This document shows positions 1 through 35,205 of a stretch of DNA of 35,205 bases, piece after piece. The notes beneath the pieces were generated by a model. That model was not told the DNA's origin. It worked only from the letters and a program-made list of their open reading frames with translations, and ran no database searches. How positions within the stretch are numbered: position 1 is the first letter of the stretch; every line of letters begins with the position of its first letter. A program made the position numbers and the translations under genes. The DNA is from Muribaculaceae bacterium (GTDB taxonomy: Bacteria; Bacteroidota; Bacteroidia; Bacteroidales; Muribaculaceae): NCBI GenBank assembly GCA_022510445.1, contig JAFLTN010000012.1:1-35205 (forward strand), in the 5' to 3' direction.

Positions 1-952
1 GAGTTCTTTCCACTCCGTCAAGGGTTGTGAACTTTGTGCCTGCAGGACATGTCCTGACAATGATTTTCTCCCCTTTTACTTTTGATAGGTCGAAACAATG
101 CAAAGGCTGCCCGAGTCCCAAAAGGATGAAGTTGGTGATATCAACGATATTATTTATCGGGCGTTGTCCTACTGCTGTAAGTAGAGAACGAAGCCATTCG
201 GGGGATTCCTGCACTTTAACGCCTCTTATGGTGATACCCGAATACCTCGGGCAACCTTCGGCGTCATCCACCTGAATTGTGACGGCTCCATCTTTTTTGT
301 CGGCCGCGAAAGCTTCCACAGAGGGTATTCTCACTTCCGGTATCATCACTTCAGTCCCGGCTTTTTCAACATTATTGCGGGCAATGAGAGCTTTAAGATC
401 GCGCGCAACTCCAAGATGAGAAGCTGCGTCCACTCGGTTAGGGGTGAGTTCTACTTCAAGTACGTAATCACTCTCTACATTGAAATATTGTGCTGCCGGT
501 GTGCCGGCTTCTATTTCATCAGGAAGAACCATAATGCCGGCATGGGATTTGCCGACTCCTATTTCATCTTCAGCACATATCATTCCCGAGGATTCTACTC
601 CCCGGATTTTCGACTTCTTTATCTTTATTTCCTTATCACCCATTCTCAGAACCGTCCCTACAGTAGCGACCACTACGGTCTGTCCCGCTGCCACGTTGGG
701 TGCTCCGCACACTATTGTCTCTATTGTCCCGTTCCCAAGGTCAACTGTGGTGACATGAAGATGGTCGGAGTCGGGATGTTCTTCACAGGTCAGAACTTTT
801 CCTACAACTATCCCTTTTAATCCTCCGGGGATTGATTCTACTTCCTCTACATTGTCACATTCCAGTCCTAAGGAGGTCAGGGCTGCAGCAAGAGCTTTTG
901 GTTCAAGGTCAAAATCTATGAATCTCTTAAGCCATTTATAAGATATGTTCAT
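1..952 (-). CDS. pheT: Phenylalanine--tRNA ligase beta subunit, N-terminal part (runs off left edge)
   Basis: The reading frame is open from an ATG at 952 through the left edge, giving about 317 residues of a protein usually near 800. It starts MNISYKWLKRFIDFDL, typical of PheT. Next comes the EMAP/OB-fold tRNA-binding domain (about residues 40-155), with HPDSDHLHVTTVDLG and VCGAPNVAAGQTVVVA, then the start of the B3/B4 editing module, with PRYSGITIRGV, RPINNIVDITNF and GQPLHCFDLSK. PheT pairs with PheS to charge tRNA-Phe in the cytoplasm; B3/B4 clears mischarged Tyr-tRNA. The catalytic-like core and anticodon-binding domains lie outside the window. A TAAATTTG box about 90 nt upstream suggests its own promoter. 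Identification is firm; only the 3' part is missing. Confidence 0.97.
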   Translation of the reverse strand, partial: MNISYKWLKRFIDFDLEPKALAAALTSLGLECDNVEEVESIPGGLKGIVVGKVLTCEEHPDSDHLHVTTVDLGNGTIETIVCGAPNVAAGQTVVVATVGTVLRMGDKEIKIKKSKIRGVESSGMICAEDEIGVGKSHAGIMVLPDEIEAGTPAAQYFNVESDYVLEVELTPNRVDAASHLGVARDLKALIARNNVEKAGTEVMIPEVRIPSVEAFAADKKDGAVTIQVDDAEGCPRYSGITIRGVKVQESPEWLRSLLTAVGQRPINNIVDITNFILLGLGQPLHCFDLSKVKGEKIIVRTCPAGTKFTTLDGVERT

Positions 953-1038
953 TTGAAGAATTGCTTTTTCAGTCTGATTTGTTGAGTGATGACCGGGCGC
1001 CTTCTTTGCGCTTTTTACGTATCCCGGCTAATCAATTG

Positions 1039-1046
1039 CAAATTTA
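1039..1046 (-). promoter_or_regulatory. -7 box (TAAATTTG) for pheT
   Basis: On the minus strand this reads TAAATTTG, an exact match to the Bacteroidetes TAnnTTTG consensus, and would give a leader of about 80 nt. No clean TTTG is seen at the -33 distance. Confidence 0.5.
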
Positions 1047-1091
1047 TGAAAATTCAACGATATAAACCTAAATCGCCGAATTTTTTAACCG

Positions 1092-2960
1092 TCAAAGTAT
1101 TATCTTTATGCTTGAGTTCCCTATTCGCAATAGGTAGATTCCATGCGGCAACCCTGAGATAACTTCATCTTCAGTTTCCTTAATCAGATTGCCGGCAATA
1201 TTGAAGATCTGACATTTAACCCGGGCCGGCTTATTGATTATATAGATCAGCCCATCTTTTGACTTTAGTGTTATACCTTGCGCCTTAAATGATTCTATAC
1301 CGTTGCCGTTGTCGGTGACTTCTACAAGACATTCTGCAAATATCTCCGGATTTGAAATCGAATAGGCTGCCACAAACGCGATTCCTTCCCTCACGCCTGT
1401 TATGTTACCGGTCTGGTCTACTGTAGCTATCGACGGATTGGACGTCTTCCATGCGAGGTCGGTAACGGTATAATCTCTTGGCGACACGGAAATTGTCGGC
1501 TTGAAAGAGGACCCTGCATTCAGTGAAATTTCATCCTGCCAGATCGAGATGGTCTGGATTGGTATGAAATCATAATCACTTATATTATTGAATTCGCTCC
1601 ATGGATAAGTCGTGGAATAAGCTTCAATCGATTGGTTTTTTACTAAAAGCGTGGCCGATTCATACACTGATGGATTGAATACGTTAAAAGGTGCTGTCGG
1701 TGGGTTGATGGCACCTGAAGTGATGCTTGATAATGACGGACACCCTATGAAAACTTCATTGCCCAATCCTTTCAATCCAGATTCGAAAGTGATGTCTGTG
1801 AGATTATAGCAGCCTAAGAAACATCTGTCGTCAATATAGCTGATATTCCCGGGGACAGTAAATGTATTAAGGCTCAGGCAGCTTTGAAAACATCCTTTTG
1901 GCAACTCTGTGAGGGATTTGGAAAGCTTTATGGAATTCATTGCGTCACATCCGCTGAAGGCATATTCTCCTATAGAGGAGATATTGTCCCCCATCTCTAT
2001 ATAGGTGATATTAAAATTGTCACGGAATGCATTGGTTGTGATCCCCGTCACTTTATAAGTTTCCCCTATGTATTGGATAGTTGCCGGTATATAAATGCTT
2101 CCAGAATAAGGGGTTTCTTCATTTTCTATCACTTCAACCGAGGGGACCTCCGCATCCTCAATTATGGAATATTTGATATTATTTATAATAAAACTTGTTA
2201 AAGGTGTGTTAAGGCTTTCCTCTATAAGTGAGAATTTATTCCAGGGAGCGGTTTTGCGGTATTCTCCGTTAGAAAAATATGGCACCTTGAGCCGGGCTGC
2301 TTTATAAGTGTTTTCATCAAAAGACAGTGAAACCGCTGCAGGAGGAATCAGAGGGTAGACTTCTATTTCCTGAAGACTGGAGCAATTCCCGAAAGCGTTT
2401 GATGAAATGACCGTTACATTTTCTCCTATCTGGAGGTAAGTCAGTGCGCTACATCCATAGAAGGCCTGACCCGATATCGTTGTGACTGATGTCGGGATGA
2501 CAATCTCTTTCAGGTTCGAACAGGAAGAAAAAGACCATTCGGGTATCTCTGTGACTCCTGTGCCAATGACAATATGTTCCAAAGCTGAACAGTCCCGGAA
2601 GGCGCTGCTTCCAAGTGTGGCCACAGAATCAGGCAAAAAAACTTCTTCCAGCGATGTGCAGCCGTAAAATGCATTGTTGCCGATGGTTACTATGGAATTC
2701 GGTAGCTCTATATATTGAAGGTCGGCGCAATTAAAAAATGCATTTTCCCCTATTGATGTCACAGTATAGGTCGCCCCTTTATATGATATGGATTCGGGAA
2801 GGATAATTATCCCCGAATAATTGTAACCCTGAACAACTTCCAGATATCGATTCTCCGCATCAATTATGTTGAAATAAACGCCGTTTATTTCAAGATCATA
2901 TGCATATGAAGCGGCGCTCAATGAAATGGCAGATATGATGGAAAGTAAAAATTTTTTCAT
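1092..2960 (-). CDS. Secreted BspA-like leucine-rich repeat protein with Big2 domain and T9SS tail
   Basis: This 622-residue protein starts with a signal peptide (MKKFLLSIISAISLSAASYA). Two blocks of LRR_5/BspA-type repeats follow, at about residues 40-215 and 285-430. They have the 23-residue rhythm with AF..C..L cores, for example NAFYGCTSLEEVFLPDSV and YAFSGCDAMNSIKLSKSL. Each block ends with a similar PP-containing cap. A bacterial Ig-like Big2 domain spans about 470-550 (SNPSIATVDQTGNITGV). The last 70 residues, ending GIYLLRIGNSSIKIIL, look like a type A T9SS sorting domain. Such proteins are exported by Sec, then by T9SS to the surface, and in this family often bind host or bacterial surfaces; the ligand here is unknown. 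No clear -7 box was found upstream. Confidence 0.88.
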   Translation of the reverse strand: MKKFLLSIISAISLSAASYAYDLEINGVYFNIIDAENRYLEVVQGYNYSGIIILPESISYKGATYTVTSIGENAFFNCADLQYIELPNSIVTIGNNAFYGCTSLEEVFLPDSVATLGSSAFRDCSALEHIVIGTGVTEIPEWSFSSCSNLKEIVIPTSVTTISGQAFYGCSALTYLQIGENVTVISSNAFGNCSSLQEIEVYPLIPPAAVSLSFDENTYKAARLKVPYFSNGEYRKTAPWNKFSLIEESLNTPLTSFIINNIKYSIIEDAEVPSVEVIENEETPYSGSIYIPATIQYIGETYKVTGITTNAFRDNFNITYIEMGDNISSIGEYAFSGCDAMNSIKLSKSLTELPKGCFQSCLSLNTFTVPGNISYIDDRCFLGCYNLTDITFESGLKGLGNEVFIGCPSLSSITSGAINPPTAPFNVFNPSVYESATLLVKNQSIEAYSTTYPWSEFNNISDYDFIPIQTISIWQDEISLNAGSSFKPTISVSPRDYTVTDLAWKTSNPSIATVDQTGNITGVREGIAFVAAYSISNPEIFAECLVEVTDNGNGIESFKAQGITLKSKDGLIYIINKPARVKCQIFNIAGNLIKETEDEVISGLPHGIYLLRIGNSSIKIIL

Positions 2961-3071
2961 AATGACTTTATCCTAATCAGTCCAAATCCCGGCTATTTAT
3001 TAAAATGAGGGGCAGGATCTTAAATTTTATGCAAAGTTTGCTTAAATATTATAAAAAAACAAAAACTTAAG

Positions 3072-3079
3072 TAATTTTG
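3072..3079 (+). promoter_or_regulatory. -7 box (TAATTTTG) for the yccF gene
   Basis: Exact TAnnTTTG match about 50 nt upstream of the start at 3131, implying a leader of roughly 45 nt. No TTTG at the usual spacing. Confidence 0.5.
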
Positions 3080-3130
3080 TGAGACCTTCTTGGGGAGGCT
3101 TGAAGAGGAAGTCTTAAAATTTAAAGAATT

Positions 3131-3502
3131 ATGAATATAATTTTGAACATCATCTGGGTGGTTTTCGGTGGTCTGATGATTGCCATTGAGTATGTAATAT
3201 CAAGCTTTCTGCTGATGGTCACAATAATCGGGATTCCTTTTGGACTTCAGACTCTTAAACTTGCTATGGTGGCATTATGGCCATTCGGAGCTCAGATAAA
3301 AGACAATCCGTGGCCTTCAGGATGTCTGGCCGGTATCATGAATGTGATATGGTGGTTTGTGGGAGGCATTCCGATAGCCCTGACTCATCTCTGCTGGGGG
3401 CTATTTTTCTGCATAACTGTTATTGGGATTCCGTTCGGTATGCAGCATTTCAAACTGATGCGTCTTGCATTGTTCCCCTTCGGCAATTCAGTGAAATGGT
3501 AA
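3131..3502 (+). CDS. yccF: YccF-family inner-membrane protein
   Basis: The 123-residue protein is almost entirely hydrophobic and holds two copies of the YccF domain. The signature recurs as TIIGIPFGLQTLKLAMVALWPFG (residues ~30-52) and VIGIPFGMQHFKLMRLALFPFG (~96-117). Three or four membrane helices are expected, so it sits in the inner membrane. YccF proteins are widespread; no biochemical role is established that I know of. It stands alone, with its own -7 box and a terminator right after the stop, and faces the HU-LysM gene tail-to-tail. Length and start match the family. Confidence 0.9.
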   Translation: MNIILNIIWVVFGGLMIAIEYVISSFLLMVTIIGIPFGLQTLKLAMVALWPFGAQIKDNPWPSGCLAGIMNVIWWFVGGIPIALTHLCWGLFFCITVIGIPFGMQHFKLMRLALFPFGNSVKW

Positions 3503-3517
3503 ACCCAACCAACATAG

Positions 3518-3544
3518 AACAGACGCAAGATCATTGCGTCTGTT
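3518..3544. terminator. Bidirectional hairpin terminator after yccF
   Basis: A perfect 11-bp inverted repeat (AACAGACGCAA / TTGCGTCTGTT) with a 5-nt GATCA loop starts 15 nt after the yccF stop, between two convergent genes. The arm flanks are only modestly T-rich. Confidence 0.7.
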
Positions 3545-3579
3545 GTTGTACACCCATTTCATTAACAGGCGAAAATTGA

Positions 3580-3609
3580 ATGAAAAGTTCTTTTATCTGA
3601 ACTTTTCAT
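3580..3609 (-). terminator. Hairpin at the 3' end of the HU-LysM gene
   Basis: A perfect 11-bp inverted repeat (ATGAAAAGTTC / GAACTTTTCAT) with an 8-nt loop spans the HU-LysM stop codon at 3593-3595. On the minus strand it is followed by a T-rich stretch (TTCAATTTT), so it may end the HU operon transcript, backed by the second hairpin at 3518-3544. Confidence 0.5.
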
Positions 3610-4615
3610 ATATCTCCATACTTAATTTTTTTGCTTTCTCCAGGTCTTCCTTGTTCTGTGGATTTATTCCATATTTTGAAAGTGGAGGCACCACTATCCT
3701 TGTGCCGGGTTTGATGCGGTCGGGATGTCCTAAAAAACTTTGGTTTTCAAGATAAATGTAGGGCCAGAAATTGAAATTCCCGTAGTGTTCCCTGGCAATT
3801 GTAGTCAGATATCTCGTTGTGGAGACAGTGTCATAGACGGCAGGTGTCGCAGGCGTGTCTGCTTCCGGCTCATCTTGACTTCCCTCCTCCGGTTGTTCTA
3901 TTATTGTATCGGTTTCTACCGGAGTTTGCTTTAATTCAGCCACCTGTATTTCCCTTTCAGGAGAACATTCATCCTGAACGGAACCGAAATTAACCGGCCA
4001 CCATCCGAAGAAGCAGCCCAGCATAAACACTATCAGGCACACCACAAGCGATGTCATGGCACCTGCAAAAAATCCTTGTCTATATTTCACTTTTTCAGAT
4101 TTTATATCCATTGTTGAATCTGTTGACTTCTCATTGTCATTCGCTTCTCCGTAAGCTTCTGCCGTAAAAATGTCATCTTCATTCTCCTCTTCCGAACCGG
4201 CTTCTATTATCGAATTTTCTACCTTATTTTCGTCACTTCTTTCGGTATCAGCCGGAACCTCCTCCTCGATTATGATTTCTTTTTCCGGGCTTTCATCTTC
4301 AAGTTCCACCGATTCAAATATTTCAAATGGTGCATTGATGAGTGAAGCCATCTCTTTGGCCGGTGTGAACACTACTTTACGGTGTCCGGCAAATTCCTGG
4401 CGTTCGCCGGTAGTCACGTTTACTCCGTTGCGGGGTTCTACCTCCACAATTTTAAACGTGCCGAATCCTTTTATCCTTACATTTTCTCCATTTGAAAGGG
4501 CATCTCCCGTCACTTTAAAAAACTCACGGATGAAGTCCTCGCAAAATTTTCTGTTCTTTCCGGAGGTCTCTGACAGTAATGATGCGATCGCTGCTGTTGC
4601 AACTTTATTCTCCAT
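3593..4615 (-). CDS. HU-family DNA-binding domain fused to a membrane helix and a LysM domain
   Basis: The 340-residue protein begins with a full HU/IHF domain (about 1-95: IRIKGFGTFKIVEVE-type core, then RNGVNVTTGE). A very acidic linker follows (about 101-168). One membrane helix lies at about 181-206, preceded by KSEKVKYR, so the N-terminus should face the cytoplasm. A Glu/Pro-rich spacer and a C-terminal LysM-like module follow (about 263-312: TTIAREHYGNFNFWPYIYLE, PGTRIVVPP). The helix would leave HU with the nucleoid and LysM, a glycan-binding fold, in the periplasm. At the DNA-intercalating proline of classic HU I read Val67. It overlaps the upstream HU gene by 11 nt. I know this architecture only as an annotated type in Bacteroidales, without a proven role. 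Confidence 0.85.
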   Translation of the reverse strand: MENKVATAAIASLLSETSGKNRKFCEDFIREFFKVTGDALSNGENVRIKGFGTFKIVEVEPRNGVNVTTGERQEFAGHRKVVFTPAKEMASLINAPFEIFESVELEDESPEKEIIIEEEVPADTERSDENKVENSIIEAGSEEENEDDIFTAEAYGEANDNEKSTDSTMDIKSEKVKYRQGFFAGAMTSLVVCLIVFMLGCFFGWWPVNFGSVQDECSPEREIQVAELKQTPVETDTIIEQPEEGSQDEPEADTPATPAVYDTVSTTRYLTTIAREHYGNFNFWPYIYLENQSFLGHPDRIKPGTRIVVPPLSKYGINPQNKEDLEKAKKLSMEIYEKFR

Positions 4616-4886
4616 CGTTGATTCTTTGTTTTAAGATTGGGGAGGATTTGAATACCATGGTGATGCGTGGAGGCACAAGAAGTTTTTTCCCTGAAGCCGG
4701 ATGCAGCGCTATTCTTTCCTGCCGTTTCCGAGGCTCAAAATTACCGAAACCCGAAATTGATATCGTGTCCATCTCTGCTCCGCAGTTCCCGAAAACCTTT
4801 GACAAGGATTCGATCATCATGTTTACGCTTTCCCTTGAAATGTCAAGCTTGCGGGATATATGGTCTACAATTGTCTTATTATCCAT
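4605..4886 (-). CDS. Small HU-family DNA-binding protein
   Basis: The 93-residue product matches HU length and layout: an N-terminal helical hairpin (MDNKTIVDHISRKLDIS), ISISGFGNFEPRKRQ, then the arm LHPASGKKLLVPPRITMVFK. The arm keeps a proline (HPASG) where HU intercalates into DNA. The frame extends upstream to about 5174, but the HU fold starts at this Met and the extension lies over the divergent SDR gene, so the start at 4886 is chosen. Its last 11 nt overlap the start of the HU-LysM gene in another frame, so translation is probably coupled. The partner suggests a dedicated two-protein DNA-binding unit; chromosome compaction is the family role. Confidence 0.88.
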   Translation of the reverse strand: MDNKTIVDHISRKLDISRESVNMMIESLSKVFGNCGAEMDTISISGFGNFEPRKRQERIALHPASGKKLLVPPRITMVFKSSPILKQRINDGE

Positions 4887-4909
4887 AGGTCGTTTCCGGA
4901 TTTGGTTGA

Positions 4910-4917
4910 CAAAAATA
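4910..4917 (-). promoter_or_regulatory. -7 box (TATTTTTG) for the HU operon
   Basis: Minus-strand TAnnTTTG match about 23 nt upstream of the HU start. It faces away from the SDR -7 box, with 12 bp between the two. Confidence 0.55.
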
Positions 4918-4929
4918 GTTAAATTTCTG

Positions 4930-4937
4930 TAATTTTG
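4930..4937 (+). promoter_or_regulatory. -7 box (TAATTTTG) abutting the SDR start codon
   Basis: Exact TAnnTTTG match with only 4 nt (CATT) before the ATG at 4942. A GTTG/TTGA sequence lies about 21 nt upstream as a weak -33. Transcription should start at or within about 2 nt of the start codon, so the mRNA looks leaderless. Confidence 0.6.
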
Positions 4938-4941
4938 CATT

Positions 4942-6255
4942 ATGAAAGACCAAAAGAGATGCATTTTTCTAACCGGCGCCACCGGAGTAATGGGCTTTGC
5001 GGGATTGCAAGAATTGATGAAATATCCTGAAAAATATGATATTTCAGTGCTTGCAAGACCATCTGGGAAAAATCGAAAAAAACTTAGGCCTTTTATTGAA
5101 AAAGGTCTGAAAGTTCTATGGGGCGATCTCCTGGATAAGGATTGTCTGGAGGAAGGGATAGCTAATGCCGACATTGTGCTTCATGTCGGTGGCATGGTGT
5201 CTCCGGCAGCCGATCATTTCCCTCAGAAGACTCTTCAGGTGAATGTAGGTTCAATGAGGCTTATTGCCTCTATTGTCAGAGATATTGAAAATTCTGATCC
5301 GGGGAGGATAATCACGACGGTCTATATCGGGTCTGTCTCTCAATACGGACCGAAATTGCCTCCCGGTCATTGGGGAGAAGTAGGGGATGTTTTGAAGGCT
5401 GCAAAATTCGATGCATATGCTCTTTCTAAAATTTTGGCGGAAAGAGCCCTCCTTGAAGCCGGTCTTCGAAGGTGGGTGTCTATCCGGCAGACTGCTATCC
5501 TTCATTCCGGATTGCTGACGAAAGCCGGTGATCCGGTCGCTTTTCATGTGCCTTTGAACGGGGTGATAGAATGGATAAGCGTGGAAGACTCCGGACGCCT
5601 CCTTGAAAAAATTTGTCGTGAAGATATCCCGGAAAACTTTTGGAATAATTTTTATAATGTAGGCGGAGGGGAATTTTTCCGGCTGACTAATTATGAATTC
5701 GAGAGGGAGCTTCTGAAGGGGATGGGGTGTCCTCCTCCCGAAAAGATTTTTCAGCCTGAATGGTTTCCAACAGATAATTTTCATGGAATCTGGTTTAAAG
5801 ATTCCAATCTGCTCGACGAATTTTTAAATTACCGGCAGCGTGATTCTTTTGAGATGGCCATGAGAAGATTAAAAAAAGAACTTCCCTTCTATTTTCGACT
5901 CACTCCGTTGGTTCCTGCTTTCGCAATAAAATCACTTATGAAAAAAGTGGTGAATAAGAAGGGACTTGGTGCCATGAGTTGGATAAAGGAGAACAACATA
6001 AAAAGAATCAACGCATCCTGGGGAAGTCTTGAAAATTTCTGGAAAATACCTGATTGGAGGAACCTGTTTCTTGTGAACCCCTCTGAGAGGGATGAAATTT
6101 CCATCAATAATAAATCTTCAGTAATGAATTTGAATAACTCCCTGAGAATGGTGCAATGCTCCCGGGGGCATGAATATCTTTCTTCCCAGGCATTGGAATA
6201 TGGAGGGCATGGTTGTCCTTTTTGCCTGGAGGAAGAAACTGATATCCCGGGATGA
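4942..6255 (+). CDS. NAD(P)-dependent epimerase/dehydratase (extended SDR) with C-terminal Cys/His cluster
   Basis: The 437-residue protein starts with a Rossmann dinucleotide loop, TGATGVMG (residues 11-18). The active-site pattern is Ser131/Ser133, Tyr159 and Lys163 (YALSK), as in extended short-chain dehydrogenases acting on nucleotide-sugars, sterols or similar. About 100 residues past the usual fold the protein ends with C406-x3-H410 ... H423-x-C425-x2-C428, which could bind zinc. Substrate is not predictable; it is probably cytoplasmic. The first ATG is needed for the Rossmann motif, although the -7 box ends 4 nt before it. It is divergent from the HU operon and stands alone before parE, which has its own promoter. 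Confidence 0.85.
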   Translation: MKDQKRCIFLTGATGVMGFAGLQELMKYPEKYDISVLARPSGKNRKKLRPFIEKGLKVLWGDLLDKDCLEEGIANADIVLHVGGMVSPAADHFPQKTLQVNVGSMRLIASIVRDIENSDPGRIITTVYIGSVSQYGPKLPPGHWGEVGDVLKAAKFDAYALSKILAERALLEAGLRRWVSIRQTAILHSGLLTKAGDPVAFHVPLNGVIEWISVEDSGRLLEKICREDIPENFWNNFYNVGGGEFFRLTNYEFERELLKGMGCPPPEKIFQPEWFPTDNFHGIWFKDSNLLDEFLNYRQRDSFEMAMRRLKKELPFYFRLTPLVPAFAIKSLMKKVVNKKGLGAMSWIKENNIKRINASWGSLENFWKIPDWRNLFLVNPSERDEISINNKSSVMNLNNSLRMVQCSRGHEYLSSQALEYGGHGCPFCLEEETDIPG

Positions 6256-6302
6256 TTACTCTTTAGGCTGCGGGTTCTACGGCTCAATTCCAATATTTTT
6301 TG

Positions 6303-6310
6303 TAAATTTG
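6303..6310 (+). promoter_or_regulatory. -7 box (TAAATTTG) for parE
   Basis: Exact consensus 26 nt before the parE start, suggesting a leader of about 22-24 nt and promoter for parE-coaD-protease. Confidence 0.55.
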
Positions 6311-6336
6311 TAAATTCTCCAAGCAATTCTCGGATT

Positions 6337-8412
6337 ATGGATTCCAACGACAGCCTTTTTCAATTTGATTATGATACGGAAAATCAGGATTATTCCCCGG
6401 ATCTTTCCAAGATAGACGCTCCGGCAGAAGAAATCGCTCCGGAAGTGTCCCGGCAAAATGATCTGGAAAATGAAGATGCCGTTTCCGTCTCTTCCGCAGG
6501 TTCCTACGATGATGATTCTATCCAGCATCTTGACTGGAACGAACACATCAGGCGACGTCCGGGTATGTATATCGGCAAACTCGGAGACGGAACACATGCC
6601 GAAGACGGTATTTATGTGCTCGTCAAGGAGGTGATAGATAATTCTATCGACGAATTTAATATGGGCGCCGGCAAGAGAATCGATATCACTTTGACAGAGC
6701 AGGGAGAAGTCACTGTCAGGGATTACGGGCGTGGAATTCCTTTGGGGAAAGTAAAGGAGGTTGCATCTGAAATCAATACCGGAGGAAAGTTTGACGACAA
6801 GAATTTCAAAAAGTCGGTGGGCCTCAACGGTGTTGGTCTGAAAGCTGTTAATGCACTTTCAACTTATTTTCATATTGAAAGTAATCGCGACGGTAAACAG
6901 GTTTCCGTCGATTTCGAAAAGGGAGGGATTGTTAATCAGACTCCACCTAATCCCACTGATCAGGAAAACGGGACTCTGGTAAGGTTTCTCCCGGATAATT
7001 CTTTGTTCCGTGACTATGCTTTCAAAATGGAATTCCTGGAAACGATGGTGAATAATTACACTTATCTTAATTCAGGACTTCAGATTTTTCTGAATGGCAA
7101 GAGATATCTTTCACGTCACGGACTTCTTGACCTTTTAAAGGAAAACCTCACCGCCGAACCTATTTATCCTATTATTCATCTCAAAGGGGAGGATATCGAA
7201 GTGGTTCTCACTCACACAGATCAGTATGGCGAGGAATATTATTCTTTTGTCAACGGTCAGCATACCACCCAGGGAGGCACTCATCTTTCCGCTTTCCGGG
7301 AACATATTGGAAGAACAATTAAGGAATTTTCCGGTAAGGGTTATGAATATGCCGATATTCGTAATGGCATGGTGGCTGCCGTGAGCGTCAGAATTCAGGA
7401 ACCGGTCTTTGAAAGCCAGACTAAAACCAAACTCGGAAGCAAGGAGATTGCGCCGGGGAGTCAGGTCACTGTCAATAAATTCGTGGGCGATTTCATTAAG
7501 AAGGAACTTGATGATTATCTCCATAAGAATCAGGAAGTGGCCGATGCCATGTTGAAGAAGATTGCTCAAAGTGAGAAAGAACGAAAGGCATTAGCCGGTG
7601 TCGCAAAGCTGGCAAGAGAAAAAGCTAAGAAGGTGAGTCTGCACAACCGTAAGCTGAGGGATTGCCGGATTCATTACAACGACTCTGTAAAAAATGCTTC
7701 TAAAGACAACGACCGCCGAGAGGAATCTTCGATTTTTATTACAGAGGGTGATTCCGCTTCAGGAACCATCACTAAGGTAAGGAATGCAGAGACGCAGGCT
7801 GTTTTCTCTTTAAGAGGTAAGCCTTTGAATTCTTTCGGCATGACCCAGGAAGTGGTCTATAAGAATGAGGAATTCAATCTTCTTCAGGCCGCGCTTAACA
7901 TCGAGGAAGGTATTGACGGTTTGCGATATAATAAAATTATCATTGCCACCGATGCGGATGTCGACGGCATGCATATCAGGTTGCTCGTCATCACTTTCTT
8001 CCTTATGTTTTTCCCTGACCTTATTAAGAAAGGCCATGTCTATATCCTTCAGACACCCCTCTTCCGCGTGAGAGACAAAAACTCAACCCGCAGAGGGAAA
8101 GGGAGCAAGGCAAAGAAATCTAATCCGAATGGAGAAAAGGATACGTATTACTGTTACACCGACGAGGAGCGGCTTGAGGCTATTGAGAAATTCGGAAATA
8201 ATGCAGAAATTACCCGTTTTAAAGGGTTAGGTGAAATTAACGATGTGGAATTCGCCGAATTTATCGGACCGGATATGAGGCTCGATCCTGTGACTCTTAA
8301 AAAGGATGACACTGTTGATAAATTGCTCGAATTCTATATGGGTAAAAACACAATGGAGCGTCAGAATTTTATTATAGATAACCTCATAATCGAAGACGAT
8401 TCTGAAATATGA
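6337..8412 (+). CDS. parE: DNA topoisomerase IV subunit B
   Basis: The 691-residue protein has the GHKL ATPase domain ([42 protein letters not shown]), the transducer region, and the TOPRIM domain with [10 protein letters not shown] and [12 protein letters not shown]. It ends with QTPLFRVR and [17 protein letters not shown] is typical of ParE rather than GyrB. With ParC it would decatenate daughter chromosomes. An extra acidic N-terminus of about 62 residues (many D/E) precedes the ATPase core and is longer than in most family members. The stop overlaps the coaD start in ATGA, so the two are coupled. parC is not next to it in this window. Confidence 0.93.
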
Positions 8413-8876
8413 AAGCTTTATACGCCGGAAGTTTCGATCCTTTCACAATCGGTCATCTTTCCATAGTAAATCGTTCTCTTCAGTTATTTGAAAGCCTGGT
8501 TGTCGCGATCGGTTTCAACGAAAATAAGATAGGGGAGTGGAGTGTCGAGGAAAGAAAGAAGGCCATTACCGATTATTTCAGACATAACGAAAGGGTCCAG
8601 GTGGCTGTCTATACCGGTCTCACTGCTGAATTTGCCCGAGAAATCGGTGCCGGCGTAATGATCAGGGGTTTGAGAAACGGGCTGGACTTTGACAAAGAGA
8701 AGGATCTTGCCGACATTAATTTACAGGTGCTCGGAATTCCTACGGTTTTTATCCCATGCGATCCCTCGCTTTCTTATGTCAGCAGTTCTATGGTGCGTGA
8801 ATTGATTCATAACGGATTCGATGCAAGTAAATTTATTGTCGGGAATTTCCCTTTGCAGGATAAAATCTCCCATTGA
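8409..8876 (+). CDS. coaD: Pantetheine-phosphate adenylyltransferase
   Basis: The 155-residue length and motifs fit Coa[14 protein letters not shown] at the start (the nucleotidyltransferase (T/H)xGH signature), [14 protein letters not shown] in the middle, and [11 protein letters not shown] near the end. It makes dephospho-CoA from 4'-phosphopantetheine and ATP, the fourth of five CoA steps. The start overlaps the parE stop by 4 nt, and the S41 protease starts 9 nt after its stop, so all three are probably co-transcribed. The parE-coaD-protease order is, as I recall, common in Bacteroidales. Confidence 0.95.
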
Positions 8877-8885
8877 TAATTAGAT

Positions 8886-10493
8886 ATGATGAAAAAGATA
8901 TTTTTTATATTACCTGTTTTTGCAATTGTCCTCTCGGTATTCGCGCAGAAAACTGAGATGTCTCTCAACCAGAACAATAAGCTAAGGATTGCAGAGGCGG
9001 CTATAATGCAGCTATATGTTGACTCGATTAATGAAACTAAGTTGGTGGAAGATGCGATTAGGGGTATGCTGGAAGGCCTTGACCCTCATTCACAGTATTC
9101 CAATGCCGAGGAAACAAAGGAATTGAATGAACCTTTGGCAGGTAATTTCAGTGGAGTCGGCATCACTTTCAATATGAACAACGATACCCTTTATGTTATC
9201 CAGACAGTAAGCGGAGGCCCGTCGGAAAGGGTGGGTATTCTTGCCGGTGATCGGATCATCACTGTCAATGACACTGTTATAGCCGGTGTCAAAATGAAAA
9301 ACTCCGATATAATGAAACGGTTGCGCGGTCCCAAAGGCACCGACGTGAATGTAAAGGTTCTTCGTCCCGATAAAGGTGTTTATGACACTATTGATTTCAA
9401 GATTACTCGTGCCGATATCCCCATCTATAGCGTTGATGCGGCTTATATGGTTGATGATAAGACCGGTTATATCCGTCTCAACCGGTTCGCGGCTGAAACA
9501 GCGGGAGAAGTCCGCACTGCTCTGAAAGACCTGAAGAAACAAGGCATGGACAGACTCATCCTTGATTTGTCTGACAATGGGGGTGGTTATCTCAACGCGG
9601 CTGTCGAACTTTTGGGAGAATTCCTCGAACCGGGTCAGATTACCGTTTATACCGAGGGTCTGAATTCACCCAGAATGGATAATTACGCTTCACCCAACGG
9701 GTCGAAGCCATTGTTTGCAGATGGGAGGCTTGTAGTGATGGTTAACCAGTATTCAGCCTCTGCTTCTGAAATCACCAGCGGTGCTGTTCAAGACTGGGAC
9801 AGGGGTCTGATTGTTGGTCGCCGGACTTTTGGCAAAGGTCTGGTCCAGCGCCCGATTCCGCTCCCTGACGGTTCTATGATCAGATTGACCGTGGCCCATT
9901 ATTATACTCCCACAGGGCGCGATATTCAAAAACCTTATGAAAAGGGTAACAGAAAAGCATATAGCGAGGATATGATCGACAGATTCAACAACGGAGAGCT
10001 TATGCATGCCGATTCGATTCATTTTGCAGATTCTCTGAAGGTTGAAACTCTTAGACTCCATCGGCCGATTTATGGAGGCGGTGGAATTTATCCTGATAAG
10101 TTTGTGGCTCTCGACACCACGGAGTTCACCAAATATTATAGAAATGTTATGGCAAAAGGCCTCATAAACCGCTTTGCAATTAGTTATGTTGATAAAAACC
10201 GTCAGGAACTCAAAAAGCTTTACAAGAACGACAATGCCTTTAATAAAGAATTCAAAGTTTCTCCGGAAATGCTTCAGGAATTATACAGCCTCGCTGATAA
10301 GGAGGGAATAGAATTCAACGAGGAGGAAGCCAAGACAAGCGAACCTTTATTTGCCATGCTTATCAAGGCCCTCATTGGAAGGGATGTTTTCGACAATTCA
10401 ACCTATTTTAAGGTATTTAATGACCATGACCCGATATTCCGGGAAGCTTACCGTCTGATAAATTCAACAGAATATGATGATTTGCTCCCTTAG
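8886..10493 (+). CDS. S41-family C-terminal processing peptidase
   Basis: The 535-residue protein has a signal peptide (MMKKIFFILPVFAIVLSVFA), a PDZ domain (about 85-170: GVGITFNMNNDTLYVIQTV, GGPSERVGILAGDRI), and the S41 core. QYSASASEITSGAV and GRRTFGKGLVQ carry the Ser/Lys pair, Ser292 and Lys317, 25 residues apart as in Prc/CtpA. YIRLNRFA and LDLSDNGGGYLNAAV are also typical. It should act in the periplasm, cutting proteins near their C-termini; targets are unknown. A helical tail of about 110 residues ends it. It is the last gene of the parE-coaD operon. Symbol left blank because several paralogues are usual in this group. Confidence 0.92.
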   Translation: MMKKIFFILPVFAIVLSVFAQKTEMSLNQNNKLRIAEAAIMQLYVDSINETKLVEDAIRGMLEGLDPHSQYSNAEETKELNEPLAGNFSGVGITFNMNNDTLYVIQTVSGGPSERVGILAGDRIITVNDTVIAGVKMKNSDIMKRLRGPKGTDVNVKVLRPDKGVYDTIDFKITRADIPIYSVDAAYMVDDKTGYIRLNRFAAETAGEVRTALKDLKKQGMDRLILDLSDNGGGYLNAAVELLGEFLEPGQITVYTEGLNSPRMDNYASPNGSKPLFADGRLVVMVNQYSASASEITSGAVQDWDRGLIVGRRTFGKGLVQRPIPLPDGSMIRLTVAHYYTPTGRDIQKPYEKGNRKAYSEDMIDRFNNGELMHADSIHFADSLKVETLRLHRPIYGGGGIYPDKFVALDTTEFTKYYRNVMAKGLINRFAISYVDKNRQELKKLYKNDNAFNKEFKVSPEMLQELYSLADKEGIEFNEEEAKTSEPLFAMLIKALIGRDVFDNSTYFKVFNDHDPIFREAYRLINSTEYDDLLP

Positions 10494-10563
10494 ATCCTCG
10501 CGCAAAAAAATGTAAAACGCAAGGATAATATCTTTTAATTAAATTTAGACAAATTCAAAAATC

Positions 10564-12099
10564 ATGAACCTATTTTCTTACCTTATTTTTGCTGCCATTT
10601 CTGCTTCGCCTCTTTTCACTTTGGCACAGCAGGAAACAGAAAACAGCTTCCTGCAGGATATCGAATTGCTGACAGTGGAGGATCTTGCCCTTGTGGAAGA
10701 TTCCTTGGCTGCGGTCAAGGAGATTCAAGTGGCCGAACCGGAGGATCTCTTCCTTTCCCTGCCTAAACCTGTTGTTAACAGAAAAATCGTTAACAGAAGT
10801 TTTATCCCCAGGGTCTTCTCCGGTTATAGGAAACTTCATAAGTTCCATCCCGATTTTCTTCATCCCAATCATTACGACGGTTTGAGCGTCATGACTTATG
10901 ATTCCACCCTCATGATGGTCGATGAGGTTATTGAAGTCCTTCCGAATGAAAATGAGTCAATGTTCCCCGACCTGACTTATCTCATTTCACGTGAAGAGGA
11001 GGTTGTGGAAGTGCCGGTGCCCACCGATAAACCCGAAAATGTTATAATCATCGGAGAAATGCCTCATTGGCTGTCTCAGGCATTGACAACTAATCGCGTG
11101 CAGGAAGATCTGCTATATTCTTATCTGATTGATAACCCCGAATCTATTGAATATTCTTATTGGGATCTTCCCGAACCTCCCGAACTCCCTGATGATGACG
11201 TTCGGTTCATCACTTATATCCGGCGACTGAATCTGCCGGATGTCGATCCGGAGGCTGTTATTATTCCCGCCACCGAAATAAAAAGAAAATATTGGCTCCA
11301 CAAAGTGGGAGCTCAGCTCCAGTTCTCTCAGGCTTTCGTTTCTCCTAACTGGTATCAGGGCGGTAACAATTATCTTGCCCTCCTTTTCAATTTTGACTGG
11401 AATGTGCAGCTGAATCAGGTTTTTCATCCCAATTTATTGTTCCAGAGCAATCTTTCCTATAAGCTTGCTTTAAGCTCAAACCCTAAAGGGAATTTGCATA
11501 AATACACAATTTCAGAAGATGCTCTCCAATATAATCTGAATGTCGGTCTTAAGGCTTTCGGCAATTGGTATTATTCTTATAATTTGCTTTTCAAGACCCA
11601 GCTGCTTAATAACTATGAGGATAATTCAATGGTGAGAACAGCTTCTTTCCTCTCTCCGGGCGACCTCAATATGGGTCTTGGTATGGCATATAACCATCAG
11701 AACAAGCTCAAGACTTTCAAATACACGCTGACCATTTCTCCTCTCTCTTACAACCTTAAGACTTGTATAAGCGACAAGATCAACCATGAGATCTATAATA
11801 TTTCTCCTAACAGAAAGGTAAGAAATGAGATCGGTAGCAACCTTGAATTTAACATGGACTGGAGTATTACAGCCAACATTAGCTACAAAACAAGACTCTT
11901 CCTCTTCTCTGACTATCATTATTTCCTCAGCGATTGGCAGAATACTTTCTCATTTGATATTAACAAATTCCTTTCAACCCAGATTTTCCTTCATATGCGC
12001 TATGACACTTCTGCCGATAAAAACACCGGTTGGAAAACTTTCATGATGCGTGAGATTCTAAGCTTCGGTCTTTCATATACATTCTCTACCAAACCATAA
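10564..12099 (+). CDS. DUF3078-family outer-membrane beta-barrel protein
   Basis: The 511 residues open with a signal peptide (FAAISASPLFTLAQ). A low-complexity, acidic and proline-rich region of about 230 residues follows, then a beta-barrel region from about 240. There W-YQGGNNYLALLFNF, alternating hydrophobic strands and a final aromatic strand (LSFGLSYTFSTKP) point to the DUF3078 family of Bacteroidetes outer-membrane proteins. Function is unknown. It heads a run of envelope genes at 6- and 10-nt spacing. A near-match box, TAAATTTA, lies about 25 nt upstream. The barrel assignment is from motif memory; strand number cannot be counted safely by eye. Confidence 0.8.
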   Translation: MNLFSYLIFAAISASPLFTLAQQETENSFLQDIELLTVEDLALVEDSLAAVKEIQVAEPEDLFLSLPKPVVNRKIVNRSFIPRVFSGYRKLHKFHPDFLHPNHYDGLSVMTYDSTLMMVDEVIEVLPNENESMFPDLTYLISREEEVVEVPVPTDKPENVIIIGEMPHWLSQALTTNRVQEDLLYSYLIDNPESIEYSYWDLPEPPELPDDDVRFITYIRRLNLPDVDPEAVIIPATEIKRKYWLHKVGAQLQFSQAFVSPNWYQGGNNYLALLFNFDWNVQLNQVFHPNLLFQSNLSYKLALSSNPKGNLHKYTISEDALQYNLNVGLKAFGNWYYSYNLLFKTQLLNNYEDNSMVRTASFLSPGDLNMGLGMAYNHQNKLKTFKYTLTISPLSYNLKTCISDKINHEIYNISPNRKVRNEIGSNLEFNMDWSITANISYKTRLFLFSDYHYFLSDWQNTFSFDINKFLSTQIFLHMRYDTSADKNTGWKTFMMREILSFGLSYTFSTKP

Positions 12100-12104
12100 G
12101 ACGA

Positions 12105-12710
12105 ATGTTTATCAGGGAATTTATTTTTCTGGCTCTATCCTTGCTACCGGTGTCGTTATCGGCAGCCACGCCTAAAGTGGCCTTCGATATGGATGAAGCC
12201 AGGGACATTTGCGATAATCTTCCCTTGGAAAACATTGAAGGAATATGGATCTATCCGGATGACAAGGTCACAGTCTTGATTCTTAACGATGGCGACGGGC
12301 TCTCTTCCCACTCTATCCCCAATTACAGGATCTCAGTGGTGGAGAGTTCCGACACAAGGCTCAATCCGGGTGAAACTATCGGTTTCCTCAAGGCTTCTCC
12401 GGAATCGAAGACTTATAGTATTGAATTGGCCACTGAGAGAAAAAACGAACTTCTCTTGAAACCAAAATCCTGTCTGGCCACTTTGTCGGCCGATGGAGAT
12501 TCCTTTATCATTAAGAAACAGAAGTCAGGCCTTAAAGGTCGGCTTAATCTGAATCTTAACAGATTGCTTCCGGGTTTCTGGAAAATTGTAAGTCTCGGTG
12601 TCTCAGGCAATGGAATGGCCAATCGTCTTGAAGCACCGGCCGGCATGATAAAGATCTATCCTTCTTATGACGGCAACGGATCTTCGCGCAGAAAACCACG
12701 GTATCTTTGA
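12105..12710 (+). CDS. Small exported protein of unknown function
   Basis: The 201 residues carry a clear signal peptide (MFIREFIFLALSLLPVSLSAA). The mature part is about 180 residues, rich in beta-type segments, with IEGIWIYPDDKVTVLILND, SIPNYRISVVESSDTRLNPGE and a basic tail GSSRRKPRYL. I do not recognise a family. It begins 6 nt after the DUF3078 stop and ends 10 nt before the next exported protein, so it is almost certainly part of this envelope operon. Codon use resembles its neighbours. It is probably periplasmic or outer-membrane associated. Confidence 0.75.
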   Translation: MFIREFIFLALSLLPVSLSAATPKVAFDMDEARDICDNLPLENIEGIWIYPDDKVTVLILNDGDGLSSHSIPNYRISVVESSDTRLNPGETIGFLKASPESKTYSIELATERKNELLLKPKSCLATLSADGDSFIIKKQKSGLKGRLNLNLNRLLPGFWKIVSLGVSGNGMANRLEAPAGMIKIYPSYDGNGSSRRKPRYL

Positions 12711-12719
12711 TCGGCTATT

Positions 12720-13238
12720 ATGAAAAGATCATCCGTTCTTCTGATTCTGTTGCTTGTTGCCTTTACCGGCTCAATCACCCTCTCGGCTAAAAAGATTAAA
12801 AGCACTTTCAGAATCGAGAAGGAGAATATAAAGAATAAAGACAATGTTAAAGCTGCAGAATCCGACATCAGATTCGATTTACAGGATACCGAATCACCGG
12901 ATTCTCTTAAACACTTCTTTTCTGAAATCTCTTTTGCCGGTTATGAAAAGGAGATCTCGTCGTCAGTTGAATCTTTTTTAGTGATCAACGGATCTGATAA
13001 GGATCTGTCTGCAATTACAGTGAGGATTGATTATTTCGATTTGCAGGGACGTATGATTCATTCACGTGATTACACGGTAAGATCGGTAGTTCCTGCAGGC
13101 CAGACGCGAAAAATCGATATACCTTCCTGGGACCGCCAGCGCACATATTACTATTATCTCGGCAACGAACCTAAAAAGGTTGCTACCCCATATAAGGTTA
13201 CAATCACCCCGGTCACTTATTGGCAACCCGCAGAATAA
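12720..13238 (+). CDS. Small exported protein with an Ig-like/FxLYD-type domain
   Basis: The 172-residue protein has an N-terminal signal segment (SSVLLILLLVAFTGSITLSA) and a charged linker. From about residue 60 a beta-sandwich-like stretch follows: VESFLVINGSDKDLSAITVRI, YFDLQGRMIHSRDYTV, VPAGQTRKIDIPSW. This rhythm (solvent-exposed NGS.., then DLQGRMI, then VPAGQT) recalls FxLYD-type domains, but I cannot name the family with certainty. The end holds many tyrosines (RTYYYYLG). It follows the previous gene by 10 nt in the envelope operon. Confidence 0.72.
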   Translation: MKRSSVLLILLLVAFTGSITLSAKKIKSTFRIEKENIKNKDNVKAAESDIRFDLQDTESPDSLKHFFSEISFAGYEKEISSSVESFLVINGSDKDLSAITVRIDYFDLQGRMIHSRDYTVRSVVPAGQTRKIDIPSWDRQRTYYYYLGNEPKKVATPYKVTITPVTYWQPAE

Positions 13239-13291
13239 ACAAATTTCTGTCTCATATGTTAAGATTATATAACATTTAAATTATAAAAACT

Positions 13292-13825
13292 ATGAGACAA
13301 AACATTTCTTATGACAGTGACGATTACGGCTGGTCAGCTTTTTGGTGGATTTTATTTATCTGTTTGATTTTTTGTTGTTTCTTCTGGTGGCCTTCACCGA
13401 CTCCGGCCGGAACTGAAAGTGGCTGGTGGGGCTGGTCAACCTGGGGTTGGATTATCCTGATATGTCTGTTTATATGGTGGATCTGTGCGTTATGCTATGT
13501 TCCTCTGTATGTTGACGCTGACGATGATGAGGTGAGAATCAGGCGACCTTTCAAATCAAAACGGATCCGCATGGATGAGATTCAGTCTGCCGAACCTTAT
13601 CAGGTAGAAAAGAATCCTTCTAAAAAAGCTTTTGGAAGTGCTCCTGTTAAAACCTTTGGAAGATGGGGTAAATATCGTGACAGGAAGATTGGCGACTACT
13701 TTGCCTATTATGGAAAACCGGACAACACAGTCCTTATCACTCTTAAGGATGGTCGTAAATATGTAGTCGGTGGTTCAGATGCTCAGGCTCTCTCTGACTA
13801 TATCAACAGCAAGCTCAATAAATAA
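13292..13825 (+). CDS. Trp-rich two-helix membrane protein with PH-like cytoplasmic domain
   Basis: In the first 75 of 177 residues there are two membrane helices (about 17-35 and 51-70) joined by a short Pro/Gly/Trp loop; this part holds about 12 tryptophans. The rest is soluble and looks like a bacterial PH fold: LYVDADDDEVRIRRP, KSKRIRMDEIQSAE, VLITLKDGRKYVVGGSDAQ and a final helix ALSDYINSKL. Such proteins usually face the cytoplasm; function is unknown. Fifty-three AT-rich nt separate it from the previous gene, and a terminator follows, so it closes the envelope cluster. Confidence 0.8.
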   Translation: MRQNISYDSDDYGWSAFWWILFICLIFCCFFWWPSPTPAGTESGWWGWSTWGWIILICLFIWWICALCYVPLYVDADDDEVRIRRPFKSKRIRMDEIQSAEPYQVEKNPSKKAFGSAPVKTFGRWGKYRDRKIGDYFAYYGKPDNTVLITLKDGRKYVVGGSDAQALSDYINSKLNK

Positions 13826-13875
13826 CCGGCGAACCATCAAGCCGATTCGGCTTAGCGAACTTATTAAATATTCAT

Positions 13876-13916
13876 AAAGCTCGTTCACCATTTAGATTAA
13901 GAGGTGAACGGGCTTT
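13876..13916 (+). terminator. Rho-independent terminator after the envelope cluster
   Basis: AAAGCTCGTTCACC pairs with GGTGAACGGGCTTT (one G-T wobble) around a 12-nt-plus AT-rich loop, followed by TTAAATT. The stem is long and lies 51 nt past the PH-like gene. Confidence 0.8.
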
Positions 13917-14012
13917 TAAATTATCTTAAGGGATTTTCATTTGAGAAACTATCCTTTGGATGAAACTGCCGTATTTCTGGGAATGAAAATTATAATTTAT
14001 TAATTTTTTTAG

Positions 14013-14020
14013 TAAATTTG
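14013..14020 (+). promoter_or_regulatory. -7 box (TAAATTTG) for sufE
   Basis: Exact consensus 112 nt upstream of the sufE ATG, predicting a leader of about 108 nt. Within the leader, GCCAAT (14083-14088) pairs with ATTGGC (14098-14103), next to the palindrome CCGGATTCCGG (14103-14113). Confidence 0.5.
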
Positions 14021-14131
14021 TGGTTAATAAGCTTCCCGCAGGTCGGGTTATTAAACTTTTAATACCATTTAAAACGCAATTTGCCAATTAATCTCTCATT
14101 GGCCGGATTCCGGAATAATGAATTATCAGAT

Positions 14132-14554
14132 ATGACAATCAACGAAACTCAAGATGAAATTATAGAGGAGTTCCAAGGTTTGACCGACTGGATGGACCGA
14201 TATGCTTATATTATTGATCTCGGCAATACACTCCCGGATTTCCCTCAAAGTGATAAGGTTCCACAAAATCTTATTGAAGGCTGCCAAAGCCGGGTCTGGA
14301 TAACCGCTAAAAAAGACGAGGAAGGTAAAATCCATTTTGATGCCGATTCTGACGCCTTAATAGTGAAGGGAATCGTAGCTTTATTGCTGAGGGTATTAAA
14401 CGATCGGACGCCCGACGAACTTTTAAATGCCGACCTTTATTTCATCGATAAGATAGGCTTGAAGGAACATCTCTCTCCAACAAGAAGCAACGGTTTGCTC
14501 GCAATGGTGCGCCAGATTAACAATTATGCAAGAGCTTTTAAAATTATGGGTTGA
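14132..14554 (+). CDS. sufE: SufE-family cysteine desulfurase activator
   Basis: The 140-residue product matches SufE/CsdE length and carries LIEGCQSRVWI with the sulfur-accepting Cys at residue 51, the same number as in E. coli SufE. SufE takes persulfide sulfur from SufS and passes it to the SufBCD scaffold for Fe-S cluster assembly. A TTG start 51 nt upstream is possible but would cover the hairpin in the leader, so the ATG at 14132 is used. None of sufBCDS is next to it. It lies between a terminator and the POT transporter gene and seems to be transcribed alone. Confidence 0.9.
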   Translation: MTINETQDEIIEEFQGLTDWMDRYAYIIDLGNTLPDFPQSDKVPQNLIEGCQSRVWITAKKDEEGKIHFDADSDALIVKGIVALLLRVLNDRTPDELLNADLYFIDKIGLKEHLSPTRSNGLLAMVRQINNYARAFKIMG

Positions 14555-14629
14555 AATTTACTCGATTCTCCCATGAAGATTTGATTCACTGCTTCTTTTA
14601 ATAGACAATTATACTAACTGACCAAACAT

Positions 14630-16438
14630 ATGTTTAAAAATCAACCCGCAGGACTGTATGTCCTTTCATTGGCCAACACCGGAGAAAGATTCGGTTACTA
14701 CACAATGTTGGCGATCTTCTTATTCTATCTCCAGGCCAAATTCGGTCTCGATGCTACATGGACCGGCCAGATCTTCTCAATTTTCCTGGCCCTTGTCTAC
14801 TTCATGCCACTTTTCGGCGGATGGATTGCCGATAAATGGAGCTTCTCAAAATGTGTGGTTTCCGGTATCGTGATTATGTTTATCGGATATGCACTCATGA
14901 CCGCACCAACTCCGGTGCGTTCCACACCCTCAATGCTTATCCTTTTTGCCGCGTTGCTTTTGATTGCAGCCGGAACCGGTCTTTTTAAAGGAAACCTTCA
15001 GGTTATGGTAGGTGACCTTTACAACAATCCGAAATATAGCGAACGGCGCGATGCCGCCTTCTCATTATTTTATATGGCCATCAATATCGGTTCGATGTTT
15101 GCTCCTTCGGTGGCTGTTTCCTTAAAAAATCTTGCCCTCAGAAATGCCGGTTTCCTTACTAACAATTCCATGGCTGCAGCTGTCAGCAACTGGTGTATTG
15201 ATACCGACAATTTCACCAATATGCCAACAGATCATGACACTCTCAAGTCGATGACTGATTTTGCTCTCCAGAATGGCATGGCAGAAGGGGGTAACCTTTC
15301 TGAATTCCTTTCAGCATACCTGGCCAGATTTGCTGCCGAATGTAACATGGCTGCAATGAACCTTCAGGATTTTGCTCTCGATTATATCACAGCTTTCTCC
15401 ACCGGTTGTTCCTACGCCTTTGGAGTGGCTTGTATCTCTTTGATTGTAAGTTTCCTTATATATATTCTCGGCAGAAAGACATTTGCTCAAAAGGCTGACG
15501 ATAAAAAGGATGCCAAGGCTGCCGCTGTGATGCAGAACAAGGCTCCCGAACTTACTCCGCAACAAACTAAACAGAGAGTTGTGGCTCTTCTACTCGTTTT
15601 TGCAGTGGTTATTTTCTTCTGGATGGTATTCCATCAGAACGGCCAGACTCTTACGGAATTTGCAAAGAGCTGTACTTCCCCCGATGCCACAGGAGCTACG
15701 AGAATCGGATTTAACCTTTGGGCGCTGGTTGCCATCGCTGCCGGGGTTTATGCTCTTTTTGCTATTTTCCAAAGTAAATCAAAAGCTGCTAAAATTGTCA
15801 GCGGTATCATTACTGTCGGCATAGGTGTCATTATCTGGAGTATATACGACACTACGCCTGCCGTTGTAACCGGGATTGACCCTGCTACTTATCAACAGTT
15901 CAACCCGTTCTATGTGGTTGCCTTGACCCCATTCTCCATGGCTTTCTTCGGATGGCTTGCCTCCAAAGGCAAAGAACCCTCAGCACCAAGAAAAATCGGT
16001 TATGGTATGCTTATGGCCGGTCTGGCTTATGTTGTGATGGTATTCGGTTCATTACATCTTGTCGGCACTAACGGCGATGTTTCTCCTAATTGGCTTATCT
16101 CTACCTATCTTTTGCTGACTCTTGCTGAACTCCTCCTTTCTCCAATGGGTATCTCTTTCGTTTCTAAAGTGGCTCCTCCAAAACTCAAGGGTGCGATGAT
16201 GGGTGGTTGGTTTGCAGCAACAGCAGTGGGTAACTACCTTGTTTCTATTCCGATGTTGCTGTGGGGTAAAATCCCTACTTGGACTGTATGGATGATTCTT
16301 ATCGGACTCTGCTTACTGAGCGCCATCTTTATCTTCTCCATAATGAAGAAACTTGAGGCTGCTACTTCCGATTCTTCCGTTTCCGTAATGGAAAATGCTG
16401 CCGAAGGTGAAGAAATAGCTGCCGAGGTTGAAATGTAA
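14630..16438 (+). CDS. POT/PTR-family proton-coupled peptide transporter (MFS)
   Basis: The 602-residue protein has an MFS membrane profile with the POT signature near the start: LANTGERFGYYTML, the ExxER(F) proton-coupling motif in slightly changed form (Glu19, Arg20). The second signature region reads GTGLFKGNLQVMVGDLY and FYMAINIGSMFAPSVA. An extra loop of about 90 residues (about 170-260) sits between helices, rich in Asn, Met and Ala. It should import di- or tripeptides through the inner membrane. The C-terminus is acidic. It begins 75 nt past sufE and is followed 35 nt on by the alcohol dehydrogenase gene, with which it may be co-transcribed. Confidence 0.9.
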   Translation: MFKNQPAGLYVLSLANTGERFGYYTMLAIFLFYLQAKFGLDATWTGQIFSIFLALVYFMPLFGGWIADKWSFSKCVVSGIVIMFIGYALMTAPTPVRSTPSMLILFAALLLIAAGTGLFKGNLQVMVGDLYNNPKYSERRDAAFSLFYMAINIGSMFAPSVAVSLKNLALRNAGFLTNNSMAAAVSNWCIDTDNFTNMPTDHDTLKSMTDFALQNGMAEGGNLSEFLSAYLARFAAECNMAAMNLQDFALDYITAFSTGCSYAFGVACISLIVSFLIYILGRKTFAQKADDKKDAKAAAVMQNKAPELTPQQTKQRVVALLLVFAVVIFFWMVFHQNGQTLTEFAKSCTSPDATGATRIGFNLWALVAIAAGVYALFAIFQSKSKAAKIVSGIITVGIGVIIWSIYDTTPAVVTGIDPATYQQFNPFYVVALTPFSMAFFGWLASKGKEPSAPRKIGYGMLMAGLAYVVMVFGSLHLVGTNGDVSPNWLISTYLLLTLAELLLSPMGISFVSKVAPPKLKGAMMGGWFAATAVGNYLVSIPMLLWGKIPTWTVWMILIGLCLLSAIFIFSIMKKLEAATSDSSVSVMENAAEGEEIAAEVEM

Positions 16439-16473
16439 TTCGGTATCGTCTTCTATCTATAATTCAAAATCTT

Positions 16474-17643
16474 ATGGATAATTTTAAATTCTATTCCCCG
16501 ACAAAATTTATTTTTGGCAAAGGAACTCAGAAAGAGGTCGGCAAGACACTCTCTAATTATGGCGCTGTAAAAGTACTTATAGTTTATGGCGGAGGTTCTG
16601 CTGAAAAGAGCGGATTGATTCAACAGGTCACTGAATCTTTGAATAACGAAAAGATACCATATTGCACGCTTAAGGGGATTAAGCCAAATCCTACCGACGA
16701 CAGGGTTTATGAGGGAATTTCTCTTGCAATAGAGGAGGGCGTTAACTTTATTCTGGCAGTAGGTGGCGGTTCTGTGATCGACACTGCTAAGGCTATCGCT
16801 GTCGGTGCCGTTTATTCAGGTGATTTCTGGGACTTCTTTGTGCATAAAGAAAATCCGATGGCTGCTTTGCCAATAGGTGTCGTCCTGACAATTCCGGCAG
16901 CAGGCAGTGAGGGTAGCGCTTCGGCTGTTATAACTAAAATTGAGGGTCTTCAGAAGGTTTCAATAGGCACTGATCTTATCCGTCCCCGTTTTGCAATCAT
17001 GAATCCGGAGCTTACCATGACTTTGCCCGATTTTCAGACTGCTTGCGGAATTACCGATATGCTATGCCATATTTTTGAAAGATATTTTTCAAACACACCG
17101 GCTCAACTCGTCAACGCTTATTCGGAAGCCATTATGAGAGACATAATGGATCAGGCGGTTACTCTGACCGTGCAACCGGATAATTATGATGCGAGGGCTG
17201 ACATTATGTGGGCAGGAGCCTTGGCTCATAACGGGCTTTGCGGTGTCGGTAAGGAAGAAGATTGGGCCACTCACAGAATCGAGCACGAGGTTTCCGCTAT
17301 TTATGATGTGGCACATGGTGCCGGTCTCGCATGTATAGAACCGGCTTGGCTTAAATTTGTTTCCAAGAAAAATCCCGATATGGTTTGGAGATTTGCAATC
17401 AATGTCATGAGTGTGAGTCCGGCCGGTAAAACCGCCGATGAGATCATGGATGAAGGTATTGAATTGCTTAAAGATTTCTATCATGGCCTTGGTCTCACCA
17501 CTTCATTAAGAGAACTCGTAGGCAAAGAACCGGATATTGATGCCATGATAAAGAGCCTTGAAAGAAACGTAGGTCCTTTATTGGGTTCTTATGTGCCTTT
17601 GACTATGGATGACTGTCGGGAAATCTATAAACTTGCTCTTTAA
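16474..17643 (+). CDS. Iron-containing (YqhD/butanol-type) alcohol dehydrogenase
   Basis: The 389 residues match type III, metal-dependent alcohol dehydrogenases: FKFYSPTKFIFGKG at the start, nucleotide-binding GGGSVIDTAKAIA, and metal ligands Asp195, His199, His267 and His281, close to the ligand numbers of E. coli YqhD (194/198/267/281). YGGGSAEKSG also fits the NADPH-preferring butanol-dehydrogenase branch. It reduces aldehydes to alcohols or the reverse in the cytoplasm; the physiological substrate is uncertain. The acyl-CoA ligase gene starts 17 nt after the stop, so both may serve fatty-aldehyde or fermentative steps, though this is inference. Confidence 0.92.
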   Translation: MDNFKFYSPTKFIFGKGTQKEVGKTLSNYGAVKVLIVYGGGSAEKSGLIQQVTESLNNEKIPYCTLKGIKPNPTDDRVYEGISLAIEEGVNFILAVGGGSVIDTAKAIAVGAVYSGDFWDFFVHKENPMAALPIGVVLTIPAAGSEGSASAVITKIEGLQKVSIGTDLIRPRFAIMNPELTMTLPDFQTACGITDMLCHIFERYFSNTPAQLVNAYSEAIMRDIMDQAVTLTVQPDNYDARADIMWAGALAHNGLCGVGKEEDWATHRIEHEVSAIYDVAHGAGLACIEPAWLKFVSKKNPDMVWRFAINVMSVSPAGKTADEIMDEGIELLKDFYHGLGLTTSLRELVGKEPDIDAMIKSLERNVGPLLGSYVPLTMDDCREIYKLAL

Positions 17644-17660
17644 TCTCTAAAATTATTTTT

Positions 17661-19325
17661 ATGCCTTTCGAAATCCTCAATTTCATAAAGATCTACGAGA
17701 AAAGCTTCGCTGAGAACTGGAACCTTCCCGCTCTTTCCGAATATGGGAAAAACAATACCCAGACTTACGGTGAGCTGGCGCAGGATATTGCAAAGACTCA
17801 TATGCTTTTCAAAGGGATTGGCCTGAAAGAAGGGGAAAAGATTGCTTTATGTGGAAAAGATTCTGCCAACTGGGTTAAGATATATATGGCCACGGTGACC
17901 TATGGTGCGGTCATCGTGCCCATATTGGCAGAGTTTAATCCTCTCGACATCACTCATATTATTAATCATTCCGAAGCTTCGCTCCTCTTTATTTCCGATA
18001 ACTTATGGGAACATATGGAGCCGGAAAGACTTCTGAACATTAAGGGGGTTATAAGTATCGAACAGAAGAAACCTCTTTTAGAGGCAGAGGGAGTGGAACT
18101 TAGCCGGTGCATACGCCTTCTTAACCGACGGTTCAACCGTAAATACCCCAACGGATATACATCTGAGAATGTAAAATTCGGTAACCGTGACAATTCAGAA
18201 ATAGCTGAAATAAACTATACCTCCGGCACGACAGGCTTTTCTAAAGGAGTCATGCTGACCGGAGAGAATCTTTCAGGAAATGTCTGTTTCGGAATTCATT
18301 CAAAACTGCATTACAGAGAATCAAGAGCACTTGCATTCCTCCCTCTGGCCCATGCTTACGGCTGTGCCTTTGATATGCTTACTCCGTTAGCGGTGGGTAC
18401 CCATATCACTTTGTTGGGGAAGACTCCTTCTCCCAGAGTCCTTCTAAAGGCTCTCGCTGAAGTAAAACCAAGTCTTGTGATCTGTGTGCCTCTGATTCTT
18501 GAAAAAATTTATAAGAGTCAGATTCTGCCAATGATTTCGAAAGGAGCCATGAGATGGACCCTGGCCGTGCCTTTCCTTGATTCTTTTATCTATTCTAAAA
18601 TCCGCAAGAAACTCATTGAAGCGTTCGGTGGAGAATTTGAAGAAGTGATAGTCGGGGGTGCTCCTTTAAATCATGAGGTGGAAGAATTCCTTCATAAGAT
18701 TAAATTCCCGTTCACGGTCGGTTACGGTATGACGGAATGTGGCCCTCTCATTTCTTATACTCCCTGGAAGGAGTTTATTGTAGGTTCTTCGGGAAAGACT
18801 CTTCCTATCATGGAATCGAAAGTCGACAGTGTCGACCCTGAGAATGTACCCGGTGAAATCTGTGTCCGTGGAGTTAACAGAATGAAGGGATATTATAAAA
18901 ACCCAAAGGCTACGGAACAGGTGATAGACAAAGAGGGCTGGCTTCACACCGGAGATATGGGTACGAGAACTCCCGACGGAACATTGTTTATTCGTGGCCG
19001 TAATAAAACTATGATTCTGTCAGCCTCCGGTCAGAACATTTATCCGGAAGAGATAGAAGCCAAGCTTAATAACATGCCTTTTGTGGCTGAAAGTCTTGTC
19101 GTTGACAGAGATGGAAAACTCGTGGCATTAGTATATCCTGATTTTGACGCTACAGATAAATTGGGAGTCTCATATTCCGATATTGACTCTTTGATGGAAA
19201 ACGTAAGAAAGGAACTTAACAATATCATCGCTCCGTATGAGCAGATTTCAAAAATAATCCTCATGCCTAACGAATTTGAGAAGACTCCAAAAAGAAGTAT
19301 CAAGCGTTTCCTTTACACACATTGA
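17661..19325 (+). CDS. AMP-forming acyl-CoA synthetase (long-chain fatty acid ligase-like)
   Basis: The 554 residues carry the adenylate-forming signatures: YTSGTTGFSKGVML (from Tyr186), VGYGMTECGPLISY, GWLHTGDMG and RNKTMILSASGQNIYPEEIE, with the late lysine in KTPKRSIKRFL. It should activate a fatty acid (or related acid) with ATP and CoA. Length is short of the 600-residue long-chain ligases of Bacteroidales, so the chain-length choice is uncertain. It follows the alcohol dehydrogenase by 17 nt; no terminator is apparent in the 149 nt that follow, which hold the lipoprotein promoter. Confidence 0.9.
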   Translation: MPFEILNFIKIYEKSFAENWNLPALSEYGKNNTQTYGELAQDIAKTHMLFKGIGLKEGEKIALCGKDSANWVKIYMATVTYGAVIVPILAEFNPLDITHIINHSEASLLFISDNLWEHMEPERLLNIKGVISIEQKKPLLEAEGVELSRCIRLLNRRFNRKYPNGYTSENVKFGNRDNSEIAEINYTSGTTGFSKGVMLTGENLSGNVCFGIHSKLHYRESRALAFLPLAHAYGCAFDMLTPLAVGTHITLLGKTPSPRVLLKALAEVKPSLVICVPLILEKIYKSQILPMISKGAMRWTLAVPFLDSFIYSKIRKKLIEAFGGEFEEVIVGGAPLNHEVEEFLHKIKFPFTVGYGMTECGPLISYTPWKEFIVGSSGKTLPIMESKVDSVDPENVPGEICVRGVNRMKGYYKNPKATEQVIDKEGWLHTGDMGTRTPDGTLFIRGRNKTMILSASGQNIYPEEIEAKLNNMPFVAESLVVDRDGKLVALVYPDFDATDKLGVSYSDIDSLMENVRKELNNIIAPYEQISKIILMPNEFEKTPKRSIKRFLYTH

Positions 19326-19422
19326 CGGGCCTTTTGAGAATTTCGGAAAATTGGAGGTATAATTGCTTGCTGAAAGAGGGATTTTAATATAAAATATTTG
19401 ATATAGTTTAAGATTTTTTAAG

Positions 19423-19430
19423 TAGTTTTG
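19423..19430 (+). promoter_or_regulatory. -7 box (TAGTTTTG) with TTTG upstream, for the lipoprotein gene
   Basis: TAnnTTTG match with TTTG 22 nt upstream (19397-19400). Predicts a leader of about 40-60 nt. Confidence 0.55.
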
Positions 19431-19474
19431 CCAATAATTTGTTAGCAAGTGTTAATAGTAGCAGCGCCTGATAT

Positions 19475-20101
19475 ATGCAACTGCTTTCTGCAATGAAAAT
19501 TCATGCATCAATCAGAAAGGAATCTTTCCTCTCATTTGTTTTAATCTATTATCTATTTACCTTTTCGAGCTGTGGAAGCCGGCAGAAGGCTATTGAAACC
19601 GCCCGGTTCCTCCAGAATCAGGAAGAACTTTATCATGCCGACAATGATATCGCCATGACCGTGAGAAGTCTGGCTGATGCCATTAAGGTAGGAGAGCCGC
19701 TTGACAGTGTGGAATATGATTTCAGAGGGGTTTTGACCGATGGTCAGGGAACGCCGCTCTATACCGATATTAATGGTGTGCCGGGAATCTGGGACATTAA
19801 TGTTCTTGACAATGGCAAGGTGTCGATAAGAAATCTTTATTTAGGAGATTTGTTGCCGGCCGACCTTGAACTTTATATTCTTGAAAGTTTGAAACTGACT
19901 GCAGATAACCTATTGCCGTCGCTCGCCGATACCATCTCCAATCCTGCAAAATATGCTATAAATATCTATGCCTTGTCGGGGGGCTATATGAAATACGAAG
20001 TTGTCAAAGACACTGCTTCCAACGGTCTTGAAGGCGCGCTTGTCACTATTACCCTTGGGGTTTCTCCCCTTCCTGAGGACGGAATACGAATAGCCGCGTA
20101 G
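19475..20101 (+). CDS. Putative lipoprotein of unknown function
   Basis: The 208 residues (or 202 if the second ATG at 19493 is used) have a hydrophobic N-terminal segment ending FTFSSCGS, a good lipobox, so Cys would be lipidated and the protein held in the outer or inner membrane. The mature part is mostly alpha/beta with DIAMTVRSLADAIKVGEP and VYTLSGG-like strands; I do not recognise a family. It has its own promoter. Its last 53 nt overlap, on the other strand, the end of the metallo-hydrolase gene at 20049. Both reading frames look real, which makes the overlap unusual. Confidence 0.75.
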   Translation: MQLLSAMKIHASIRKESFLSFVLIYYLFTFSSCGSRQKAIETARFLQNQEELYHADNDIAMTVRSLADAIKVGEPLDSVEYDFRGVLTDGQGTPLYTDINGVPGIWDINVLDNGKVSIRNLYLGDLLPADLELYILESLKLTADNLLPSLADTISNPAKYAINIYALSGGYMKYEVVKDTASNGLEGALVTITLGVSPLPEDGIRIAA

Positions 20102-21053
20102 ATTCATAGCGGGGGAGTGCCATTAGCTGAACATCGGCCTTCCGGTCTTCTAAAGTCTCCATTGCAGAGCCTATCTTTATTCCAAGTTCTTTCAGCTTCT
20201 CCCTTACGGTTTCCAAAGCTTTCTCCGGCGTGTTGTTATCTTTTGAAAGATGGCACAGGAAAATATGTTTCAGTCTCGGGGTATATATTTCTTTTAGGAA
20301 TTCAGCTGTCTTTTCGTTGTCCATGTGCCCGATGTCAGTCTGGATCCTGGCTTTTAGAAATTCGGGATAGTTGCCGTTCGTAAGCATGCGAAGGTCATAA
20401 TTTGACTCTATGACAAGATGGTCGGCCTTACTGATATAATGTCTTGCCCGGTCATAGACATTCCCCATGTCGGTGGCAAGAACGAAATTCCGCTCTCCAA
20501 AAGACAGGGAGAATCCCATATTGTCGCTGCCGTCATGCGGGACTTCAAAAGCCGTTATTTCAAGATCTGCAATTTTAAACGGTATCTCCTTAAAGATCGG
20601 TATATGATAATCCTTTATCCTCTTTGAAATTCCGTGTCGACGTAATATGCCGTTCATTACCCGGTTCGTACAATAGATTTTCATGTGCCGGTTATTCTTC
20701 ACCAGGGTATAGACATATTTTACATGGTCGGAATGATCATGAGTCAGTAATACTCCGTAAATTTTCTTTATGTCAAGACCGTTATCTTTTATCTTTACTT
20801 CTATTTCATCGGCCTTTATTCCGGCATCGATTATCACTCCCCCCCTGTTAGTGCCTACATAGCTGCTGTTGCCGCTTGACCCTGAGCCGAAGGATATATA
20901 GTATAAACGTTGGTCGATCGGCTCTTCGCTTTTCTTTTCCTGTGGAACCTCCACATGGCTATAGACATTCCTTTGTACCGGGATTTCGTCTAATTCCCAT
21001 TCTTCAAAGGGAAGACGCCCTAAACCTTCGAATGATATTCTTTTTTTAGCCAT
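20049..21053 (-). CDS. YycJ/WalJ-like metallo-beta-lactamase-fold hydrolase
   Basis: The 334-residue protein has the metallo-hydrolase motif THDHSDH (residues 104-110) after SFGSGSSGNSSYVG, the start typical of the YycJ branch. Further on DMGN and CHLSKDNNTPEKA supply metal-ligand Asp and His residues. YycJ-type proteins are thought to act on nucleic acids or in cell-wall/DNA repair control, but the substrate is unclear. Before the fold there are about 50 extra charged residues. The start overlaps the upstream RsmI-like stop by 8 nt (translational coupling), and its 3' end overlaps the lipoprotein gene on the other strand. Confidence 0.88.
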   Translation of the reverse strand: MAKKRISFEGLGRLPFEEWELDEIPVQRNVYSHVEVPQEKKSEEPIDQRLYYISFGSGSSGNSSYVGTNRGGVIIDAGIKADEIEVKIKDNGLDIKKIYGVLLTHDHSDHVKYVYTLVKNNRHMKIYCTNRVMNGILRRHGISKRIKDYHIPIFKEIPFKIADLEITAFEVPHDGSDNMGFSLSFGERNFVLATDMGNVYDRARHYISKADHLVIESNYDLRMLTNGNYPEFLKARIQTDIGHMDNEKTAEFLKEIYTPRLKHIFLCHLSKDNNTPEKALETVREKLKELGIKIGSAMETLEDRKADVQLMALPRYESTRLFVFRPQEGEKPQG

Positions 21054-21759
21054 GGATTAAAAAAATGGCAGGACATTTCCCGATTTCATAACCCTCCTTG
21101 CGCCAGTCGTCCACCCGTCGTGTCACTATCTTTTCTCTCAAAGGATCCGTTATTTCAGAAGCAACGCAGAGAAGGGTGTCGGGCCGCAGGATTTTCAGCA
21201 GGCTTTCCATCATTTTTGAATTGCGGTAGGGTGTCTCGATAAAAATCTGGGTCATATCGTGCTTTATTGACAATTGCTCAAGTTCCCTGATTTTTCTTTC
21301 TCGTTCCTTAATGTCTACCGGCAGATAACCGTTGAAAGCAAAATGCTGGCCGTTCATTCCTGAAGCCATTAGCGACATTAAAATGCTCGACGGGCCGCAC
21401 AACGGGATGACCTTCAATCCTTCTTTCTGCGCTATGCTCACAGGCAACGCGCCGGGATCTGCGACTCCCGGACATCCTGCCTCGCTCATTATTCCTACTG
21501 AATTCCCATCCCTTAACGGCTGAAGATATGAAGATACATCTTTCGGATCAGTATGGCCGTTAAGCTCATAAAATGTTATCTGGGAAATATCTATGGAGGG
21601 ATCACATTTCTTAAGGAATCGCCTGGCGGTTCTTATATTTTCGACTATGAAATGCTTTATTTCCCTGATTACTTCTATATTGCCTTGTGGGAAAAAATCG
21701 GCGAATGGAGCTTCACTGATGTTGGTAGGGATTAGATAAAGAGCCGCTTGTAAATTCAT
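21046..21759 (-). CDS. RsmI-like tetrapyrrole-methylase-fold SAM methyltransferase
   Basis: The 237 residues match the RsmI family (16S rRNA ribose methylation at C1402) in the N-terminal GxxTLYLIPTPI-like region (here LYLIPTNISEAPF), in GIMSEAGCPGVADPG for cofactor binding, and in CGPSSILMSLMASGM and IFIETPYRN. It is shorter than E. coli RsmI (about 286) and looks like the short Bacteroidetes form, so target identity is less certain. The ATG is 4 nt after a TAATTTTG box, so the transcript seems leaderless. The stop overlaps the YycJ-like gene by 8 nt. It is divergent from the rRNA methyltransferase at 21825. Confidence 0.85.
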   Translation of the reverse strand: MNLQAALYLIPTNISEAPFADFFPQGNIEVIREIKHFIVENIRTARRFLKKCDPSIDISQITFYELNGHTDPKDVSSYLQPLRDGNSVGIMSEAGCPGVADPGALPVSIAQKEGLKVIPLCGPSSILMSLMASGMNGQHFAFNGYLPVDIKERERKIRELEQLSIKHDMTQIFIETPYRNSKMMESLLKILRPDTLLCVASEITDPLREKIVTRRVDDWRKEGYEIGKCPAIFLIHG

Positions 21760-21763
21760 AACG

Positions 21764-21771
21764 CAAAATTA
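21764..21771 (-). promoter_or_regulatory. -7 box (TAATTTTG) abutting the RsmI-like start codon
   Basis: Minus-strand TAnnTTTG with 4 nt (CGTT) before the ATG at 21759, the same layout as the SDR gene at 4942. The opposite -7 box is 12 bp away. Confidence 0.6.
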
Positions 21772-21783
21772 CTGAATTTTAGT

Positions 21784-21791
21784 TAAATTTG
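21784..21791 (+). promoter_or_regulatory. -7 box (TAAATTTG) for the rRNA methyltransferase gene
   Basis: Exact consensus 33 nt before the ATG at 21825. The leader holds a small GGGG/CCCC hairpin. It faces outward from the minus-strand box at 21764-21771. Confidence 0.55.
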
Positions 21792-21824
21792 TGCAATGGG
21801 GTTTTAGCCCCGTTCCCCAATTTT

Positions 21825-23090
21825 ATGCAGATTTCAATACCGGATGGTTTCAAAAAAATGATGCAGGAGTTGCTTGGTCCGGAAGCCGAAGAATTCCTGA
21901 TGGCTATGGATAAATCTCCCGTTACATCAGTCCGTGTGAACAATAGAAAGCCCGGGGCCGGCTTTCCCGGGGCAACAAGGGTTAAATGGTGTGATTCGGG
22001 TTTTTATTTGCCTGAACGCCCACAGTTTGTCCTGGATCCTTTGTTGCATGCCGGAGCCTATTATGTTCAGGATGCTTCTTCCATGATTTATCAGACCTTG
22101 GCTGAAATCATTGCCGGCCAACTGAAGAAAAACAATCTGAAGGTGCTTGACTTATGTGCAGCGCCGGGTGGAAAAACCACTGCTATGATTAATGGTTTGC
22201 CCGACGGTGCCGATATAGTCGCCAACGAAATTTCTGTAAAAAGGGTGGGCGCTCTCCGGGAAAACTTATGTAAATGGGGATATAGACCTGTGAAAGTGAC
22301 CAACAGAGACTCGTCTTCTTTTGCAGAAGAGGGTGAGATATACGATATTGTCGCTGTAGATGCCCCTTGTTCCGGAGAGGGGATGATGAGAAAGGATGAG
22401 GATGCAAGATCCCAATGGTCTCCCGCCCTTATTGCTCAGTGTGCGGCTCTTCAGAAAGAGATTCTTAGTAATGCCGTTCAAACTCTTAAACCGGGTGGAT
22501 TCCTTATTTATTCCACCTGTACTTTCAACCGGGAAGAGAATGAATTAAATGCAGAATTTATAAAGAATAATCTGGGCCTGGTGCCTTTCGATCCTGAATT
22601 CCCGGTGGAATGGGGTATTATGAACGGTCTGGGAACCGATCTTCCTGTTTATCGGTTCATGCCTCATCATACAAATGGAGAAGGACTATTTGTGGCGGTC
22701 TTTAAAAAGAATATAGATGCCGGTTTTTCAGAAGGATCTGTGCCTGATAAAAATCTCTTTCCCCGGGCAAAAAATGACTTGAAAGATCGGAACGGAAAAG
22801 ATAAAAAAGCTCATAAGAACTTTACTCCCAAGACCAAGGAATTGGATGTGATTCCGGAAATTGACCGGATTCTTGAAATCGGATATAATGATGAGAAATA
22901 TCCTAAGGTGGAGCTAAGCCTTGAAGAGGCAAGATGTTATTTAAGAAGAGAGAGCTTAAGACTTTCACGTGATATTCCGGCAGGAATTATTATTGTAACT
23001 TATAAAGGATTGCCCCTCGGCCCTGCAAAGAATATCGGTTCACGGATCAACAATCTATATCCTAAAGCATGGAGAGTGCTTCAAAGATAA
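21825..23090 (+). CDS. RsmF/NOL1-NOP2-family rRNA cytosine-C5 methyltransferase
   Basis: The 421 residues carry the SAM site LDLCAAPGGKTT, then DAPCSGEGMMRKDEDA and YSTCTFNREENE with the two catalytic cysteines of RNA m5C methyltransferases. The C-terminal third, with EEARCYLRRESLRL and GLPLGPAKNIGSRINNLYP, is the PUA-like RNA-binding end of the RsmF type. It should methylate a cytosine in 16S rRNA. The reading frame reaches upstream to a TTG at 21789, but this lies inside the -7 box, so the ATG at 21825 is used. It is followed by the small HMA-like gene under its own promoter. Confidence 0.9.
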   Translation: MQISIPDGFKKMMQELLGPEAEEFLMAMDKSPVTSVRVNNRKPGAGFPGATRVKWCDSGFYLPERPQFVLDPLLHAGAYYVQDASSMIYQTLAEIIAGQLKKNNLKVLDLCAAPGGKTTAMINGLPDGADIVANEISVKRVGALRENLCKWGYRPVKVTNRDSSSFAEEGEIYDIVAVDAPCSGEGMMRKDEDARSQWSPALIAQCAALQKEILSNAVQTLKPGGFLIYSTCTFNREENELNAEFIKNNLGLVPFDPEFPVEWGIMNGLGTDLPVYRFMPHHTNGEGLFVAVFKKNIDAGFSEGSVPDKNLFPRAKNDLKDRNGKDKKAHKNFTPKTKELDVIPEIDRILEIGYNDEKYPKVELSLEEARCYLRRESLRLSRDIPAGIIIVTYKGLPLGPAKNIGSRINNLYPKAWRVLQR

Positions 23091-23128
23091 GCAGGTTTCC
23101 ATTTTTTGGTTTAATCTTCAAACTGCGT

Positions 23129-23136
23129 TATCTTTG
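23129..23136 (+). promoter_or_regulatory. -33/-7 promoter (TTTG / TATCTTTG) for the HMA-like gene and ABC ATPase
   Basis: TTTG at 23105-23108, 20-nt spacer, TATCTTTG, then a leader of about 42 nt before the start at 23181. Confidence 0.6.
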
Positions 23137-23180
23137 CATGACAAAACAAGAAATCAGTAATATTTATTCAGCCAATCAAT

Positions 23181-23411
23181 ATGCAATTTAAAGTTAATTC
23201 GGAGGCTCCTGACAGTCTGCTTGCCATCCAGAAAATAATTCGTGAAAAATTTCCGAACGAAGAACTGAAATTTGAACTGGATAACGCCAACCGGGTTCTT
23301 CATATTCACGGAATTTCCGAAACCGGAGAAAATGCCGCACAAATTGAAAGTGCAATCCGGGAAACCGGTTTCTCCGGAAGCTGGTTAACCCGTGGCGAAG
23401 AAAATAAATAA
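23181..23411 (+). CDS. Small HMA-like protein lacking the CxxC metal site
   Basis: The 76-residue product reads as beta-alpha-beta-beta-alpha-beta: MQFKVNS / LLAIQKIIREKF / LKFELDNANRVLHIHG / AQIESAIRETGFSG. That is the order and size of a heavy-metal-associated domain, including the AIRETGF ending. The loop that would carry CxxC reads SEAPDS, so metal binding in the classic way is unlikely. It has a good promoter and lies 35 nt before the LolD-like gene, with which it is likely co-transcribed. The function is unknown; a shadow ORF is possible but the promoter and fold argue for a gene. Confidence 0.65.
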   Translation: MQFKVNSEAPDSLLAIQKIIREKFPNEELKFELDNANRVLHIHGISETGENAAQIESAIRETGFSGSWLTRGEENK

Positions 23412-23446
23412 TATCCTCTCCATCTGTGCCTTTGATTTTCTGAAGA

Positions 23447-24145
23447 GTGCTCGAGCTGTTAAACATATCCAAATCATATGGAAGCCTGAAAGTGCTGCAG
23501 GATATTTCCATATCTTTCAATAAAGGTGAGATTACCGCTATTGTCGGACCATCAGGTGCCGGCAAGACCACACTTCTTCAGATTGCAGGCACCTTAGACC
23601 GGCCTGATTCCGGTGAGGTGTTTTTTAACGGAACAGAACTGTTGAGGCTTAAGGACAAAAAACTTTCCCATTTTAGAAATCTGAATATTGGTTTTGTCTT
23701 TCAATTCCATCAGCTGTTGCCGGAATTTACTGCGTTGGAAAATGTGGCATTGCCTTCCCTGATAGCGGGAAACAGGAAGAAACGTGCTTTTGAGGATGCA
23801 ACAAGGCTTCTTGGTGAACTCGGTCTGTCGCATAGGTTGACCCATAAGCCATCTGAATTGTCAGGTGGCGAGAAACAAAGGACGGCGATTGCACGCGCGT
23901 TGGTTAACAACCCGGAAATAATTTTAGCCGATGAACCGACGGGAAGTCTCGATTCAAGGAACCGAGATGAAATAAAAAGCATTATCTCGCGCCTGAGAGA
24001 CGATTACGGGCATACTTTTGTAATAGTAACCCATGACCCGGAAATGGCAGACATTGCCAACAGAACCATTTCCATGGCCGACGGCATGATTTCAGAAGAC
24101 TCTTCGGCAAGTATTCTTCCTTCTTTGCCGCTTTTCGAGGATTGA
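23447..24145 (+). CDS. LolD-like ABC transporter ATP-binding protein
   Basis: The 232-residue ATPase has Walker A GPSGAGKTT (34-42), Q-loop FVFQFHQLLPEFTALENV, signature LSGGEKQRTAIARAL, Walker B ILADEPTGSLD and the H-loop VTHD. The FQFHQLLPEFTALENV stretch is typical of the LolD/MacB/FtsE class, which acts in lipoprotein release or tripartite export from the inner membrane. No permease is next to it, so its partner must be encoded elsewhere. The start is GTG: no ATG or TTG in frame gives a better N-terminus for MLELLNISKSYG. Confidence 0.88.
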   Translation: MLELLNISKSYGSLKVLQDISISFNKGEITAIVGPSGAGKTTLLQIAGTLDRPDSGEVFFNGTELLRLKDKKLSHFRNLNIGFVFQFHQLLPEFTALENVALPSLIAGNRKKRAFEDATRLLGELGLSHRLTHKPSELSGGEKQRTAIARALVNNPEIILADEPTGSLDSRNRDEIKSIISRLRDDYGHTFVIVTHDPEMADIANRTISMADGMISEDSSASILPSLPLFED

Positions 24146-24152
24146 TACGGAT

Positions 24153-24160
24153 TATTTTTG
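24153..24160 (+). promoter_or_regulatory. Possible -7 box (TATTTTTG) for the DUF3467-cysS unit
   Basis: TAnnTTTG match 8 nt after the ATPase stop; it would give a leader of about 113 nt before 24278, in which I see only AT-rich sequence. No clear -33. Confidence 0.4.
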
Positions 24161-24277
24161 GCACACAATTTGAACTTCTTAAAACGTAATATAACAGAAA
24201 AATTTATTCCCGTATTTAATCAGCGGAATATATTTTGATGAGATAATAAATTTAAAAAACCAATAATTGAATTGACA

Positions 24278-24577
24278 ATGGCTACACCAGAAAATCAGAA
24301 CAAAAATCAGCTTCAGATTCAACTCCGTCCGGAAGTTGCCGACGGTAAATACAGTAACCTCGCTATGATCGGACACAGTCCTAATGAATTCATGATTGAT
24401 TTCATCTACACTGCTCCCGGCATGCCGCAGGCACCTGTTGTAAGCAGGATCATCATGAGTCCGGAAAACGCCAAGCAGCTCATGTTTGCCCTCACCGACA
24501 ACATTAAGAAATATGAGGCTCAGTTCGGTGAAATAAAACCGCGTGGCGGTGTGGCTTCCGGTTTTGGCAATAACTGA
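24278..24577 (+). CDS. DUF3467-family small protein
   Basis: The 99-residue product starts MATPENQNKNQLQIQLRPE and contains YSNLAMIGHSPNEFMIDFIY, VVSRIIMSPENAKQLMFAL and a final IKPRGG, which match my memory of the DUF3467 family of Bacteroidetes and others. It is probably cytoplasmic; function is unknown. A TTG two codons earlier is possible, but the ATG at 24278 is the natural start. cysS begins 3 nt after its stop, so the two are co-transcribed and probably co-translated. Confidence 0.88.
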   Translation: MATPENQNKNQLQIQLRPEVADGKYSNLAMIGHSPNEFMIDFIYTAPGMPQAPVVSRIIMSPENAKQLMFALTDNIKKYEAQFGEIKPRGGVASGFGNN

Positions 24578-24580
24578 TCC

Positions 24581-26059
24581 ATGGACCACAACCTCACTCT
24601 TTATAACTCTCTGAACAGGTTCAAACAGCCGTTTGTTCCTATTCATGAAGGTCGCGTAGGGATGTATGTCTGCGGGCCGACCGTTTATGGTGATGCCCAT
24701 TTAGGCCATGCCCGTCCGGCTGTCACTTTTGACATTCTATTCAGGTATCTGCAGCACCTCGGATATAAGGTGAGATACGTGCGTAACATAACTGATGTGG
24801 GTCATCTTGAACATGATGCCGACGACGGAGAAGACAAGGTGGCAAAGAAGGCAAGGCTTGAACAGCTTGAGCCTATGGAGGTGGTGCAGTTGTATCTCAA
24901 CCGCTATCATAAGGATATGGAGGCTCTTAATGTCCTTTCTCCAAGCATTGAGCCTCATGCATCCGGCCATATAATTGAACAGATTGAATATATCAAGAAG
25001 ATTCTTGATGCCGGTTATGCCTATGAGAGCAACGGTTCAGTTTATTTTGATGTGCCGAAATACAACCGCGATCATCCTTATGGAAAACTTTCCGGCAGGA
25101 ATATTGAGGATATGATTTCTGCCACAAGAGAACTCGACGGCCAGGAGGAAAAACATAGTCCCCTTGATTTCGCTTTATGGAAGAAAGCTGCTCCCGAGCA
25201 TATCATGCACTGGCCCTCTCCCTGGAGCGAAGGATTCCCCGGATGGCATCTTGAATGTTCCACAATGGGCGAGAAATATCTCGGCGAGACATTCGACATT
25301 CATGGGGGAGGATTGGATCTCCTGTTCCCTCATCATGAGTGTGAGATAGCCCAAAGTGTGGCTGCCCAGGGGCATGAGGCGGTAAGATACTGGATCCACA
25401 ACAATATGATTACAATTGAAGGAAAGAAAATGGGTAAGAGTTATAATAACTTTATAACTCTGGAACAGTTCTTCAAGGGTGATCACCCTTTGCTGGAACA
25501 GGCTTATTCCCCGATGGTGATCAGATTTTTCATCCTGCAGGCACATTACAGGTCTACAGTCGATTTCTCAAATAAAGCCTTGCAGGCTGCCGAAAAAGCT
25601 TTGTTGAAACTCACCGATACTTATCGGAGGCTCAACAATCTTCTGCCGGCTGAGAAATCGGATGTTCAGTTGCCTGATTTTATGAAAGCCTGCTATGAAG
25701 CGATGGACGACGATCTAAACACTCCTCAGGTTATCGCCCAGCTCTTTGATGCCTCTAAGATAATCAACGCCGCTTCAGCCGGAGAGATAAAACTTTCCGC
25801 CGATGATATTTCCAGGCTGCGACAATTGTTTGATGTTTTCCTCATTGACCTTCTTGGTATGAATCTGGGTGGCGAAACTGAATCCGGTTCTTCTATGAAA
25901 GCTTTTGAGGGAGCAGTGGATCTTCTCATGGATATCCGTAAGAATGCCAAGGCTCAGAAGGATTGGGCCACATCCGACCTTATCCGTGATAAACTCGCGG
26001 ATCTCGGATTTGATGTCAAAGACACCAAGAACGGTGTGGAATGGAGCATTAAAAAATAA
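24581..26059 (+). CDS. cysS: Cysteine--tRNA ligase
   Basis: The 492-residue protein is a class I synthetase with [17 protein letters not shown] (HIGH variant at 40-43; Cys31 is a zinc ligand), GWHLECSTM and HHECEIAQS for the other zinc ligands, and KMGKS at 283-287 as the KMSKS loop. It charges tRNA-Cys with cysteine in the cytoplasm. Length is normal and the C-terminal anticodon-binding helices are complete ([16 protein letters not shown]). It lies 3 nt after the DUF3467 gene and is followed by a strong terminator. Confidence 0.97.
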
Positions 26060-26079
26060 AGAGTAAAGTCTCATCTAAT

Positions 26080-26131
26080 AAAACAGAAACCGTCTGAAAA
26101 AATCTGTGGATTCTCAGACGGTTTCTGTTTT
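26080..26131. terminator. Strong bidirectional terminator between cysS and tcdA
   Basis: A perfect 18-bp inverted repeat (AAAACAGAAACCGTCTGA / TCAGACGGTTTCTGTTTT) around a 16-nt loop, ending in a T run on the plus strand and carrying A-rich sequence on the other side, serves both convergent genes. Confidence 0.9.
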
Positions 26132-26159
26132 TTATATACTCTGTGATTCCTAACGGGGT

Positions 26160-26957
26160 CTATGACACTGCGTCTTGAAGGATCAGCCCGCTGATGGTTA
26201 AACCGAAAATGGATGTTATATGCATAAGGGAGCCATTTATTTGAGCTTTTGACGAACACCATTCGTGATTTGCCAGTGCCGGATCTCCCGGGGCGATTTC
26301 TGATTTGGGACACACACAACGGTCGGTGCCGCATGAAGATGCCTGACCTCGGTTTTTCAGGAGTTCATCACTGTATACACATTTGAATTTCCGCGCAGGA
26401 TATTTTTTCTCCCTCTTAAATTTTTGCCTCAATGCCCGAGCCAGAGGACAACCCTTCACATTCCAGAACTCAGCTACCTTTATCGTTGTCGGATCCAGTT
26501 TCAAGGCCGCTCCCATAGAAGAAAAGAATTTTGCCTTACTGCGTGTTGCATTCAGAATGAGGCTGGCCTTGTCTTTCAAAGAATCAATGGCATCCACCAC
26601 ATAATCAAAGGAGTCAAGGTCAAATTCCGGAGCCGTCTCTTCAGAATAAATCTTCTGCACTGCCACTATCTCGGCTGAAGGGTTAATCTGAAGGAGTCTC
26701 TGCTTCAGAGCTTCCACCTTTACCATCCCGATGGTCTCTGACGTGGCCATGAGCTGCCGGTTTACATTGGTAATACACACCCTGTCGCTGTCAACGATAG
26801 TCAGGTGTCCTATGCCCGACCTCACAAGTCCTTCAGCGCACCAGGAACCTACTCCACCGACACCGAAAATGATTACACGAATATCGTCTAATCTGTTCAT
26901 GGCTTCGTCTCCCAACAGAAGACGGGTTCTATTGAAAAAGGGTTTGTTGTTAGACAT
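26160..26957 (-). CDS. tcdA: tRNA threonylcarbamoyladenosine dehydratase
   Basis: The 265 residues match TcdA, an E1-like enzyme that cyclises t6A to ct6A at position 37 of ANN-decoding tRNAs. It starts NRTRLLLGDEAMNRL and has the ATP-binding loop FGVGGVGSWCAEGLVRSG and SDRVCITNVNRQLMA. FDYVVDAIDSLKDKA and the cysteines of GCPLARALR and ASSCGTDRCVC follow. It ends with GLTISGLILQDAVS, a short membrane-contacting tail common to the family. It is transcribed toward the terminator at 26080 and begins 23 nt past the ABC permease stop, so it may be the third gene of that operon. Confidence 0.93.
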   Translation of the reverse strand: MSNNKPFFNRTRLLLGDEAMNRLDDIRVIIFGVGGVGSWCAEGLVRSGIGHLTIVDSDRVCITNVNRQLMATSETIGMVKVEALKQRLLQINPSAEIVAVQKIYSEETAPEFDLDSFDYVVDAIDSLKDKASLILNATRSKAKFFSSMGAALKLDPTTIKVAEFWNVKGCPLARALRQKFKREKKYPARKFKCVYSDELLKNRGQASSCGTDRCVCPKSEIAPGDPALANHEWCSSKAQINGSLMHITSIFGLTISGLILQDAVS

Positions 26958-26980
26958 CCTTGATGCTCTTCAAAATATCT

Positions 26981-28291
26981 TTATTTGTAGCGGGCCCATT
27001 TGATCAGGTCTTTTACATTGGGTTTTTTGCCATACATGAATATGCCTATACGGTAAACTTTCCCTGCAAACCAGACCATGAAGATAAAGGAAGCATATAA
27101 TATCACGACGGATACCCAGGGTTGCCATGCATCAATTCCGGCAGGTATTCTCGACATCATTACCATTGGAGAGGTGAAGGGTATCATCGACAGCCAAACT
27201 GCAAGGGTGGAATTAGGTGCATTGCCTATGGAAGTGGAGACGATAATGGCTATTATTATAGGTATCAGAATAAAGCTTTGGAGCTGCGAAGCATCCTGGA
27301 TATTGTCGACAGCCGAACCCACGGCAGCAAACATGGCTGCATATAAAAGGAATCCTCCCACAAGGAACAAGATGAGCCAGAAGAAAAGCTGTATGATAAA
27401 GCCCACATTTGTGAGAACATTCAGTGCACTTAATGTTGAATAATCATCAATCTGGCTCATATCCAAAGAACCGGCACGCATCTGCGTGATCTGAGTCATG
27501 GCTTCTTCCGGAAGAAATGCCGGGAGTGCAAGCGTGGAAATAAACGACATGATCGCTCCCCATATTACTATCTGGGTGACAGCCACAAGACCTATTCCCG
27601 TTATCTTTCCAAGCATAAGCTGATTAGGAGTCACAGATGAAACCACAAGTTCGAGAACCCTGTTGTTCTTTTCCTCGATTATACTTGTCATTACCATCTG
27701 TCCATACATCAGGATAAACATATATAAGAGGAAAGACATGAAGATTCCGATAATGAAACTGAGACTCGATTCCAGACTTTCACCCTCTTCCTTGTCAAGG
27801 CGTATTTCATTTATTTTGACATCAGTTTTGACGTTCTCCATAATTTCCGGAAGATTCTGGATATTATAAGAGAGCAACTTCTGAGTTTCTATAGTGTTGT
27901 TAATTTGTGAAGACAGTGATGACTGAAGCTCTATAGGGATAGCTCCTTCCATATAAAGATTCAAAACCGGAGAAGGGGATGACCCGATATCCTCGGGAAT
28001 TATCAGAAACCCGTTTATTTTGCCATTATCAACCTCTCCCTGAGCGGTTTTCTCTCCTTCCAGGGGTATGAAATCATAAAGTTCGTTACTTTCAAGATGG
28101 GGGAGAACAATGCCGGATTTATCCACCACTCCGATCACATTGTGTTCCGGAGTGTTATACATCATTATAAGAGCGGGTGCTCCCATCAATATTATCATTA
28201 AGACCGGCATCAGGATGGTGGTGATAAGGAAACTTTTCTTCCTCACCCTTTCCATATACTCTCTTTGAATAATAAGGCCAAGATTACTCAT
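26981..28291 (-). CDS. ABC-2 type transporter permease (NatB-like)
   Basis: The 436-residue protein has one N-terminal helix (LITTILMPVLMIILMGAPAL) and then a large extracytoplasmic loop (about 45-170). A membrane domain of about six helices follows (about 175-420), including SFIIGIFMSFLLYMFILMYG and the typical EEKNNRVLELVVSSVTPNQLMLGKI. This is the NatB/ABC2_membrane_3 type, which exports Na+, drugs or other small substrates; substrate is not predictable. Its start overlaps the ATPase gene by 8 nt, so the two are translated as a unit. Confidence 0.88.
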   Translation of the reverse strand: MSNLGLIIQREYMERVRKKSFLITTILMPVLMIILMGAPALIMMYNTPEHNVIGVVDKSGIVLPHLESNELYDFIPLEGEKTAQGEVDNGKINGFLIIPEDIGSSPSPVLNLYMEGAIPIELQSSLSSQINNTIETQKLLSYNIQNLPEIMENVKTDVKINEIRLDKEEGESLESSLSFIIGIFMSFLLYMFILMYGQMVMTSIIEEKNNRVLELVVSSVTPNQLMLGKITGIGLVAVTQIVIWGAIMSFISTLALPAFLPEEAMTQITQMRAGSLDMSQIDDYSTLSALNVLTNVGFIIQLFFWLILFLVGGFLLYAAMFAAVGSAVDNIQDASQLQSFILIPIIIAIIVSTSIGNAPNSTLAVWLSMIPFTSPMVMMSRIPAGIDAWQPWVSVVILYASFIFMVWFAGKVYRIGIFMYGKKPNVKDLIKWARYK

Positions 28292-29219
28292 TTCTATTTG
28301 CGTTTTTTACAGCGTTGATAAATATTTCATCCATTGAAGGGAGAGCTCTGGAGAATGATTCAAGTTCAACGGCGTCGTTTGCCGTTGAGATGATATCCCT
28401 GAAGGAGACGTCGGGCTTGAGCTTAAGTATAATTTTTGTGGTCCCGTCGTCGATACTCTTTTCGGGTGCTACAAAATCATGACTTATAATTTGATTCTCA
28501 ATGGAATTAAGCAATCTGGCCGGATCTCCCTGGAATGTTAATGAAAAGCGTCCCTTACCTTGTTCCCTTCTTATTTCATCGACATTGCCGGAAAGAATAT
28601 TCTGAGATTTATTAATAAGCGTGATATTGTCGCAAAGCGTTTCCACGCTGCTCATGTTGTGGGTGGAAAAGATTATGGTTGTGCCTTGGTCGCGGAGAGA
28701 CAGCATCTCGTTTTTCAACAAGTTGGCATTTATAGGATCAAATCCGGAAAATGGTTCGTCGAAGATTAGCAGCTTGGGATTATGAAGAACAGTCACAATA
28801 AACTGTATTTTCTGGGCCATCCCTTTTGAAAGTTCTTCGATTTTTTTATTCCACCAATCTGAAATTTCAAATTTTTCAAACCATTTTTTCAGTTCGCGGT
28901 AGGCATCATTTCTCGACATCCCCTTCAGGCGTGCAAAGAAAAGGGCTTGTTCACCCACTTTCATTTTCTTATAAAGACCACGTTCCTCGGGCAGATATCC
29001 GATATGGACTACATCTTTCTGAGTGAGAGGATGACCGTCGAAAAAGATTTCACCATTATCGGGTGCCGTTATATGATTTATTATTCTGATGAGTGTGGTC
29101 TTCCCGGCTCCGTTAGGCCCTAAAAGTCCGTATATGCCTCCCTTGGGAACATGGAGAGATACATCCGACAAGGCTTTATGTCCGGAAAAGGATTTGGAAA
29201 CATTTTTTATTTCCAGCAT
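28284..29219 (-). CDS. ABC transporter ATP-binding protein (NatA-like)
   Basis: The 311 residues carry Walker A GPNGAGKTT, Q-loop GYLPEERGLYKKM, signature ELSKGMAQKIQ, Walker B LLIFDEPFSGFDP and the H-loop IIFSTHNM. A C-terminal extension of about 90 residues follows the ATPase core, as in NatA/CcmA-type exporters with DUF4162. It should energise the permease encoded next to it (8-nt overlap). Promoter elements of the consensus type lie upstream (29249-29279). A bit-for-bit function cannot be given. Confidence 0.92.
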   Translation of the reverse strand: MLEIKNVSKSFSGHKALSDVSLHVPKGGIYGLLGPNGAGKTTLIRIINHITAPDNGEIFFDGHPLTQKDVVHIGYLPEERGLYKKMKVGEQALFFARLKGMSRNDAYRELKKWFEKFEISDWWNKKIEELSKGMAQKIQFIVTVLHNPKLLIFDEPFSGFDPINANLLKNEMLSLRDQGTTIIFSTHNMSSVETLCDNITLINKSQNILSGNVDEIRREQGKGRFSLTFQGDPARLLNSIENQIISHDFVAPEKSIDDGTTKIILKLKPDVSFRDIISTANDAVELESFSRALPSMDEIFINAVKNANRNE

Positions 29220-29248
29220 AATAATTTGTAGTTAAGATTATTTGACAG

Positions 29249-29279
29249 CAAAATTACTAAGACTCCATGAAATTACAAA
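29249..29279 (-). promoter_or_regulatory. -33/-7 promoter (TTTG-N19-TAATTTTG) for the ABC exporter operon
   Basis: On the minus strand TTTG (29279-29276), a 19-nt spacer and TAATTTTG (29256-29249) form a perfect Bacteroidetes promoter with a leader of about 25 nt before 29219. Confidence 0.75.
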
Positions 29280-29348
29280 CTTGAATGTTCTTCAATGGAT
29301 AATTAATCGTCTTAGTCCCTGTTACCCGATATTTGGTGAGGAAGGAGC

Positions 29349-31991
29349 TTATATATCCTTATCCGGTTTTTCATTTCGATAAGAATATCGGCCTGAAGTG
29401 AGAAGTTCTATAGGTATTTTACGATACACCATATCATAGCCGTTATTATGACCGTTCTCTTCAAAAAAGAAACAGATCTCATTATCTTTATCTAAAACCA
29501 TTGTTGAATAGGCAGATGTCTTTTGAGTGACTTCATACAGGCCGTCCCAATTTCGTGCCACTGCTTCCGGAGATGAGTAATCTTCCGGGGTTTTCAGTTC
29601 CTTGAAATTGATCCCGACATTTGCTCTCTTTCCGTTTTGATTTGCCGGCACTGACTGAAGAAGGAGAAAAGATTCGGCGCCATCACTGTTTCTAAAAACG
29701 GGAATAAGAAGAGTCTCTCCGTTGCAAGCGTTTGTTGAAGCTGCTATGCCGTCAACATCGGAATTGGAGACAGCCATTTTATCCCATATGCCTTTGCCTG
29801 TCGGAATATCAGAATACTTGAAAATATTATAATAACGTCCTCCGGCAATTCTGGAACTTATCAGAATGCTTCCGTCGGGAAGTTCCTCTGTTTTGGGCTC
29901 ATCGGCTCCATAGGGAACAGGGCAGTCTTCAATATCACCGAGAAGATTCCATGTTTTGCCAAAATCATCTGAATAGAAAACATAATTCACCTTGGTTTTC
30001 CCATCGTTTACCCTTACGAGTGCGGCACAATAAATCCGATAGAAATCTCCTGTCTTCACTTTTGAACTTTGAGTTATTTTCCCGGAGCCTATGAAGAATG
30101 CATTTATTTGTCCGTCGGATCTTTTATCGAGAAGAGAAAGGATCTGATCTCCGGTCTCTTCATATTCCGACCAGGTTTTGCCTCCGTCTTCTGAAATGAA
30201 TCTTGCCAGGCCCTGATGGTTTTCATGAGTGCCCCGGGGGAAACTTACGTTGCCGGAACAACTTGTCACCAGAATGTAGTCACTTTCTCTATCGGCTACA
30301 ATGCAGGGATCCCCGAATGAGATATTGTCATCTCCCTCTCCGAAAGCGGCGGCCAAAGTTTTTTCTTCTTCCCATTCGTCTGTTACCGAATTTTTGATTC
30401 TGTATCTGAGGTCAAGCTTTCCATTTTTCACCATTCCGATGTCAGCTTTTGAATATCGGTAGTCGGTCACTGCAATGATGTCGCCATTTCTATTGACGGC
30501 AATTGCGGGAATACGATATGGAACAGATGAGTTTGCATTATCAAATATCACTACAGAACCGTCAAGCTCATTGGAAAGACTATCAGAGAAATGAATGTTT
30601 TTCCCGGCTTCATTGAATGATACAGGCCGGTAATTGGTATTGAGCCTGTCATTTATAACCCTGGCAATTTCATTTGCCACGGCAACATAACCCAATCCAC
30701 TAAGATAATTCTCATCGCGGCCGGAAAAATAACCCTCCCGGCGTAAACCATTTTCATTGACAGTAGCTTTATGGATATCGATTATAAATAAATTGTCTTC
30801 AGCATTGACCAAAGAACGTATCCTGTCATTGAATGATTCTATTCGGTTATTTAAAGTGGTGTCTGTCTTTGCAGCAGGACATAGAGTCATTATAAAAACA
30901 GGGGTCGACGGGCTCAGTCTTTTTAAATCTCCGATTATTTCTTTTAAATCGTTATTTAGCCTGTCAGTATCTGTTCCCATTTTAAGGTCGGCTGTTCCGG
31001 TATAAATGCATATGGCCTTAGGCAGGTTTTTAGTTATTCCGTTTTCTTCATTTCCTTTTAAAGAAGGCTCTACGACCGATTTCAGTTGTGTCATGCTGAG
31101 ACCGGGATATCCCCAACCAATTCCCCGGTCTTTAAAGTCGGCGGAATGAAGTAGTTCATGCCATTCCCCGCTATGAATCATTTCATCACCGAAAATCAGG
31201 ATATCTTCGGAAGAAACGGGAAGAGCTCCGAAATAAGTGGTTCTCATTCCGTTAGATCCCTTTACCCCCCCTGAATAATTTATTGCCCTTTCATCAATAA
31301 CCGACTCATAACCCACCTTGTCCTTAATAATATCCCACCAGATCTGATATCCTTTCTGAGTGAGATGGAGCCCGTCAAAACTCACTGTTATATCATCCGG
31401 AACGGAACTATGGCTCACTATTCCGTTTTCGCCGGAAAACGGAATATAAAGATCAATATAAAACAGCTTATCATCATTTTGCCGGTTAATCCATTCTTCA
31501 ACGAGTCTATTGGTCTCAATAATCTTGGTTTCTGTTCTTATTCCAGCATTAGAGGGAAGGATGCTCTGATAATAGACAGTGGCGCAAGGAGCTATTTCCC
31601 TGATGCGGCTAAGTATTTCTTTAATCCTGAATGCCACGGGAGAAGGCTGATTGTTTTCCCCTTTGGTCCCGAGGTCATTGGTTCCGATCATCAGGAATAC
31701 TTTGGAAGGATTCCCGGCCACCATTGAAGGCAGATTCCGGAGAATATCATGCGTGAAACAGCCTGATGTGCCCCTGTTGCGGATATTTTCCCGATTACCG
31801 AAAACTTCGTTCCAGTTCATCATATTGGTAATGGAATTACCGATAAAAACAATATCCCCCTCATTACATTTATCAAGGACTTTAAAACTGTCGAAGCGAT
31901 GGTTGCGGAAAGGAGAATCCGCTTTTGCAGTTGATGACGAAAGTATCACCAATGCAATGAAGAATAGATTATAAAATAGGTTTTTCAGCAT
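29349..31991 (-). CDS. Multidomain exo-sialidase with two SGNH esterase-like domains
   Basis: From the Met at 31991 the product is 880 residues with a signal peptide (MLKNLFYNLFFIALVILSSS); an upstream ATG at 32078 would add 29 residues ahead of it. Domain 1 (about 35-235) is a complete SGNH hydrolase: FIGNSIT (Ser53), IGTNDLG, FDGLHLTQKGY (Asp206, His209). Domain 2 (about 255-455) has the same layout but FGDEM, GTADL and LSGLGY at these sites, so it lacks the catalytic residues. Domain 3 (about 485-880) is a GH33-type sialidase: YRIPA (492-496), Asp boxes SEDGGKTW and SDDFGKTW, EPKTEELPDGS, and Tyr in TSAYSTM. It probably removes O-acetyl groups and then sialic acid from host glycans, in the periplasm or at the surface. 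Confidence 0.87.
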   Translation of the reverse strand: MLKNLFYNLFFIALVILSSSTAKADSPFRNHRFDSFKVLDKCNEGDIVFIGNSITNMMNWNEVFGNRENIRNRGTSGCFTHDILRNLPSMVAGNPSKVFLMIGTNDLGTKGENNQPSPVAFRIKEILSRIREIAPCATVYYQSILPSNAGIRTETKIIETNRLVEEWINRQNDDKLFYIDLYIPFSGENGIVSHSSVPDDITVSFDGLHLTQKGYQIWWDIIKDKVGYESVIDERAINYSGGVKGSNGMRTTYFGALPVSSEDILIFGDEMIHSGEWHELLHSADFKDRGIGWGYPGLSMTQLKSVVEPSLKGNEENGITKNLPKAICIYTGTADLKMGTDTDRLNNDLKEIIGDLKRLSPSTPVFIMTLCPAAKTDTTLNNRIESFNDRIRSLVNAEDNLFIIDIHKATVNENGLRREGYFSGRDENYLSGLGYVAVANEIARVINDRLNTNYRPVSFNEAGKNIHFSDSLSNELDGSVVIFDNANSSVPYRIPAIAVNRNGDIIAVTDYRYSKADIGMVKNGKLDLRYRIKNSVTDEWEEEKTLAAAFGEGDDNISFGDPCIVADRESDYILVTSCSGNVSFPRGTHENHQGLARFISEDGGKTWSEYEETGDQILSLLDKRSDGQINAFFIGSGKITQSSKVKTGDFYRIYCAALVRVNDGKTKVNYVFYSDDFGKTWNLLGDIEDCPVPYGADEPKTEELPDGSILISSRIAGGRYYNIFKYSDIPTGKGIWDKMAVSNSDVDGIAASTNACNGETLLIPVFRNSDGAESFLLLQSVPANQNGKRANVGINFKELKTPEDYSSPEAVARNWDGLYEVTQKTSAYSTMVLDKDNEICFFFEENGHNNGYDMVYRKIPIELLTSGRYSYRNEKPDKDI

Positions 31992-32070
31992 AGATAAGAA
32001 AGGACAGAACTTTTTCTGATCAAGCACTGTCCGAAATTTTATAAACAGATTAAATTCCTTTTGTGGGGAG

Positions 32071-33039
32071 TCAGGCATCCCACCCTAAAGCGGAAGCTCC
32101 TAAAACCGCCGCATCATTTTCTTTTAATGTTGATAACAGAATTTCCGGTTTCTGACGATAAACGAAAAGCAGAGATTTTTCGAATGATTTTTTCAACGGA
32201 TCGAGCAGTAGATCGCCGCTTTTTGCGAGTCCTCCGAATAAAACAAATGCCTCCGGGCTGGAGAAAGTAACGAAATCAGCCAAAGCTTCACCCAGCAATT
32301 CCCCGGTGAATTCAAAAATTTCATTAGCCAGCTTATCTCCCGCTTTAGCGGCATCATACACATCTTTAGATGTTATCTGATCTTCCGGTATATTCCTTAA
32401 TAATGAAGACTCCGATTTTTCTCTGAGAAATTCGCGGGCAGTCCTCACAACTCCTGAAGCACTGCAGTAGGTCTCAAGGCAACCTTTCCTTCCGCAGCCG
32501 CATGTGCGGCCGTTAGGACGTATCACAACTGCATGGCCTAATTCGCCGGCAAAACCGTCGCGTCCGTAGACCACTTCTCCGTTTACTACTATGCCGGAAC
32601 CCACTCCGGTGCCTAAAGTAATCATGATGAAATCTTTGAGCCCCTTGGCGACTCCATATTTCATTTCGCCCAAGGCTGCGGCATTCGCATCATTTGTGAC
32701 AGCCACCGGAAGTCCTCCGAAAATTTTGCTCGTTTTTTCTACAATCGGAACAATATTTCCCCATGGGAGGTTAGCTGCATTTTCTATCCGGCCCGTGTGA
32801 TAATTAGCGCTCGGAGCTCCGATGCCAATCCCCTGAATTTCTCCTACAAGATTGTTCTTTTCCAATAATGCCGTAATCCCTGAATGAAGATCCTTGAGAT
32901 AATCATCGAAATTATCGTGTTTCTTTGTTTTGATTGAGTCAATATCGATGATATTTCCATCTCTGTCAACTATACCAAAAACAGTGTTGGTGCCACCTAT
33001 GTCAACTCCTACGACATAATTTTTCTTTATTCCGTCCAT
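32071..33039 (-). CDS. ROK-family sugar kinase
   Basis: The 322-residue protein has the ATP-binding start VGVDIGGTNTVFG, GIGIGAPSAN, the catalytic region VTNDANAAALGE, GTGVGSGIVVNGEV, and the ROK zinc motif GHAVV ... CGCGRKGCLE. ROK kinases phosphorylate glucose, N-acetylmannosamine or N-acetylglucosamine; glucokinase is the usual annotation in Bacteroidales. Here the neighbour on the same strand is a sialidase, so N-acetylmannosamine or N-acetylglucosamine is a plausible substrate, but no other sialic acid genes (nanA, nanE) are in view. The longer sialidase start overlaps its stop by 8 nt. A consensus promoter lies upstream. Confidence 0.92.
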   Translation of the reverse strand: MDGIKKNYVVGVDIGGTNTVFGIVDRDGNIIDIDSIKTKKHDNFDDYLKDLHSGITALLEKNNLVGEIQGIGIGAPSANYHTGRIENAANLPWGNIVPIVEKTSKIFGGLPVAVTNDANAAALGEMKYGVAKGLKDFIMITLGTGVGSGIVVNGEVVYGRDGFAGELGHAVVIRPNGRTCGCGRKGCLETYCSASGVVRTAREFLREKSESSLLRNIPEDQITSKDVYDAAKAGDKLANEIFEFTGELLGEALADFVTFSSPEAFVLFGGLAKSGDLLLDPLKKSFEKSLLFVYRQKPEILLSTLKENDAAVLGASALGWDA

Positions 33040-33100
33040 GATTTTAATAAAATAAGTTTTTCAAGGTATCAGTATCCGCTGGTCCGATTTTTTCTTATCG

Positions 33101-33131
33101 CAAATATAGCGATATGTTTTCAATTTTCAAA
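33101..33131 (-). promoter_or_regulatory. -33/-7 promoter (TTTG-N19-TATATTTG) for the kinase-sialidase operon
   Basis: Minus-strand TTTG (33131-33128), a 19-nt spacer and TATATTTG (33108-33101) match the consensus exactly; the leader is about 58 nt. Confidence 0.75.
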
Positions 33132-33158
33132 GGTTTGAAATCAAATAGGGCAATCTTT

Positions 33159-34409
33159 CTATATTTCGGTAAATTCGATATCAAAGCCTGCCAACCTCAC
33201 GGCCTCCATGACCTTATCTCTATCGAAATCACCGGTTACCACCGCATTCTTTTGAGCGAGACTGACCTCTACGTTCTCCACTCCTGAAACGGAATTAATT
33301 GCTTTTTCCACCGAACTGCGGCAGTGGTTGCAGTCCATTCCTGCAATTTTGAAAGTTTGTGTCATATCATTTGTTGTTTTTAGGTTATTATTCGAGAGTT
33401 TGATCGATCTGATCGCAGAAGCTATCAATAAAATTATTAAGAATATTGAACAAGCCGTTTCAAACCAACCGAGATTCCCATGCATATGATGCATATCGTG
33501 AATCAATGGAAGTTCAAACCATTTTGCCGGTAACAGATAATCTATTATCAGACCGAAAACAATAGCTGTTATAATAACGGAGCCTACATATATCGCAGTG
33601 GCTTTTTTGCCCTGGGTCTTGTTAAGAATCAGAATAGATGCAAAGTTGGCGGCCGGACCCGCCATCAGCAATACAAATGCCACACCGGGAGATAATCCTT
33701 TTAACATCAGTGACATTGCTATAGGTATGGAACCTGTGGCACAGATATACATTGGAATGGCGATCACCACCATCAGCAACATTGCAAGGAGGGGATATTC
33801 CATCAAACCGGTAAATAAAGAATCGGGCACAAAAATTGTGATTAACGTTGCGATAACGAGGCCGATAACAAGCCATTTCCCCATTGTATCCACCATATCG
33901 GTGAATCCATATCTGACAGATTGATAGATTTTTCTGAATAGCGGGTCATTGCCGGCGGCATCATTGTCAGTCGTTTTGATTTGATCCGGTGATTTTTGAT
34001 CAGGAGCAAACTTCCCAACAGCGAGTCCGCCGAAAAAAGCGCCTGTCAGGGCTGCAATCGGACGGATAAGCGCAAACGGAAGTCCCAGGAGTGAATAGGT
34101 TGCGGCTATTGAATCCACTCCGGTCTGTGGCGTGGCAATTAGAAATGAAGTGGTCGACGCTTTTGAAGCACCTTGCCGGTTGAGAGACACAGCCGTCGGC
34201 AAGACCCCGCAAGAGCATAAGGGCAAAGGGATTCCGATTGCCGCAGCTTTGGCCACCGACTTCCAGCCGTTGCCTGAAAGATGCCGGGTAAGGGTGGCTT
34301 CTTTTACAAAGACATGTAGAACCCCCGCGATGATGAATCCTAAAAGTATGTAGGGAGACATCTCGTTGAGTATATTGATGAACGAATAAAATATTTCCTT
34401 AAGTTCCAT
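33159..34409 (-). CDS. Metal efflux permease of the SO_0444 type with C-terminal HMA domain
   Basis: The 416-residue protein has about ten membrane helices, with the permease motif GIPLPLCSCGVLPTAVSL (Cys65 and Cys67) near the start, TSFLIATPQTGVDS, and a second half-repeat GIGIPMYICATGSIPIA-like (here VIAIPMYICATGSIPIAMS). Between the helices lies a Met/His-rich loop IHDMHHMHGN. The last 70 residues form an HMA domain with GMDCNHCRSS (Cys360, Cys363). This fits the SO_0444 family of Cu/Zn efflux transporters. The ArsR-type gene ends 15 nt before its start, so metal-controlled expression is likely. Which metal is exported cannot be told from sequence alone. Confidence 0.88.
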   Translation of the reverse strand: MELKEIFYSFINILNEMSPYILLGFIIAGVLHVFVKEATLTRHLSGNGWKSVAKAAAIGIPLPLCSCGVLPTAVSLNRQGASKASTTSFLIATPQTGVDSIAATYSLLGLPFALIRPIAALTGAFFGGLAVGKFAPDQKSPDQIKTTDNDAAGNDPLFRKIYQSVRYGFTDMVDTMGKWLVIGLVIATLITIFVPDSLFTGLMEYPLLAMLLMVVIAIPMYICATGSIPIAMSLMLKGLSPGVAFVLLMAGPAANFASILILNKTQGKKATAIYVGSVIITAIVFGLIIDYLLPAKWFELPLIHDMHHMHGNLGWFETACSIFLIILLIASAIRSIKLSNNNLKTTNDMTQTFKIAGMDCNHCRSSVEKAINSVSGVENVEVSLAQKNAVVTGDFDRDKVMEAVRLAGFDIEFTEI

Positions 34410-34424
34410 AACAGATAAATTTTG

Positions 34425-34766
34425 TTAGCAACAGCAATTGCAGGTGCAATGATCTTTCTTACAACCGCACATTTTAAACAGATCGGCAAACATAAGTCTG
34501 GCTTCTTCCCATTCGGAATGATTGACGGAATACTTCACTTTTGGAGATTGAATTTCGTTGATCACCAGACCTGCTTTCTTCAGTTCGTTCAAATGTTGCG
34601 ACAAGGTTGGTTTGGCAATATGCAACACATTATGAATATCCCCGAAATAGCAGTCTTCCTTTTGGTCGGCAAGGAAAAACATAATTGCAACCCGGGTAGG
34701 ATGGGAGATAGCCTTTGCAAAAAGAGCTATCCGTTCATGTTCTCGAGTGATTTCTATTTTTGACAT
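34425..34766 (-). CDS. ArsR/SmtB-family metal-sensing repressor with Cys-rich tail
   Basis: The 113-residue product has the winged helix of ArsR regulators: IALFAKAISHPTRVAIMFFL, then AKPTLSQHLNELKKAGLV as recognition helix, and IQSPKVKYSVN as wing. The last 16 residues hold seven cysteines and a histidine (KMCGCKKDHCTCNCCC), a likely metal-sensing or buffering tail. The frame runs up to 34835, but that part spans the promoter, so the ATG at 34766 is used. It leads the operon with the efflux permease 15 nt downstream. A 22-bp dyad overlaps its -7 box. Confidence 0.92.
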   Translation of the reverse strand: MSKIEITREHERIALFAKAISHPTRVAIMFFLADQKEDCYFGDIHNVLHIAKPTLSQHLNELKKAGLVINEIQSPKVKYSVNHSEWEEARLMFADLFKMCGCKKDHCTCNCCC

Positions 34767-34783
34767 TTTAATGTTTGTTATTC

Positions 34784-34805
34784 GCAAAATTACTAATAAT
34801 ATTGC
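34784..34805. promoter_or_regulatory. Candidate ArsR operator (22-bp imperfect dyad over the -7 box)
   Basis: GCAAAATTA-CTAA-TAATATTGC: arms match at 8 of 9 positions, and the dyad covers the TAATTTTG box (34792-34785, minus strand). AT-rich dyads at the promoter are usual ArsR/SmtB operators. Confidence 0.6.
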
Positions 34806-34815
34806 AAAAAACAAA
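34785..34815 (-). promoter_or_regulatory. -33/-7 promoter (TTTG-N19-TAATTTTG) for the arsR-permease operon
   Basis: Minus-strand TTTG (34815-34812), a 19-nt spacer and TAATTTTG (34792-34785); leader of about 16 nt before 34766. Confidence 0.75.
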
Positions 34816-34857
34816 ATTTCCTTGTCAGCGGCCATGCCTGGACATCTAAATTGAAAA

Positions 34858-34926
34858 GGTTAAACTCCCCGGAGGGGATATATGTGATTAACCCCGGCAT
34901 AGGGGAGTAAGCGACCTTGCCGGGGT
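34858..34926. repeat. GC-rich intergenic element with alternative hairpins
   Basis: TCCCCGGAGGGGA (34866-34878) is bracketed by GGTTAA (34858-34863) and TTAACC (34888-34893). Next comes a perfect 9-bp stem, ACCCCGGCA (34891-34899) with TGCCGGGGT (34918-34926). CTCCCC (34865-34870) can also pair with GGGGAG (34902-34907). The pairings compete. It lies 3' of the partial T9SS-cargo gene and 5' of arsR. It may be a terminator or a dispersed repeat. Confidence 0.55.
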
Positions 34927-34954
34927 GAGATGCTCTCTTCGTTGATTATTGATG

Positions 34955-35205
34955 TTATTTCAAGTATACTTTTGATGAACCTTTGGAAGTGCGCACGATG
35001 TATAAGCCTGACGGTAGTTCGGGCCTGGAGTTGTTATCCGTTTCTGCCACCTTTATACCATCGAGCGTGAAGAATTCCAAACGTCCCGTTTCATCTCCAA
35101 ACATGGATTCAATGCCGCTGAGATCACCGAAATAAACCGATTCGGGGGCGGTTAGCAAGACTATATTGCCAATATAAGAATTAATCTGGCCAAAGGCTAA
35201 GTTAT
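34955..35205 (-). CDS. C-terminal part of a T9SS-sorted secreted protein (runs off right edge)
   Basis: The frame is open from the right edge to the stop at 34955, giving 83 residues. The ending (GRLEFFTLDGIKVAETDNN, LPSGLYIVRTSKGSSKVYLK) is a type A T9SS sorting domain, like the tail of the LRR protein at the left side of the window. What comes before (NLAFGQINSYIGNIVLLTAPES) may be the end of a beta-rich cargo domain. The cargo cannot be identified because most of the gene is outside. An internal TTG at 35158 is not its real start. The GC-rich hairpin element lies just after the stop. Confidence 0.8.
   Translation of the reverse strand, partial: NLAFGQINSYIGNIVLLTAPESVYFGDLSGIESMFGDETGRLEFFTLDGIKVAETDNNSRPELPSGLYIVRTSKGSSKVYLK

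Follow-up and report, generated by a model that had tools for sequence, protein, structure and literature searches.

The window, by which we mean the whole stretch of 35,205 nucleotides that was analysed, carries on its minus strand two overlapping genes that each encode an HU-fold protein. One product is a small soluble protein (small HU), and the other (HU-LysM) combines an HU domain with a predicted transmembrane helix and a LysM-like module. The features of the pair, in the direction of reading, are as follows.

4605..4886, minus strand: small HU, 93 amino acids, soluble, with the arm EPRKRQERIALHPASGKKLLVPPRITMV (net +5, with proline); PF00216, E = 4.6e-18.
4605..4615, minus strand: 11-base overlap between the small HU stop and the HU-LysM start (ATGGAGAATAA), read from the sequence.
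3593..4615, minus strand: HU-TM-LysM protein, 340 amino acids, ATG start, open reading frame read from the window sequence.
4331..4615, minus strand: HU domain, residues 1-95, with the arm KIVEVEPRNGVNVTTGERQEFAGHRKVV (net +1) and V67 at the proline position; profile and structure matches.
4100..4330, minus strand: post-HU motif PFEIFESVEL and acidic linker, residues 96-172, net -24 by charge count.
3998..4075, minus strand: predicted transmembrane helix, residues 181-206; hydropathy and flank charges.
3851..3997, minus strand: acidic Glu/Pro spacer, residues 207-255, net -12 by charge count, predicted periplasmic.
3683..3850, minus strand: Kbp-type LysM-like module, residues 256-311; profile matches.
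3596..3682, minus strand: basic C-terminal tail, residues 312-340, net +2; alignments and charge count.

Both proteins passed the cut-off of the HU/IHF superfamily profile PF00216 (22.4 bits), with 70.7 bits for HU-LysM (residues 9-94, E = 1.3e-19) and 65.7 bits for small HU. IHF was the best solved-structure match of both (E = 2.1e-14 for the HU domain of HU-LysM), and neither exceeded 56.2 bits against the IHF equivalogs TIGR00987, TIGR00988, NF001401 and NF001222, whose cut-offs are 111 to 120.25. A Pfam scan of the window HU-LysM returned no further domain above cut-off. N94, F97 and F100 were invariant in a 49-row alignment of relatives, and the linker was net negative in all rows of a 127-row set (median -30). 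The succession of HU fold, acidic linker, helix at residues 181-206, Glu/Pro spacer and LysM-like module is the one read by the initial annotation; its coordinates are correct, bit scores, charges and profiles agree with it, and on this sequence evidence the architecture is real. The initial annotation mentioned neither the overlapping small HU gene at 4605-4886 nor the basic C-terminal tail of HU-LysM.

The best Kyte-Doolittle mean over 19 residues in HU-LysM was 2.38, a value that 15 of 10000 shuffled versions of the sequence also reached, and a hydrophobic stretch of at least 1.6 was present in 57 of 58 relatives and in 125 of the 127 rows of the larger set; the two rows that lack it (L030 and L106) are both copies. 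These results rule out a chance helix, and by hydropathy the membrane helix first read from the window protein is found in it and across its relatives. The helix has three K/R residues in its N flank and none in its C flank. Furthermore, K/R residues were more numerous on the N side in 117 of the 127 rows, fewer in 4 and equal in 6. This bias agrees with the positive-inside topology put forward at the outset, in which the HU domain is cytoplasmic and the LysM-like module periplasmic, and we infer that HU-LysM has a single helix with a predicted N-in/C-out orientation.

The C-terminal part of HU-LysM matched E. coli Kbp as a single sequence (E = 9.9e-6), while the family profile of the LysM end matched Kbp with an E-value of 1.1e-9 and a phage tail LysM protein (9g8s) with an E-value of 7.3e-7. 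Nine of the 15 invariant columns of the 49-row alignment fall within this module (L270, G279, W284, I287, Y288, N291, P298, G304 and P310). The Pfam LysM profile PF01476 gave no match to the window protein and matched only 4 of 31 HU-LysM members at E<=1. The LysM of the initial annotation was thus upheld as similarity to a LysM of known structure but missed by the Pfam family. The LysM of Kbp (YgaU) is of the same subtype as the HU-LysM end; Kbp consists of BON and LysM without HU or helix, whereas HU-LysM has both HU and helix. Because the closest profile kin are Kbp and phage tail/baseplate LysM chains, peptidoglycan binding should not be assumed, and the LysM assignment appears good as a fold by profile and weak with regard to peptidoglycan.

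Small HU and HU-LysM stood side by side in 125 of the 130 loci examined, 10 of which are copies or near-copies. HU-LysM was alone at two loci, L128 (at a contig edge) and L028 (genome G079), the latter without any HU frame in the upstream stretch that was read, and three loci (L019, L110 and L123) had no callable HU-LysM. Among the 80 named loci, which are the best 80 of 351 stretches encoding a relative, 78 had an upstream small HU frame, the misses (L123 and L128) being contig edges; the same frame was present in 20 of 20 loci from f2/f3 (same order) and f25 (another class). At L147 (G542), small HU accompanies a partner of HU-LysM length whose LysM end is unseen by the profile. With HU-LysM starts picked close to the aligned start, the start and stop overlapped in 48 of the 74 relatives measured (spacing of -11 in 20, -8 in 15, -4 in 9 and -1 in 4), and the other 26 were separated by +2 to +264. 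An overlap of 4, 8 or 11 bases was present at 15 of 16 f25 loci, and two of the four f2/f3 loci overlapped. This gene layout is solid across the sequences compared. Subunits of one complex are commonly encoded by genes coupled in this way, and HU-fold proteins act as dimers. A conserved, overlapping pair of genes for such proteins therefore suggests that small HU and the anchored HU would form a heterodimer of the IHF type, kept at the membrane. IhfA and IhfB are likewise two different HU-fold subunits; IHF is soluble and carries the arm proline in both, whereas HU-LysM is a predicted membrane protein.

Of the 149 genomes of the family, 116 matched a profile of the LysM end, our own included (97 of 109 good-quality genomes and 29 of 30 genera). 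Each of these 116 had one match; that of G131 is weak and lies in a 969-aa frame. With the whole protein as query, 148 of 149 matched, HU-only matches included. The recurrence of the LysM end rules out a chance ORF. Genus g9 had a good HU-LysM in none of its nine genomes and one weak match in a 969-aa frame; PF18174 was present in 9 of 9, and HU-LysM has been lost or has diverged there. In a sample of 395 genomes of the phylum, the matches listed comprised all five other genomes of the order, with frames of 361-471 aa (in one, G542, the LysM part was not recognised by the profile), at least 39 of 45 f25 genomes with a frame of 340-584 aa, and weaker matches only in the other six; among these listed matches, families of the same class outside the order had short frames only and no HU-LysM. 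HU and LysM profiles both matched at 16 of 16 fetched f25 loci. Named relatives belong to Muribaculaceae, Barnesiella, Coprobacter (among them Coprobacter secundus, L138, a culturable gut commensal with the pair) and other Bacteroidales MAGs. HU-LysM thus recurs within the family and the order, and also in a single family from another class, and by sequence comparison the architecture noticed in a single protein is conserved, not a product of chance.

A search for known kin revealed that the closest kind is the HU-CCDC81_bac_1/bac_2-SPOR type of Bacteroidota (PF18174, PF18175, PF05036). It shares N-terminal HU folds (6 of 6 scanned), a hydrophobic stretch after them and, in 5 of 6, a C-terminal module of the envelope type, here SPOR. 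It differs in that two short HU folds (59 and 70 positions) of other Pfam families lie in one chain with a SPOR end, whereas the HU-LysM pair consists of two overlapping genes with PF00216-type folds, usually with arms, and a LysM-like end. PF18174 was present in 135 of the 149 same-family genomes and in 89 of the 395 phylum genomes (75 above cut-off), and was not found in our own draft genome (89.5% complete). Neither PF18174 nor PF18175 nor SPOR matched the window HU-LysM at E<=10, which rules it out as a member. In the work of Burroughs et al. 2017 on the HU superfamily, chromosome partition is said to have been proposed for the HU-CCDC81-SPOR type. The initial annotation knew of no characterised protein that anchors DNA to the wall or signals wall state to DNA; a search of open-licence papers found nothing by title on the HU-LysM architecture, in keeping with this, but HU-HU-SPOR proteins built on the same logic are already in Pfam. 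The genome also encodes a separate canonical HU (105.5 bits), which rules out the pair as the housekeeping HU and means that it is not the sole HU of the cell. A further HU gene is present there as a fragment at a contig edge (G000:C90:32922-33032).

The two arms of the pair differ. The window HU-LysM arm has V where the canonical HU of the same cell has proline, the residue that intercalates into DNA in IHF and HU, and its net charge is +1; the small HU arm is basic and keeps the proline. Among f1-type rows with an arm, small HU has the proline on an arm of net +3 to +6 (mean +4.62). The mean for the anchored arm is +0.85, and all 90 of these rows have V or I at its proline position. The four f2/f3 rows all show V or E there, and the 16 f25 rows all show P; in f25 both subunits have the proline, and the net charges of the partner arm span +1 to +7. 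Mean anchored arm charge lay between -1 and +0.85 in every group. In the f25 partners (L148-L163), the usual arm motif P-x-T/S-G is replaced by a conserved N/S-P-H-Y/H. Since the anchored arm is near neutral without proline and the partner arm is basic with proline, the membrane subunit of the pair looks the less suited to DNA binding in the window's lineage.

Furthermore, 17 of 127 rows (14 of 115 without copies) have an anchored arm of 5-12 residues instead of 28, namely L013, L014, L017, L018, L020-L023, L025, L026, L029, L031, L114, L125, L135, L136 and L141, rows that keep the hydrophobic stretch and the LysM. The partner proline was absent in 16 of these 17 rows (the exception being L023) versus none of the 108 armed rows with a partner, and the partner arm averaged -1.06 (net -4 to +2). 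In a tree of the 115 rows left after removal of 10 copies, built with the arm columns left out, the 14 armless rows formed one clade (SH-aLRT 86, unstarred; some long branches), so that the joint loss of arm and proline counts as a single event. Statistical coevolution of the two arms, with only one independent event, was set aside and kept as suggestive; the joint change would fit a working pair. A drift of the armless HU toward the CCDC81/HU-HIG profiles was also dropped, as armed L152 scored higher, above the HU-HIG cut-off, and armless L013 and L114 matched below cut-off. This loss in one clade is beyond the reach of a single-sequence view such as that of the initial annotation.

By Pfam, L144 has an FtsY-type GTPase and a radical SAM/TRAM protein (presumably RimO-like) upstream of small HU, and downstream of HU-LysM an unclassified frame, a MoxR-type ATPase, DUF58, a BatD-like protein (below cut-off), two BatA/VWA proteins and a TPR protein. 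Among the loci printed, the FtsY-type and radical SAM/TRAM genes recur in four f2/f3 loci and in L131; elsewhere the pair stands without them, which indicates that the pair itself is the unit. The first three genes downstream include one of the MoxR cluster at all four f2/f3 loci and at 20 of the 74 f1-type loci with a downstream gene, but not at the other 54 or at any of the 16 f25 loci; 6 of the 100 loci surveyed ran into a contig end. Papers on Bat and MoxR genes connect them with aerotolerance and oxidative stress. The parE neighborhood was dropped as a clue: of the 80 named loci, 8 have parE close to the pair and 9 have ctp to g12720 there. In the close relatives L064-L071 and L077, the block ctp-DUF3078-g12105-g12720 is followed by the pair on the same strand. 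The window (3593-13238) has the pair on the other side of this block and inverted, through a local rearrangement or as an assembly effect.

Both HU folds, the gene overlap, the pairing across two classes, the hydrophobic stretch, the charge bias and the LysM-like match can be brought together in one model, to which we give a little less than even confidence: small HU and HU-LysM would make up one membrane-held complex that loosely tethers chromosomal DNA to the wall. Small HU and the HU domain of HU-LysM would pair as an asymmetric IHF-like heterodimer, kept at the inner membrane by the helix, and the LysM-like module would extend into the periplasm, where it probably grips peptidoglycan. Most of the DNA contact would come from small HU, so that in the window's organism the attachment of chromosomal DNA to the wall would be a loose one, and DNA binding would be limited or gated by the long acidic linker. 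The constancy of the pair (125/130), its overlap (48/74), the joint arm/proline change (a single event), the N-in bias and the Kbp match (1.1e-9) favor the model. Counted against it are an anchored HU without proline next to a strongly acidic linker, the locus without a partner frame (L028), the 26 non-overlapping relatives, the failure of Pfam LysM on the window protein, the unseen LysM of L147 and the lack of a good HU-LysM in g9. We consider such a tether plausible in the window's organism. Rather less likely is the wider claim that the two genes encode a divided HU heterodimer, coupled in translation, which anchors the nucleoid to peptidoglycan across the inner membrane as a conserved two-gene unit in Bacteroidales and a second class.

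The serious rival is an envelope scaffold without a DNA tether, in which the HU folds would serve for protein dimerisation, as is reportedly proposed for CCDC81-type HU folds, with DNA contact secondary or lost. The armless clade, which keeps stretch, LysM and pair without canonical DNA arms, indicates that the pair can persist without them and counts against DNA tethering as its sole role; the near-neutral mean charge of the anchored arm in all groups points the same way. However, armed rows invariably retain the partner proline (108/108) on a basic arm, f25 has proline in both subunits (16/16), and similarity to CCDC81_bac_2/HU-HIG does not set the armless rows apart; we rate this scaffold as rather unlikely. 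Signalling from envelope to DNA, whereby wall or membrane stress sensed outside would free or activate the HU pair and alter DNA structure or transcription, appears improbable: the MoxR-cluster gene that accompanies every f2/f3 locus and the MoxR-Bat series of L144 speak for it, but most f1-type and all f25 loci have no such gene within three genes downstream, and the window HU-LysM has no extra Pfam domain above cut-off. We rate as quite improbable that the LysM-like module binds another ligand or protein instead of peptidoglycan and that HU-LysM is simply a membrane HU; its best matches, a potassium binding protein (Kbp) and a phage tail protein, and the poor recognition by Pfam LysM would suit this, whereas the concentration of invariant columns in the module and the C-terminal SPOR of most related HU-CCDC81 proteins argue otherwise. 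Least probable is a mobile-element or defence role, which has reportedly been proposed for other Bacteroidota HU expansions. HU-LysM occurs as one match per positive genome, and the identified neighbors of the pair are housekeeping or envelope genes; on the other side, a 2017 paper on HU names, in its title, biologic conflicts as well as chromosome partitioning.

How the chromosome is held or moved relative to the wall is open in many lineages. If the tether model is right, this two-gene unit would offer a simple, deletable chromosome-wall candidate in common gut bacteria, and the armless clade would serve as a natural test, with its control built in, of whether DNA contact is the purpose of the pair. 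The pair may thus fasten DNA, or at least a protein of the DNA-packaging type, to the cell envelope in gut Bacteroidales.
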